Shown here piece by piece: positions 1-52,098 of a DNA stretch of 52,098 nt. This DNA comes from Bacteroidales bacterium. Its GTDB lineage: Bacteria > Bacteroidota > Bacteroidia > Bacteroidales > P3. Positions within the stretch are counted from its first letter, which is position 1. Every line of letters starts with the position of its first letter. The notes under the pieces are model-generated. The model had not been told where the DNA came from. It made no database searches and saw only the letters and a program-made list of their open reading frames with translations. The DNA lies in the NCBI GenBank assembly GCA_017962615.1, contig JAGCUZ010000005.1, positions 1-52,098 on the forward strand. The letters run 5' to 3'. The position numbers and the translations under genes are program-made.

Positions 1-2
1 GC

Positions 3-563
3 AAGGGATTCACCGACTACATGCAAAGCAATCTTCCCGCGCTCGATTACCGCAGCACCTACCTCGGCGCCATACAGGGCGGCGTCGGTGCCGGGGTAGA
101 GTATGGCAGGTTTTCCTTGGGACTGTATGTCGATAGGGCGGATGGCAGCAGCGGTGTCGCAGTGAAGAACCAACTCGTCAAGAAGGACGACATGCATTTC
201 CACCTCGACTTCGGCTACCACATCACCCTGGCCAAGCTCCTCATCCTCGAACCTTCGGCGGGCTTCGGCGTGAGCACCAGCGACATCTTCCTCTCCACCT
301 CGCGGGGCGGCGCCGACTACGTCAACTCGTTCACCACGGGGAACTTTATTGTGCCTTTGACGCTCAACTTCACGACTGTCGGCAAGGAGGGCGATGTCGG
401 CATCTACTTGCAGTACATCGTCAGCGCCGGCCAGATAGGCACCACCCGCATCACCGGCCTCGAAACCGAGGTGGACGGCCTCCATTTCCGGCCTGCCACC
501 CTTACCTTCGGTGTCAAATACTGCTTGGGGTTTAAACGAACATTCGGTGAACCGACAAAATAG
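3..563 (+). CDS. outer-membrane beta-barrel protein, 3' part
   Basis: The reading frame is already open at the left edge of the window (KGFTDY precedes the first in-frame ATG at position 21), so this is the C-terminal part of a longer protein. The visible 187 residues alternate short amphipathic strands rich in Gly, Tyr and Phe (for example GAGVEYGRFSLGLYVDRA and LDFGYHITLAKLLILEPSAG) and end with a strand containing LTFGVKYCLGFK. This is the pattern of an outer-membrane beta-barrel of the porin or OMP_b-brl type in Bacteroidota. The signal peptide lies outside the window. The next gene is convergent and nearly 500 bases away, so nothing on the right links it to a function. Its ligand or partner cannot be inferred. 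Confidence 0.6.
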   Translation, partial: KGFTDYMQSNLPALDYRSTYLGAIQGGVGAGVEYGRFSLGLYVDRADGSSGVAVKNQLVKKDDMHFHLDFGYHITLAKLLILEPSAGFGVSTSDIFLSTSRGGADYVNSFTTGNFIVPLTLNFTTVGKEGDVGIYLQYIVSAGQIGTTRITGLETEVDGLHFRPATLTFGVKYCLGFKRTFGEPTK

Positions 564-845
564 AAGCTTTAGGTTGTGACAAAAAGCTTGTGAATAGAAG
601 AATCCCCTGTAGATCATTTCTGCCGGGCTTCTTCATTCTCCCTTCTATGATCCTTCTGTGATCCTTCGGCGATGTTTCGACAGGGATTGTCATTGCCAAA
701 ATATTAAAAAAGTATAAATAATGTTAAAAGGTGAGCCAAAAACGGCACTTCCGCGTCTTATATGCAAAAGCCCCAAATAGGCTCGAATATGTAAACGGAT
801 TTATGAAGGCAAACCAAATCCCGATTCCGCTTTTTGCCACCCCTG

Positions 846-853
846 TACTTTTG
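846..853 (+). promoter_or_regulatory. possible Bacteroidota -7 box (TACTTTTG)
   Basis: TACTTTTG matches the Bacteroidota -7 consensus TAnnTTTG and lies 28 bases before the ATG of the 43-residue ORF at 882. No clear -33 TTG was found at the right distance, so this is only a candidate. Confidence 0.3.
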
Positions 854-881
854 CGCCGTCTTTCATGCTGAGACCAACGAT

Positions 882-1013
882 ATGGCCGCAGCCATCAGCC
901 TGGTCTATTCATCGACTGTCTATGCCAAATTAGAGCAAGAAAAGACAAAATACTGGTGGCTGGGCGTCAACACCCTTTATCAAGACATAAAACAATCTAT
1001 GCTGTCTGACTGA
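882..1013 (+). CDS. possible small protein, 43 residues
   Basis: A short frame begins MAAAISLVYSSTVYAKLEQE and continues with a KYWWLGVNTLYQDIKQS stretch to a TGA at 1011-1013. The composition (an amphipathic helix, then an aromatic YWW patch) is protein-like rather than random, and a -7-type box lies just upstream. The same frame stays open upstream of the ATG (FHAETND), so this could instead be the tail of a decayed longer gene. I do not recognise a family with certainty and no neighbour suggests a role. Confidence 0.3.
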   Translation: MAAAISLVYSSTVYAKLEQEKTKYWWLGVNTLYQDIKQSMLSD

Positions 1014-1032
1014 TGTCGTTCTGCATCAGACC

Positions 1033-1470
1033 TTAATTGTGCCGGGCGGCATGGAGACGGACGTCCACGGCGGTGAAGGCGTTCTTTATGTGCTCGATGT
1101 TCGTCCCACGGGGGTTCGCCACGATTGATATTATATCCATACGCACTTCTTCGGTGCGATGGTGGCTCCTGACGTACTGGTTGGCAATGCGCAGGAGGTC
1201 GGCCTGTTTCTTGTGGTCGACCGCCTCCTCGGGGCGCATGAACGTGTCGGACGAGCGTGTCTTGACCTCCACGATGACCAACGTGTCCCCTTCGCGGGCG
1301 ATGATGTCTATCTCGAGATGCCCCTTGCGGTAGTTGCGGTCGACGATGGTGTAGCCTTTGTCCCTAAGATACTGCACGGCGGTATCCTCGCCCCATCGGC
1401 CGAGGGCATACGCCTTGGGCTTCTCCTCCGGCGTCGGCTTGCTATCCTGCGTGCCTGAAAAGTCTTCCAT
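1033..1470 (-). CDS. yraN: YraN / UPF0102 family endonuclease-like protein
   Basis: A protein of about 145 residues of the UPF0102 (YraN) family, which has a restriction-endonuclease-like core and no settled physiological role. The family core is visible: LGRWGEDTAVQYLRDKGYTI is the N-terminal helix-strand, followed by the putative active-site pattern LEIDIIAREGDTLVIVEVKTR, in which the E, D and E-x-K residues fit a PD-(D/E)xK arrangement. I place the start at the ATG ending at 1470 (MEDFSGT). The frame can be extended upstream to 1572, but that extra part is low complexity and unlike the family. It is convergent with the outer-membrane gene and divergent from lepA. Confidence 0.85.
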   Translation of the reverse strand: MEDFSGTQDSKPTPEEKPKAYALGRWGEDTAVQYLRDKGYTIVDRNYRKGHLEIDIIAREGDTLVIVEVKTRSSDTFMRPEEAVDHKKQADLLRIANQYVRSHHRTEEVRMDIISIVANPRGTNIEHIKNAFTAVDVRLHAARHN

Positions 1471-1651
1471 ACACCGTGAACCTGTGATACTGTACTTTCT
1501 GTTCTTGTTAAAGTAACAGATGAGGGGCTGAAATATTGTGCGGCAATACAAAAAGATTGCCTGGTTAGGCATTCAGAACGGCATATCATTGATATTTGCA
1601 TTTAACCACCTGAATACCAATAGGTATCATTATTTACCAAAAATCCGCCGA

Positions 1652-1754
1652 CACCCCAATTTTGGTATATAGAACGTAAATCGTAAGTATATAGTTGATA
1701 AGGAGTTGGTGGGACCAACTCCTTATGTACTCCTTACCTTCTATAAATGTACCC
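1652..1754 (-). repeat. dispersed hairpin repeat, copy A
   Basis: Copy A, in reverse orientation, of a repeat also found at 17624-17726 and 35240-35342. The core is a perfect 11-bp inverted repeat aaggagttggt / accaactcctt with a three-base loop at 1700-1724, followed by the conserved words atatacttacgatttacg and ttctatataccaaaat. The outer part ggtacattta(t/g)agaaggta is also shared. The copy differs from the other two by single bases over the core. Confidence 0.8.
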
Positions 1755-2073
1755 TATATCAGGGTTGAAATGGGGGTGAAAATCGGGCGGATTTTTGGTG
1801 GGATATAGATGGATTAGTAGCATTAGCAGTTCTATTGGTCCTAGAAGCTCTAGTAGCACTAGGATTGAGCGGCGACGGATTTTGGGTGAGACTTTGGCGG
1901 ATTCGAGGTGGAACTCTGACGGATTTGGGGTGATGTATAGTGGGTTCAGGATGTGATTGGGATGAAGTAAGGCTATGGAAACACCTGTTGTTATCTCCGA
2001 GTAATATCGGCGACAAAATCAATATGGTTTCTAAGTATTGAAAACTTTCTGATGGAAAATCGGAGGTTTTTCG

Positions 2074-2081
2074 TATCTTTG
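2074..2081 (+). promoter_or_regulatory. lepA promoter, -7 box TATCTTTG
   Basis: TATCTTTG fits the Bacteroidota -7 consensus and lies 48 bases before the lepA ATG. No good -33 element was seen at the standard spacing. Confidence 0.5.
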
Positions 2082-2128
2082 CATATTGAATTGTGTGCGC
2101 GCACGCAAGGTAACTATTTGATGAACAG

Positions 2129-3916
2129 ATGAAGAACATCCGTAATTTTTGTATTATCGCCCATATAGACCATGGAAAAAGCACCTTGGCCGACCGTTTG
2201 CTGGAGCAGACGCACACCATAGCGCAGCGCGACATGCAGGCGCAAGTGCTCGACGACATGGAGCTCGAGAAGGAAAGGGGCATCACCATAAAGAGCCATG
2301 CCATCCAGATGGTGTATCCTCGTGACGGACAAGAATATATACTCAACCTGATTGACACTCCGGGGCATGTGGACTTCAGCTACGAGGTGTCGCGCTCAAT
2401 AGCGGCGTGCGAGGGGGCTCTGCTTATCGTCGACGCCTCGCAGGGCATACAGGCCCAGACCATCTCGAACCTTTATCTGGCCTTGGACAACGACTTGGAA
2501 ATCATCCCTGTGATGAACAAGATAGACCTTGACAGCGCCATGCCCGAGGAGGTGGCCGACGAGATAATGGACCTGCTGGGCTGCCCGCGCGAGGAGATAC
2601 TGAGCTGCAGCGCCAAGACGGGCGAGGGTGTGCCGGCGATACTGGACGCCATCGTGGACCGCGTGCCTGCGCCGAAGGGCGACGAAAACGCTCCGCTGCA
2701 GGCGCTGGTGTTCGACTCGGTGTTCAACCCCTTCAGAGGCATCATTAGCTATTTCCGCATCATGAACGGCGTGATGAAGAGCAACGACTGGGTGAAGTTC
2801 GTGAGCACGGGCAAGGACTACCACGCCGACGAGATAGGCGTGCTGAAGCTCACCATGGAGCCGCGCAAGGAGCTGCGGGCCGGCGACGTGGGCTACATCA
2901 TAAGCGGCATAAAGACGAGCCGCGAGGTGCGCGTGGGCGACACCATAACGCATGTGGAGAATCCCTGCGAGAAGGCCATCGACGGCTTCGAGTCGGTGAA
3001 GCCAATGGTGTTTGCGGGTGTGTATCCCGTCGACACCGACGACTACGAGGAGCTGCGCGCCAGCATAGAGAAGCTGCAGCTGAACGACGCCAGCCTCACC
3101 TTCGAGCCCGAGAGCTCGCTGGCCCTGGGCTTCGGTTTCCGCTGCGGATTCCTGGGCCTGCTGCACATGGAGATTGTGCAGGAACGCCTCACGAGGGAGT
3201 TCAACATGGACGTCATCACCACGGTGCCCAACGTGCAGTACAAGGTGAAGCTGACCAACGGCAGCGAGGTGGACGTGTACAACCCGTCGGGCATGCCCGA
3301 GCCGAACAACATCGCCGAGGTGTACGAGCCGTATATCCACGCGCAGATCATCACCAAGGCCGACTTCATAGGGCCTGTCATCAAGCTGTGCATGGACAAG
3401 CGCGGCCAGCTGAAGAACCAGACCTACCTGACCACCGACCGCATAGAGATTACCTTCGACCTGCCGCTGGGCGAGGTGGTGTTCGACTTCTACGACAAGC
3501 TGAAGAGCATCTCGAAGGGCTATGCCTCGTTCGACTACTACCTGAACGGCTACCAGCCGTCAAAGCTGGTGAAGCTGGAGATACTGCTCAACGGCGACCC
3601 TGTCGACGCCCTGTCGACGCTCACCTATGTGGACAACGCCTACCCTATCGGCCGCAAGATGTGCGAGAAGCTGAAGGACCTGATACCGAGGCAGCAGTTC
3701 GACGTGGCCATACAGGCGGCCATCGGCAGCAAGATAATAGCGCGCGAGACGGTGCGCCAGGTGCGTAAGGACGTGACTGCCAAGTGCTACGGCGGCGACA
3801 TCACGCGCAAGCGCAAGCTGCTTGAGAAACAGAAGGAGGGCAAGAAGCGCATGCGCCAGGTGGGCAACGTGGAGGTGCCGCAAAGCGCCTTCCTCGCCGT
3901 GCTCAAACTCGACTAA
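2129..3916 (+). CDS. lepA: elongation factor 4 (LepA)
   Basis: Full-length translational GTPase of 595 residues, the usual LepA size. The G motifs are intact: AHIDHGKST (11-19), GITIK (51-55), DTPGH (76-80) and NKID (130-133). After the GTPase come domain II, an EF-G-like domain with the [17 protein letters not shown] stretch, and the LepA-specific C-terminal domain ending [17 protein letters not shown]. LepA binds ribosomes and acts on stalled or mis-translocated complexes and on ribosome assembly. The ATG at 2129 gives the canonical [17 protein letters not shown] start. A -7 box lies upstream and the next gene follows after 36 bases, so the two may be co-transcribed. Confidence 0.98.
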
Positions 3917-3952
3917 ACCAACACGATACAACCGAGATAAACAATACAGACC

Positions 3953-4498
3953 ATGAATACATTAGCTTTCTGCTTAGTAATCCTCGCCACCGCGCTACTG
4001 TCGGTGGCCCTGACGGGTTTCCTGTTTTACCTGATAGCCAAACGCTATTTCGACCATGAACAAAAGCGCCGCCTGCTCGACATAAAGATGGGGCAGACCG
4101 CCGAGGTGCAGCGCGTGGTGAACCCTATACGGCTGCAGGCCTACGAGCGCATGGCGCTGTTTCTGGAGCGCATATCGCCCAACAGCCTGGTGCTGCGCTG
4201 CTACCAGCCCGGCATGGACATAAAGCTGCTGCAAGGCGTGATGACCAAGAACATACGCGACGAGTGGGAGCACAACCTCAGCCAGCAGGTGTACCTGTCG
4301 TCCGACGCATGGAACCGCGTGCGCGAGGCCAAGGAGGAGATGATCAACCTCGTGAACGCCTCGGCAGCAGTGCTCGACACCAAGGCCAACCCCGGCGAGC
4401 TTGCCGCCGCCATATTCGCCACAGCGGCCAAACACGAAGCCCCCACCGACGCCGCCCTCGAGTTCCTCAAAGAGGAGATACGGCAGTATTTCAACTAA
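3953..4498 (+). CDS. conserved Bacteroidota single-pass membrane protein
   Basis: A 181-residue protein with one N-terminal hydrophobic segment (about residues 5-28, ending FLFYLIAKRYF). A charged cytoplasmic domain follows, beginning DHEQKRRLLDIKMGQ and containing RLQAYERMALFLERISP and LSQQVYLSSDAWNRVREAKEEMI. This pattern is known to me as a conserved Bacteroidota family without an assigned activity (DUF7935-like). It sits 36 bases after lepA on the same strand and is probably in its operon. The helical, charged soluble part suggests protein-protein contacts, which is inference. Confidence 0.7.
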   Translation: MNTLAFCLVILATALLSVALTGFLFYLIAKRYFDHEQKRRLLDIKMGQTAEVQRVVNPIRLQAYERMALFLERISPNSLVLRCYQPGMDIKLLQGVMTKNIRDEWEHNLSQQVYLSSDAWNRVREAKEEMINLVNASAAVLDTKANPGELAAAIFATAAKHEAPTDAALEFLKEEIRQYFN

Positions 4499-4647
4499 TT
4501 AACACCACAAAAAAAGCCTCCGAATTGGAAGCTTCCGAGTGGAGCTGGGCGGAGCTTATCCCCTGATATTCTATAGCACTGACAATCATTTTTGTCCAAA
4601 ATCACCTCGCCCATCAGGTCTCAGATTTTGATATCCGGTTGTCTCTT
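4499..4647. other. short intergenic gap with a possible hairpin
   Basis: Contains cctccgaattggaagcttcc (4518-4537), part of a weak hairpin that could end transcription from lepA. The T-tract is poor. Nothing else was seen. Confidence 0.3.
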
Positions 4648-4920
4648 TCATATCTCAAACTCTTTCTTTAATCTCTTTACGGTGCTTTCCGAGACGTTGG
4701 TCAGTTTGGCGACCTTCCGATAAGGATACCCCTTTCTCAAAAGTTTCAAGGTCTCCTTGTACTCTTCTGCTTTCTGGTCTTTCGGTTTCCTGTATCCCTT
4801 ACGACCGAGACCGGATTTCCCAGTCAAGGCGATGTTCTTCTCCACATATCTCCTCCTTCCACTTTGCAGTCGGAACACGATGTTTTCACGTTCAAGTTGG
4901 GCGGCGGTTCCGAGGACCCC
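4648..4920 (-). pseudogene. C-terminal fragment of a serine recombinase
   Basis: The last roughly 90 residues of a resolvase/invertase-type serine recombinase. GTAAQLERENIVFRLQSGRR corresponds to the long E helix that follows the catalytic core. A short basic linker (GRKGYRKPKDQKAEEY) and a helix-turn-helix, YPYRKVAKLTNVSESTVKRL, close the protein. The catalytic serine domain is absent. The frame continues upstream as unrelated sequence that runs into the 3' end of the next gene, so this is a 5'-truncated remnant and cannot be active. It is evidence of past mobile DNA beside the EFR1 gene. Confidence 0.7.
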
Positions 4921-4970
4921 TGTAACCCATAAGGGCTGCAGGGGCCTATTCATTTCGATAAACAGGGATT

Positions 4971-5720
4971 TTACACTCGCGTATTCGGGTTCTTGTACTG
5001 TCCGTGCTTCTTGGTGTTCTTGCCGTATTGGATGGCGAATTTGGGGCAGCGATGCAGGCATCCAAGGCAAAGGGCGCAGCGTTCCTTTACCCAAACGGGC
5101 TTTTTGTCCTTAAGTTCGATGGCCTGAACGGGGCATTTCTTGGCGCAGAGTCCGCAGCCGATGCACTGGTCTTCTACGCGGAAGAACTTGGTCTGGCGCT
5201 CGTAATAAAGGTATGCATCGGCAAAAGAATGCAGCCAGTAGCCTTTCCGGGCGTCCTGATGGTTTCCCTTTTCCTTTGCTTTCACACGGACGATAAGCTG
5301 CTCGATATACTCTTCTGCTTTTTTGTTCTGAGCGGCAATTTCTTCCTTGTCACTGACATCAAACAGAGGTGTCCAGTTGTCCGGCATCTTCACGGAAAAG
5401 GCCGCGTCCAATGTAACGTTTCTTGCCCGCAGCATCTTCTCCGCTTGGCTGGCACTGAATCCGGGAGAGGTTCCGTAAGTAGTGACCAGAAAGGTGTAGT
5501 TGTTCCCGGCGGCAGCGAGTTCCAGTTTGTCGATGAATTCTCGAATCAGTACCGCCAGCCCCCACCAGTTGGTCGGGGAAACGATGCCGAAGACTTCGCC
5601 ATCGGTAAGCGTAACCTTTCCATCCAGTCCTTCGACGGATGAACACCTATCATTAAGGGCGGCGGCCAAACGTTCCGCTACATACTTGCAATTGCCGGTT
5701 GAGGAAAAGTACAGTATCAT
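4971..5720 (-). CDS. EFR1-family flavodoxin/ferredoxin protein
   Basis: A 249-residue protein with an N-terminal flavodoxin-like domain and two C-terminal [4Fe-4S] motifs, the architecture of EFR1-family ferrodoxins. The FMN phosphate loop FSSTGNCKYVAE is at residues 5-16. The cluster ligands are CIGCGLCAKKCP (186-197) and CALCLGCLHRCP (215-226). It is a predicted cytoplasmic electron carrier coupling a flavin to low-potential iron-sulfur clusters; its redox partners are unknown. A good promoter lies upstream at 5828-5857. It sits between recombinase debris and the tmRNA-linked island, so it may have been acquired, although its composition is not unusual. Confidence 0.88.
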   Translation of the reverse strand: MILYFSSTGNCKYVAERLAAALNDRCSSVEGLDGKVTLTDGEVFGIVSPTNWWGLAVLIREFIDKLELAAAGNNYTFLVTTYGTSPGFSASQAEKMLRARNVTLDAAFSVKMPDNWTPLFDVSDKEEIAAQNKKAEEYIEQLIVRVKAKEKGNHQDARKGYWLHSFADAYLYYERQTKFFRVEDQCIGCGLCAKKCPVQAIELKDKKPVWVKERCALCLGCLHRCPKFAIQYGKNTKKHGQYKNPNTRV

Positions 5721-5827
5721 AGAATCTCAATGTAGGCGGGTTCTATTTATTCATTTTTTAGTCGCCAGAACAGACAGAACCCATTAATCTGCCAGACAAC
5801 CGTTGTTTAACATTCGGTTTACGGGTG

Positions 5828-5857
5828 CAAAGATACAACTATTTTTTCATTTGACAA
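5828..5857 (-). promoter_or_regulatory. Bacteroidota-type promoter of the EFR1 gene
   Basis: On the minus strand TTG (5855-5857) is followed after 19 bases by TATCTTTG (5828-5835), a near-ideal -33/-7 pair for the primary sigma factor of Bacteroidota. It lies about 108 bases before the ATG of the EFR1 gene. Confidence 0.65.
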
Positions 5858-6027
5858 TGAAATATTTGCCATTCTTTTGTGTGGGGGAAAATCAATAAGT
5901 TACACGAATAATGTATCATCATCCACTTGCATAATTAAATGGTAAAGTTACACAAAAACTGCAATATGGAGCCTGTTTTAGTATTATTTAACACTCCGGG
6001 AGGCACTGAGGCTGAACAAAATAAAAC

Positions 6028-6059
6028 ACAGGGGAGGCTCATTCTTGAGCCTCCCCTGT
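6028..6059 (-). terminator. ssrA: strong hairpin terminator, probably originally that of the tmRNA gene
   Basis: Perfect 14-bp arms acaggggaggctca / tgagcctcccctgt with a 4-base loop. On the minus strand it is followed by gttttatttt. It stands 3 bases beyond the outer copy of the tmRNA 3'-end repeat (6063-6083). The simplest reading is that it terminated the tmRNA gene before the island was inserted between gene and terminator. Confidence 0.7.
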
Positions 6060-6062
6060 TGT

Positions 6063-6083
6063 GTGGAGCTGGAGGGACTTGAA
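6063..6083 (-). repeat. direct repeat of the tmRNA 3' end (att-like, distal copy)
   Basis: gtggagctggagggacttgaa matches 7420-7440 (gtggagctggagggagtcgaa) at 19 of 21 positions, with the first 15 identical. The proximal copy is the real 3' end of the tmRNA. Such a pair around an integrase remnant is the signature of site-specific insertion into an RNA gene. Confidence 0.75.
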
Positions 6084-6176
6084 TTGAGGATGACACAACA
6101 TGACACGACATGCCAAAGTATTGCTGGCATGTCGTTTTTGTTTTCATTTGGCACGATGTGTCGTGTTGTGGCATGG

Positions 6177-6660
6177 TCAACTTTGGGGAATATGTGGGGA
6201 ATGTTCCCCAGGTGATAGCAGGTTGAATTTCGACATTTCACGCTCCTTCAGTTCATCCACAATCTTGATGTATGGCTTCATGGCCGAGAAGTCACTATGC
6301 CCTGTCCATTTCATAATCACTTCCGCAGGGATGCCGAGACGCAGTGCATTGACAACGAAGGTACGCCGTGCGCAATGGGTTGTCAGCAGCTCCAATTTGG
6401 GGTGTACCTCCTCCCGGCGGTCGCTTCCGGCATACCAGACTATGCGGATGGGGGTGTCGATACCGACAGCCTTTCCAATATCCTTCAATGCCTCGTTCAT
6501 CTTCTGGTTGGTGATGACCGGCAGGGCCTTCCCGTGGTGGCTTTCCTTCTGGAAGTCGGAATATTTGGCGAGGATGGCCCGCGAGAAGTCGTTGAGTTCG
6601 ATGCGGAGGCCGTCGGTGGTCTTCTGCGTCACGACGCTGATGTACCCGTCCTTGATGTCG
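6177..6660 (-). pseudogene. tyrosine recombinase (integrase), C-terminal catalytic fragment
   Basis: The fragment carries the C-terminal half of a phage/ICE-type tyrosine integrase. HCARRTFVVNALRLGIPAEV provides the H-x-x-R pair, MKWTGHSD provides the following histidine motif, and the nucleophile tyrosine is in KPYIKIVDEL. The beta-strand region begins at DIKDGYISVVTQKTTDG. The N-terminal SAM-like domain and the first catalytic arginine are missing. Upstream of about 6660 the frame runs into the terminator of the neighbouring small gene (6686-6716). It is therefore truncated and presumably inactive. It lies next to the outer att-like repeat, as an integrase usually does. Confidence 0.8.
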
Positions 6661-6685
6661 GGTGCCGGACAATTACATTGGATAT

Positions 6686-6716
6686 TAAAAAGAGGGGTGC
6701 GTCTGCATCCCTCTTT
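6686..6716 (-). terminator. terminator of the small island gene
   Basis: On the minus strand an AAAGAGGGATGC arm pairs with a GCACCCCTCTTT arm and is followed by T residues. It begins 20 bases after the stop codon of the 6737-7027 gene. Confidence 0.6.
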
Positions 6717-6736
6717 CAGTATCACCATGTGGAGGA

Positions 6737-7027
6737 CTATTTGGAAAGGTATTGCTCAATCACCTCATAGAAACGGGGTATCTCTTTGTCGAGGTCGTAT
6801 GCCGTTTTTGCCCATGATGTGAACATTACCATCAGCAGGTTGTATGGCATATCGAAGTCCTTGAATTTATGAGCCACATAGGTGGCACATTCGCCTGAGA
6901 ATATCCCTTCATGCTCGACATACACCCTTTCCATATCCCAATACCAGGATGCAGGGAACCTATCAAATGGGCAGGTGTCCTCACCTTTGTAGTACCGACA
7001 TTGTTTCATCAATTCTTGTTTGGTCAT
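6737..7027 (-). CDS. small unknown protein of the tmRNA-linked island
   Basis: A 96-residue protein starting MTKQELMKQCRYYKGEDTCP. It contains a CRYYKGEDTCPF motif with two cysteines, an aromatic stretch ASWYWDMERVYVEHEG, and a C-terminal helix (FYEVIEQYLSK). I place the start at the ATG ending at 7027. It begins 4 bases past the stop of the ADP-ribosylglycohydrolase fragment (7032), so the two were translated from one message. I do not recognise a family with a known activity. The tight linkage suggests an accessory role to the hydrolase, which is inference. Confidence 0.6.
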   Translation of the reverse strand: MTKQELMKQCRYYKGEDTCPFDRFPASWYWDMERVYVEHEGIFSGECATYVAHKFKDFDMPYNLLMVMFTSWAKTAYDLDKEIPRFYEVIEQYLSK

Positions 7028-7031
7028 ATCC

Positions 7032-7345
7032 TTACTTTTTTGAGAGTTTGTACATTTCATTCACGACCTTTGCCAAGGATGCAGGGAGCATCTTCAGAGC
7101 CTTTTTCTTGATGCTGGTGGGCACACCATAGAATGCCTCCGCGATAGGCCCGCAGATGGCCGCTATTGTGTCGCTGTCACCTCCGATTGACACTGCCAAC
7201 CTGATGGCATCCTCGAAGCTGGTGGAATCGAGGAAGGACACGATGGCTTGCGGCACTGTCACCATGCAGGTCTCATTGAAGGTGTTGATGGCCTGGATGT
7301 CGTCGCAGGTGAAGTCGAGGTTGTATCCGTAGAGTTCCGCGCATT
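7032..7345 (-). pseudogene. ADP-ribosylglycohydrolase family protein, C-terminal fragment
   Basis: About 104 residues from the C-terminus of an ADP-ribosylglycohydrolase (DraG/ARH) family protein. The visible motifs are FTCDDIQAINTFNETCMVTV, then AVSIGGDSDTIAAICGPIAEA, in which the GGDSDT metal-binding motif is intact and characteristic. The N-terminal two thirds, including the first metal-binding motif, are missing. In frame there is a TAA just upstream (about 7350) and then sequence leading into the tmRNA end. Without its N-terminus it should be inactive. The family removes ADP-ribose from proteins and is common in mobile islands. Confidence 0.75.
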
Positions 7346-7419
7346 ATCGATTCTCCTGAATACCATGGGGAGCTTTCGGGGACTGCCTCTGTTAAATTGC
7401 TGATAACCAGCAAGGGTTC

Positions 7420-7440
7420 GTGGAGCTGGAGGGAGTCGAA
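7420..7440 (-). repeat. tmRNA 3' end as att-like repeat, proximal copy
   Basis: The 21 bases that form the end of the tmRNA acceptor and T-arm, with a 19/21 match at 6063-6083. They bound the degenerate island 6084-7419. Confidence 0.75.
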
Positions 7441-7811
7441 CCCTCGTCCAAACAAGTAACAGATATGCTTTCTACATGCTTATCCGGTGGTTGGTTGTCG
7501 GGGCGGCTCTGGACATCGGCACCCAAGGCCACCCTTAGTCTCTAAGGCTTCGCCCGCAGGTAGAGACGTCGTGCGGGCTATCCCGTCTTTATGAGCACCC
7601 CCTGGTCAGCAGCCGACGGTCGGGGCGGCTGGGAGATGTCCCGTTCCCGCGCTTTGCACGGGAATTAAGCCAAACTTACTGTGCTTCGGTTAGGCAGCGA
7701 GAGCGTAGTTGTTTTCGCCAATTATTGTTATGCATCGGTTTTCAAGGCTGCTGATGCGTGAGCCTGCATGCTTACCTACCCATCTCCTTGCTGTCAAAAC
7801 CAAACAGCCCC
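7421..7811 (-). ncRNA. ssrA: transfer-messenger RNA (tmRNA)
   Basis: The 391-base gene is read on the minus strand. The 5' end ggggctg (7805-7811) pairs with the 3' end cagctcc plus discriminator A (7421), forming the seven-pair alanine-tRNA-like acceptor, and a T-arm with gttcgactc is present. The 5' side reads tttggttttgacagcaagg, typical of tmRNA. The tag frame runs from GGC (7717-7719) to TAA (7690-7692) and encodes GENNYALAA, a typical Bacteroidales proteolysis tag. CCA is not encoded. tmRNA with SmpB rescues stalled ribosomes and tags the peptide for degradation. Its native terminator seems displaced by an insertion (see 6028-6059). Confidence 0.95.
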
Positions 7812-7826
7812 TTGATGTGTGTGCAT

Positions 7827-7852
7827 AAAAAAAGCCCTCGTGGGTGAGAGCT
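7827..7852 (-). terminator. terminator between tRNA-Asp and tmRNA
   Basis: On the minus strand agctctc pairs with gagggct around a short loop and is followed by a run of T. It begins 9 bases after the tRNA-Asp 3' end and ends 16 bases before tmRNA, so tmRNA either relies on read-through and processing or has a promoter overlapping this hairpin. Confidence 0.6.
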
Positions 7853-7860
7853 TCTTTGTT

Positions 7861-7938
7861 TGGCGGTCCGGACGAGACTCGAACTCGCGACCCCATGCGT
7901 GACAGGCATGTATTCTAACCAAACTGAACTACCGAACC
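7861..7938 (-). tRNA. tRNA-Asp (GUC)
   Basis: Minus-strand cloverleaf with acceptor ggttcgg / ccggacc (one G-U pair), discriminator G and encoded CCA (7861-7863). The anticodon stem catgc / gcatg encloses ctGTCac, giving anticodon GTC. The T-arm carries gttcgagtc. A strong promoter lies directly upstream (7985-8015). Confidence 0.95.
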
Positions 7939-7984
7939 GTTTCTAATAATCGTAAGATCGCATCTTGCTTTTCAAAAGCGGTTG

Positions 7985-8015
7985 CAAAATTACAACTTTT
8001 TCGGGAATTGGCAAA
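7985..8015 (-). promoter_or_regulatory. promoter of tRNA-Asp (and possibly tmRNA)
   Basis: On the minus strand TTTG (8012-8015), 19 bases, then TAATTTTG (7985-7992), matching the Bacteroidota -33/-7 consensus. It lies 46 bases upstream of the tRNA 5' end. Confidence 0.7.
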
Positions 8016-8143
8016 AGTTTTTTTTATATAACCCTTAAAAAATATTGTAATAGTTTGATTGACAATATGTGTTATGGCTATATTTTTTTGTGGTCAGAGG
8101 CCTGCGGAGCGCATATTTTTATTCCCGTTTTATAAAATATATG

Positions 8144-8151
8144 TAAATTTG
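8144..8151 (+). promoter_or_regulatory. -7 box TAAATTTG before the HAD gene
   Basis: TAAATTTG fits the -7 consensus and lies 81 bases before the ATG at 8233. The -33 part is not clear. Confidence 0.45.
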
Positions 8152-8232
8152 CAATGTCAACGCTGTATGCACTGTTGTTGAATATATGCATTATCTTGCT
8201 TTTAACCATATCGTTAAACGTTTTTTACATAT

Positions 8233-8877
8233 ATGCGGAACATAAAGAATTTCATATTCGACCTGGGTGGTGTCATCTATGACACGGAGACCGACAATAT
8301 CATCAAAGCTCTTAAATCTCACGGGGTTACCAATGTTGACCTATTCACCAACCCTGCGTTCAACCTTGAGATGGACAACTTTGAGCTTGGCAACACGAGT
8401 GCCGCGTGGTTCCGCAACTGGGTGCGCTCGGCATTGAACCTCGACATAAGCGACCAGGCGTTTGACGATATCTTCAACTCGATGCTTGTGGACATACCCT
8501 CCGAGCGGGTGGCGCTGCTGCTTGCGTTGAAGCAGCGCTACCGCGTGCTGCTGTTCAGCAACACCAACGAGATTCATTGCAAGGCTTTCACGCAACGGAT
8601 GTTGGAGAAATACAGCTTCGACGTGTTCGGCGCCTGTTTCCACGCCTGCTATTACTCGCACCTGATGCACACGCGCAAGCCCAAGCCTGACGGTTTTATA
8701 AAGATAATGAACGAGCAAGGCATCATGCCCGGCGAGACCATCTTCATTGACAACACTCTTGAGAACGTGGAGGCGGCGCGCGACCTGGGCTTCAGTGGCT
8801 ACTGGCTGCACGACAAGCTGGTGACCGACCTGTTTGACGAGAACTTCAGCCCAGTGCTGGAGCTGCGCCGCTGCTGA
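8233..8877 (+). CDS. HAD-superfamily (subfamily IA) phosphatase-like hydrolase
   Basis: A 214-residue protein with the four HAD motifs: FIFDLGGVIYD (motif I, nucleophile D10), LLFSNTNEIH (motif II), RKPKPDGF (motif III lysine) and ETIFIDNTLENVEAA (motif IV). The helical cap between motifs I and II puts it in subfamily IA with sugar-phosphate and nucleotide phosphatases; the substrate cannot be named. The second acidic residue of motif I is replaced (DLGGV), as in many YihX-like family members. It is monocistronic and convergent with rpsT, with a shared terminator between them. Confidence 0.85.
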   Translation: MRNIKNFIFDLGGVIYDTETDNIIKALKSHGVTNVDLFTNPAFNLEMDNFELGNTSAAWFRNWVRSALNLDISDQAFDDIFNSMLVDIPSERVALLLALKQRYRVLLFSNTNEIHCKAFTQRMLEKYSFDVFGACFHACYYSHLMHTRKPKPDGFIKIMNEQGIMPGETIFIDNTLENVEAARDLGFSGYWLHDKLVTDLFDENFSPVLELRRC

Positions 8878-8908
8878 TACCGCTATATTGCCTACGATGC
8901 ATAGAGAC

Positions 8909-8948
8909 AAAACAAAAACGGCTCCCGATGGGGAACCGTTTTTGTTTT
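8909..8948. terminator. bidirectional terminator between HAD gene and rpsT
   Basis: Inverted repeat aacaaaaacgg...ccgtttttgtt with an inner ctccc/gggga stem gives A- and T-runs on both sides, suitable for ending both convergent genes. Confidence 0.75.
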
Positions 8949-8967
8949 GATATGGCCGAGCCGTAAA

Positions 8968-9219
8968 TTACATGGCGTTGACTTGTCTCATCAACTTGGA
9001 CTTCAGGTTGGAAGCCTTGTTCTTGTGGATGACGGAGCGCTTGGCCAATTTGTCGATGATGGAAATCATCTTGGGGAGCTTCTCCGAAGCTACGCTCTTG
9101 TCTTCAAGAGCTCTGAAATCGCGGAGAGCGTTGCGCATGGTCTTGGCGTAGTAGCGGTTTTCGACTCTTCTTTTTTCGTTAGAACGAATTCTTTTTTTTG
9201 CTGACTTGTGATGTGCCAT
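8968..9219 (-). CDS. rpsT: 30S ribosomal protein S20
   Basis: An 83-residue, strongly basic protein that starts MAHHKSAKKRIRSNEKRR, the conserved S20 N-terminus, and continues as two long helices through KLPKMISIIDKLAKRSVIHKN to KLMRQVNAM. S20 binds 16S rRNA early in 30S assembly. The length is usual for the family. It follows tRNA-Glu by 33 bases on the same strand, and the pair shares the promoter at 9350-9381. Confidence 0.97.
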   Translation of the reverse strand: MAHHKSAKKRIRSNEKRRVENRYYAKTMRNALRDFRALEDKSVASEKLPKMISIIDKLAKRSVIHKNKASNLKSKLMRQVNAM

Positions 9220-9252
9220 AATTTTATTAAGAAATACTTATATTATATTTTT

Positions 9253-9330
9253 TGGTACTCCGAGCGGGATTCGAACCCGCGATTTTGAGAATGAAAATCT
9301 CACGTCCTGGGCCAGCTAGACGATCGGAGC
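9253..9330 (-). tRNA. tRNA-Glu (UUC)
   Basis: Minus-strand cloverleaf with acceptor gctccga / tcggagt (terminal G-U), discriminator A at 9256 and encoded CCA (9253-9255). The anticodon stem tgaga / tctca encloses ttTTCat, giving TTC. The T-arm carries gttcgaatc. It is transcribed toward rpsT. Confidence 0.95.
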
Positions 9331-9349
9331 ATGACTCAAAAAGCGGGTG

Positions 9350-9381
9350 CAAAAGTACGAAGATTTTTTGAAACGGGCAAA
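9350..9381 (-). promoter_or_regulatory. promoter of tRNA-Glu-rpsT
   Basis: On the minus strand TTTG (9378-9381), 20 bases, then TACTTTTG (9350-9357). It lies 20 bases upstream of the tRNA 5' end, as expected for a short-leader stable RNA operon. Confidence 0.7.
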
Positions 9382-9417
9382 TTTTTTTCACACGCGGCGG
9401 TTCATTTCCCTTAAATA

Positions 9418-10092
9418 TCAATCTGTATCTGCCTGAAAACGAAAACCTAAGCGCTTACCTGTAACCATGGATTTTTTGTCGAAATTCGACCTCATTTCAC
9501 CCACCGAAACAAGCTTGACTTCATCGTACGGAGGGGTCAATAAGTCAAAATTGGTGGTGTACTCGATAGCCGACTCCACTATGCTTTGCACTGACTCGCT
9601 GGTAATCAGCGAAGTATTGAAGTTATTATACAACATGCCAAGTTCGCGTTTGCCCTCGATGAAGTAGTGCTTATCGGCATTGACGAAGACGCGGCCAATC
9701 ATGTATCCGATGTCGTTGTCGCGCTGGTAGAGGAACGAGTCGGCAAGGAAGTTGTAGATGTGTATCACGCCGCAGTAGGAGCGCGTGGTGTCTTCGCGTA
9801 TGTAGGGCGACTTCATGACCTGATGGTCGCGCGAGAACTCGAACACGTTGGTGTGCATCATGAAGATGAGCACGTCGCCCGCAAACTTCACCTCGAACTC
9901 GAAGTCGCCGCGGTCGGCAAACTCGAAGCGTATGTTTTTGCCTTCGGTTTTGTTGATTTGCTGAAACTGTTCGATGAGCTGCCGAGTGGTGGTGCGGAAC
10001 AGCTCGAACGACTCGCGTGTGGAGTTGTACACCTTTTGCTTCAGCTCGCCTTTGCTGAAGACCAGGTTGGATAATGATTCTTTTATTTCCAT
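9418..10092 (-). CDS. conserved Bacteroidota protein of unknown function
   Basis: A 224-residue soluble protein. I place the start at MEIKESLSNLVFSKGELKQK (ATG ending at 10092); the frame can be extended upstream, but the extension is hydrophobic and unlike the rest. Visible features are an N-terminal helical part (ESFELFRTTTRQLIEQFQQI), a beta-rich middle (FEFADRGDFEFEVKFAGDVL) and a conserved-looking stretch YMIGRVFVNADKHYFIEGKR. I recognise it as the kind of conserved cytoplasmic protein found across Bacteroidales but cannot assign an activity. It is divergent from the CNNM-like gene. Confidence 0.7.
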   Translation of the reverse strand: MEIKESLSNLVFSKGELKQKVYNSTRESFELFRTTTRQLIEQFQQINKTEGKNIRFEFADRGDFEFEVKFAGDVLIFMMHTNVFEFSRDHQVMKSPYIREDTTRSYCGVIHIYNFLADSFLYQRDNDIGYMIGRVFVNADKHYFIEGKRELGMLYNNFNTSLITSESVQSIVESAIEYTTNFDLLTPPYDEVKLVSVGEMRSNFDKKSMVTGKRLGFRFQADTD

Positions 10093-10271
10093 AGTGTTTG
10101 TATAACAGCAAACCGTCCAAAATAGTATGTCAGGGAATAAAAAATATGCCAATACAGCGCCGTTAGCTCTAACAAACAACAACTTACACATACCGACAAC
10201 CGAAGCTCCACGTCGTTGTTTGAAATATTTTTTAGAAATAATATCATAAAATAAACGATTTGCAGTTATAT

Positions 10272-11336
10272 ATGGTTATTATGACGTTATTATTGGTTTT
10301 CCTGTTTGCAGCAATGAGCATCTCGTTCTTGTGCTCTGTGCTCGAGTCGGTGCTTATGTCGACCCCTCTGTCGTTCATCTCCATGAAAGAGGACGACGGC
10401 GACAAGGCTGCTGCGTTGTTTAAGAAATACAAGGTTGACAATGCCCGCGCCATTGCCGCAATATTGTCGCTCAACACCATTGCCAACACCATAGGCGCTG
10501 CCGGCGTGGGTCGCCAGGTGGAGGAGGCTTTCGGCAACCAGTGGTTCGGACTGGTGTCGGCTGTCACCACGGTGCTTATCCTGGTGTTCAGCGAGATTAT
10601 TCCCAAGACTATAGGCACCAACAACTGGCGCAAGCTCACGGCCTTCACGGCCTACACCATCCGTGTGCTCATCATCATACTTTATCCCATCGTGATGCTT
10701 GTGCAGGGACTTACCAAGCTCATTGCCAAGAAGGACGAGGAGGAGACCGCCGTGAGCCGCGAAGAGGTGGCTGCCATGGCCGACATGGGCGAGGACGAGG
10801 GTGTTATCGACGAGGACGAGAACAAGATAATCCAGAATGTCATAAAGCTTGGCGACATAAAGGCTTACGACGTGATGACGCCGCGCGTGGTGGCCGCCAC
10901 GGCGCCCGAGAGCATGACCCTGCGCGACTTCTACAAGCTGGAGGACTGCTCGCATTTCTCGCGCATACCTGTGTATGCCGACGAAGAGGATTTCATCACC
11001 GGCTACGTGCTGCGCAGCGAGGCTCTTGAGGAACTGGCCGAAGACCATTTCACCAAGACCCTCGGCGAGATAAAGCGCACGATGCCGCTCTTCAACGAAG
11101 AGATGTCGGTGGCCGACATCTGGGACAACCTGCTGCGCCACAAGGAGCAGATTGGCGGCATCATCGACGAGTACGGCGCCTTTCAGGGCATCATCACCTT
11201 GGAGGACATTATAGAGACCATCTTCGGCCTGGAGATAATCGACGAGAACGACGAAGTGACCGACATGCAGCAATACGCCCGCGAGCGTTGGCAGCAGCGT
11301 CAGCGCCGCTTCAAAGAAATCCAGTTGCCCGAATAA
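10272..11336 (+). CDS. CNNM/CorC-like (hemolysin family) transmembrane CBS protein
   Basis: About 354 residues in the DUF21-CBS architecture of CorB/CNNM ion-transport proteins. The N-terminal membrane domain has about three or four segments, including SAVTTVLILVFSEIIPKTIG, with the family's SEIIPK signature. A CBS pair follows (DVMTPRVVAATAPESMTLRD, then GGIIDEYGAFQGIITLEDII). The C-terminal transporter-associated domain is absent, so this is a short family member. A role in Mg2+ or related cation homeostasis is known for the family; specificity here is unproven. I use the ATG at 10272; a TTG at 10260 is also in frame. Confidence 0.85.
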   Translation: MVIMTLLLVFLFAAMSISFLCSVLESVLMSTPLSFISMKEDDGDKAAALFKKYKVDNARAIAAILSLNTIANTIGAAGVGRQVEEAFGNQWFGLVSAVTTVLILVFSEIIPKTIGTNNWRKLTAFTAYTIRVLIIILYPIVMLVQGLTKLIAKKDEEETAVSREEVAAMADMGEDEGVIDEDENKIIQNVIKLGDIKAYDVMTPRVVAATAPESMTLRDFYKLEDCSHFSRIPVYADEEDFITGYVLRSEALEELAEDHFTKTLGEIKRTMPLFNEEMSVADIWDNLLRHKEQIGGIIDEYGAFQGIITLEDIIETIFGLEIIDENDEVTDMQQYARERWQQRQRRFKEIQLPE

Positions 11337-11351
11337 CCCACTTCCTCACCG

Positions 11352-12119
11352 ATGGTAAAAGCTGTGTTTTTCGATATCGACGGCACCCTGCTGAGTTTTC
11401 ATACCCATAAAGTGTCGCCCGGCACCGTGGAGGCTTTCAGCCGCCTCCATGCCAAGGGCATAAAGACATTAATAGCCTCGGGCCGTCCAGCGGTACTGAT
11501 TCCGCCGATGCCGATAGAGTTTGACGGCTATGTAACGGTCAATGGCGGCTACTGCTATGTGGGCGACACTGTGGTGTGCAACAACCCCATACCGCAGGAG
11601 GAGTCGCACCGGTGGCTGGAATATGTGGAGGCCAACGGGCTGGTGACCATGGCGTTCCTGAGGCACGAGATGTATATAAACCGTGTCGACGAGGCGGTGC
11701 TTGCGCTCCAGGCGCAGCTGGGCTTCGACATGCCGGGCATGAAGCACCTCGAGGAGCTGCGAGAGAGAGAGGTGTACCAGTTCATCGCCATGATGCCCGC
11801 CTCGCGCGACGCCGAAGTGCAGGCACTGCTGCCGCACTGCCGCCTGCCGAGGTGGCACAATGCTTTCAGCGACCTGGTGAATGCAACGAGCAACAAGGCC
11901 GTAGGCATCCAGCGCGTGATAGAGCACCTTGGACTGCGACGCGAAGAGACGATGGCCTTCGGCGACGGTGCCAACGACATCGAGATGCTGCAATATGCTG
12001 GCATAGGTGTGGCCATGGGCAACGCCGACCCCAAGGTGCAGGCACAGTCTGACTATGTGACGGCGAGTGCCGACGATGAGGGCATCCTGAAGGCCCTGGA
12101 GCACTTCGGTGTGATATAA
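11352..12119 (+). CDS. Cof-type HAD phosphatase
   Basis: A 255-residue HAD protein of subfamily IIB. Motif I is VFFDIDGTLLS, motif II LIASGRP, motif III the lysine in ATSNKAVGIQRV, and motif IV AFGDGANDIEMLQYAGIGVAMGNA. The alpha/beta cap sits between motifs II and III. Family members dephosphorylate sugar phosphates, pyridoxal phosphate or flavin precursors; the substrate here is not predictable. It follows the CNNM-like gene after 15 bases and precedes the SulP gene by 41, so a common transcript is likely. Confidence 0.9.
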   Translation: MVKAVFFDIDGTLLSFHTHKVSPGTVEAFSRLHAKGIKTLIASGRPAVLIPPMPIEFDGYVTVNGGYCYVGDTVVCNNPIPQEESHRWLEYVEANGLVTMAFLRHEMYINRVDEAVLALQAQLGFDMPGMKHLEELREREVYQFIAMMPASRDAEVQALLPHCRLPRWHNAFSDLVNATSNKAVGIQRVIEHLGLRREETMAFGDGANDIEMLQYAGIGVAMGNADPKVQAQSDYVTASADDEGILKALEHFGVI

Positions 12120-12160
12120 CATGATTGAAAACCAATAATTAACAACATAAAACTAAATCA

Positions 12161-13924
12161 ATGGCAGGAAAGAAGTTTATTGAGACCAACAATATCAAGG
12201 GCGATGTCTTTGGAGGCATCACTGCGGGCATCGTGGCACTGCCCCTTGCGCTTGCGTTCGGCATACAGGCTTTTGGAGGCATCGACAGCCCCATGGCAAG
12301 CTCAATGGGCGCGCTGGCAGGCCTGGTGGGAGCCACACTGCTGGGCTTCTTCGCGGCGCTGTTTGGCGGCACGCACTCGCAGATCAGCGGCCCCACGGGT
12401 CCCATGACGGTCATCACCGCCGCGCTTATCAGCGGCGTGTGGGCCGCGCAGCAGTCTATGAGCGCGGTGCTTATAAGCATGTCGCTGGCGGGCATACTGT
12501 GCGGCGTTTTCCAGATACTCTTCGGCTTGATAAAGCTCGGAAAGTATGTACGTTACATCCCCTACCCTGTTCTGTCGGGCTTCATGAGCGGCATCGGTGT
12601 TATAATAATCCTCCAGCAACTCTACCCGCTGATAGGGCTTAAGTCGCCTGTGCTGGTGGTCGACATGATTACGCAGTTGCCCGAGAGGTTGCAGGGCGAC
12701 GTGTCGGTCACGGCGCTGCTGCTCGGACTCGGAACGATAGCTATAATATACTTGTTCCCCCTCATCACCAAGAAGATACCTGCCACGCTGGTGGCTCTTG
12801 TAGCCATGACACTGGTGTCGCTGCTCTTCCACATGGACGAGAAGCTTCTGATAGGTGCCATCCCCACGGGGCTGCCGCTGCCGTTCTTTGCCAAAGAGGG
12901 CGTGGAGCTGTCTGGGCTTGACTGGGGCCTGATTATCAAGTCGGCCGTGGTGCCGGGCCTCACTCTTGCGGGCCTTGGCAGCATAGACACACTGCTCACC
13001 TCGGTGGTGGCCGACAACATCACCAAGACACGCCACGACAGCAACCGCGAACTTATAGGGCAAGGTATAGGCAACATGGTTGCGGGCCTCTTCTGCGGCA
13101 TCGCCGGTGCCGGTGCCACCATGCGCACCGTGGTTAACGTGAAAAGCGGCGGACGCACGCAGATTAGCGGCATGGTGCATTCCATGCTCCTGCTGGCGGT
13201 ACTGCTGGGTTTGGGCAGCTTGGTGCGCTATGTGCCGCTGTCGGTGCTCGCCGGCATCCTAATCAGTGTGGGTGTGGGCATCATCGACTTCAAAGGGTTT
13301 AAGGACCTGTTCAAGATACCCAAGGCCGACGCCGTTGTGCTCGTCGCCGTCTTCTTGCTCACAGTTTTTGTCGACCTGCTAACTGCCGTTGGCATAGGCA
13401 TGGTCATAGCCTGCGTACTCTTCATGAAACGCGCCAGCGACCTCGTGGAAGGCGGCTACAGCTCGTCGCCGCTCACGCCTGCCGACATCCGCAAGGGCCT
13501 GCCCAGCCCGGGCGAGCACAACTTCGACAAGAGTGTGCCTTGGAACGACGAGGGCGGCATCACCGACGAGATGCGGCAGCATGTCTATATCCAGCGCCTC
13601 AACGGGCCTATATTCTTCGGCACCATCAACAAGTTCAAGGAGGTAATGAACGACGTGCCCACCGACGCACGCATAGTCATCATACGTATGAAGCTGGTGA
13701 GCTTCATGGACCAGTCGGGCCTCTACGCCATGGAGACGGCCATCAAGGAGATACAGTCGCGTGGCACCATGGTGCTGATGACCATCATACAGCCGCAGCC
13801 CATGTATATGCTTAAGACCCTCAACGTCATCCCCGCCCTCGTGCCCGAAGAGCATACCTTCAAGACCTTCGAGGACTGCACCGACTTCCTTGGCAAAATG
13901 CAGCATCAGCTTATTAACCAATAG
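12161..13924 (+). CDS. SulP (SLC26-type) anion transporter with STAS domain
   Basis: A 587-residue inner-membrane protein. The N-terminal SulP transport domain (roughly residues 10-420) has about a dozen hydrophobic segments and the family stretches GGITAGIVALPLALAFGIQA and GTHSQISGPTGPMTVITAAL. A C-terminal STAS domain spans about 470-580 and includes VSFMDQSGLYAMETAIKEIQ. Family members move sulfate, bicarbonate or dicarboxylates, usually by Na+ or H+ symport; the GPTGPMT loop resembles BicA-like members, which is only a hint. The next gene starts on the last base of the stop codon, so translation is coupled. Confidence 0.9.
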   Translation: MAGKKFIETNNIKGDVFGGITAGIVALPLALAFGIQAFGGIDSPMASSMGALAGLVGATLLGFFAALFGGTHSQISGPTGPMTVITAALISGVWAAQQSMSAVLISMSLAGILCGVFQILFGLIKLGKYVRYIPYPVLSGFMSGIGVIIILQQLYPLIGLKSPVLVVDMITQLPERLQGDVSVTALLLGLGTIAIIYLFPLITKKIPATLVALVAMTLVSLLFHMDEKLLIGAIPTGLPLPFFAKEGVELSGLDWGLIIKSAVVPGLTLAGLGSIDTLLTSVVADNITKTRHDSNRELIGQGIGNMVAGLFCGIAGAGATMRTVVNVKSGGRTQISGMVHSMLLLAVLLGLGSLVRYVPLSVLAGILISVGVGIIDFKGFKDLFKIPKADAVVLVAVFLLTVFVDLLTAVGIGMVIACVLFMKRASDLVEGGYSSSPLTPADIRKGLPSPGEHNFDKSVPWNDEGGITDEMRQHVYIQRLNGPIFFGTINKFKEVMNDVPTDARIVIIRMKLVSFMDQSGLYAMETAIKEIQSRGTMVLMTIIQPQPMYMLKTLNVIPALVPEEHTFKTFEDCTDFLGKMQHQLINQ

Positions 13925-14862
13925 TGTCCACCTCTCGCTCACAGCTCATAGGCCATCTGGCGTCGTTTGGAGGCTATGCCATCTTCGGCCTCAACATAAT
14001 CCTGTGCAAAGACATAGCCAACGAGGGCGACCTCTCGCCCGTGGTGCTGTTCTCGCTCAGGGCGTTGTGTGCCAGCATGCTGTTCTGGCTGCTGAGCCCA
14101 GTGGTTAAGAACGACAGGCTGTCGCGACGCGACTTCCTACTGATGATTGGCGCCTCGCTGCTTGGCTTGGTTGTGCCGCAGATGACCTTCCTCACGGCAA
14201 TAACCATGACGACACCCGTCGACCTGTCGGTGGTGCAGTCAACAACGCCCATCATGACCATGTTTGTGGCCGCCCTGTTCCTCAAGGAGCCTATAAGCTG
14301 GAAGAAAGCCGGCGGCGTGGCTCTCAGCTTTGCCGGAGTGCTGTGGATTATCCTGCAGTCCACGCACATGGCCAACGGAGCCGACCACACCTCGCCGGTG
14401 GGCTTCCTCCTCATCGTCCTCAACTCCCTCAGCTTCGCGCTCTACCTCGGCATCTTCCGTCCGCTCATGTCGCGCCACAACGTCGTCACGCTTATGAAGT
14501 GGATGTTCCTCGTGGCCTTCGTGGTGTCGCTGCCCTTCTCGGCGCGGCCCATGCTCGCCACCAACTACGGCGCCGTGTCGGCCAAGGTGTGGTGGGAGGT
14601 TGGCTACCTCGTGGTCTTCGCCACCTTTGTGGCCTATTTCCTCATCCCCATAGGGCAGCAGCGCATACGGCCCACCCTCGTGAGCATGTACGGCTACGTG
14701 CAGCCAATCATAGCGGCAGCCATAAGCATAGCCCTCGGCATGGACCGCCTCACTTTCCCCAAGCTGCTTGCCGCCGCATTGGTGTTTGGCGGTGTAGCCG
14801 TGGTCAACCGCAGCCGCGCCAAGGGCGACGCCGCGACGCAGCCGTCGTCCAGCGACACCTGA
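13924..14862 (+). CDS. EamA/DMT-superfamily permease
   Basis: A 312-residue membrane protein with ten predicted segments in two EamA repeats. The first opens GHLASFGGYAIFGLNIILCKD and ends with FLKEPISWKKAGGVALSFAG; the second ends FPKLLAAALVFGGVAVVNRS. The start is a GTG that overlaps the TAG of the SulP gene by one base, a clear sign of coupled expression. DMT proteins export or import small metabolites such as amino acids or nucleotide sugars; the substrate is unknown. Confidence 0.88.
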   Translation: MSTSRSQLIGHLASFGGYAIFGLNIILCKDIANEGDLSPVVLFSLRALCASMLFWLLSPVVKNDRLSRRDFLLMIGASLLGLVVPQMTFLTAITMTTPVDLSVVQSTTPIMTMFVAALFLKEPISWKKAGGVALSFAGVLWIILQSTHMANGADHTSPVGFLLIVLNSLSFALYLGIFRPLMSRHNVVTLMKWMFLVAFVVSLPFSARPMLATNYGAVSAKVWWEVGYLVVFATFVAYFLIPIGQQRIRPTLVSMYGYVQPIIAAAISIALGMDRLTFPKLLAAALVFGGVAVVNRSRAKGDAATQPSSSDT

Positions 14863-14878
14863 CATTTCATCGTATAGC

Positions 14879-15289
14879 ATGACTCAGCTCGTAATACATA
14901 AGCGTCTTGGCAAACTCATGAACCGCATGCCCCACAGGCTGTTCATCAACGGCACTCCCGTCGCCGTGATGACGGCATCGTCGCTGGCGGTGTCGCTGCC
15001 TGCCGGGCGCTACAGCGTCACCGTCCAGAGCAGCCTGCCGTGGTTCTACTCCACCGCCGCGGTCGAAGTGACCGACTTGCTTCCCGCCGTCCTTGAAATA
15101 GGCAACCGCGAGAAATGGTGGGAGATACTCTTCGCCGCCGACCTCGTCTTCTGGGTCGTCAAGCGGTTCATCACCCTCGCGGCGCCGTGGACGTGGATAT
15201 ACGAGGTGGTCACCAACGGCTATTTCGTTATATGGCTCATCTACGAGTGGCGCATCCGCAAGCATTATTTCACCATGAACATAGTATAA
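14879..15289 (+). CDS. unknown small membrane-associated protein
   Basis: A 136-residue protein. The N-terminal half looks like a small beta domain (RLFINGTPVAVMTASSLAVS, then LPAGRYSVTVQSSLPWFYST). The C-terminal half has one or two hydrophobic segments (ILFAADLVFWVVKRFITLAA and a NGYFVIWLIYEW stretch). It lies 16 bases after the DMT permease gene and 5 before the DUF456 gene, inside one dense plus-strand cluster. I recognise no family. Confidence 0.65.
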   Translation: MTQLVIHKRLGKLMNRMPHRLFINGTPVAVMTASSLAVSLPAGRYSVTVQSSLPWFYSTAAVEVTDLLPAVLEIGNREKWWEILFAADLVFWVVKRFITLAAPWTWIYEVVTNGYFVIWLIYEWRIRKHYFTMNIV

Positions 15290-15294
15290 AAACA

Positions 15295-15801
15295 ATGGCA
15301 ACAACACTCAACATAATCCTTATCGTCTTTGCCGTCGTATGCCTGTTGGCAGGCTTGGCCGGCGCAGTTATTCCAGGACTTCCCGGACCTCCTTTGAGCT
15401 GGGTGGGACTCATGCTGCTGTCGTGCAGCGATGCGGCGCAGTGCTCCACCGGCTGCCTCGTCACCATGGCCGTGGCGGCGGTGGTCATCACCGTGCTCGA
15501 CTACGTCATACCCTCCATCAGCACCAAGCGCTTCGGAGGCGGCAAGGCCTCGGTGTGGGGCTGCAACATAGGCCTCGTTGTGGCCATCCTCGGCCTCCCC
15601 TTCGGTCCGCAGGGCATCATCGGACTCATCTTCTGGCCTTTTGTCGGAGCCTTCGTGGGCGAACTGATTGACAAGAAACCCGCCGACGAGGCCCTCCGTG
15701 CCGCCTTCGGCTCAGTGCTCGGCTTCCTGTCGGGCACCCTCGTCAAGGTGGTTTACGCCATCATCGCCGTCATCATCGCCATCAAGGAAGTAATCTCATA
15801 A
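15295..15801 (+). CDS. DUF456 family membrane protein
   Basis: A 168-residue protein, almost entirely hydrophobic, of the DUF456 family. The family pattern AGLAGAVIPGLPGPPLSWVG is present, with a central cytoplasmic loop DYVIPSISTKRFGGGKASVW and a glycine-rich second half ending GFLSGTLVKVVYAIIAVIIA. No function is known for the family. The start is the ATG at 15295, five bases after the previous stop; an upstream extension in the same frame is a shadow of the preceding gene. Confidence 0.88.
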   Translation: MATTLNIILIVFAVVCLLAGLAGAVIPGLPGPPLSWVGLMLLSCSDAAQCSTGCLVTMAVAAVVITVLDYVIPSISTKRFGGGKASVWGCNIGLVVAILGLPFGPQGIIGLIFWPFVGAFVGELIDKKPADEALRAAFGSVLGFLSGTLVKVVYAIIAVIIAIKEVIS

Positions 15802-15812
15802 GAGCAACAACC

Positions 15813-16763
15813 ATGCATCCTTATATACTTCTATATAAGACATTGCTTCCCAAGAAGTACCGCAACTATCTGGAGCGTGCCGCGGGCGACCTCGACATGT
15901 GCCACGAGACGCTGCTGCACGGCACGTTCTACGAAGAATACAAGGCCTACGGCTTCGCCGGAAAGAGCGAGGCCGAGCGCCGCAGCTATCTGACCGACGC
16001 TGTGCGCGACAAGCTCTGCCGGCGCATCAACAGCCGCGGCGGCGAGCAGATTGTTGCCAACAAATGGCTCACCTACAGCAGGCTGCAGAAGTTCTACCAC
16101 CGCAAGGTCTGGCTGCTGCAGGACTCAACAATGCCTCAGGTGCTCAGCCATGCGCTTGCCGCAGGGCGGCTGGTGGTAAAGCCTGCCGACAGCTGCGGCG
16201 GCCGCGGCGTGCAGCTGCTTGCCTGCTCAAGCGAGGCTGAATGGCGGCAAACCCTCGAGAGCATGAAAGGCATGGTTGCCGAGCAATGCATCGTGCAGGA
16301 CCCGCGCATGGCGCAGTGGAACCCCTCGTCGGTGAACACCGTGAGGGTCAATACCATACTGCGCAACGGGCAGGTAAGCCTCTTCACGGCCTTCCTGCGC
16401 ACCGGCCGTGCCGGCAGCTTCGTCGACAACGGCCTGCAAGGCGGCATCTTCGCCAATATCGACACCGCCGACGGCAGCATCACCACCGACGCCTTCGACG
16501 AGCGTCCCAGCAACTACCCCGTCCACCCCGACAGCGGCGTGCCGTTCCGCGGCGAGCGCATACCGCAGTGGGACGAGCTTACGACCCTGTGCACCAAGAT
16601 GGCGATGGCAATGCCCGGCATGACCTATATAGGCTGGGACATGGCGCTGACCCCCGACGGCTGGGAGCCCGTCGAGGCCAACCGCGGAGAGTTCATAGCG
16701 CAGCAGATAACGCTGAACCGCGGCCTGCTGCACGACTTCGAACGCGCCTGCGGCATAGGCTGA
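15813..16763 (+). CDS. ATP-grasp enzyme, sugar-transfer-associated type
   Basis: A 316-residue protein with an ATP-grasp fold. LVVKPADSCGGRGVQLLAC is the nucleotide-binding glycine-rich loop, and WNPSSVNTVRVNTILRNGQV and GWDMALTPDGWEPVEANRGE carry the metal- and ATP-binding residues (E and N near the end). The N-terminal part is helical (YKTLLPKKYRNYLERAAGDL). This resembles the ATP-grasp group often found with sugar- or capsule-related genes, which ligates a carboxylate to an amine or thiol; the substrates are unknown. It follows the DUF456 gene by 11 bases. Confidence 0.78.
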   Translation: MHPYILLYKTLLPKKYRNYLERAAGDLDMCHETLLHGTFYEEYKAYGFAGKSEAERRSYLTDAVRDKLCRRINSRGGEQIVANKWLTYSRLQKFYHRKVWLLQDSTMPQVLSHALAAGRLVVKPADSCGGRGVQLLACSSEAEWRQTLESMKGMVAEQCIVQDPRMAQWNPSSVNTVRVNTILRNGQVSLFTAFLRTGRAGSFVDNGLQGGIFANIDTADGSITTDAFDERPSNYPVHPDSGVPFRGERIPQWDELTTLCTKMAMAMPGMTYIGWDMALTPDGWEPVEANRGEFIAQQITLNRGLLHDFERACGIG

Positions 16764-16937
16764 CACACAGGCATTTCTGCAGCTGGCAAAAAATATTTCC
16801 GCCATATCATAAAAAGTTCGTATCTTTGCAGCCTGAAAAAACGGTAATAACATTGATGAACGCAACGCAAATTACCGTCAAAAACATTTCGGAATAAACA
16901 TTATAACATTAATCCTAAAAACCAAAACTACACAATT
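16764..16937. other. rubrerythrin promoter and leader region
   Basis: Contains the TATCTTTG box at 16821-16828 and a leader of roughly 100 bases that is A-rich before the ATG at 16938. An inverted pair acggtaat (16840-16847) / attaccgt (16871-16878) could fold into a leader hairpin. Confidence 0.45.
16821..16828 (+). promoter_or_regulatory. rubrerythrin promoter, -7 box TATCTTTG
   Basis: Matches the Bacteroidota -7 consensus. The inferred transcription start is about 100 bases before the ATG. No clear -33 element. Confidence 0.5.
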
Positions 16938-17480
16938 ATGAGCAAAAAGTTTATCTGCCCCGTGTGCGGCTACGTCTATGAGGGCGACACCATGCCCGAG
17001 AAATGCCCCATCTGCGGCAAGCAAATGCAGGAAGTGAAGGAAGACATCAAGACCTGGGCCGCCGAGCATATCGTCGGCGTCGCCAAGGATGCCCCCGAAG
17101 ACATCAAGGCCGACCTGCGCATGAACTTCGAAGGCGAGTGCAAAGAGGTGGGCATGTACCTGGCCATGGCCCGCGTGGCCCATCGCGAAGGCTACCCCGA
17201 GGTGGGTCTCTACTGGGAGAAAGCCGCCTTCGAGGAGGCCGAGCACGCCGCCAAGTTCGCCGAGCTTCTCGGTGAAGTGCTGACCGACAGCACCGCCCAG
17301 AACCTCAAGATGCGCGTCGACGCCGAGTACGGCGCCACCGCCGGCAAGACCGACCTCGCCAAGCGCGCCAAAGCCCTCAACCTCGACGCCATCCACGACA
17401 CCGTCCACGAGATGGCCCGCGACGAGGCTCGCCACGGCAAAGCCCTCGAAGGCCTGCTAAACCGCTATTTCACGAAGTAA
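16938..17480 (+). CDS. reverse-type rubrerythrin
   Basis: A 180-residue protein with an N-terminal rubredoxin-like domain ([20 protein letters not shown], residues about 8-27) followed by the di-iron ferritin-like domain. The iron-ligand helices are [32 protein letters not shown] and [15 protein letters not shown]. Rubredoxin at the N-terminus is the reverse rubrerythrin order. These proteins act as NAD(P)H- or ferredoxin-linked peroxidases that protect anaerobes from hydrogen peroxide. It is monocistronic, with its own promoter and a strong terminator at 17532. Confidence 0.93.
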
Positions 17481-17531
17481 CAAGCCCAAGCGGTGCCCCA
17501 AAGCAGTGCACCGTCCAAGCAGCATCCAACA

Positions 17532-17562
17532 AGAAAAGGGAGCCCCCTCGGCTCCCTTTTCT
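17532..17562 (+). terminator. rubrerythrin terminator
   Basis: Perfect 13-bp arms agaaaagggagcc / ggctcccttttct around a 5-base loop, followed by atttc. It starts 52 bases after the stop codon. Confidence 0.8.
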
Positions 17563-17623
17563 ATTTCCCACCGCCACCACCGGATACCACCGTATTCCGG
17601 ACCCTTTTCCGGCATAAACAAAG

Positions 17624-17726
17624 GGTACATATAGAGTATATAAGGAGATGGTAAAGAGTTGGTCCCACCAACTCCTTATCAACTATATACTTACGATTTA
17701 CGTTCTATATACCAAAATCGGGGTGC
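17624..17726 (+). repeat. dispersed hairpin repeat, copy B
   Basis: 82 bases (17645-17726) are identical to 35261-35342, covering the hairpin gagttggt-ccc-accaactc and the words atatacttacgatttacg and ttctatataccaaaatcggg. The flank from ggtacat onward is partly shared. Same orientation as copy C, opposite to copy A. Confidence 0.85.
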
Positions 17727-17992
17727 GGAGGAGGTGAATTTTTGGTTTGATTCGGCGTGGTATTATATTGATTGTCAGCAACATTACAAAGAAATACGGA
17801 TGCAGATGGCGGTGCATGGGGTGAAATTTGCAAAAACGGCGTGATGGGGGTGGTTCGAGGGGTGGATTGGACGGTTTCGGGCGGGGAAAGAATGTTGGGT
17901 AAAATATGCACTGTTTGCAGTTTTGCAACTAACTGTTACTTAGTAAGTAGCAGCAAACGCAGGGAGAGAATCGGGACAATAATGTTTTTTTA

Positions 17993-18025
17993 TTGTTATT
18001 ATATTGAAAAAAAAGTGTATCTTTG
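17993..18025 (+). promoter_or_regulatory. promoter of the 2-oxoacid oxidoreductase operon
   Basis: TTG at 17993-17995 and TATCTTTG at 18018-18025, spacing 22, in a very A/T-rich segment. The ferredoxin ATG follows 57 bases later. Confidence 0.5.
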
Positions 18026-18082
18026 CATTCCCCGAATATAGTGTTCTGGCAAATCAATTATTAATCTTATAAAACTAAAATT

Positions 18083-18301
18083 ATGGCATTTAAAGGACAA
18101 ATCGTAATCGATACCGAGCACTGCAAAGGCTGCGGCGTATGCCTCGAAGCATGCCCGATGCACTGCATCGAGTTGTCGAAAAATGTAAACGGCAAGGGCT
18201 ATAACTACACCCATGTGGTCAACGAGAACTGCATCGGCTGCGCCAGCTGCGCGATAGTCTGCCCTGACGGCGTGATTTCCGTCTACAAAGTCAAATGTTA
18301 A
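18083..18301 (+). CDS. 2x[4Fe-4S] ferredoxin subunit of 2-oxoacid:ferredoxin oxidoreductase
   Basis: A 72-residue protein with two clusters of cysteine ligands: CKGCGVCLEACPMHCIEL and CIGCASCAIVCPDGVISV. It is the delta subunit that carries electrons from the thiamin enzyme to ferredoxin. It is the first gene of a four-gene operon in the order delta, alpha, beta, gamma, typical of the Kor/Vor enzymes of Bacteroidales. Start at ATG 18083. Confidence 0.9.
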   Translation: MAFKGQIVIDTEHCKGCGVCLEACPMHCIELSKNVNGKGYNYTHVVNENCIGCASCAIVCPDGVISVYKVKC

Positions 18302-18323
18302 ACAAGTAAAAAGAGAAATAGCA

Positions 18324-19406
18324 ATGGCAAAAGAACTGAAATTAATGAAGGGCAACGAAGCTATTGCCCGTGCAATGATTGCCAGCGGTACGGATGGCTA
18401 CTTCGGCTATCCTATCACTCCGCAGTCGGAAGTTATGGAAACCCTGATGGCCGAGAAGCCGTGGGAGACCACCGGCATGGTGGTGCTTCAGGCTGAGTCG
18501 GAGCTGGCGTCGATCAACATGGTTTACGGCGGTGCCGCCACAGGCAAGAAGGTGGCCACGTCGAGTTCGTCGCCCGGAATCTCGCTGATGCAGGAAGGCC
18601 TGACCTACCTGGCCGGTGCCGAGATTCCCTGCGTGGTGATGAACGCCATGCGCGGCGGTCCCGGACTGGGCACCATCCAGCCTGCGCAGAGCGACTATTT
18701 CCAGAGCGTGAAGGGCGGCGGCCACGGCGACTATCAGCTGTACACCATCGCTCCGTCGAGCGTGCAGGAGATGTACGACTTCGTGTTCGACGCCTGGGAC
18801 ATCGCCTTCAAGTATCGCAACCCGGTGCTCATCCTCACCGACGGTGCCATCGGCCAGTGCATGGAGAAGTGCTACACGCGCGACTATGTGCCCCGCTGGA
18901 CGGAGGAGGAGCGTCGCGCCAAGGCGCCTTGGGCCACTTGGGGCAAACCTGCCAACCGTCAGCACAACATCATCACTTCGCTTGAGCTTGACAGTGCCCG
19001 CCAGGAGGTCTTCAACGAGAAACTTCAGAAGAAATACCGCGAGATGGAGGAGCACGAGGTGCGTTTCGAGGCTCTGAACTGCGACGATGCCGAGTATATC
19101 TTCGTGGCCTACGGCACCAGCGCCCGCATTGCCATGAAATCCATGGAGCTGGCCCGCGCCAAGGGCTTGAAGGTGGGCCTGCTGCGCCTCATCACCCTGT
19201 TCCCGTTCCCCAAGAAGGAGATTGCCCGCCTTGCCAAGCAGGCCAAGGGCATGCTCTGCGTTGAGATGAGCGCCGGCCAGATGATCGAGGATGTGAAGCT
19301 GGCTGCCGAGTGCAAGATTCCCATCGAGCACTACGGCCGTTTCGGCGGCATCATACCTACGCCCGAGGAGGTCCTCGAAGCAATGGAACAGAAAATCATT
19401 AAGTAA
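18324..19406 (+). CDS. vorB: 2-oxoacid:ferredoxin oxidoreductase, alpha subunit (VorB/KorA type)
   Basis: A 360-residue alpha subunit. The pyrimidine-binding region begins KLMKGNEAIARAMIASGTDG and continues with FGYPITPQSEVMETLM, the YPITPS-like motif of this enzyme class. VATSSSSPGISLMQEGLTYL and NAMRGGPGLGTIQPAQSDYF are further conserved stretches. The C-terminal domain (VAYGTSARIAMKSMELARAK) is the transketolase-like third domain. The enzyme oxidatively decarboxylates a 2-oxoacid with CoA and ferredoxin, or runs reductively. Whether it prefers 2-oxoglutarate or branched-chain oxoacids cannot be read from sequence. Confidence 0.9.
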   Translation: MAKELKLMKGNEAIARAMIASGTDGYFGYPITPQSEVMETLMAEKPWETTGMVVLQAESELASINMVYGGAATGKKVATSSSSPGISLMQEGLTYLAGAEIPCVVMNAMRGGPGLGTIQPAQSDYFQSVKGGGHGDYQLYTIAPSSVQEMYDFVFDAWDIAFKYRNPVLILTDGAIGQCMEKCYTRDYVPRWTEEERRAKAPWATWGKPANRQHNIITSLELDSARQEVFNEKLQKKYREMEEHEVRFEALNCDDAEYIFVAYGTSARIAMKSMELARAKGLKVGLLRLITLFPFPKKEIARLAKQAKGMLCVEMSAGQMIEDVKLAAECKIPIEHYGRFGGIIPTPEEVLEAMEQKIIK

Positions 19407-19432
19407 TCTTTTGAAAATTGAATTTTAGAATC

Positions 19433-20257
19433 ATGGCAAACGATATAGTAAAACCCGAAAACCTGGTTTACACTAAAACCAAAGTGCTGACCGACAATGT
19501 TATGCACTATTGCCCCGGATGCGGACACGGCACGGCTCACCGCATCATCGCCGAGGTTATCGACGAGATGGGAATCCAAGACAAGACCGTCGGTGTGTCT
19601 CCCGTGGGATGCTCGGTGATGGCATACAACTATTTTGACGTGGACTTCCAGGAGGCAGCCCACGGCCGCGCCCCTGCAGTGGCCACGGCCATCAAGAGGC
19701 TCAACCCCGACCTGTTTGTCTTCACCTACCAGGGTGACGGCGACCTGGCCGCCATCGGCACCGCCGAGACCATCCACGCTGCCAACCGCGGCGAGAACAT
19801 CACCATGGTGTTCATCAACAACGGTATCTACGGTATGACCGGCGGACAGATGGCTCCCACCACCCTCGTTGGCATGAAGTCGGCCACGACGCCTTACGGC
19901 CGCCGCGTTGACCTGAACGGCTACCCGCTCCGCATCACCGAGCTGCTGGCCACGCTGCCGGGCACCTACTACGTGACCCGCCAGAGCGTCCACACTCCGG
20001 CCAACGTGCGCAAAGCCAAGGCTGCCATGCGCAAGGCTTTCGAGAACCAGAAGCTCGGCAAGGGCCTCTCGTTCGTGGAGATAGTGAGCAGCTGCAACAG
20101 CGGCTGGAAGATGACTCCGGTGCAGGCCAACAAATGGATGGAAGAGAACATGTTCCCCAACTACCCGCTGGGCGACATCAAGGTGGACGGCAAGATTGCC
20201 GAGGGCATCACCGCCGACCGTCTCGTGGTTTCGAATCCGTTAACTGTCGTAAAATAA
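19433..20257 (+). CDS. vorA: 2-oxoacid:ferredoxin oxidoreductase, beta (thiamin diphosphate) subunit
   Basis: A 274-residue beta subunit. The first conserved cysteines lie in HYCPGCGHGTAHRIIAEVID. The thiamin diphosphate/Mg motif is TYQGDGDLAAIGTAETIHAA followed by FINNGIYGMTGGQMAPTT, with GDGD and the N-x-Y pattern intact. I use the ATG at 19433 (MANDIVKPENLV); a TTG in the same frame at 19418 is less likely. It follows the alpha gene by 26 bases. A 11-bp hairpin separates it from the gamma gene. Confidence 0.92.
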   Translation: MANDIVKPENLVYTKTKVLTDNVMHYCPGCGHGTAHRIIAEVIDEMGIQDKTVGVSPVGCSVMAYNYFDVDFQEAAHGRAPAVATAIKRLNPDLFVFTYQGDGDLAAIGTAETIHAANRGENITMVFINNGIYGMTGGQMAPTTLVGMKSATTPYGRRVDLNGYPLRITELLATLPGTYYVTRQSVHTPANVRKAKAAMRKAFENQKLGKGLSFVEIVSSCNSGWKMTPVQANKWMEENMFPNYPLGDIKVDGKIAEGITADRLVVSNPLTVVK

Positions 20258-20268
20258 ATTAATAATCA

Positions 20269-20296
20269 CGTGCAGGGTGTAGGTTCACCCTGCACG
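20269..20296 (+). promoter_or_regulatory. intra-operon hairpin between beta and gamma genes
   Basis: cgtgcagggtg and caccctgcacg form a perfect 11-bp stem with a 6-base loop. There is no T-run after it; acgcaaaaaacaaag follows. It lies 11 bases after the beta stop and 17 before the gamma ATG. An mRNA-processing or stabilising element, or partial attenuator, fits better than a terminator. Confidence 0.55.
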
Positions 20297-20313
20297 CAAA
20301 AAACAAAGATATC

Positions 20314-20865
20314 ATGACTGAAGAATTGATTATCGCCGGTTTCGGAGGACAGGGAGTCCTCTCCATGGGCAAGATTCTTGCCTACTCTGGCGTCATGGAA
20401 GATAAAGAGGTCTGCTGGATGCCTTCGTATGGTCCCGAGCAGCGCGGCGGCACGGCCAACGTCACCGTCATCGTCAGCGACGAGCGTATCTGCTCGCCCA
20501 TCATCAGCAAGTACGACACCGCTATAGTGCTCAACCAGCAGTCGCTCGACAAGTTCGAGAACAGCGTGAAGCCCGGCGGTATGCTTATCTACGACCCCAA
20601 CGGCATCACCCACGAGCCTACCCGCAAGGACATCAACATCTATAAGATCGCCGCTACCGAGAAGGCTCAGGAGATGGGCATCTCGAAGGTGTTCAACATG
20701 GTGGTTCTGGGCGGCTTCCTGAAGCTGAAACCCATTGTGGGCTCGGAGTTCATCCACAAGGGACTCGAGAAATCGCTCCCCGAGCGTCACCACAACCTCA
20801 TCCCGCAGAACGAGCAGGCTATCGAGCTGGGCAAAGGCCTCATCGAGCCGGTGCACGTGCTGTAA
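20314..20865 (+). CDS. vorC: 2-oxoacid:ferredoxin oxidoreductase, gamma subunit
   Basis: A 183-residue gamma subunit of the pyruvate/2-oxoacid oxidoreductase gamma family. The nucleotide-like loop IIAGFGGQGVLSMGKILAYS opens the protein, and MPSYGPEQRGGTANVTVIVS is the second conserved motif. It completes the four-subunit enzyme. It ends the operon, and a terminator follows at 20889. Confidence 0.92.
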   Translation: MTEELIIAGFGGQGVLSMGKILAYSGVMEDKEVCWMPSYGPEQRGGTANVTVIVSDERICSPIISKYDTAIVLNQQSLDKFENSVKPGGMLIYDPNGITHEPTRKDINIYKIAATEKAQEMGISKVFNMVVLGGFLKLKPIVGSEFIHKGLEKSLPERHHNLIPQNEQAIELGKGLIEPVHVL

Positions 20866-20888
20866 GCATTTCCTGCTACACAAAGAGA

Positions 20889-20925
20889 CAGAGGCGTTTC
20901 CTGAATCGGGAACGCCTCTGTTTTA
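20889..20925 (+). terminator. terminator of the oxidoreductase operon
   Basis: cagaggcgtt / aacgcctctg arms with a 12-base loop, then tttta, 24 bases after the gamma stop. Confidence 0.8.
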
Positions 20926-20992
20926 TTTGGTGGCCGACAAGCCGCATGCATGCAGTCTTTGGCATGAGTGTGAGTATATTCGGCATTATTTT

Positions 20993-21000
20993 TAAATTTG
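20993..21000 (+). promoter_or_regulatory. -7 box TAAATTTG before ftsE
   Basis: Matches the consensus; lies 77 bases before the ATG at 21078. A second T-rich box, tattttgc, is at 21010-21017. The -33 element is unclear. Confidence 0.4.
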
Positions 21001-21077
21001 CACAATATATATTTTGCGTAATATATAATAAATAGCGCGGGCTTGCGTTTCTACTTACGAAAACAATATCAGCCATA

Positions 21078-21806
21078 ATGGAAACGAGCACAACACAAAA
21101 CGTTAACGACAACGGATCAGCCGAGGCCGTAAAACCGAAAAACATAATATCGCTGCGCGGTGTAAGCATCTGCCATGAATCGGGACCCATACTTACCAAT
21201 GTGAGCTTCGACATGGCCGAAGGCGAGTTCGCCTACCTTATAGGCAAGAGCGGGGCAGGCAAGACCTCGCTGATGCGCAGCCTCTACGCCAACCAGTACA
21301 TAGGCGAGGGCGAGGCCGAGGTGTGCGGCTACGACCTGTGCCACATACGCCGCCGCCATATACCCATGCTGCGCCGCAAGATAGGCATTGTCTTTCAGAA
21401 CTTCCGCCTGCTGGACGACCGCAACGTGTACGACAACCTGTTCTTTGTGCTGCGAGCCACCGGCTGGAAGAACCGCACGGAGATTGACAACCAGATAATG
21501 CGCACCCTTACGGCTGTTGGCATTGCCGACAAGGCCACGTGTGCTACCTACCAGCTCTCCGAAGGCGAGCAGCAACGCGTGGGCATAGCCCGGGCCATAA
21601 TCAACAGTCCCAGCCTTATACTGGCCGACGAGCCCACGGGCAACCTCGACCCCATAACCTCGGGCGAAATCATGACGCTCCTGACGCAGATAAACCAGCA
21701 GCAGCATGTAACCATGCTTATATCCACGCACGACTTCATGATGATCGACAAGTTCCCCTCGCGCGTGCTGTGCTGCGAGAACGGCACCGTGGTCGACACG
21801 GAATAA
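21078..21806 (+). CDS. ftsE: FtsE-type cell-division ABC ATPase
   Basis: A 242-residue ABC ATPase with a polar N-terminal extension of about 25 residues. Walker A is [17 protein letters not shown], the Q-loop is [16 protein letters not shown], the signature is [14 protein letters not shown], and Walker B is [12 protein letters not shown] with the H-loop in STHDF. The RNVYDN and EPTGNLD motifs and the small size fit FtsE, which with FtsX controls peptidoglycan hydrolases at the division septum. No ftsX is adjacent in this window. The signature has E where most ABC proteins have G (LSGGQ), seen also in some FtsE proteins. Confidence 0.85.
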
Positions 21807-21849
21807 ACAAGCAAACATATCAACATTAAACATATCAACATATCAACAC

Positions 21850-22773
21850 ATGAAACGTATAGCAATAATCCTTGTGGCAGCAATGATGGTGGTGCCGGGT
21901 TTTGTCCAGGCGCAGAGCAACAAGAAAGGCAAAGTGGTGTCGCCCGTGATAGAGGGGAAGAACAAAGTGAGGGAGATAAACTACGACACGATATGCAAGT
22001 TCACCACCTTCAATCCCAAGCTGGTGTACTACTGCAACTTCGACTATTCGAAGCTTACTGAGATTCTCGACCATCGCAAACCCGAATGGGGCACCTTCCG
22101 TCCGGTGATGAACTACCTGCAGGTGTCCGGCCGCGCGCCTATGCGCATCTGCGCCATCTATGCCATCAACCCCGACTACAACGACGAGACCGGCCGCCAG
22201 GCACTGCTCGACTCGGCCAGGATAGATGCCGTGGCACAGCTCAAGACCCTCGAGCAGTGGATGAAAGACAAAGACATGAAGAACAAGCTGCAGCTCAACG
22301 TGGCGCAGATTGACTACCGCTACTGGAAAGGCGACAGCTACTTCACCCAGGATCGTCCCAAGGAGGACCTCATCCATGTGGGCGTCATCCTCTACTTCGG
22401 CAGCAAGAAAATCAACCTATTCCCCAGCGCCTCCGACGGTGCAAGGACTTTCAACGACGTGAAGTTCTTCCCCAACGACGCCACCGTGCAGCCGTCGTAC
22501 GACGATATGCTCGACGACCTCGCACAGTACCTCAAGGAAGATGAGCGGCTCGAGGTGCTGCTCATCGGCCACAGCGACAACGTCGGCACCGACGCCTACA
22601 ACAAAGGCCTCTCGCGCCAGCGCGCCACCGAGGTGAAGAAAGCCCTCATCAGCCGCGGCGTGCCCGAGTTTCGCATAGAGATCGAGGCCCGCGGCGACAG
22701 CGAACCCCTAGGCGACAACAAGACCTACGAAGGCCGCATAGCCAACAACCGCGTGAACGTAAAGATACAATAA
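21850..22773 (+). CDS. OmpA-family outer-membrane protein
   Basis: A 307-residue protein with a signal peptide ([20 protein letters not shown], cleavage probably after AQA). The middle region is of unknown type. A C-terminal OmpA peptidoglycan-binding domain contains [35 protein letters not shown] and [12 protein letters not shown]. The D and R of the peptidoglycan anchor motif are present. It probably ties the outer membrane to the wall. It is followed by a dispersed intergenic repeat (22774). Confidence 0.85.
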
Positions 22774-22860
22774 TAGTTCTAAGTTGTTAGTTTTAAGTTT
22801 TAAGTGGCTGACGCGGTTATAATTTTTAATTTCTATCGCATCTATAACCTCTAACCCTTT
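22774..22860 (+). repeat. dispersed intergenic repeat, copy 1 (agttctaagtt family)
   Basis: Reads tagttctaagttgttagt, then ttttaagtggctgacgc, a poly-A/T spacer, and tctatcgcatctataacc. The same blocks recur at 24230, 25366, 28764 and, inverted and partial, at 43004. It starts on the base after the OmpA-family stop. Confidence 0.75.
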
Positions 22861-22862
22861 TA

Positions 22863-23759
22863 TTGGACAACAAGTCGCTATACAAAGATCTGTGCCAAAG
22901 CGAAGGCAGCCGCATACCACTGTTTCAGCAGCATTGGTGGATGGAGGCTGTGTGCGAAGGCAAACGGTGGGATGTGCTTCTCGACAGGGATGCCGACGGC
23001 ACCGTCCGAGCGGCTCTGCCCTATCTTATCGGCCGTAAGATGGGGCTGCGCTATGTGATAATGCCGCAGCTTACGCAGTTCGGCGGCCCATGGCTGCGCA
23101 GCGGCTCTATGGAGGAGGAGATGTTGGCAGCCAAGCGGCTCATCGCTCAGCTTAAGAGGCTGCGCCTTACCTATTACCAGCAAAACTTCGCGCCTGAGGT
23201 GACCAACTGGCTGCCTTTCTACTGGGCGGGCTACCGGCAAACCACCCGCTACACCTACCGCCTCAGCGACATATCCAATACCCAGGAGGTATTCAACCGT
23301 TTCGACCCTTCGCGCCGCCAGCGCCAGATACAAAAGCTCGAAGGCAAGCTGCGAGAGGTGGAGATGTCGGCAAGCGAGTTTGCCGACTTCCATATTTCCT
23401 ATTGGGCCTCGAGAGGCCGCAAAGACTTGCTTTCGCGCAGTTTTATGCTGCGGGTTACGCAAACCGCCTTGGACCGCGGGCAGGGACTGCTCATGGCCTT
23501 GGCCGACGAGGACGGGGTTGTTCAGGGCGCACGCTTCGTGGTGTTCGACGACCGATGCGCCTATTCTCTGCTGTCGGCCCTACGGCCCGGCCATCCCAAC
23601 GGCACCTCGGCAATGCTTTTCTGGCAGATTATATGCCGCCTGTCGGGACGCACCAAGGCTTTCGACTTCGAGGGCAGCATGGACCCCGGCATAGAGCAGT
23701 CCTACCGCCTCTACGGCGCCACCCAGGTTCCCTACTTCCGTATCACCAAACTGCTATGA
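22863..23759 (+). CDS. FemAB/GNAT-like acyltransferase family protein
   Basis: A 298-residue protein resembling the GNAT-fold peptidyl- or acyl-transferases of the FemAB/BioF2-like group. PLFQQHWWMEAVCEGKRWDV is the typical opening, followed by LPYLIGRKMGLRYVIMPQLT, FDPSRRQRQIQKLEG and the C-terminal GNAT core around LPGHPNGTSAM-like sequence (actual: LRPGHPNGTSAMLFWQII) and FDFEGSMDPGIEQSYRLYGA. The start is a TTG at 22863; the N-terminal residues up to PLFQQ match the family, which supports it. The stop overlaps the rlmH ATG (ATGA), so the two genes are coupled. The acceptor is unknown. Confidence 0.72.
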   Translation: MDNKSLYKDLCQSEGSRIPLFQQHWWMEAVCEGKRWDVLLDRDADGTVRAALPYLIGRKMGLRYVIMPQLTQFGGPWLRSGSMEEEMLAAKRLIAQLKRLRLTYYQQNFAPEVTNWLPFYWAGYRQTTRYTYRLSDISNTQEVFNRFDPSRRQRQIQKLEGKLREVEMSASEFADFHISYWASRGRKDLLSRSFMLRVTQTALDRGQGLLMALADEDGVVQGARFVVFDDRCAYSLLSALRPGHPNGTSAMLFWQIICRLSGRTKAFDFEGSMDPGIEQSYRLYGATQVPYFRITKLL

Positions 23760-24229
23760 ATATTAAACTTATCGTTGTAGGAAAGACTGACGAGGAATAC
23801 CTCCGCGAAGGCATCGCAAAATACGAAGCCCGCCTTTCGCACTACGCTGGCTTCAAGATAGAGGAGATACCCGCCCTGCGTGACCAGCGGAGGGCATCGC
23901 CCGCCACGGTGCGCGAACGCGAGGCGGCGCTTATCCTGAAGCGTATCGAGGGCATTGACCGCGTGGTGCTACTCGACGAGCACGGCAAGGAGCACACAAG
24001 CGTCGGCTTCGCCGAATACCTTCAGCGGCAGATGAACAGCGGCCTGCGCTCGCTGGCTTTCGTGGTGGGCGGTGCCTACGGCTTTGCGCCCGAAGTGTAC
24101 GCCGCCGCCAACGACAAAATATCCCTCTCGCAGATGACTTTCAACCACCAGATGGTGCGGCTTTTCTTTGCCGAACAGCTGTACCGCGCCTTCACCATCC
24201 TTAACCACGAGCCATATCACAATGAGTAG
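23756..24229 (+). CDS. rlmH: 23S rRNA pseudouridine-1915 N3-methyltransferase
   Basis: A 157-residue SPOUT methyltransferase. MNIKLIVVGKTDEEYLREGI is the family start, VVLLDEHGKEHTSVGFAEYL the middle, and the knotted SAM-binding part FVVGGAYGFAPEVYAAANDK, then SQMTFNHQMVRLFFAEQLYR, closes it. RlmH methylates pseudouridine in helix 69 of 23S rRNA. Its ATG lies within the stop of the preceding gene. Confidence 0.96.
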   Translation: MNIKLIVVGKTDEEYLREGIAKYEARLSHYAGFKIEEIPALRDQRRASPATVREREAALILKRIEGIDRVVLLDEHGKEHTSVGFAEYLQRQMNSGLRSLAFVVGGAYGFAPEVYAAANDKISLSQMTFNHQMVRLFFAEQLYRAFTILNHEPYHNE

Positions 24230-24345
24230 TTATTAGTTCTAAGTTATTAGTTTTAAGCAGCTGGCGCGCCACATTCTATCGCATCTATAACATCTATCAT
24301 ATCTATAACATCTATCGCATCTATAACCTATAACCCATAACCTTT
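24230..24345 (+). repeat. dispersed intergenic repeat, copy 2
   Basis: Contains agttctaagttattagttt, then taagcagctggcgcgcc (a diverged form of the ggctgacgc block). It has an expanded array of the nonamer-like words atctatcgc / atctataac over 24275-24330. Confidence 0.75.
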
Positions 24346-24348
24346 CTG

Positions 24349-25365
24349 ATGAAACACAACAAAGTACTGCTAATCTATACCGGAGGCACCATAGGCATGG
24401 TGCAGGACGAGAACGGCGCGTTGCACCCCTTCGCCCTCGAGCGCATATACGACGCCGTACCGCAGCTGAAGCACGCCAGCTACCACATCGACTCGTGTCA
24501 GCTGGAGCGTCTGATTGATTCGTCGAACATGTCGCCCAAGGTATGGGTCGACATAGCCGAAATCATCGAGCGCGAGTACGACAACTACGACGGCTTCGTG
24601 GTGCTGCACGGCACCGACACCATGGCCTACACCGCCTCGGCGCTGAGCTTCATGTTCGAGCACCTGGCAAAACCCATAGTGCTCACCGGCTCGCAGCTGC
24701 CCTTGGGCATGTTGCGCAGCGACGGCCGCGAGAACATGATATGCGCCCTCGAGATAGCATCCACCCACCTCTTCACCATACCCGAGGTGTGCATATTCTT
24801 CGAGAGCCGCCTCTACCGCGGCAACCGCAGCACCAAGGTGAGCGCCGAGGAGTTCGACGCTTTCGACTCGTTCAACTACCCGTCGCTAGCGCAGGCGGGC
24901 ATCAGCATCAACTGCCGCAGCGAGCTGGTGCTGCCGCTGCACACACTGCCGCTGCAGGTCCGCAAGACTTTCTGCACCGACATCGCCGTGCTCAAGCTCT
25001 TCCCCGGCATAACGCCACAGGTGGTGCACGCCGTACTCGACCTGCCGCAGCTCAAAGGCGTGATACTTGAGACCTACGGCTCGGGCAACGCCCCCACCGA
25101 GAGTTGGTTCATCGAAGCCGTGCAGCAAGCCATAGAGCGCGGCGTGACAATACTCGACGTAACGCAGTGCAAGTCGGGCGCAGTACAGCTGTGCCAATAC
25201 GAGGCCAGCTGCGACCTTAACCGCATCGGGGTGATAGGCGGGCACGACATCACCATCGAGGCTGCCGTCACCAAGATGATGTACCTCCTCGGCAACTATC
25301 CCGACGACCGCAAACTTGTAGAGAATCTATTCCACCAATCGCTGCGAGGCGAGATAACGATATAA
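24349..25365 (+). CDS. ansA: L-asparaginase, type I (cytoplasmic)
   Basis: A 338-residue asparaginase. The nucleophile motif VLLIYTGGTIGMVQDENGAL is at the N-terminus, and the second catalytic block is VVLHGTDTMAYTASALSFMF with the T-D pair. LTGSQLPLGMLRSDGRENMI is also conserved. No signal peptide is present, in agreement with the cytoplasmic type I enzyme. It hydrolyses asparagine to aspartate and ammonia. The length is normal for the family. Confidence 0.95.
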   Translation: MKHNKVLLIYTGGTIGMVQDENGALHPFALERIYDAVPQLKHASYHIDSCQLERLIDSSNMSPKVWVDIAEIIEREYDNYDGFVVLHGTDTMAYTASALSFMFEHLAKPIVLTGSQLPLGMLRSDGRENMICALEIASTHLFTIPEVCIFFESRLYRGNRSTKVSAEEFDAFDSFNYPSLAQAGISINCRSELVLPLHTLPLQVRKTFCTDIAVLKLFPGITPQVVHAVLDLPQLKGVILETYGSGNAPTESWFIEAVQQAIERGVTILDVTQCKSGAVQLCQYEASCDLNRIGVIGGHDITIEAAVTKMMYLLGNYPDDRKLVENLFHQSLRGEITI

Positions 25366-25478
25366 TTGATAGTTATAAGTTTTTAGTTTTAAGTTATTAG
25401 TGGCTGACGCAATTTTAATTTTTAATTGTTAATTTTTAATTTCTATCGCCTCTATCATATCTATAACCCTATTAATAC
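25366..25478 (+). repeat. dispersed intergenic repeat, copy 3
   Basis: Contains agttataagtttttagtttt, aagttattagtggctgacgc, an A/T spacer with taatttttaatt repeats, and tctatcgcctctatcat. It ends a few bases before the kinase ATG at 25482. Confidence 0.75.
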
Positions 25479-25481
25479 ACC

Positions 25482-26483
25482 ATGATAGACTGCAAGGACA
25501 AGACAATACTGATAGTTGGCGACGTGATGATCGACGCCTACCTGTGCGGCGCCGTCTCGCGCCTGTCGCCCGAGGCACCAGTGCCCATCGTATCCATAGA
25601 ACGCCGCGAACAGAGGCTTGGAGGTGCCGCCAACGTAGCCCTCAACGTCAGTGCCATGGGTGCCAAGCCGTTGCTCTACTCTGTGATGGGCAACGACGAC
25701 AATGCACGGCTTTTCATGCAGCTGATGTACGACAACAACCTCGACCGCCGTGGCATCCTTACGTCGGAGAGCCGCCGCACCACCGTGAAGTCGCGCGTGA
25801 TAGGCAACAACATGCACATCGTGCGCATCGACGACGAAGACACCACGCCGCTAAGTGCCGTCGACGAGCGTCAGCTCGTGGAACGTATCGCAGCAGCAAT
25901 AAAGCATACGCATATCGACGCCATAATCTTCCAGGACTACGACAAAGGCAACATCACGTCGACGGTCATAGATGAGACCATAGCCCTTGCCAAGCGTCAC
26001 GGCATCATCACCGCCGTCGACCCCAAGCATCGGCAGTTCAAACTGTTCCACGACGTCACCCTCTTCAAGCCCAACCTCAAAGAACTGCGTGAAGGCTTGA
26101 ACATCGAAATCGACGACTCGTGCGACGATCAGTCGCTCCGCAATGCCCTCGACCGCGCCTCGCTCACGCTGCACGAGAGCCAGGGCGTCGAGGTGGTACT
26201 GGTGACGCTGTCAAGCCGCGGAATATATGCCTGCGACTTCCGGCAGGATGCTCCGCAGTCAGTGCTGCTGCCCGCCGAGCACAGGGCCGTGGCCGACGTG
26301 TCGGGAGCTGGCGACACCGTGATAAGCGTCGCCACGCTGTGCCTCACGCTCGGCATGTCGCTGGCAGACATGGTAGCCTACTCCAACAAGGCCGGCGGCA
26401 TAGTGTGCGAGCAGGTGGGCGTAGTGCCTATCGACAAAGCACGATTGGAATCGTGTATAACGGCAAACACTAAAGAATCTTGA
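25482..26483 (+). CDS. rfaE1: D-glycero-beta-D-manno-heptose-7-phosphate kinase
   Basis: A 333-residue PfkB-family kinase resembling the kinase half of HldE (RfaE1). ILIVGDVMIDAYLCGAVSRL is the opening, RLGGAANVALNVSAMGAKP the substrate-binding glycine motif, AVDPKHRQFKLFHDVTLFKP the middle block, and VADVSGAGDTVISVATLCL the ATP/catalytic motif with the GAGD aspartate. No nucleotidyltransferase domain follows, so the separate (RfaE1) form applies. It feeds ADP-heptose synthesis for lipopolysaccharide. It overlaps the TTG start of the PorT-like gene by four bases. Confidence 0.9.
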   Translation: MIDCKDKTILIVGDVMIDAYLCGAVSRLSPEAPVPIVSIERREQRLGGAANVALNVSAMGAKPLLYSVMGNDDNARLFMQLMYDNNLDRRGILTSESRRTTVKSRVIGNNMHIVRIDDEDTTPLSAVDERQLVERIAAAIKHTHIDAIIFQDYDKGNITSTVIDETIALAKRHGIITAVDPKHRQFKLFHDVTLFKPNLKELREGLNIEIDDSCDDQSLRNALDRASLTLHESQGVEVVLVTLSSRGIYACDFRQDAPQSVLLPAEHRAVADVSGAGDTVISVATLCLTLGMSLADMVAYSNKAGGIVCEQVGVVPIDKARLESCITANTKES

Positions 26484-27193
26484 AGCTATTAAGAATATTG
26501 CTCTGTATCCTCCCGCTCATTGCCGGAGGCGTTGTCCGCTCGCAAGTGGTCAACCTGAGCAATTTTGACCGCAACCTGCTTCATTACGGCATACAGATAG
26601 GCTACTCGCAGTCGAAGTTCACCATCGACTACACCGAGGACGCCGACGTGCGCGAAGTGATGCAGGGCGTCACGTCATACTACAATCCCGGCTTCCATCT
26701 TGCAGTCATAGGCGACCTTAAGGTGACGCCTTACGTCAACCTCCGCATGGCACCTGGACTTACCCTCATCAACCGCAGCATCAACTACTACTGGGAGCGC
26801 GGCTACAGCAACGCCCACAAGAACCTCGACATGTGGCGCAGCGTGGAGTCGGTCTACGGCGAGATACCCGTCGACCTCAAGTTCCGCTCCATGCGCTGGC
26901 ACAACTACCGTCCCTACCTCACCACCGGCATAAGCTACGGCTTCGACTTCGCCTCGCTGCGCAACAACAAGAACAACGACGACCAGTCGATAGTGCGCCT
27001 CAACACCAGCGACTTCCGCTACACCGCAGGCGTAGGCTTCGACTTCTACCTGCGTTATGTCAAGTTCGCCATCGAGATAAAGATGTCCTTTGGCATGCCC
27101 AACCTGGCAATTCCCGACGACGACTATTACTCGAGGGCCATCAACGGCATGACGTCGCGCACCGTTATGGTTGGATTCACTTTCGAAGGATAA
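26480..27193 (+). CDS. porT: PorT-family outer-membrane protein (type IX secretion related)
   Basis: A 237-residue beta-barrel protein with a signal peptide (MKLLRILLCILPLIAGGVVR). Barrel strands include YGIQIGYSQSKFTIDYTEDA, VTPYVNLRMAPGLTLI, RPYLTTGISYGFDFASL and a terminal RTVMVGFTFEG. The opening FDRNLLHYGIQIGYSQSKFT is typical for PorT, one of the type IX secretion components of Bacteroidota. The start is TTG at 26480, overlapping the kinase stop. A substrate with a type IX sorting domain is encoded in this window at 35673. Confidence 0.8.
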   Translation: MKLLRILLCILPLIAGGVVRSQVVNLSNFDRNLLHYGIQIGYSQSKFTIDYTEDADVREVMQGVTSYYNPGFHLAVIGDLKVTPYVNLRMAPGLTLINRSINYYWERGYSNAHKNLDMWRSVESVYGEIPVDLKFRSMRWHNYRPYLTTGISYGFDFASLRNNKNNDDQSIVRLNTSDFRYTAGVGFDFYLRYVKFAIEIKMSFGMPNLAIPDDDYYSRAINGMTSRTVMVGFTFEG

Positions 27194-27204
27194 CACACAC
27201 CGCC

Positions 27205-28779
27205 ATGCCGCACACCGTAGAGATAGACATCACTCCCGAGCAGTACAGCGACCCGCGGTCGGTGCTTGCCGCCGTAGCACGCAAAGCGCGTCTGTCGACT
27301 GAGCAGATTGCCCGTCTGCAGCCCCTGCGCCGCAGCCTCGACGCCCGGCGCGGCGTGATGTATCACCTCACGGTGGATGTATACCTGAAAGGGGAGCCCT
27401 ACAGCGAGCCGGACTATCGTTCGGAGTACTGCGACTGCCACAATGCCCCGCCGCTTGTAATAATAGGTGCCGGTCCGGCAGGTCTCTTCGCCGCGCTGCG
27501 TGCGCTGGAGGCCGGGCTGCGACCGATTATATTGGAGCAGGGCAAGCCTGTTGAGACCCGCAAGGCCGACATAGCGGCGGCGGCACGCCTCGGCATAGTC
27601 AATCCCGCAAGCAACTGGTGCTTCGGCGAGGGCGGCGCTGGAACCTACAGCGACGGCAAGCTCTACACCCGGGCCACCAAGCGGGGCGACGTAGGCTACG
27701 TGCTGCGCAAACTCGTCGAGCACGGAGCCGACCCCGACATCCTTGTCGACACACACGCACATATAGGCACCGACCGCCTCGGCGGCATAATAAAGAACAT
27801 ACGCCAGACGGTGCTCGACCACGGCGGCGAATATCATTTCGGCACCCGTGTAACCAACTTCGTCGTGAGCGACAGTCAGCCGACAACAGTGCTTGGCGCC
27901 AAGGATAGCGACGGCAACGTCTACGAAGGCGTCGGCGTGGTACTTGCCACCGGGCATTCTTCACGCGATATATATGAACTCTTCGCCCTGCGCGGATGGC
28001 TGCTCGAGGCCAAGCCGTTTGCCATAGGGGTGCGCGTCGAGCACTCGCAGCAGCTCATCGACGAAATACAGTACCATCTGCGCGGTGCACAAGGCGAGAG
28101 GCTGCGCAAGCTTCTCCCGCCGGCCTCCTACGCCCTCAAGGCGCAAGTTGACGGCCACGGCGTATTCTCCTTCTGCATGTGCCCCGGCGGAGTGATTGTA
28201 CCTGCCGCCACGGCCGACAGGCAGCAGGTGGTCAACGGCATGAGCGATTCGCACCGCAGCTCGGCCTTTGCCAACAGCGGCATCGCCGTGACGGTGAGTG
28301 CCGAGGATGTTCCCGAGTATGCCAGCCACGGACCGCTCGCCCTACTGCGCTTCCAGCAGGAGGTGGAGCGAAGCACCTTCGAGGCGGCGGGGTGCCGCAT
28401 CAACGCCCCTTCGCAGCGGCTTGCCGACTTCTGCGCGTCGCGCCCAAGCAGCAGCCTTAACAAGAGCAACTATCTGGGCTCGTGCGTCAGCGTGCCTGTG
28501 CACGAGTTGCTGCCGCCATTTGTCGTGAAATGCCTTCAACAGGGCTTCCGACTGTTCGACCGCAAGATGCACGGATTCCTCACCTCCGAGGCCTCGATAC
28601 TCGCCGTTGAGAGCCGCACGTCGTCGCCGGTGCGCATACCTCGCGACGCGAGCCTACAGCACCCGCAGCTGCGCAACCTCTACCCTTGCGGCGAAGGGGC
28701 TGGTTACGCCGGCGGCATAGTGTCGAGCGCCATCGACGGAGTCAACGCCGTAGAAGCGATTTATAGTTCTAAGTTATGA
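27205..28779 (+). CDS. FAD-dependent dehydrogenase of the COG2509 type
   Basis: A 524-residue flavoprotein. After a roughly 70-residue N-terminal domain comes the dinucleotide fold LVIIGAGPAGLFAALRALEA with GxGxxG and the acidic end IILEQGKPVETRKAD. Then follow NWCFGEGGAGTYSDGKLYTR, VLATGHSSRDIYELF and FCMCPGGVIVPAATADRQQV. It ends with CGEGAGYAGGIVSSAIDGV, the second FAD contact. The physiological substrate of the family is unknown. The last codons (YSSKL) and the TGA are formed by an intergenic repeat (copy 4). I chose the ATG at 27205, 11 bases after the PorT-like stop. Confidence 0.88.
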   Translation: MPHTVEIDITPEQYSDPRSVLAAVARKARLSTEQIARLQPLRRSLDARRGVMYHLTVDVYLKGEPYSEPDYRSEYCDCHNAPPLVIIGAGPAGLFAALRALEAGLRPIILEQGKPVETRKADIAAAARLGIVNPASNWCFGEGGAGTYSDGKLYTRATKRGDVGYVLRKLVEHGADPDILVDTHAHIGTDRLGGIIKNIRQTVLDHGGEYHFGTRVTNFVVSDSQPTTVLGAKDSDGNVYEGVGVVLATGHSSRDIYELFALRGWLLEAKPFAIGVRVEHSQQLIDEIQYHLRGAQGERLRKLLPPASYALKAQVDGHGVFSFCMCPGGVIVPAATADRQQVVNGMSDSHRSSAFANSGIAVTVSAEDVPEYASHGPLALLRFQQEVERSTFEAAGCRINAPSQRLADFCASRPSSSLNKSNYLGSCVSVPVHELLPPFVVKCLQQGFRLFDRKMHGFLTSEASILAVESRTSSPVRIPRDASLQHPQLRNLYPCGEGAGYAGGIVSSAIDGVNAVEAIYSSKL

Positions 28780-28862
28780 GTTTTAAGTTATAAGTGGCTG
28801 ACGCACCATCTATCGCATCTATCCTATCTATCCCCTCTATCGTATCTATAACAATCCATCTA
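28764..28862 (+). repeat. dispersed intergenic repeat, copy 4, supplies a stop codon
   Basis: tagttctaagttatgagttt, taagttataagtggctgacgc, then several tctatc(g/c)(c/t)atct units. The first 16 bases overlap the 3' end of the FAD dehydrogenase gene (stop TGA at 28777-28779), so this copy became part of the coding sequence. Confidence 0.75.
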
Positions 28863-28866
28863 TCAA

Positions 28867-31092
28867 ATGCACGGTTTTGAGTTAGTTTCCGACTTCCAGC
28901 CAACGGGCGACCAGCCCGAGGCTATCGACCAGCTTGTCGAGGGTGTGCAGTCGGGTCAGCGGGCCCAGGTGCTGCAAGGCGTCACAGGAAGCGGCAAGAC
29001 CTTCACCGTCGCCAATGTCATTGCCCGGCTCAACCGCCCCACGCTGGTGATGAGCCATAACAAGACCCTCGCCGCCCAACTCTACGGCGAGTTCAAGCAG
29101 TTCTTCCCTAACAATGCGGTAGAGTACTTCATATCGTACTACGACTACTACCAGCCCGAGGCTTACATCCCCGCCACCAACACCTACATCGAGAAAGACC
29201 TCGACATCAACGACGAGCTCGACCGCCTGCGTCTGCGGGCTTCGTCGGCTCTGCTCAGCGGCCGGCGCGACGTGATAGTGGTTTGCTCGGTCAGCTGCAT
29301 ATACGGCATCGGCAACCCCGAGGAGTTCAAGCGCGGCACCATACACATAAAGCGTGGCGAGCGCCTCGAGAGGCAGACACTGCTGCTACGGCTGCTCGAC
29401 GCGCAGTACGTGCGCAACGAGATAGAGTTCATCAACGGCCGTTTCCGCGTCAAGGGCGACACCATCGACGTCTACCCCTCGTTTGCCGACTTCTGCTACC
29501 GCATAGTGTTTTGGGACGACGAGGTGGAGAGCATCGAGTCGTTCGACCCTATAAGCGGCCAGCGGCTCGGCACCTTCGACGAGGCCACCATCTATCCCGC
29601 CAGCAATTTCCTTACCAATAAGGACAATATGGGCGATGTGCTGCAGCAGATACAGCACGACATGTTCCAGCGGCGCGACGAGTTCATCGAACAAGGGCGC
29701 GAGCTGGAGGCCAAGCGGCTCGAGGAGCGGGTCAACTACGACCTCGAGATGATACAGCAGCTGGGCTATTGCAGCGGCATCGAGAACTACTCGCGCTACT
29801 TCGACGGCCGCCGCGCCGGCCAGCGGCCTTTCTGCCTTATCGACTATTTCCCCGACGATATGCTGCTGGTTATCGACGAAAGCCATGTAACCGTGCCGCA
29901 GATACGCGCCATGTACGGCGGCGACCGCAGCCGCAAGACCGCCCTTGTCGAGTACGGCTTCCGCCTGCCGTCGGCGCTCGACAACCGGCCCCTCACCTAC
30001 GAGGAGTTCTACGCCCTTACGGGCCAGACCATCTACATCAGCGCCACCCCCGCGCCCTATGAGCTGGAGGAGGCGCAGGGCATAGTGGTCGAACAGATTA
30101 TCCGCCCCACGGGGCTGCTCGACCCCGTGGTCGAGGTGCGTCCGGCCACCACCCAGGTCGACGACCTGCTCGAGGCCATACAGACCACAATTTCTCACGA
30201 CGAGCGCGTGCTTGTCACCACCCTCACCAAACGTATGGCCGAGGAGCTCACCTCCTACTTCATCCGCCTGGGCATAAAGGCAATGTATATCCACTCCGAT
30301 GTCGACACCCTCGAGCGTGTCGAGATAATCCGCGACCTGCGCATGGGGGTCTTCGACGTGCTGGTGGGTGTCAACCTGCTGCGCGAGGGATTGGACCTGC
30401 CCGAGGTGTCGCTCGTCGCCATCCTCGATGCCGACAAAGAAGGCTTTCTGCGCAGCGACCGCGCCCTGCTGCAAACCATAGGCCGTGCGGCGCGCAACCT
30501 GCACAGCAAGGCAATCCTCTATGCCGACACCATAACGGGCTCCATGCAGCGGGCCATCGACGAGACCAACCGCCACCGCGAGAAGCAGATACGCTACAAT
30601 ATCCAGCACCACATAGTGCCCCATCAGATAGTCAAGAGCACCACCTCCATCCTTGGGCAGACCTCGGTGCTCGAGCGCGCCGCCGAAGAGTCGGAGGATT
30701 ACCAGATGAGCGCCGAGGCACGGCAGATCACCTATAGCGGCAACATCGGCGCAAGCCCTTACGCCATAGTCACCCCGGCCCATCCCGACCGCGTGCAGAC
30801 CGCAAACACGACTCATTACAATCTTTTAAAATCTGACGGAGAAACAGCCCGCGTGCAGCCCGCAAACACAACTCATAACAATCTTTTAAAATCTGACGGA
30901 GAGACAAAGCCTAAAGCGCCGTCATCCCCCTCGCGCGACTACTCCATGCTTACCAAGGAGCAGCTGCGCAAGGCCATACGCGAGGCGCAGCGGCGTATGA
31001 AAGAGGCGGCACAGGCGCTCGACTTCCCCACGGCGGCACGCTACCGCGACGAGGTGCAGCAGATGCAGCGCGAGCTCGACGACGCGCGGTAA
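28867..31092 (+). CDS. uvrB: excinuclease ABC subunit B
   Basis: A 741-residue UvrB, longer than the usual roughly 670. Walker A is [20 protein letters not shown], the beta-hairpin is [20 protein letters not shown], motif II is [20 protein letters not shown], and the helicase end has [20 protein letters not shown] and [20 protein letters not shown]. The C-terminal UVR motif ([20 protein letters not shown]) is intact and binds UvrC. Between helicase domain and UVR there is a low-complexity insert with two copies of a 20-residue unit [20 protein letters not shown] (30790-30909). The enzyme verifies damage in nucleotide excision repair. Confidence 0.96.
30790..30909 (+). repeat. in-frame 60-bp tandem duplication inside uvrB
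   Basis: Two adjacent 60-base units (30790-30849 and 30850-30909) begin cgcgtgcag and share the A/T-rich stretch caatcttttaaaatctgac. They differ at about seven positions. The composition is clearly more AT-rich than the surrounding gene, and the reading frame is kept. Confidence 0.85.
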
Positions 31093-31120
31093 ACCCTCCG
31101 GCACTTTTGCAGATTTTTTC

Positions 31121-31149
31121 TTGTACATGAAAAAAAAGTAGTAATTTTG
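31121..31149 (+). promoter_or_regulatory. lpxK promoter
   Basis: TTG (31121-31123), 18 bases, TAATTTTG (31142-31149). It lies between the uvrB stop and lpxK. An initiation point near 31156 would leave little leader for an ATG at 31166, which favours the start at 31208. Confidence 0.55.
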
Positions 31150-31207
31150 CAGCGCTAAATATTGCATGCAAACGCTGTCGTTTGCTGCCTTGGAAATTGT
31201 GAAAGAT

Positions 31208-32320
31208 ATGCATAAATTACAGTCGAATAAAATGTTGTACTACATCTTGTTTCCTATAACGATGTGGTACGGCATCGTCGTTGCACTGCGCAATCTGCTG
31301 TTCGATTTAGGTCTGCGCACCCAGGAAGCGCCCCATGTCACCACCATCGGCGTGGGCAATCTCGTATGCGGCGGCGCAGGCAAGACCCCCATGGTAGAAT
31401 ATCTTGTACGCCTCTTTGCCGACAGTGCCAACGTGGCCATACTCAGCCGTGGCTACAAGCGCAGCAGCAAAGGCTACGTGCGGGCTTCGGCCGATGCCTG
31501 CGAGGCATCCCTCTTGGGCGACGAGCCTGCCATGATGTACCGCAAGTTCCCCGGCATCACCGTCGCAGTGTGCGAGAAAAGGGTCGAGGGGTTGCGCAAC
31601 CTCCTGGCATCCGACAATCCGCCTTCGCTGGTGCTGATGGACGACGTGTACCAGCACCGGCAGGTGAAGCCCACAGTCAACATACTCCTCACCGAGTACG
31701 ACCACCCCTATTTCAAAGACCGCATACTGCCCTACGGCACCCTGCGCGAGTTCCGCAAGGCAGCGGTGAGGGCCAACATAATAGTGGTCACCAAATCGCC
31801 CAAAGACATCAACCCCATAGTGCGCCACACCTTCCTCTCGCAGCTCGGCGTGTCGGCTCACCAGCAGGTCTATTTCGCTCATATAGAATACGGCACCCCC
31901 GTGGCGCTCTACGGCGCTGGCAGCATGAATCTCGACAATGTCGACAGCGTCCTTGCCGTCACCGGCATAGCGCATCCGCAGCCGTTGCTCGACTACCTGA
32001 ACGACGAGCGGCACACCGTCAGCCACCTCTCATTCCCCGACCATCACGACTTCACGGCCGACGATGTCGCGCGTATCGTCGAGGCATACAACGCCCTGCC
32101 GGGCTCCTCCAAGGTGATAGTGACCACCGAGAAGGATGCCGAGAGGCTGCGCAAAGAGGCCGCCGCCGAGCAACTGCGCCAGCTGTCGGTCTATATGATT
32201 CCCATCACCATGGCTTTCAACGAGGCCAACGGCGAGACCTTCGACAACACCGTCAAGGCCATAGTACGCGAGAACACCACTTTCATCTCGCGCCTCACAA
32301 AGTCAAATTATAATCTGTAA
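31208..32320 (+). CDS. lpxK: tetraacyldisaccharide 4'-kinase
   Basis: About 370 residues. An N-terminal membrane-associated segment (YYILFPITMWYGIVVALRNL) precedes TTIGVGNLVCGGAGKTPMVE, which contains the Walker A loop. LSRGYKRSSKGYVRASADAC, VLMDDVYQHRQVKPTVNILL and SFPDHHDFTADDVARIVEAY are further family motifs. LpxK phosphorylates the 4' position of the lipid A precursor at the inner membrane. I place the start at ATG 31208 (MHKLQSNK); 31166 and 31232 are also in frame. Confidence 0.92.
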   Translation: MHKLQSNKMLYYILFPITMWYGIVVALRNLLFDLGLRTQEAPHVTTIGVGNLVCGGAGKTPMVEYLVRLFADSANVAILSRGYKRSSKGYVRASADACEASLLGDEPAMMYRKFPGITVAVCEKRVEGLRNLLASDNPPSLVLMDDVYQHRQVKPTVNILLTEYDHPYFKDRILPYGTLREFRKAAVRANIIVVTKSPKDINPIVRHTFLSQLGVSAHQQVYFAHIEYGTPVALYGAGSMNLDNVDSVLAVTGIAHPQPLLDYLNDERHTVSHLSFPDHHDFTADDVARIVEAYNALPGSSKVIVTTEKDAERLRKEAAAEQLRQLSVYMIPITMAFNEANGETFDNTVKAIVRENTTFISRLTKSNYNL

Positions 32321-32355
32321 CCTAAAAGCCACCCATTTAGCGGCATAGGCTGTGC

Positions 32356-33132
32356 CTACAGCTGCCTTACGGAGAAAGTGAAATAGGTGTCGGGGTACGG
32401 CTCGTCGCACAGGGTGAAGTGCCACCATTCGCTGTCTATCGGCTTGAAGCCGTGGCTCAGCATGGCACGGCGCAGCACCATGCGGTTCGCAAACTGCGCC
32501 GCCGTGATGGTGTCGTTCTTGCGGTACTTGCCCGTGGCGGGGTTGCCGCCGCAGTCGGGATGGCTCTCGTTGCCGAACCAGTCAAACACGCCGCCCATGT
32601 CGAGCTCCCTGCCGCTGTGGCTGTCCACAAGCGTCAGGTCCACCGTCGAGCCACGCGTGTGGCCACTGCGTTTCATGATGTAATCCTGCTCAAAGAGGAG
32701 GCTCTTGTCCACATCGGGATAGAAGCTCTGCCGCAGCAGCGTGTCGCCCAGGTCGGCAGCCCAGCGCACGAAGTGGTCCACCGCCTTCTGCGGACGGTAG
32801 GCATCATAAATCTTTATGCGGTAGCCCTGCGCCTTCAGGTCGTCGCTCACGGCACGCAGGCTGTCGGCGGCACGCCGCGTGAGCAGCGCCGTGGGCTGCT
32901 CGTAGCCGTCCACGCGGGCCCCAACGAAGTTATATGTGCTGTAATAGCGTATCTCCAGTATGGCGTCGGGCACAACGTCGGTGATGGTCACGAAGTCGCT
33001 GCAGTCCTCCTCGGGCACTGCGTCAGCCGCAACGGCTGCACCCTTGGCGTCGGCATTCTGCGACGCCTTGCCGTGGCCGCACGCCACACAGGCCACAGCC
33101 ACACCGATAATAAGCAAAAGTCTTTGTATCAT
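32356..33132 (-). CDS. D-alanyl-D-alanine dipeptidase (VanX/DdpX, M15D), lipoprotein
   Basis: A 258-residue protein with a lipoprotein signal (MIQRLLLIIGVAVACVACGH; lipobox VACVAC). The zinc-peptidase core is visible: KIYDAYRPQKAVDHFVRWA, then SGHTRGSTVDLTLVDSHSGR (H and D zinc ligands), FDWFGNESH, and the catalytic and zinc-binding end DSEWWHFTLCDEP. M15D enzymes cleave D-Ala-D-Ala. In a species without vancomycin-resistance genes nearby, salvage or recycling of peptidoglycan dipeptide in the periplasm is more likely than resistance; this is inference. It is convergent with lpxK and lies 14 bases after the SIMPL gene on the same strand. Confidence 0.85.
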   Translation of the reverse strand: MIQRLLLIIGVAVACVACGHGKASQNADAKGAAVAADAVPEEDCSDFVTITDVVPDAILEIRYYSTYNFVGARVDGYEQPTALLTRRAADSLRAVSDDLKAQGYRIKIYDAYRPQKAVDHFVRWAADLGDTLLRQSFYPDVDKSLLFEQDYIMKRSGHTRGSTVDLTLVDSHSGRELDMGGVFDWFGNESHPDCGGNPATGKYRKNDTITAAQFANRMVLRRAMLSHGFKPIDSEWWHFTLCDEPYPDTYFTFSVRQL

Positions 33133-33146
33133 AGCTCAGAAGAATA

Positions 33147-33866
33147 TTAGCGCAAACGGTAGCTCACGTTGGTAACCACCCTCACACGCTTGATATGCGG
33201 CGTATTCTGGTCGCGGTTCTCTATGCTGAACAGGCCCTGCGTGGCCGAGTTTATCTTGCCCAGGCGGCTGCGCGAGTCTTTGGCAAACTGCTCGGCGGCG
33301 GCGCGGGCGTTCTTGTTGGCCTCCTCAATCATGGCGGGCTTCACGTCGTTGAGCGCCGTGAACTCAAACACTGCGGGGTTCTCCCATTCGTTGCCGCTGC
33401 CTATGGCTATGCCCTTGTCCATCAGCTGCGACAGGCGCGACTGTATGTCGAGCACCGTCTGCACCTTGCCGGTACACACCGTCAGCACCGAGGTGATGAC
33501 ATAGCGGTTGGCGCTGTTGTTGGTATACTGCATCGAGCTGTTGTCCACTATGCGCGGAGCCGACACCGACACCTCGCTCGAGTCGATGCCGTTCTCCTGC
33601 AGGAAACGCAGCACCTCGGCGTTCTTCTTGTTCACCGATGCATAGAGCGTGGGCAGGTCGTTGCCCGTCTCCTTGTACACCACGGGGTAGATGGCCCTGT
33701 CGGCCATTATCTCGCGCTCGCACAGGCCGCGCACCGTCACCGTGTCGTCGTACGACTTCAGCGTCCGCGCCGCGTAGAACAGTAGCACACCGTTCACCAA
33801 GGCCGCCAGCACTATACTCGTGCCAAGGATGTAGTTCTTCTTGAATGGTATTTGACTTCCTTTCAT
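33147..33866 (-). CDS. SIMPL (DUF541) domain protein, membrane-anchored
   Basis: A 239-residue protein with an uncleaved-looking N-terminal segment (NYILGTSIVLAALVNGVLLF) and a periplasmic SIMPL domain. The family start VTVRGLCEREIMADRAIYP, the middle SNRYVITSVLTVC-like region (actual: NSANRYVITSVLTVCTGKVQ) and ARAAAEQFAKDSRSRLGKIN are present. SIMPL proteins are widespread envelope proteins with reported effects on oxidative stress; no enzymatic activity is established. It is probably co-transcribed with the dipeptidase gene. Confidence 0.82.
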   Translation of the reverse strand: MKGSQIPFKKNYILGTSIVLAALVNGVLLFYAARTLKSYDDTVTVRGLCEREIMADRAIYPVVYKETGNDLPTLYASVNKKNAEVLRFLQENGIDSSEVSVSAPRIVDNSSMQYTNNSANRYVITSVLTVCTGKVQTVLDIQSRLSQLMDKGIAIGSGNEWENPAVFEFTALNDVKPAMIEEANKNARAAAEQFAKDSRSRLGKINSATQGLFSIENRDQNTPHIKRVRVVTNVSYRLR

Positions 33867-33970
33867 GACTATTTATTGATTTTTAGTTGTTTGAAAACAA
33901 TTGTCATCCGCAGGCCCCGCCCACGGACAACAACAATAACACCATTACCCGATAAATATTGTGTGGCACC

Positions 33971-34360
33971 TCAACGATTTTGTCGCCGCGGCCTCCACCT
34001 GCTCGCATCATGAGTTGTAGAGCTGAGCTCAATGTAGATAGTATCTCCGACCTGGCGGTCTCCATAGTCAGCTTTGTGCCAGAATTCCTCGTCGTCTGTG
34101 TATGTTTTATCGTCGACAGTATACCGATATTCAACTCTCCACATATGGTTATAATGTCCTGCGTATATTTGATATATCCTTGTAATCTGAGCGGGATACT
34201 GCGTATAACTTTGCCAATATTTGCGTTCAGTTATTCTCCACCAAATAAATCCCAAGGCAGCTAATACCAACAAGAGAATAATGTAAAATCTTATCTCGTT
34301 CGGTTCTGGTGTAATAGTAGGTTTCTTTTTACGCTTCTTTTTATGTTTCTTTTTGCCCAT
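33971..34360 (-). CDS. small single-pass membrane protein, unknown (DUF3592-like)
   Basis: A 129-residue protein with a lysine-rich N-terminus (MGKKKHKKKRKKK), one membrane segment (IRFYIILLLVLAALGFIWWR) and an outer or periplasmic domain YRYTVDDKTYTDDEEFWHKA, DRQVGDTIYIELSST. The last part resembles DUF3592-type domains, where a conserved x-Y-x-V-x-G-x-x-Y order is seen, but the match is by eye only. Its leader region contains a 22-bp perfect hairpin (34525-34577). Confidence 0.55.
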   Translation of the reverse strand: MGKKKHKKKRKKKPTITPEPNEIRFYIILLLVLAALGFIWWRITERKYWQSYTQYPAQITRIYQIYAGHYNHMWRVEYRYTVDDKTYTDDEEFWHKADYGDRQVGDTIYIELSSTTHDASRWRPRRQNR

Positions 34361-34524
34361 GATTTATTGTTAATCACTGAAACAAACGTTGCCATACCGG
34401 TTTTATTGCCCGCAAGGCGGCGAAATTCGCGGGGCTGTACAATACATAAAACATTAAACATGGAAACTTGTGGGTTTCATCACACCAAGTACGCTATTGA
34501 GGGAGATGCGAAAGAAAAAGTTGC

Positions 34525-34577
34525 GAGCAAATCGTCAAAAATCTACTGTTTTATGGTAGATTTTTGACGATTTGCTC
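34525..34577. repeat. 22-bp perfect inverted repeat (hairpin)
   Basis: The arm gagcaaatcgtcaaaaat plus ctac (34525-34546) is fully complementary to 34556-34577, with the 9-base loop tgttttatg. It is AT-rich relative to the genome and has no T-run beyond the stem, so it is not an ordinary terminator. Confidence 0.85.
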
Positions 34578-34628
34578 ATACTTTTTAAAGTTTGACAGTG
34601 GTCATTGGAGTACCACATGGCCATGAAG

Positions 34629-35123
34629 GTCGCGTACCTTCGGCACGCATATAGTGCATACTATACTTTCAGCACGGCACTGCGCCTTGCAGCTTGTACC
34701 GTGTTAATCAATGTCCCGTCCCGTCGGGACGACCTGCAGCCTGGCGGCCTATCATCAAGCGCGTTATGGCGCCGTAGGTGCTAGACAATGGTAGCCAGCC
34801 AATTCATTGGCTGGGACGACGATGTTGTTGTATTATCAGCGTGCCTTTAGGTACGCGACATGATGCCGCCAATATCCATGACCGATGTCGCGTACCTAAA
34901 GGCTCGCATATTTTTTGTTGTCTATTTACCAGCCGTTGAAACGGCTGGCTACCTTTGTCATGCCCCGCTGGGGCATCTGTCAAGCTCATATCTCCAGAAC
35001 TGTTAAGCTAATGGGGTGAGAGGCGTGCCGAAGGTACGCAATTTGCATAACACGGTACCAGCGCAGCGCAGTGCCGTGGTGTGCGTCATCCTCCATCCTC
35101 AGCGTGCCGACAGGTACGCGACA
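34629..35123. repeat. cluster of short palindromic units
   Basis: Unit GCGTGCC-N3/4-GGTACGC(GACA) occurs at 34629-34648 (inverted), 34839-34860, 34886-34907 (inverted), 35023-35040 and 35102-35123. Interspersed are the palindromes gtcccgtcgggac (34718), ccagccaattcattggctgg (34796), ccagccgttgaaacggctgg (34929) and atgccccgctggggcat (34960). The sequences at 34673-34703 and 35051-35078 are inverted copies of each other (cacggcactgcgc versus gcgcagtgccgtg). Spacing is irregular and units face both ways, so it is not a CRISPR array. Confidence 0.75.
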
Positions 35124-35239
35124 ATGGATTTTCTGTCATATGCAAACCACCATATTTTGGGGCTTATCCACCCCCGTCTTTCACCCTTCGGCACCTAAAA
35201 TCACTCCCGTTTTCCACCCCCTCGGCGAACGAGATATAT

Positions 35240-35342
35240 GGTACATTTAGAGAAGGTATAGAGATGGTAAAGAGTTGGTCCCACCAACTCCTTATCAACT
35301 ATATACTTACGATTTACGTTCTATATACCAAAATCGGGGTGC
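35240..35342 (+). repeat. dispersed hairpin repeat, copy C
   Basis: Identical to copy B over 82 bases (35261-35342), with the shared left part ggtacatttagagaaggtat matching copy A. It ends about 330 bases before the ATG of the giant gene. Confidence 0.85.
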
Positions 35343-35583
35343 TAAAAGGGCAAAAAATGTACGTTGCGGAGGCGCATTTCAGAAGGCAACACATTGAAAA
35401 CAACGACACTACAAAACCGAAGCGTGAATAACTGCCGACGGGATGCCGTTTTTTGTAATTTCGCGCTGTGAAAATGGATGGATTGGGCCGTATCGGCCAC
35501 AAGGCTGGCGGCGGTAAAGAGGTGATAATTCGCGCCATAAATTTATTTTTTCGCGCAAATGTGTCTATGTCGGGAAAATTATG

Positions 35584-35591
35584 TAAATTTG
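35584..35591 (+). promoter_or_regulatory. -7 box TAAATTTG before the giant secreted-protein gene
   Basis: Matches the Bacteroidota -7 consensus and lies 82 bases before the ATG at 35673. The leader is very A/T-rich. A proper -33 TTG is not evident. Confidence 0.5.
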
Positions 35592-35672
35592 TACTTTTTA
35601 AATTAAGATACTTACCAAATATAAAAATCAAAGATATCACTTTTAAAACCCGATTTAAAAACCACAGATATC

Positions 35673-38600
35673 ATGAGCATACACACCCACTTGAAGAAGA
35701 TTGCGGCCGCATTGCTGGCCTTGCTGGCGGCTCCGGCGGCCTTTGCACAGGTAGTGCTTATTGGCGAATACACGGCTACTGACACTGTGACCAACTTCGT
35801 GTCGATAGCCTCGAGCGGCACACGCCTCACCGACCTTGAGGGCGACGACGTAGCATCGCAGGTCAGCCTGCCCTTCATGCTCAACTTCGGCAACGAGCGC
35901 TACAACCAGATCAACATCTCGTCGAACGCCCAGATAGCCCTCGGCACCGGCAACCCCGTGCGCAACAACTACAACAACAACACAGGCACCATGAGCATCA
36001 TCGTCCCCCTCGGGCACGACCTCGACATCTCGTCCACCAACGGCAACGGCCGCGTGTACTGGAAGGTGGAAGGCACGGCGCCGCAGCGCGAGGTGGTGGT
36101 GGAGTACAACCGCGTGAGCCCCTTCGGCAGCGCCGCCTACAACTACTACACCTTCCAGGTGCGCCTGCACGAGAACGGCGACATCGACTTCGTGTACGAC
36201 ACCTGTGTAGCCGCCATACAGCGCAGCTGCTACTGCTTTGTGCGCGAGCACAGCCGCCAGAGCTTCCTCGCCTGCACAGGCACGTGGGATAACATCGTTG
36301 TATCGAACACCTCGCTCACCCCCATCACCACCACCGGCACCAATGTGCCCAGCCCGGGACAGACCATACACTTCAGCCGCCCGCAGGTGAACTGCTCGCG
36401 CCCCTATGGGCTCTACGTGGATGGCATAACCACCACCACCGCCTGCATACACTGGAGCGACAGCAGCACCACAAGCCAGTGGGAATATGAGTACGACGTG
36501 TCGGGCTTCACCTTCGGCACCGGCACCACGGGCACCACGACCGCCGACTCGGTGCTCCTCACAGGCCTTATGCCGCAGACCTCTTACACCATATACGTGC
36601 ACGGCGACTGCGGCGGCCAGGGCAGCATGTGGGTGCCGATATCGTTCATGACCGACTGCCTCAACATATCGCACGGCGACCTGCCATATATCGACAAATT
36701 CGACGACTACGGCACCGGAGCCTCCGAGCAGATAAATCCCTGCTGGACCCGCCGCTACGGCACCAACACCATAAGCTATCCCTACGCCTCGACGGAGCAG
36801 GCCTTCTCGGGCGCCAACTCGCTCAAGTTCTACGCCACTCGCACCATCAACAGCTACGTGATACTGCCCTACGCCGAAGATTCGCTCACCACGCTGCAGC
36901 TCACCTTCCGCATGTACGGCCTTGCAGCCAACAGCGGCCTGCTGGTGGGCGTGTGCGACGATCAGGACGACATCAGCACCTTCACCCTCGTCGACTCGGT
37001 TACGGTAAGAGCCGCCAACCAATGGGACGAATACGAGGTTTCCTTCAGCTCGTACCGCGGCAACGGCCGCCACGTATGTATAACCACCTACAACAACGGC
37101 ACCAACAGCCAGACGGTATACCTGGACAACCTTATGCTCCACACCATACCCACCTGCCTGCGTCCCACCGACTTCACCGCCTCCAACCTCTCGCACGCCG
37201 ACAGCGTGATACTCTCGTGGACCGGCGGCGCCTCGGGTGCCACCGCGTGGGATGTAGCCTACGGCCCCGCGGGCTTCGACCCCGACACCTGCAGCACCTT
37301 GATGCAATGGATTAACGACACGTGGGTGCTGCTCGACATGCTGCAGGGCGGCGTGGTGTACGACGCCTACGTGCGCAGCGTGTGCAACGACGGCCAGAGC
37401 CTGTGGCTCGGACCACTGCGCTTCGTGCCCGGCAGCGTCAGCATGCGCCCCGCCACCACCACCGGCGAGACCTACAGCGTCACCCTGTGCGGCGGCGCCA
37501 TCTACGACGACGGCGGCCGCGACGGCGACTATACCCTCCCCTCCTCATACAGCGCGAGCACCACGCTGACCATCAACCCCGAAGAGGGCTCGCTGGTAAC
37601 CATCAGCGGCACCCTCTCGTGCTACAACTCCTCCTCCTACGGCCTCTATATCTATGACGGCGAAAGCACCGGCGGCCGCCTCATGGGCCACTGGTACGGC
37701 AACGCCACCATACCCCGCATGGTCTCCACCACCGGCCCGATAACCATCCACTTCGTGCCCGGCTCGACCTCGACCGCCTACAGCGGCTTCGAGCTGCTGG
37801 CAGGCTGCGAGCCCATGCCGCCGTGCTCGCCCGTGAGCGAGATAACGCTGACCCGCTCGCCATCGGCAGCCTACCTGTCGTGGAGCCTGCTCAACTACCG
37901 CATGGGCCTGCCTGCCTCGTACGACGTAGAGCTGATCGACAGCACCGGCTCGGCCCAGGCCTCCTCGACCGTGGAGCCCAATATCTACTTCCCAGGGCTG
38001 GACATCAACGCCGACTACCTGTTCCGCGTGCGCCCCATGTGCGACGACGGCTCGGAGATGGGGTGGGACACCCTCACATTCCGCACCCGCGAGCCAATCT
38101 GCTCGCAGATCAGCACCACCGAGACCATCAGCGTGGGCAACGGCACCAACACGTCGTACTACATGCCCGTGTACAACTACTACAACTACTCGTTCACCCA
38201 GCAGCTCTACACCGCCGCCGAGATGGGCTCGACACCGCGCGACCTGGTAGGCATAGCCTTCGACTACGCCGGCAGCACGCCCACACGCTCCAAAAACAAC
38301 GTCCGCATATACATGGCACTCAGCGCCGGCACCTCGCTCAGCAGCTGGATGCCCCTCACCAGCCAGACCCTCGTATACACCGGTCCCCTGCAAGCCACAA
38401 ATGGCTGGAACTACTACATGTTTAACGAAAACTATTTCCACTACGACGGCGTGAACAGCGTCATCGTCACCATCGAGGACCTCTCGGGAGCCTACGACGG
38501 CTCGTCGTACACCTTCCGCACCCACTCCGAGAGCGGCAAAGCCCTGTACTACTATTCCAGCTCGCCCCTGACGATGACCAATGGCGTCCCCGCCTCGCGC

Positions 38601-41600
38601 TACTCATACAGCTACCGCAACAACGTCAAGTTCATGATATGCGGCAGCCACACCAGCTGCGCCGAGCCCACCGTGGTGGTGCAGCACGTCGACGCCACCT
38701 CGGCCTCGCTCCTCTGGCTGCCCGGCTACGACGAAGGCACCTGGGACGTTGAGTACCGTGGCGCCGGCGACCCCGCCTGGAACACATGGGCCACGGCCAC
38801 GTCGGCCTACGCCGCCACCCTCACCAGCCTGCAGCCCAACACCCGCTACCAGGTGAGAGTCGGCACCTCGTGCCAAGGCACCACCTACACCGGCAACGCC
38901 ACCTTCACCACCCAGTGCATACCCGCCGCCCTGCCCTTCACCGAGAGCTTCGAAGGCTGGAGCACCAGCGGCACCGCCGCCGCCCCGTCGTGCTGGCAGA
39001 AGATATACAACAGCACCTCGTCGAGCTACATGCCCTACGCCACCACCGCACGCGCCCTCACCGGCTCGTACGGCCTCTACCTCTACACCCCCAGCGGCTA
39101 TTACGCCGGAGTGGTGCTGCCTGTGATGGGCGCATCGCTCGACAGCCTGCAGATAGCCTTCTCGCTGTACCGCCAAGACTCGGTCAACCTCCACTCGGTA
39201 CAGGTAGGCGTCATGCGCGACCCGACCGACTATTCCACCTTCCGCAACCTCTACACCGCCACGGCACCCAGCTGCAGCACCTGGACACAGTTTGAGGTAC
39301 CGCTGGCAGGAGCCAGCGCCCTCGGGCAATACATAGCCCTCATCACGCCGAGCAACGGCATACACCGCCCCTACATCGACGACATAGAGGTTGACTACGT
39401 ACGTAACTGCCCGCGCATCACCACGGTAAGCGCCACAGCATCCGGAGACACCGTCTACCTGACCTGGAACAACACCGCAGCCGCCAGCTGCGAAATAGAA
39501 TACGGCCTCCGAGGCTTCGCCCACGGTCGCGGCTCCTTTGCCTACGCCTACGGCGACTCCACCGCCGTGCTCACAGGCCTGGCTCCCGCCACCACCTACG
39601 ACATCTACGTGCGCACCGTGTGCGGCTACGGCGACACCGGCCGCTGGTCGGGCGTGACCACTATCACCACCCCCTGCAGCGACCTGCAACTGCCCATCGA
39701 CGAAGAGTTCGACACATGGGGCTCGGGCGTCAACGCCAAGCCCATGTGCTGGTACTGCAACACCACGAACGGCAGCACCAACAACCCCGACTACCCAAGC
39801 ATCATCCGCATATCGAGCAACGGCAGCTACCTCACGTCGATGCTTTACTTCCGCATCATGGCCGTCGGCGACCGCCCCTACGCCATGATGCCCGGCGCCG
39901 ACATATCGACCCTGCCGCTCAACCAGTGCAAGGTGTCGTTAGACATGGTAGACGTAGGCACCGGCACCGACTCGCAGTTCCTCGTGGTTGGCGTGAGCGC
40001 CACGCAGGGCGACATGTCGACATTCACACCCGTCGACACCCTCACGCCCGCGGCGCCCAACAACATAACGCACCACGAAGTCTCGCTCGCGTCCTACAAC
40101 GGCTACGGCAAATACGTAACATTCTACACCTACACCGCCACCACAACCGGCTCGCCTGCCTGCCACCTGTGCATCGACAACGTGTCGCTGCAGCGCAGCA
40201 CCAACTGCGGACGCCCCGACTCGCTCTACGCCACCAACGTGGCTGCACGCACCGCCACTGTGGGCTGGCACGACAACAGCTACGCTGCCACCTGGGAGGT
40301 GGAATACGGCCCCGTGGGCGGCACGATGAACGTGGTGCAGGTATACTCCAACCCCGCACAGCTCACCGGCCTCGACCCCGCTACGCCCTATGAATTCCGC
40401 GTGCGCGCACTCTGCACCGCCACCGACACCTCATACTGGTCGCTCCACGAAGCCACATTCACCACCAACCAGGAGCCCGTGGTCCTACCCTACTCCTACG
40501 ACTTCGAAGACCCGCAAGAGTGGAGCAACTGGCAGACCATGACCAACTGCAACATCGACTGGTACCGCGGCAGCGCCACCTACATGTCGCCCTCGCACTC
40601 GATGTACATCTCGGCCGACGGCGGCGTGAGCAACGGCACCAACAGCGGCACCGTGAACGCCACGGCCTACCGCGACATCGACTTCGGCAACACCGACACC
40701 ATTGTGATGATACGCTTCATGACTCGCGTGGGCGGCTCACTCAACGGCAACTACGACGGCATCGGCATATTCCTCGAAGACCCGGCCACGCCCATGACCA
40801 TAGGCACCTCCATCCTGATGTCGCCCTGGGGCAGCCTCTCGGGAAACCACACCTGCCGCGAGATTATCCACATGGACACCGTATGGACCGAGCACTCATT
40901 CTACTTCGACTCCGTCAGGGGCGTGCATCGGCTCGGCTTCTACTGGTTCAACCAAAGCATAGGCACAAGCGTCACCGGCCGCTTCATCGGCACGCCGGGA
41001 GCCGTGGACAACATACAGATACGCTACGTCAGCTGCGCGCAGCCGAGCAACTTCACCGTCACCACGGTGACCGAGAACAGCGCCACCGCCACCTGGACCG
41101 CCGTACCAGGTGCCAACTACATACTTGAATACGAAGCCGTAGGCTCGCAGCCCACACAGGTTGCCGTCAGCACAGGCAGCTACACCATCACCAACCTGCA
41201 GCCCGGCACCGCCTACCGCTGCCGCCTGCAGCGCGACTGCGGCGTAGACAGCAGCGGCTACACCACCTACTGCTATTTCACCACCGACTACTGCCCGCAG
41301 GGCCGCAACGACACCGTGGGCAACCTCAGCTCCACCAACAGCAGCAACGCCTACCCCATCAACCTCACCAGCCAGTACTCGTTCACCGAGATGCTATACC
41401 TGGCCAGCGAGCTGTCCGGCCCCGCCAACGTGGGACAGATACAGTTCCACTACCTCTCGGCCAAGCCGATACTATCCAAGAACAACTGCACCATCTATAT
41501 GAGCCACACGCGCCGCAGCTCGTTCCCGTCGTACTCCAGCTATGTATCGGGCGACAGCCTGCAAATGGTCTACCGCGGCCCGCTAGTCTTCGTCAACGGA

Positions 41601-42935
41601 TGGTCGTCGATAATACTCGACACTCAGTTTGTATACAACGGCGTCGACAACCTCGTCATTGCCATCGACGACAACAGCGGCCTCCAGGCGCCGTCGGCCT
41701 ACCAGTTCCAAATCACCACGCGCTCGGTATCGATGTCCATACAGTTCTACGGCGACGGCTACAACCCCGACCCGCTCTCGCTCGGCACCTACGCCGGCAC
41801 CAAGACCGCCTCGGCCATTCGTCCCAACATCATCATAGGCGGCTGCGGAGTGCCCTGCGTGGCGCCGTCGCTTGCCCGTGTGCAGACCACACATAACGAG
41901 GCGCGTGTCAACTGGCTTGGCTCCGGCTCGGCCTACGAACTATGCTATAAGGCCTCCACAGCCTCCGACTGGTCGACGCCCGTCACCGTGAACGACACCA
42001 CCTACCTCATCACCGGCCTAAGCGAAGCCACGGCCTACGACTACCGCGTGCGGCAGGCCTGCGCCGGCGGCGCCTACTCCAACTGGGAGGAGGGAGAGTT
42101 CACCACCGGTTACGAACCCTGCGCACAACCCTCGAACGTGCGGCAGTTCGGCTCCACCCGCTCCTCGATCACCGTCACCTGGGACCGCGGCGGCCGCGAA
42201 GTGGCATGGGTGGTCAGCCTCTCCAACAACGCCTACACGGCAATCGACACCTCGTTTGCCCTGATGTATACCTTCGAAGGACTCGCCTCCTCAACCACCT
42301 ACAACGCACGCGTCAAGCCCCTCTGCCTGCACGGGCGCGACACCGTTGACGGCGACTGGACCGAGACCGTGCCCGTCAACACCTCATCGTGCAAACCCGT
42401 CACCAACCTGCGCCTTGCCGCCACCGACGCCACCAGCGTCACCATCCGCTTTACCGCCGGCAGCAACAACACCGGCCGCTGGGAGGTCGACTACGGCCCG
42501 CGCGGCCACAGCGCAGGCTCCGGAACCGTGGTTGCCGTCACCGACAATGAGGCCCTGATTCCCGACCTCACCGAAGGCGCCGAGCTCGACATCTACGTGC
42601 GTGCCATCTGCGCCGAGGACTATGTAAGTACCTGGTCGGAGCCGCTCGCGGTAACCGTAGGCTCGCTCTCGGCAGTGGCCGCCGAAGGCTCAGCCGCCCT
42701 GAGCCTATACCCCAACCCAGCGCAAGGCAGCACCACCGTGTCGGTGCAGGGAGCCGCCGAAGACCTCACGCTCACCCTGCACGACATCAACGGCCGTACC
42801 CTCGCCACCTACCAGCTGCCCTGTGCCGCAGGCTGCGAGCAGCAGCTGACGCTCGACAACCTCGCCCCCGGCACCTACTTCGTACGCCTCAAAGGCTCCA
42901 CCACCACCCAAACACGAAAACTAATCATCCAATAA
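35673..42935 (+). CDS. giant secreted multidomain protein (Fn3, MAM/cleaved-adhesin-like, CUB-like) with type IX sorting domain
   Basis: A 2420-residue protein. Residues 1-26 are a signal peptide ending APAAFAQ. Then comes a beta-rich domain with LHENGDIDFVYDTC. Fibronectin-III-like modules recur throughout, each with a closing LxxLxPxTxYxxxVRxxC pattern (for example LTSLQPNTRYQVRVGTSCQG). MAM or cleaved-adhesin-like modules start near residues 336, 1089, 1343 and 1608 with the words (F/E)FxxW. A CUB-like module is near 606 (GGAIYDDGGRDGDYTL). A further module of about 130 residues occurs twice (near 816 and 1884: SFTQQLYTAAEMGS and SFTEMLYLASELSG). The end (from about 2343) is a type IX sorting domain: LSLYPNPAQGSTTVSVQGAA, LHDINGRTLATYQL, APGTYFVRLKG and TQTRKLIIQ. 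No enzyme motif was seen. A surface adhesin is likely; its ligand is unknown. Confidence 0.9.
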   Translation: MSIHTHLKKIAAALLALLAAPAAFAQVVLIGEYTATDTVTNFVSIASSGTRLTDLEGDDVASQVSLPFMLNFGNERYNQINISSNAQIALGTGNPVRNNYNNNTGTMSIIVPLGHDLDISSTNGNGRVYWKVEGTAPQREVVVEYNRVSPFGSAAYNYYTFQVRLHENGDIDFVYDTCVAAIQRSCYCFVREHSRQSFLACTGTWDNIVVSNTSLTPITTTGTNVPSPGQTIHFSRPQVNCSRPYGLYVDGITTTTACIHWSDSSTTSQWEYEYDVSGFTFGTGTTGTTTADSVLLTGLMPQTSYTIYVHGDCGGQGSMWVPISFMTDCLNISHGDLPYIDKFDDYGTGASEQINPCWTRRYGTNTISYPYASTEQAFSGANSLKFYATRTINSYVILPYAEDSLTTLQLTFRMYGLAANSGLLVGVCDDQDDISTFTLVDSVTVRAANQWDEYEVSFSSYRGNGRHVCITTYNNGTNSQTVYLDNLMLHTIPTCLRPTDFTASNLSHADSVILSWTGGASGATAWDVAYGPAGFDPDTCSTLMQWINDTWVLLDMLQGGVVYDAYVRSVCNDGQSLWLGPLRFVPGSVSMRPATTTGETYSVTLCGGAIYDDGGRDGDYTLPSSYSASTTLTINPEEGSLVTISGTLSCYNSSSYGLYIYDGESTGGRLMGHWYGNATIPRMVSTTGPITIHFVPGSTSTAYSGFELLAGCEPMPPCSPVSEITLTRSPSAAYLSWSLLNYRMGLPASYDVELIDSTGSAQASSTVEPNIYFPGLDINADYLFRVRPMCDDGSEMGWDTLTFRTREPICSQISTTETISVGNGTNTSYYMPVYNYYNYSFTQQLYTAAEMGSTPRDLVGIAFDYAGSTPTRSKNNVRIYMALSAGTSLSSWMPLTSQTLVYTGPLQATNGWNYYMFNENYFHYDGVNSVIVTIEDLSGAYDGSSYTFRTHSESGKALYYYSSSPLTMTNGVPASRYSYSYRNNVKFMICGSHTSCAEPTVVVQHVDATSASLLWLPGYDEGTWDVEYRGAGDPAWNTWATATSAYAATLTSLQPNTRYQVRVGTSCQGTTYTGNATFTTQCIPAALPFTESFEGWSTSGTAAAPSCWQKIYNSTSSSYMPYATTARALTGSYGLYLYTPSGYYAGVVLPVMGASLDSLQIAFSLYRQDSVNLHSVQVGVMRDPTDYSTFRNLYTATAPSCSTWTQFEVPLAGASALGQYIALITPSNGIHRPYIDDIEVDYVRNCPRITTVSATASGDTVYLTWNNTAAASCEIEYGLRGFAHGRGSFAYAYGDSTAVLTGLAPATTYDIYVRTVCGYGDTGRWSGVTTITTPCSDLQLPIDEEFDTWGSGVNAKPMCWYCNTTNGSTNNPDYPSIIRISSNGSYLTSMLYFRIMAVGDRPYAMMPGADISTLPLNQCKVSLDMVDVGTGTDSQFLVVGVSATQGDMSTFTPVDTLTPAAPNNITHHEVSLASYNGYGKYVTFYTYTATTTGSPACHLCIDNVSLQRSTNCGRPDSLYATNVAARTATVGWHDNSYAATWEVEYGPVGGTMNVVQVYSNPAQLTGLDPATPYEFRVRALCTATDTSYWSLHEATFTTNQEPVVLPYSYDFEDPQEWSNWQTMTNCNIDWYRGSATYMSPSHSMYISADGGVSNGTNSGTVNATAYRDIDFGNTDTIVMIRFMTRVGGSLNGNYDGIGIFLEDPATPMTIGTSILMSPWGSLSGNHTCREIIHMDTVWTEHSFYFDSVRGVHRLGFYWFNQSIGTSVTGRFIGTPGAVDNIQIRYVSCAQPSNFTVTTVTENSATATWTAVPGANYILEYEAVGSQPTQVAVSTGSYTITNLQPGTAYRCRLQRDCGVDSSGYTTYCYFTTDYCPQGRNDTVGNLSSTNSSNAYPINLTSQYSFTEMLYLASELSGPANVGQIQFHYLSAKPILSKNNCTIYMSHTRRSSFPSYSSYVSGDSLQMVYRGPLVFVNGWSSIILDTQFVYNGVDNLVIAIDDNSGLQAPSAYQFQITTRSVSMSIQFYGDGYNPDPLSLGTYAGTKTASAIRPNIIIGGCGVPCVAPSLARVQTTHNEARVNWLGSGSAYELCYKASTASDWSTPVTVNDTTYLITGLSEATAYDYRVRQACAGGAYSNWEEGEFTTGYEPCAQPSNVRQFGSTRSSITVTWDRGGREVAWVVSLSNNAYTAIDTSFALMYTFEGLASSTTYNARVKPLCLHGRDTVDGDWTETVPVNTSSCKPVTNLRLAATDATSVTIRFTAGSNNTGRWEVDYGPRGHSAGSGTVVAVTDNEALIPDLTEGAELDIYVRAICAEDYVSTWSEPLAVTVGSLSAVAAEGSAALSLYPNPAQGSTTVSVQGAAEDLTLTLHDINGRTLATYQLPCAAGCEQQLTLDNLAPGTYFVRLKGSTTTQTRKLIIQ

Positions 42936-43051
42936 TCCTAGGGTTGACTAGTAGTTCTAGTAGCACTATAAGCTCTAGTGGCACTAGAAATACCAGCCCC
43001 CGCGCCAGCCACTTAAAACTAATAACTTAGAACTAACAACTTATACCTCCC
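42936..43051. repeat. short intergenic repeat region with inverted copy 5
   Basis: Contains agttctagtagcactataag and agctctagtggcactag (42972-42988; a near copy of 1845-1862). It also holds an inverted partial copy of the agttctaagtt repeat at 43004-43044. This is the whole gap between the giant gene and hisS, and no hisS promoter box was obvious. Confidence 0.6.
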
Positions 43052-44395
43052 ATGAAATGCTCCATTCCTAAAGGCACCCGCGACTTCCTCCCCTCCGAGA
43101 TGGCACGTCGCAACTACATCTTCGACACCATCCGCGATGTCTTCAAGGCCTTCGCCTTCGAGCCCATCGAGACCCCCTCGCTCGAGAACCTCTCCACCCT
43201 TATGGGCAAGTACGGCGAAGAGGGCGACAAGCTCCTCTTCAAGGTACTCAACTCGGGCGACTTTATGAAGGATGTCGACTTCAGCGCCGACTACCGCCAT
43301 GTGGCGCCACAGATATGCGAACGCGGTCTGCGCTACGACCTCACCGTGCCCTTTGCACGCTTCGTGGTGCAGCACCGCGACCAGATAGTCTTCCCCTTCC
43401 GCCGCTACCAGCTGCAGCCCGTCTGGCGCGCCGACAGGCCGCAGAAGGGGCGCTACCGCGAGTTCTACCCGTGCGACGCCGACATGATAGGCAGCGACTC
43501 GCTGATGGGTGAGCTCGAGCTGGTACAGATGATCGACGAGGTGTTCCACCGCCTCGGCATCAACGTAACCGTCAAGATCAACAACCGCAAGATTTTGGCC
43601 GGCATAGCCGACATCATAGGAGCCCCCGAGCGGCTGACCGACATCACTGTAGCTATCGACAAGCTTGACAAGATAGGGCTCGAGGCGGTGCGCGAGGAGC
43701 TGAGGGAACGCGGTCTGAGCGAGGCGCAAGTCTCGGCTCTCGACCCCGTGTTTGCCCTTGACGGCGATGCCAAGCAGAAACTGGAGAGTTTGCGGAGCCT
43801 GTTTGCCGACAGTGCTACAGGCCTGCTCGGCGTCGACGAGTGCTCAACCCTCTTTGATATGATCACCGCTGCACAGCCGCGCTGCACCGTCGAGCTCGAC
43901 CTCACCCTTGCCCGCGGCCTCAACTACTACACCGGAGCCATCTTCGAGGTGAAGGCCAACGACGTGGCCATGGGCAGCATCTGCGGCGGCGGCCGCTACG
44001 ACAACCTCACCGGCATCTTCGGCCTCCCGGGCGTCAGCGGCGTCGGTATCTCCTTCGGTGCCGACCGCATCTACGATGTGCTGACCGAGCTCGACCGTTT
44101 CCCTGCCACGCTCGAACAAAGCGCGAGAGTGCTATTTATCAACTTCGGCACTACCGAACAAGCCTACTGTATACGCTGGGCCACCGAGTTGCGCCGACGC
44201 GGCATCCCCACGCTCATCTACCCCGAGGCCGCCAAGCCGAAGAAACAGATGGAGTATGCCAACCGCCGCGGAGTGGCCTACGTCGTCTTTGTTGGCGACC
44301 AAGAGCTTGCCGACGGCACCCTGACCCTTAAAGACATGGCCACCGGCCAGCAGCTCACCCTCCCCGCCCAAGAGGCTATCGACCGCCTATCGTGA
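43052..44395 (+). CDS. hisS: histidine--tRNA ligase
   Basis: A 447-residue class II synthetase. The opening IPKGTRDFLPSEMARRNYIF, motif 2 region LRYDLTVPFARFVVQHRDQI, PVWRADRPQKGRYREFYPCD, the histidine-specific block LDLTLARGLNYYTGAIFEV, motif 3 GVGISFGADRIYDVLTEL, and a C-terminal anticodon-binding domain (VLFINFGTTEQAYCIRWATE) are all present. It charges tRNA-His. Length and order are normal for the family. Confidence 0.97.
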   Translation: MKCSIPKGTRDFLPSEMARRNYIFDTIRDVFKAFAFEPIETPSLENLSTLMGKYGEEGDKLLFKVLNSGDFMKDVDFSADYRHVAPQICERGLRYDLTVPFARFVVQHRDQIVFPFRRYQLQPVWRADRPQKGRYREFYPCDADMIGSDSLMGELELVQMIDEVFHRLGINVTVKINNRKILAGIADIIGAPERLTDITVAIDKLDKIGLEAVREELRERGLSEAQVSALDPVFALDGDAKQKLESLRSLFADSATGLLGVDECSTLFDMITAAQPRCTVELDLTLARGLNYYTGAIFEVKANDVAMGSICGGGRYDNLTGIFGLPGVSGVGISFGADRIYDVLTELDRFPATLEQSARVLFINFGTTEQAYCIRWATELRRRGIPTLIYPEAAKPKKQMEYANRRGVAYVVFVGDQELADGTLTLKDMATGQQLTLPAQEAIDRLS

Positions 44396-44938
44396 AACCA
44401 TAAACCCTTTTATGGATAGTGAATCGCATCGCTGAATCATTATCCAATGTATTCACAAGTGCTAAGCTTTATTTCATAATGCAAATATACTAAATTATGT
44501 GGGTGTAATCAGCAAAAAAATATAATATTTTGCTGATTACATCCATAGAATATCGTGTTTTTTGAGTTTTAAGCTCCCACACCACAACCTGCAATGTAAA
44601 AACATCCGGCTGTTATTGACGTTGGCCTTCTCGTCGATGAGGTTGTTCTTATATTTACAACTTATTTTATAATAAATTAATTTTGTAGTGATTATAGCTG
44701 TAAAGATAGTGATGCTAGTTATTGATGTTTATTAGATGTTCATTTTAGTGTTTTGGGTGTTCTATTTTGTTATTTTGCTGATGCTTTTCTTGATGCTATC
44801 ACAAAAAATATCTTCACACAAACCACTAATAACAAACAGGTTGCATTATATTTTTAATTTATTTTCATTTTTATTCACAAAAAAGTTGTATTTTTGCACA
44901 ATCTCATCAACCAGGTTGTTGAAGGAGTTACGGAGTCG
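44396..44938. other. AT-rich boundary region after hisS
   Basis: No reliable gene. It has a long hairpin at 44502-44543 and a promoter-like box TATTTTTG at 44889-44896. The base composition falls sharply here compared with hisS; this marks the left edge of the AT-rich accessory block. Confidence 0.5.
44502..44543. terminator. long hairpin after hisS, possible terminator
   Basis: tgtaatcagcaaaa (44504-44517) is fully complementary to ttttgctgattaca (44528-44541); with one mismatch the stem extends three pairs further. The loop is A/T only. It starts 106 bases after hisS. There is no T-run outside the stem, so its role as a terminator is uncertain. Confidence 0.5.
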
Positions 44939-44966
44939 TCAATCAGTTGGCGACTCTTGCTTTTTC
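44889..44966 (+). ncRNA. possible small antisense RNA
   Basis: TATTTTTG (44889-44896) is a -7-like box. About 30 bases later begins gagtcgtcaatcagttggcgactc with 6-bp perfect outer arms (44933-44938 / 44951-44956), followed by ttgctttttc, a fair terminator. A transcript of roughly 60 bases would overlap the 3' end of the minus-strand gene at 44939. The same hairpin could also end that gene. Evidence is only structural. Confidence 0.25.
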
Positions 44967-45526
44967 ATTTCATCCATTATCTTTGTAACTAGTTCTGCCA
45001 AGGTATATTCATTATCTTGGCGAGCTTTCCATTCGTTGTATTCAGCCTCTTTCTTCTTTATGGCATGGGCATAATCACCATAAAAAGCTGTCCACAGTAA
45101 TGTGTATCCAATACGTACTTCAAGAATAACATAATAGTTATCTCCATTATCAGTCTCAAGCCAAATGCAAATGCGGTGCTTCCGGCCACAGTTACTGCGT
45201 ATTTGTTCCCAAAAACGAAGGCCAAGGATTTGTGTTTCAGTAATTGTAGGACGCGCCCAAGGAATTCGTTCGCAGCGGCGAAGGTCAGGTATCCGTTCGG
45301 TTTCAACATCTCCTTTGTGTGTCATATGATAAAACGTGTATGCTCTATCTTGCACTGAAGGGTGATACTTCAATCGCAACTCGAAATCACCTAATCGAAC
45401 TTTATGGGCGATAAAATCATTGTAGAACACGCCATACACAACATCAATATATGCCGCATAATTACCGCCATAGTCATTTAAGCAAATAATTGGAGGCAAC
45501 CTATCAATTGGCACCGACATGGCCAT
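44939..45526 (-). CDS. partner protein of the DUF3800 gene, unknown
   Basis: A 195-residue protein, soluble, with no recognised domain. Stretches include IDRLPPIICLNDYGGNYAAY, VYGVFYNDFIAHKVRLGDFE, RIPWARPTITETQILGLRFW and a charged C-terminal helix (IKKKEAEYNEWKARQDNEY). It starts 23 bases inside the end of the DUF3800 gene (ATG ending at 45526), so the two are translationally coupled. The codon and base composition is AT-rich. The repeated pairing of such genes with DUF3800 is my recollection, not something tested here. Confidence 0.7.
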   Translation of the reverse strand: MAMSVPIDRLPPIICLNDYGGNYAAYIDVVYGVFYNDFIAHKVRLGDFELRLKYHPSVQDRAYTFYHMTHKGDVETERIPDLRRCERIPWARPTITETQILGLRFWEQIRSNCGRKHRICIWLETDNGDNYYVILEVRIGYTLLWTAFYGDYAHAIKKKEAEYNEWKARQDNEYTLAELVTKIMDEMKKQESPTD

Positions 45527-46223
45527 AACCTCCTTTCCATATGAAGATGTTTACTTTGTCCTCTTTATAGAGAGTAGAGCGTATAAGAGAGTACCCTGAC
45601 TTTTGCATTAGGCGTTCAATAATTTGAATTTTCGCTTTATTGTCATCGAGACCTCGATTGCGATAGCAAACAGCCCCAATCATGAAATCGGCAAGTTCAA
45701 TCAATTCAACCTCGTGAGAACGTACTTGCTGTATACGCTTTATCATGTGCTTGTCATAATCATATACATTGTTACAGAGATATTCCTTTAATTTTTCTAC
45801 TTTATCAACACCTTGCGTGTCCTTGATGTCAATATATATATTATAAAATTCTTGTGGCGTTAGAATTGTTTTGAGCATGTCAAAATACATTTTATAATAG
45901 AACTCGTCATGTGTTTGTCTATATTCTGCGTGACGCAGATTTTGTTTGTTTTGTACAACCAATGCCCTGAAGTGTATGTCTGACATATCGAAAAAATAGT
46001 CCAGCACATCAATATAATATGACAACTTTGAATTTGAGACGGCATTCCATTTAAGTTCACATGTTGGCTTTAGACCATTGCGGACTTTTATTTCTCGCAA
46101 ACGAGTAAAAATTTCATCTTTCTTTTCAATGGGACACCATACGCATCCCAATACCATTACATTACTATTGTCGTGTTCAAGATGACAACTCTCGTCACAA
46201 TATATGTTATAAGTTCTACCCAT
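45504..46223 (-). CDS. DUF3800 family protein
   Basis: A 239-residue protein of the DUF3800 family. The N-terminal motif YNIYCDESCHLEHDNSNVMV carries the D-E-S triplet that defines the family. A second conserved block is LKPTCELKWNAVSNSKLSYY (E-x-K-W). A third acidic site is IYIDIKDTQGVDKVEKL, and HEVELIELADFMIGAVCYRN is the closing block with an aspartate. Conserved acidic residues in that order suggest an RNase H-like nuclease fold, which is inference. It has a -7 box at 46265-46272 and lies in an AT-rich accessory block. Confidence 0.85.
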   Translation of the reverse strand: MGRTYNIYCDESCHLEHDNSNVMVLGCVWCPIEKKDEIFTRLREIKVRNGLKPTCELKWNAVSNSKLSYYIDVLDYFFDMSDIHFRALVVQNKQNLRHAEYRQTHDEFYYKMYFDMLKTILTPQEFYNIYIDIKDTQGVDKVEKLKEYLCNNVYDYDKHMIKRIQQVRSHEVELIELADFMIGAVCYRNRGLDDNKAKIQIIERLMQKSGYSLIRSTLYKEDKVNIFIWKGGYGHVGAN

Positions 46224-46264
46224 AGCAGCATATATTTCATTGTTTTTTTGTTGGAAACTTTTTG

Positions 46265-46272
46265 CAAAAGTA
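46265..46272 (-). promoter_or_regulatory. DUF3800 operon promoter, -7 box
   Basis: TACTTTTG on the minus strand (plus: CAAAAGTA), 42 bases before the ATG of the DUF3800 gene. It is back-to-back with the plus-strand box at 46325-46332. Confidence 0.5.
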
Positions 46273-46324
46273 CATTTTTTCTATGACTTGGTGAAATTTA
46301 TTTCGATATTCTAAAATTTTTTCG

Positions 46325-46332
46325 TACTTTTG
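46325..46332 (+). promoter_or_regulatory. -7 box TACTTTTG before the structured leader
   Basis: Matches the consensus. The inferred start of transcription is near 46339, directly at the first hairpin of the structured region. Confidence 0.55.
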
Positions 46333-46337
46333 CAATC

Positions 46338-46590
46338 GATTTCAAAGGGAATCAACCGAAGCGTTATATCTTCGTCTTGTTAGTGGAAACTTGAGAACCT
46401 TCCTATGGAATACAAGACTTGGTGTAATGGTTCGCGTGTATAGCGTGGACTTTATTCCATTTCAAATTCCAAGGTATTCTCAAGACCTCCACTAAAAGAA
46501 GTGGTATACGGGACCACGCTTCATTGTGAAATATTGATCAGCTCAAATTGGTGCCGTACGAGCAATAAAAGTTGCGCCCGATGACGTACT
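46338..46590 (+). ncRNA. candidate structured ncRNA or long 5' leader
   Basis: Begins just after a strong -7 box. Visible helices: gatttc/ggaatc (46338-46353); cgaag/cttcg (46357-46374); a long stem made of tagtgg/ccacta (46381-46386 with 46489-46494), cttgagaa/ttctcaag (46390-46397 with 46477-46484), cctt/aagg and ggaat/attcc (46407-46411 with 46466-46470), about 23 pairs with small bulges; and tggt/acca with gaag/cttc (46498-46522). The sequence ends 14 bases before the ATG at 46604. A long interrupted stem with a large apical part recalls 6S-like RNA, but I cannot confirm a family. It may equally be a regulatory leader. Confidence 0.45.
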
Positions 46591-46603
46591 AGGGTAAATA
46601 AAA

Positions 46604-47017
46604 ATGGAAGAAAGAAACAACACTAATGGTAATTCTGAAAAGCCAAGAGAATTTAGCAGTATCATTAAGGGCATATTTATATTTTTCATGGTAACGTCCG
46701 GTATTAACTGCATAACGAAATTAGCCACCAGCCTAATGGTCGGGGACGCATCGTTGGGTATCATTATGTTTATCTGTGAATTGGCCAATATCTGCTTCCT
46801 CTATGTTATTCTACAAAAGAAAAGTTGGGGACTTATTGCACTTTTTGGAATGCTGCTCTTTCAAATACCACTCAATATTTTTCTAAATTGCCCTGATATG
46901 GACACAATATACATATCTACTTTCTTGCGAATTGTAGTGTTTTCTATCATACTTCTCATTCCAAAGAATGGCATTACTGGCTGGGCGATTTTGTTCGGGA
47001 AAGATAAAAATTTATGA
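46604..47017 (+). CDS. small multi-pass membrane protein, unknown
   Basis: A 137-residue protein with a polar N-terminus (MEERNNTNGNSEKPREF) and about four hydrophobic segments, including IIKGIFIFFMVTSGINCITK, LGIIMFICELANICFLYVIL, GLIALFGMLLFQIPLNIFL and IVVFSIILLIPK. No family recognised. It sits directly behind the structured leader and is followed after a few dozen bases by a lipoprotein gene, probably in the same transcript. Its role is unknown. Confidence 0.65.
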   Translation: MEERNNTNGNSEKPREFSSIIKGIFIFFMVTSGINCITKLATSLMVGDASLGIIMFICELANICFLYVILQKKSWGLIALFGMLLFQIPLNIFLNCPDMDTIYISTFLRIVVFSIILLIPKNGITGWAILFGKDKNL

Positions 47018-47080
47018 AATTTATTGGTGGAGAATTACCTTATGCTTATGAAAGAAAAATACAAATCAAACATTAATATT

Positions 47081-47647
47081 ATGTTCAAGATTTTATCAAT
47101 ATTACTGATTACAGTTGGAATGGTATCTTGTTCCAACCAAATAAAGAAGGAGGAAGTGCAAGATTCTCAATTTGCAAATCAGCAAGATCATCTTGTTAAA
47201 TATGATAACTTTGGTGTATCATTTAACTACCCGGACGACTATATGCTTGAAGAGCAGGTCATAGAAGAGGGTCATTATTTTAAAGTGTATCTCAATAAGG
47301 AAAAAGAAACAACATTCCAAAGTGTCCAAATAGAGTGGAAAAATAACCCTCAAACGTATGACCCTATAGCCGGGAGAAATGGAATAAAAAATGGAATGAA
47401 AGAAGCATTAATGAGTAACTATGGGGGAAGTGCAAATGTTCTAAAAGAATACGAAACAATTCTCGGCGAAGAAAAAGTCTATTGGGCAGATTATGTAATG
47501 GATCAATTTGGAGAACACATTTTCTTAAAATCAGGCATAACGAGAATCGACGATTATGTTTTTGTTATACAAAAAATATCTAACATAGATATTGACAATG
47601 AAGAAGCTAATGAGATATTCGCTTCCATTCGTCTGACGAATAAATAA
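47081..47647 (+). CDS. lipoprotein of unknown function
   Basis: With the start at ATG 47081 the protein has 188 residues and a lipoprotein signal MFKILSILLITVGMVSC with a reasonable lipobox. Upstream in-frame ATGs at 47042 and 47048 would add a hydrophilic leader. The mature part starts with a charged linker and contains a YDNFGVSFNYPDDYMLEEQV stretch and SIRLTNK at the end. This layout resembles PsbP- or DUF1795-like folds that appear in many lipoproteins, by eye only. It is downstream of the small membrane protein and AT-rich. Confidence 0.65.
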   Translation: MFKILSILLITVGMVSCSNQIKKEEVQDSQFANQQDHLVKYDNFGVSFNYPDDYMLEEQVIEEGHYFKVYLNKEKETTFQSVQIEWKNNPQTYDPIAGRNGIKNGMKEALMSNYGGSANVLKEYETILGEEKVYWADYVMDQFGEHIFLKSGITRIDDYVFVIQKISNIDIDNEEANEIFASIRLTNK

Positions 47648-47660
47648 CTTCGAATGGGAA

Positions 47661-47762
47661 ATGGGATTGACCCTTGTGCCACCATTACAATCCAGCAACG
47701 ATTACGGCGACGTAAACAAAGCCGCCAACGTCAACAGCAAAAAGAAAAGCGAGGCTCAATAG
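47661..47762 (+). pseudogene. possible C-terminal gene remnant, 33 residues
   Basis: A short frame begins MGLTLVPPLQSSNDYGDVNK and ends KKKSEAQ at a TAG that lies inside a terminator hairpin. Its Asn/Lys-rich end looks like a real protein C-terminus. No domain is visible. It is probably a remnant, or a very small gene. Confidence 0.3.
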
Positions 47763-47772
47763 TCTCGCTTTT
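47745..47772 (+). terminator. terminator after the lipoprotein/remnant region
   Basis: aaaagcgag / ctcgctttt arms (9 bp) with a 10-base loop, followed by ctgctttta. Suitable for both strands. Confidence 0.7.
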
Positions 47773-47789
47773 CTGCTTTTAGTGTAATG

Positions 47790-47848
47790 CATCTCTCTCA
47801 GGTTCTTGTACAGTTTGGCATTGCACCCGGTGGCGAAAAATTCTCTTC
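47790..47848 (-). repeat. degenerate duplicate of a gene 3' end, copy 2
   Basis: On the minus strand gaagagaatttttcgcc, accgggtgcaatgccaaactg and tacaagaacctgagagagatg align with the better preserved copy at 48709-48787 if a 12-base deletion is allowed. The two flank the abortive-infection gene in the same orientation. Confidence 0.6.
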
Positions 47849-47859
47849 GACCGTGATTA

Positions 47860-48651
47860 TTAATTTGCGTTTCTTTCCAATGAGTCCCATAGGAAATTCA
47901 CTAGAGTTATACTACTGCCAATCGCTAACTTTGCATGCCTTTCTTGTAATCCTTTGTAGGATGCACTCTTCCCATGTCCACTCCCATATGAATTACGTAA
48001 GGTGGCTATATTAGTTGCAATGGCTCTCAAATTTCCTAGGAGAGCTTTCATCGATTTGGCTTCCGGAATATCTTCTGGAATATCATTCGGCGTAATCTTC
48101 AGTTTTTTTACTGTAGTGTCTACAAGTTTTGTAATATCCCAGTTTTTGTCGTATTCCTCATCGAATCGTTCTAAGATTGTTTTGCAACAACTTTCAATTA
48201 ATTCTTTAGCCTTTCCAATAGCCTCTGTTGGATTGTCAGTCTGCATCTGCAACATTAAATCCAACTGTTTCGCAATATGTTCGCTAGAAAATGCTTCTTT
48301 AAGGTTATCAGTAGGTATTTGTATTCCATTTAATAATGGACGAACCCTATCAATAATTCGTTTGCAATTATCGTGTTGGATTTGATATTCTCTTTGTTCT
48401 CGAGGATATACATTCAACTCATAATAATCAAATAAGTCAGTCAAGAGTTTTGCTGAATCAGAAGCATTGGCATCGTGCAGAAACCTTGTTAACGACTGGC
48501 CCTTGGACAATCCATATTTTTCACATAACGCAACACCAACGCTATCCATAGTGAAGGCATTGAAATCGGCAGTAGAAAAATCTAACACATAGCCACCCCG
48601 GTTGAACAACTTTAGAAATGCTCCCTTCTCGATATTTGTTAAATAGTCCAT
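47860..48651 (-). CDS. abortive-infection family protein (Abi C-terminal domain)
   Basis: A 263-residue protein starting MDYLTNIEKGAFLKLFNRGG. The C-terminal domain shows the pattern of the Abi_C family (PF14355): NLRAIATNIATLRNSYGSGH, GKSASYKGLQERHAKLAIGS and a closing TLVNFLWDSLE. The N-terminal 130 residues have no recognised domain. Family members occur in phage-exclusion systems, but the mechanism of this type is not established. I use the ATG ending at 48651; the frame runs on upstream into unrelated sequence. It is AT-rich and flanked by two related gene-end fragments, which suggests insertion as a cassette. Confidence 0.78.
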   Translation of the reverse strand: MDYLTNIEKGAFLKLFNRGGYVLDFSTADFNAFTMDSVGVALCEKYGLSKGQSLTRFLHDANASDSAKLLTDLFDYYELNVYPREQREYQIQHDNCKRIIDRVRPLLNGIQIPTDNLKEAFSSEHIAKQLDLMLQMQTDNPTEAIGKAKELIESCCKTILERFDEEYDKNWDITKLVDTTVKKLKITPNDIPEDIPEAKSMKALLGNLRAIATNIATLRNSYGSGHGKSASYKGLQERHAKLAIGSSITLVNFLWDSLERNAN

Positions 48652-48708
48652 ACTTAAATAGAAGCTGGGTAGCCCTCTCGGGCTGCCCAGCTTGGGGTGG
48701 AGAATATT

Positions 48709-48787
48709 ACATCTCCGAGAGTTTCTTGTAGCCCTCGTAGCGCAGTTTGGCATTGCGCTCGGTGGCGACGAAGAGTTCTTCGGCCTC
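48709..48787 (-). pseudogene. C-terminal fragment of an unidentified gene, copy 1
   Basis: Minus-strand codons read AEELFVATERNAKLRYEGYK and KLSEM before a TAA. This looks like a genuine helical protein end. Upstream the frame degenerates into low-quality sequence, so the gene is truncated. A shorter, mutated copy of the same end is at 47790-47848. I do not recognise the parent protein. Confidence 0.5.
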
Positions 48788-49075
48788 CTGGGGGCACCCC
48801 GAAGGGGAACCGAACACCTTATTATCAAAATTAAATGCAGTGAGGAAGGTCTTTTCTCTACCTTCTCCCCAGGAGCATTCTTCGGCGCCGCAGTGAGGGT
48901 GGGCAAACTGCGCGTAGGAACCAGAAAAAGCTTTCCGCTTTCTATCCTCGACATGCGGGGTGCACCGACGGCTGTGCCGACGGTTTAGTCCCGCATCGGC
49001 GACAGCAGAGGACGGCCCTAACGGGTATCCTTTCTTTTGCCATTCATTATAAATCAATATTCCCATTCCTATTTG

Positions 49076-49165
49076 ATAACGCCATTTTTATAAATCCAAT
49101 GTTCCGCTTTTATAACGCCATTTTTCAATACCAGATCATAAATCCTTGTTAATAACGCCATTTTT
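49076..49165. repeat. three direct repeats ataacgccattttt
   Basis: The 14-base word occurs exactly at 49076-49089, 49112-49125 and 49152-49165, spaced 36 and 40 bases start to start. It lies about 120 bases before the split membrane-protein gene. The spacers are not related to one another. It could be an operator/iteron-like site; three copies with variable spacing do not make a CRISPR array. Confidence 0.7.
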
Positions 49166-49791
49166 GATTAAATATTGCCCGTGGGGCTTCATTATTTTAC
49201 GGTGAATGGGGCTGTTTGCACACAATATATTTTGATTCTTTACGTTATGATAATATGATAATTAGAAAGATGATAGTCTGCATAATAATTGACAAGTATG
49301 GTATTGCTAAACTTTTTTGACAGAATAGTAAAAGATTATTCAGATATTATAGCTGCATTTTCAATTCCTATGGTAATTGCAATACTTGCATTTGCACTAC
49401 CATTGTTGCTTCAAACAGCAGCAAGAGTGGATGATAAATATGATTCCACTCTTCTTATCAAAGTATTCAGAAGAGACTTGATTTGCAAATGGTTTCTCAT
49501 TAGCTTATTGGCCTCATTAATATCTTGCTTATTTTGGATTTTACAATTGCCCAGATGTGTTGATTGGGGTGATTTGATAAATATTGTGATTGATAATTCA
49601 TCATTGATTCTACTAGTGTTATCTACAATTGTACTTGTTGTTTTTTCTGTTCTTTCAGTGTGGCTTACCTATGTGTATTATCTGCCAGAGAAATTACTTG
49701 CAAGATTAGAGAAACAATATAATACAGCAAAAAATGAGCAAGATAAACAAACATTCTTTTATGCAATATCTTCTATACTTTTATTTTCTAT

Positions 49792-49798
49792 AAAAAAG
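49792..49798 (+). promoter_or_regulatory. slippery heptamer A_AAA_AAG
   Basis: In the frame of part 1 the codons are ATA AAA AAG, so the heptamer is in the exact register used for -1 frameshifting in bacterial dnaX and IS elements. A -1 shift leads directly into the open frame of part 2. No strong downstream hairpin was identified by eye. Confidence 0.5.
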
Positions 49799-50313
49799 AA
49801 GGTGAACCATTGGCACGAGAACTACAAGAATTCTATGCGCATGAGTTTATCAACTATAGGTCAAACAGATCAAATACGGTCAAAGAATACCCTGACTATT
49901 TTTATGACATAATGTTTGATGCAAATGAATGTTTATGCCAACGTGAAAGAAAAAGTATTTCTTGGTATAATGGTTCCTTTTACGATTACTTTATTGACGA
50001 GTATCAACAAACAACCATAAGTGAGAAAACTTATACATTCATTTGGAAATGTATCAGGCAGTCTCTTTTCTATGAAAAGGATGAATTCGTTTTCTCTTAC
50101 TGGCGTAAAGCCTATCAATATTTTTCTCTGTGGCTTAATTCAATATACCCTGAGTATGATAAAGATTTCAAAATAATCAATCAGCAAACAATAGATAAAA
50201 GAGAGGAGGAGAGGTATAGATTCCTTGAATTTCACTATGCATTGGGGGGATTATTAATGAAGGAAAAGAAATACAATCTCCTTCAGCAACTCATGACGTG
50301 GACAAATCAAACG

Positions 50314-50321
50314 CCCCCCCC
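50314..50321 (+). repeat. homopolymer tract of eight C
   Basis: The longest C-run noted in the AT-rich block. With seven C the frame of part 2 would join part 3. This is a typical site for slipped-strand phase variation or for base-calling error. Confidence 0.7.
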
Positions 50322-51625
50322 AATACGTCCTTTTACCAGAAACGATGTCTGAAGTTATTACAATGTTTATGAGTATTTCGTCTCCAGACAAGGATTTTCT
50401 TCCAGTGTATTTTGAGCAGCGATACCCATTCCCAGATACACATGGAGTTTATGCGGAAGATATTATAAAAATGTGGATTAAGCGATATCTTGCAATCCTG
50501 TTTTTGCGCCAATACAAACTAAATAAATATTACATCTATTCTAATCCACTGGAAATGCCAAAACCGCCACTCAAGTTAGCAGAAAAAAGAAGGTGGAATG
50601 ATGAACTTGATATATTAAAAAGATACGTTCAAGATTATTTAAATGACAATAATGAGCCTCTACGAATAATTGGTTTAGAAGACCTCATATCTGAAGAATG
50701 GTATAGTAAGAATAATAAGACCGCCCCAATAGATTTAATTAATGGATTTAAACATGAGATAGAAGAGGATACGGAAAGAACAAAGCAAAATCAACCAATA
50801 GATTTAGAAAAAAAGAATGCTCTATTTAAGTGTATAAAAGAGACATTGTTGAATGCATATGATGAAACAAGTGCTTTTTTACGAAGGGGCAAGTCCTCTG
50901 CCAAAATGAAGTTGAGATTTATAGGGAAACATGGAATTTTGGACAAGGCTGCGTTTGCTGCTGATTCCGAGGTGTCGTACATTAATGAAGATACGATTAT
51001 TCCAGATACACTAGCCCAGGAATTCAAAGTGAACATGATGAATATCTTCTTGTTAATGGATAGAACTCAATATTCAATAAAAGAAATAAAACTTTTTGAG
51101 GCAGTAAAACACTTATCATTAACAGAAGGTGAATTTGTAATACTAAACATTGGCCTTAATCTTGAATACTATCGAGATTACATCAAAGTCGATGGTTTGC
51201 ATCAAGATGCAGAGAAATGGTATTATAATAAAATAGAAATAATAGAGGCTCCTTTCAATCCGAATTTGTCTCATTCAATTATTATTATTCGAAAGGAAGA
51301 CTTGCCTTTTATTACATATCAAGAATTAGATAAAACCATAATAGAAAAATATTCATTAGAAGAGTTAGACAACGACAAAAAAATATATGCGAGTATTATT
51401 GACTTAAATACTTCGAGTTTGGCCGAGGAGATTCAAAAAGAAACCAATATTGACGAAGTAAAAGAAAAAGTTTTAGTATGTGTAGATATTAATGTTGGAA
51501 TAGGTTGCAATGAAACAGCACGGTGTCTGCATTTAAAAGTATTTTCGCAATTTGATGATAAAGGCACTCCCAATACAATTGACCAGATTAAAAAACTATG
51601 GGACACCTCCTCCAATAAATAAGCT

Positions 51626-51653
51626 AAAGGCATCGCGTCATTGCGGTGCCTTT
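51626..51653 (+). terminator. terminator after the split gene
   Basis: aaaggcatcgc / gcggtgccttt arms (11 pairs with one G-U) and a 6-base loop, then tatttct. It starts four bases after the stop and may also serve the minus-strand gene at 51685. Confidence 0.75.
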
Positions 51654-51684
51654 TATTTCTGCCAAGGCGAAACAATTGGTAAAA

Positions 51685-52098
51685 CTATTTTTTGAGGCGG
51701 TGAATTAGTTTAATTAACGGGAAGAGGATGAGACCGAGGAGGAAAGAGATTAGGATGGGGTTGATGAGGGATTTGGGGGTGATGGGTTGGATGGGCGAAA
51801 TGGGAGATGCTGTTGTTGTTTCTTTGGTGGTGCTGGCGGTTTCGGATTGGGTGAGGTGGTGGGAGTGGTCGGCGGTGCGGGCGCGAGAGGTTATCTTCTC
51901 GCGGTCGCGGTTGGTGGTGAGTCGTGTGGTGTCGCCGGTCTCGTTGGTTTGGATGAGGATGGTGGTGGTTTCACGAATGGTGTCGTGGACGGTGAGGGTG
52001 ACGGTCTGGCGGAGGGTGTCAGTCGCGGCAATCGTGCTGGTCTGTTGCGTCACGGTCTTGCTGCTTCTGCAACTCACTAATGACAGGGCAAGTGTCGC
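51685..52098 (-). CDS. small lipoprotein with C-terminal membrane segment, 5' end outside window
   Basis: The frame is open through the right edge. The visible N-terminal residues ATLALSLVSCRSSKTVTQQT look like the end of a lipoprotein signal with lipobox LVSC, so the true start lies just outside. The middle is Thr-rich (TVTLTVHDTIRETTTILIQT) and polar. The C-terminus has a hydrophobic segment, INPILISFLLGLILFPLI, followed by KLIHRLKK. It resembles small lipoproteins that accompany amidase genes in Bacteroidales, which I cannot verify here. Confidence 0.55.
   Translation of the reverse strand, partial: ATLALSLVSCRSSKTVTQQTSTIAATDTLRQTVTLTVHDTIRETTTILIQTNETGDTTRLTTNRDREKITSRARTADHSHHLTQSETASTTKETTTASPISPIQPITPKSLINPILISFLLGLILFPLIKLIHRLKK

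Follow-up and report, generated by a model that had tools for sequence, protein, structure and literature searches.

Programmed −1 ribosomal frameshifting of the dnaX type uses the heptamer A_AAA_AAG, and phase-variable genes with poly-C tracts are found in Neisseria and Campylobacter. In membrane proteins of abortive infection that belong to the AbiC type, hydrophobic segments at the N-terminus precede a soluble part. The gene that we describe here lies in a 52,098-nucleotide stretch of Bacteroidales DNA that was analysed as a whole (the window). It has the heptamer and the register of dnaX, but, unlike in dnaX, the heptamer is not conserved as a shift site, the downstream structure looks weak and the nearest relative reads straight through. 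As in the poly-C genes, a tract of eight C lies inside a reading frame; unlike them, this gene has aligned relatives that lack the tract, carries another break elsewhere and is known here from one assembled sequence. The family to which it belongs shares with AbiC-type proteins (PF16872, putAbiC) the order of N-terminal hydrophobic segments and then a soluble part, and is linked to them by context through such a gene near the family member in genome G138, whereas it differs in matching neither PF16872 nor the PADLOC models and in having three helices and about 760 residues. According to PMC3711429, programmed frameshifting requires that the frame-change site be conserved; a lone frame change in a gene whose relatives are unbroken is ascribed there to sequencing error or indels. 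Like the frameshifted pseudogenes and lone indel genes classified in that source, the window gene lacks a conserved frame-change site and has unbroken relatives, but it still shows a low dN/dS, is broken twice and may reflect an error in the sequence.

The open reading frame list, together with an alignment to locus L002, showed that three forward-strand frames (49298-49912, 49810-50352 and 50345-51622) are consecutive parts of one gene. This bears out the original prediction of a single gene spread over three frames, since the pieces match residues 27-192, 185-379 and 360-798 of one 798-codon frame in L002, in consecutive order; the positions given there for the frames, the A6-G run and the C8 tract were likewise correct. 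Identity to L002 was 87-88% for ORF1 up to the break, 84-89% for ORF2 and 86-87% for ORF3. ORF1 (49298-49912) encodes the N-terminal part with three membrane helices, followed by about 37 out-of-frame residues before the TAA at 49910-49912; TTG 49289 is an alternative start, with ATG 49298 being better placed. The middle part is encoded by ORF2 (49810-50352), which starts at TTG 49810 or at the in-frame ATG 49912 and stops at TGA 50350-50352, and the C-terminal part of 425 amino acids by ORF3 (50345-51622), which starts at ATG 50345. The first change of frame lies at the A6-G run (49792-49798), where the heptamer A_AAA_AAG stands in the −1 register, and the second at the C8 tract (50314-50321), which covers the codons of a conserved Pro-Pro. 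Downstream, at 51626-51653 on the same strand, a terminator-like hairpin is followed by a T-rich tail and has a counterpart in L002 and L003; the region holds three terminator-like sites, against a mean of 1.3 in shuffles. The gene, which encodes a membrane-anchored protein, is in one piece in most of the relatives examined and broken at two places in this assembly.

A contig search (GTDB) with ORF3 returned the loci L002 (MAG RUG10805, genome G083) and L003 (MAG RUG13549, genome G096), matching at 87% over all 425 residues; each carries one 798-codon frame, and the two proteins are identical. Altogether, 16 relatives, 15 of them distinct, have an unbroken frame of about 690-800 codons. Their sequences were examined in G083, G096, G339, G138, G344, G132, G176, G213, G360, G347, G040 and G513, while G602, G672 and G700 are known from rows of the search table only and a 766-residue coding sequence on a Hymenobacter plasmid from its annotation. 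The original prediction had named homologues in which the parts are always separate proteins as the case that would speak against it; these 16 relatives have one unbroken frame. The window gene itself is not unbroken, nor are those of G658 (two overlapping frames), G305 (where similarity stops at a stop codon after 262 residues) and G425 (a stop after 143 residues, with fewer than 100 bases of contig remaining). The G545 copy is truncated at a contig end, and the weak partial matches in G449, G626 and G617 were dropped from the count together with a partial match to a phage record. The genus yielded matches in 4 of 120 genomes, the family in 7 of 190 and the order in 12 of 393, and the phylum sample, with an alignment as the query, in 8 of 395; there is overlap among these sets, and the genome of the window is counted in them. 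An alignment of 11 relatives contained 14 invariant columns. Among viral contigs, protein and alignment scans found no relative and a pattern scan found no copy, and a phage collection gave a single partial match, covering 23% of the query at 30.5% identity in an unannotated record.

Consistent with the membrane anchoring originally proposed, Kyte-Doolittle analysis predicted three N-terminal helices on the forward strand (49355-49411, 49493-49549 and 49604-49660). Three N-terminal hydrophobic peaks were also seen in 10 of the 11 aligned relatives; L002 has two peaks at the place of the third helix, and L007 an additional one at residues 373-391. The charges of the loops, read by eye, suggest that the C-terminal ~640 residues are probably cytosolic, with the N-terminus outside, which makes the earlier description of a "surface" protein doubtful. 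The window pieces gave no PADLOC match at E 1 (PADLOC-DB 2.0.0) and only two Pfam hits, both below the cut-off. For the 11 relatives, on which the NCBIfam search was run in place of the window pieces, no PADLOC family matched at 0.1, and the Pfam and NCBIfam hits were weak and confined to single members, the best being AmaP at 0.0049. The sole PDB match, to 7rdr ('Circular tendon repeat protein', E 1.5e-17), spans 41 residues, none of its stretches passes individually, and we took it to be spurious.

The original prediction placed the gene in an accessory block, next to an abortive-infection gene, and the neighbouring reverse-strand gene at 47860-48954 is indeed AbiJ-like (PF14355 Abi_C, 2.1e-26; PADLOC AbiJ, 1.8e-14). 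The first ~100 codons of this ORF, which overlap a repeated intergenic element, are probably not coding. That element (48661-48794) matches G083 at two places with about 95% identity, and the open frame within it extends the start of the AbiJ-like ORF. Also on the reverse strand are a gene for a DUF3800 protein, the PADLOC candidate PDC-M04A (45504-46223), and, cut by the contig end, a gene that is lipoprotein-like by eye (51685-52098) and belongs to a cassette whose L002 counterpart contains a phage-type amidase. We considered whether ours is a prophage gene and rejected this: the right cassette of L002 has the phage-type amidase, but G083 continues with genes that look chromosomal by eye. 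In G096, the gene is flanked by two facing cassettes of small genes that look related by eye (L003 826-4175 and 7346-10522); only one such cassette was seen beside it in G083.

Genes near the relatives encode an EcoRII-type restriction enzyme and a methyltransferase in G339, PDC-S11, an AbiP/AbiC-like protein and PDC-S14 in G138, PDC-S26 in G347 and an AAA_15 ATPase in G083. The Hymenobacter plasmid gene, by annotation only, is accompanied by RES, DUF4007 and cysteine desulfurase genes, all of which have links to defence. At six loci, partly picked by eye, restriction, abortive-infection or candidate defence genes were found nearby. Ten neighbours from five relative loci, chosen by eye as interesting-looking, were scanned, and eight of them had a hit to a PADLOC model at the E 0.01 level, one of these hits being weak; the single neighbour scanned from L113 (G344) had no PADLOC match at this threshold. 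Nine loci outside the scan (L114, L115 and L117-L123) have mostly housekeeping or unrelated neighbours by eye, and the left side of G096 and the flanks of G602, G672 and G700 likewise lay outside it. No partner gene recurred by eye across the loci, which suggests that the gene acts alone. A defence role is plausible from this company, and we think it somewhat probable, going by the neighbours, that intact members are membrane-tethered proteins of the abortive-infection type.

The window copy is unusually close to that of G083. Its pieces are 84-89% identical to the G083 gene, compared with a median of 54% and a best value of 87% among 64 gene pairs matched one-way between these genomes, and the flanks match as well, with 496 bp at 85% on the right and, on the left, 213 bp at 81% plus repeat pieces at ~95%. 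Since the identity is at the top of the range and the flanks agree, we infer a recent exchange between the lineages. Upstream of the gene, within 49076-49165 on the forward strand, lie three copies of the 14-base ATAACGCCATTTTT (starts 49076, 49112 and 49152), of which four copies are present in 800,000 bases of G083 and none in 640,965 other bases of the window's genome.

Elsewhere in the window, a second apparent split at 26480/26833 was rejected, the two frames being ordinary genes that other genomes arrange in a different order and orientation. Overlapping same-strand ORFs at 22863-24229 (ORFs 22863/23402) and 14879-15801 (14879/15115) might hide frame changes, and a short sequence at 28760-28800 recurs in contigs C33, C57 and C60 of the window's genome, as well as in several further genomes from the genus. 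In G083, C/G runs of 9 to 13 occur at L085:8667, L084:646, L084:15421 and L032:2595, two of the four in open frames of more than 400 codons, and are possible slippage sites.

Several explanations for the two breaks have to be weighed, beginning with those that would give the interrupted frame a function. Programmed −1 frameshifting, raised in the original prediction, would yield short and long products from the A_AAA_AAG heptamer, which lies in the correct register exactly where the frame first changes. Across the 11-row alignment, however, L002 shares this heptamer and its register yet is read straight through, the ten other relatives lack it, and no row changes frame there. The folding that the prediction proposed to look for after 49798 looked weak, with z = −1.71 over 72 nt (10 of 200 shuffles as stable), −0.39 when started 5 nt later (61 nt; 62 of 200) and 0.85 at the L002 counterpart; moreover, a shift at this site could not give the full protein, because the second break at the C8 tract also needs a frame change. 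Programmed frameshifting was therefore rejected on conservation and folding, and we give it scarcely any credence. Slipped-strand variation, in which the length of the C8 tract would change often and leave the gene polymorphic or switching ON and OFF in the population, is suggested by the presence of a repeat tract at the frame change. The tract is unusual within a gene of 32% G+C and is the sole C/G run of at least 8 in the window; 40 other stretches of the genome (640,965 bases, with 20 further stretches outside the count) contain two, neither in an open frame of at least 100 codons. Conserved Pro-Pro codons, encoded at this site in 9 of the 11 aligned rows, would be a natural seed for it. 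None of the 11 relatives has the tract, so it arose in the window's lineage, and its absence from related copies argues against a maintained switch. The break at the A run alone would in any case still hold the gene off, and the pattern scan of viral contigs for length variants found no copy at all, and we regard frequent slippage as improbable. At both break sites, the DNA alignment shows runs of different length and composition in the window and in L002/L003. The gene could also be truly split, with pieces that are translated in turn by stop-start coupling and work together. At the first junction, the proper-frame ATG 49912 overlaps the ORF1 stop (TAATG, 49910-49914), and at the second the proper-frame ATG 50345 lies five bases before TGA 50350. 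When breaks were simulated along L002, the first stop had an ATG no more than 10 nt away in 105 of 744 and 108 of 752 cases, or 14% per direction, so that such an ATG at both junctions would be expected by chance in about 2% of cases. In addition, a distant relative in G658 (L127 1023-3405) consists of two overlapping frames divided just past the membrane part, with 128 membrane-part and 669 soluble-part residues, a 14-nt overlap and an ATG 11 nt before the stop, just beyond the 10-nt limit. Against coupling, the ATG pattern was spotted post hoc, the residues from each break to the restart would be missing from the pieces, and the G658 split is unique to that genome among those compared, matches being confined to G658 itself among 92 genomes of its family and to G658 and the unbroken G700 among 128 of its order. 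Coupled translation is accordingly very unlikely. Only slightly more credible is the idea of a new Bacteroidota family of membrane-anchored solo-defence proteins in which a break just past the membrane part that leaves stop and start codons overlapping, or slippage at the young C8 tract, would be tolerated or used to turn a costly protein down.

Recent decay or sequence error, both listed with slippage among the alternatives of the original prediction, is likelier than any special decoding trick. Of these we favour the view that a horizontally mobile accessory gene, from an unnamed Bacteroidota family, was recently inactivated, with a probability of roughly 0.46. The frame is broken relative to 16 unbroken relatives, two of which are identical, and the background of frame changes is low. 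When 1,022 relative-gene queries (1.42 Mb) were compared with 1.01 Mb of the genome, about half of it, at identity of at least 30% and coverage of at least 60%, 215 queries matched over 191,035 bases and nine frame changes were reported; eight of these were the two breaks described here, each seen via four family members, and one lay elsewhere (L054), indicating no general indel problem in the genes of this genome. The reverse survey (178 matched genes, 187,437 bases) gave five reports, four in relatives and one at the window's own break, and in a smaller survey restricted to G083, with 79 matched genes, the two breaks were the only frame changes. Purifying selection has not been lost as in an old pseudogene: over the whole divergence from L002, dN/dS was 0.187, 0.158 and 0.124 for the successive pieces (dS 0.30-0.53), so any break must be recent, and selection appears to have acted on the gene for nearly all of that divergence. 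Decay would have to be very young, as no proper-frame stop and no missense excess have accumulated, and two indels with nothing else would equally fit an error in a draft of 71 contigs that is 67% complete. Such an error, with both run lengths wrong in the draft and the living gene intact, is a lesser but real possibility. Both breaks lie in or beside single-base runs, the rest of the gene looks intact in its open pieces and low dN/dS, and lone frame changes validated by homologues are, according to PMC3711429, expected to be sequencing errors rather than genuine indels. Runs of C/G of at least 7 are also scarce, numbering 5 in 640,965 bases here and 43 in the 800,000 bases counted in G083, a difference that could reflect shortened runs (run-length error) or a plain genome difference. 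Set against this are the single other frame change in ~191 kb of coding DNA and the presence of A/T runs of 8-10 (76 of at least 8 in 640,965 bases, against 134 in 800,000 bases of G083); for a single 2.3-kb gene to collect two errors would take a local accident, though a possible one with ~2 Mb in play.

If the favoured reading of recent inactivation is right, the copy would have been exchanged recently with a G083-like lineage, and indels at the A run and the C tract would have broken the gene after or around that exchange, the second break being cost-free once the first existed. Intact members, with three N-terminal helices and ~640 residues that are probably cytosolic, would then most likely serve as solo, membrane-tethered phage defence.

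Taken together, decay or error most likely accounts for the split, from which there is little to learn. The useful by-product is a scattered, rare and unnamed family that goes unrecognised by Pfam, NCBIfam and PADLOC, and whose intact relatives allow a direct test.
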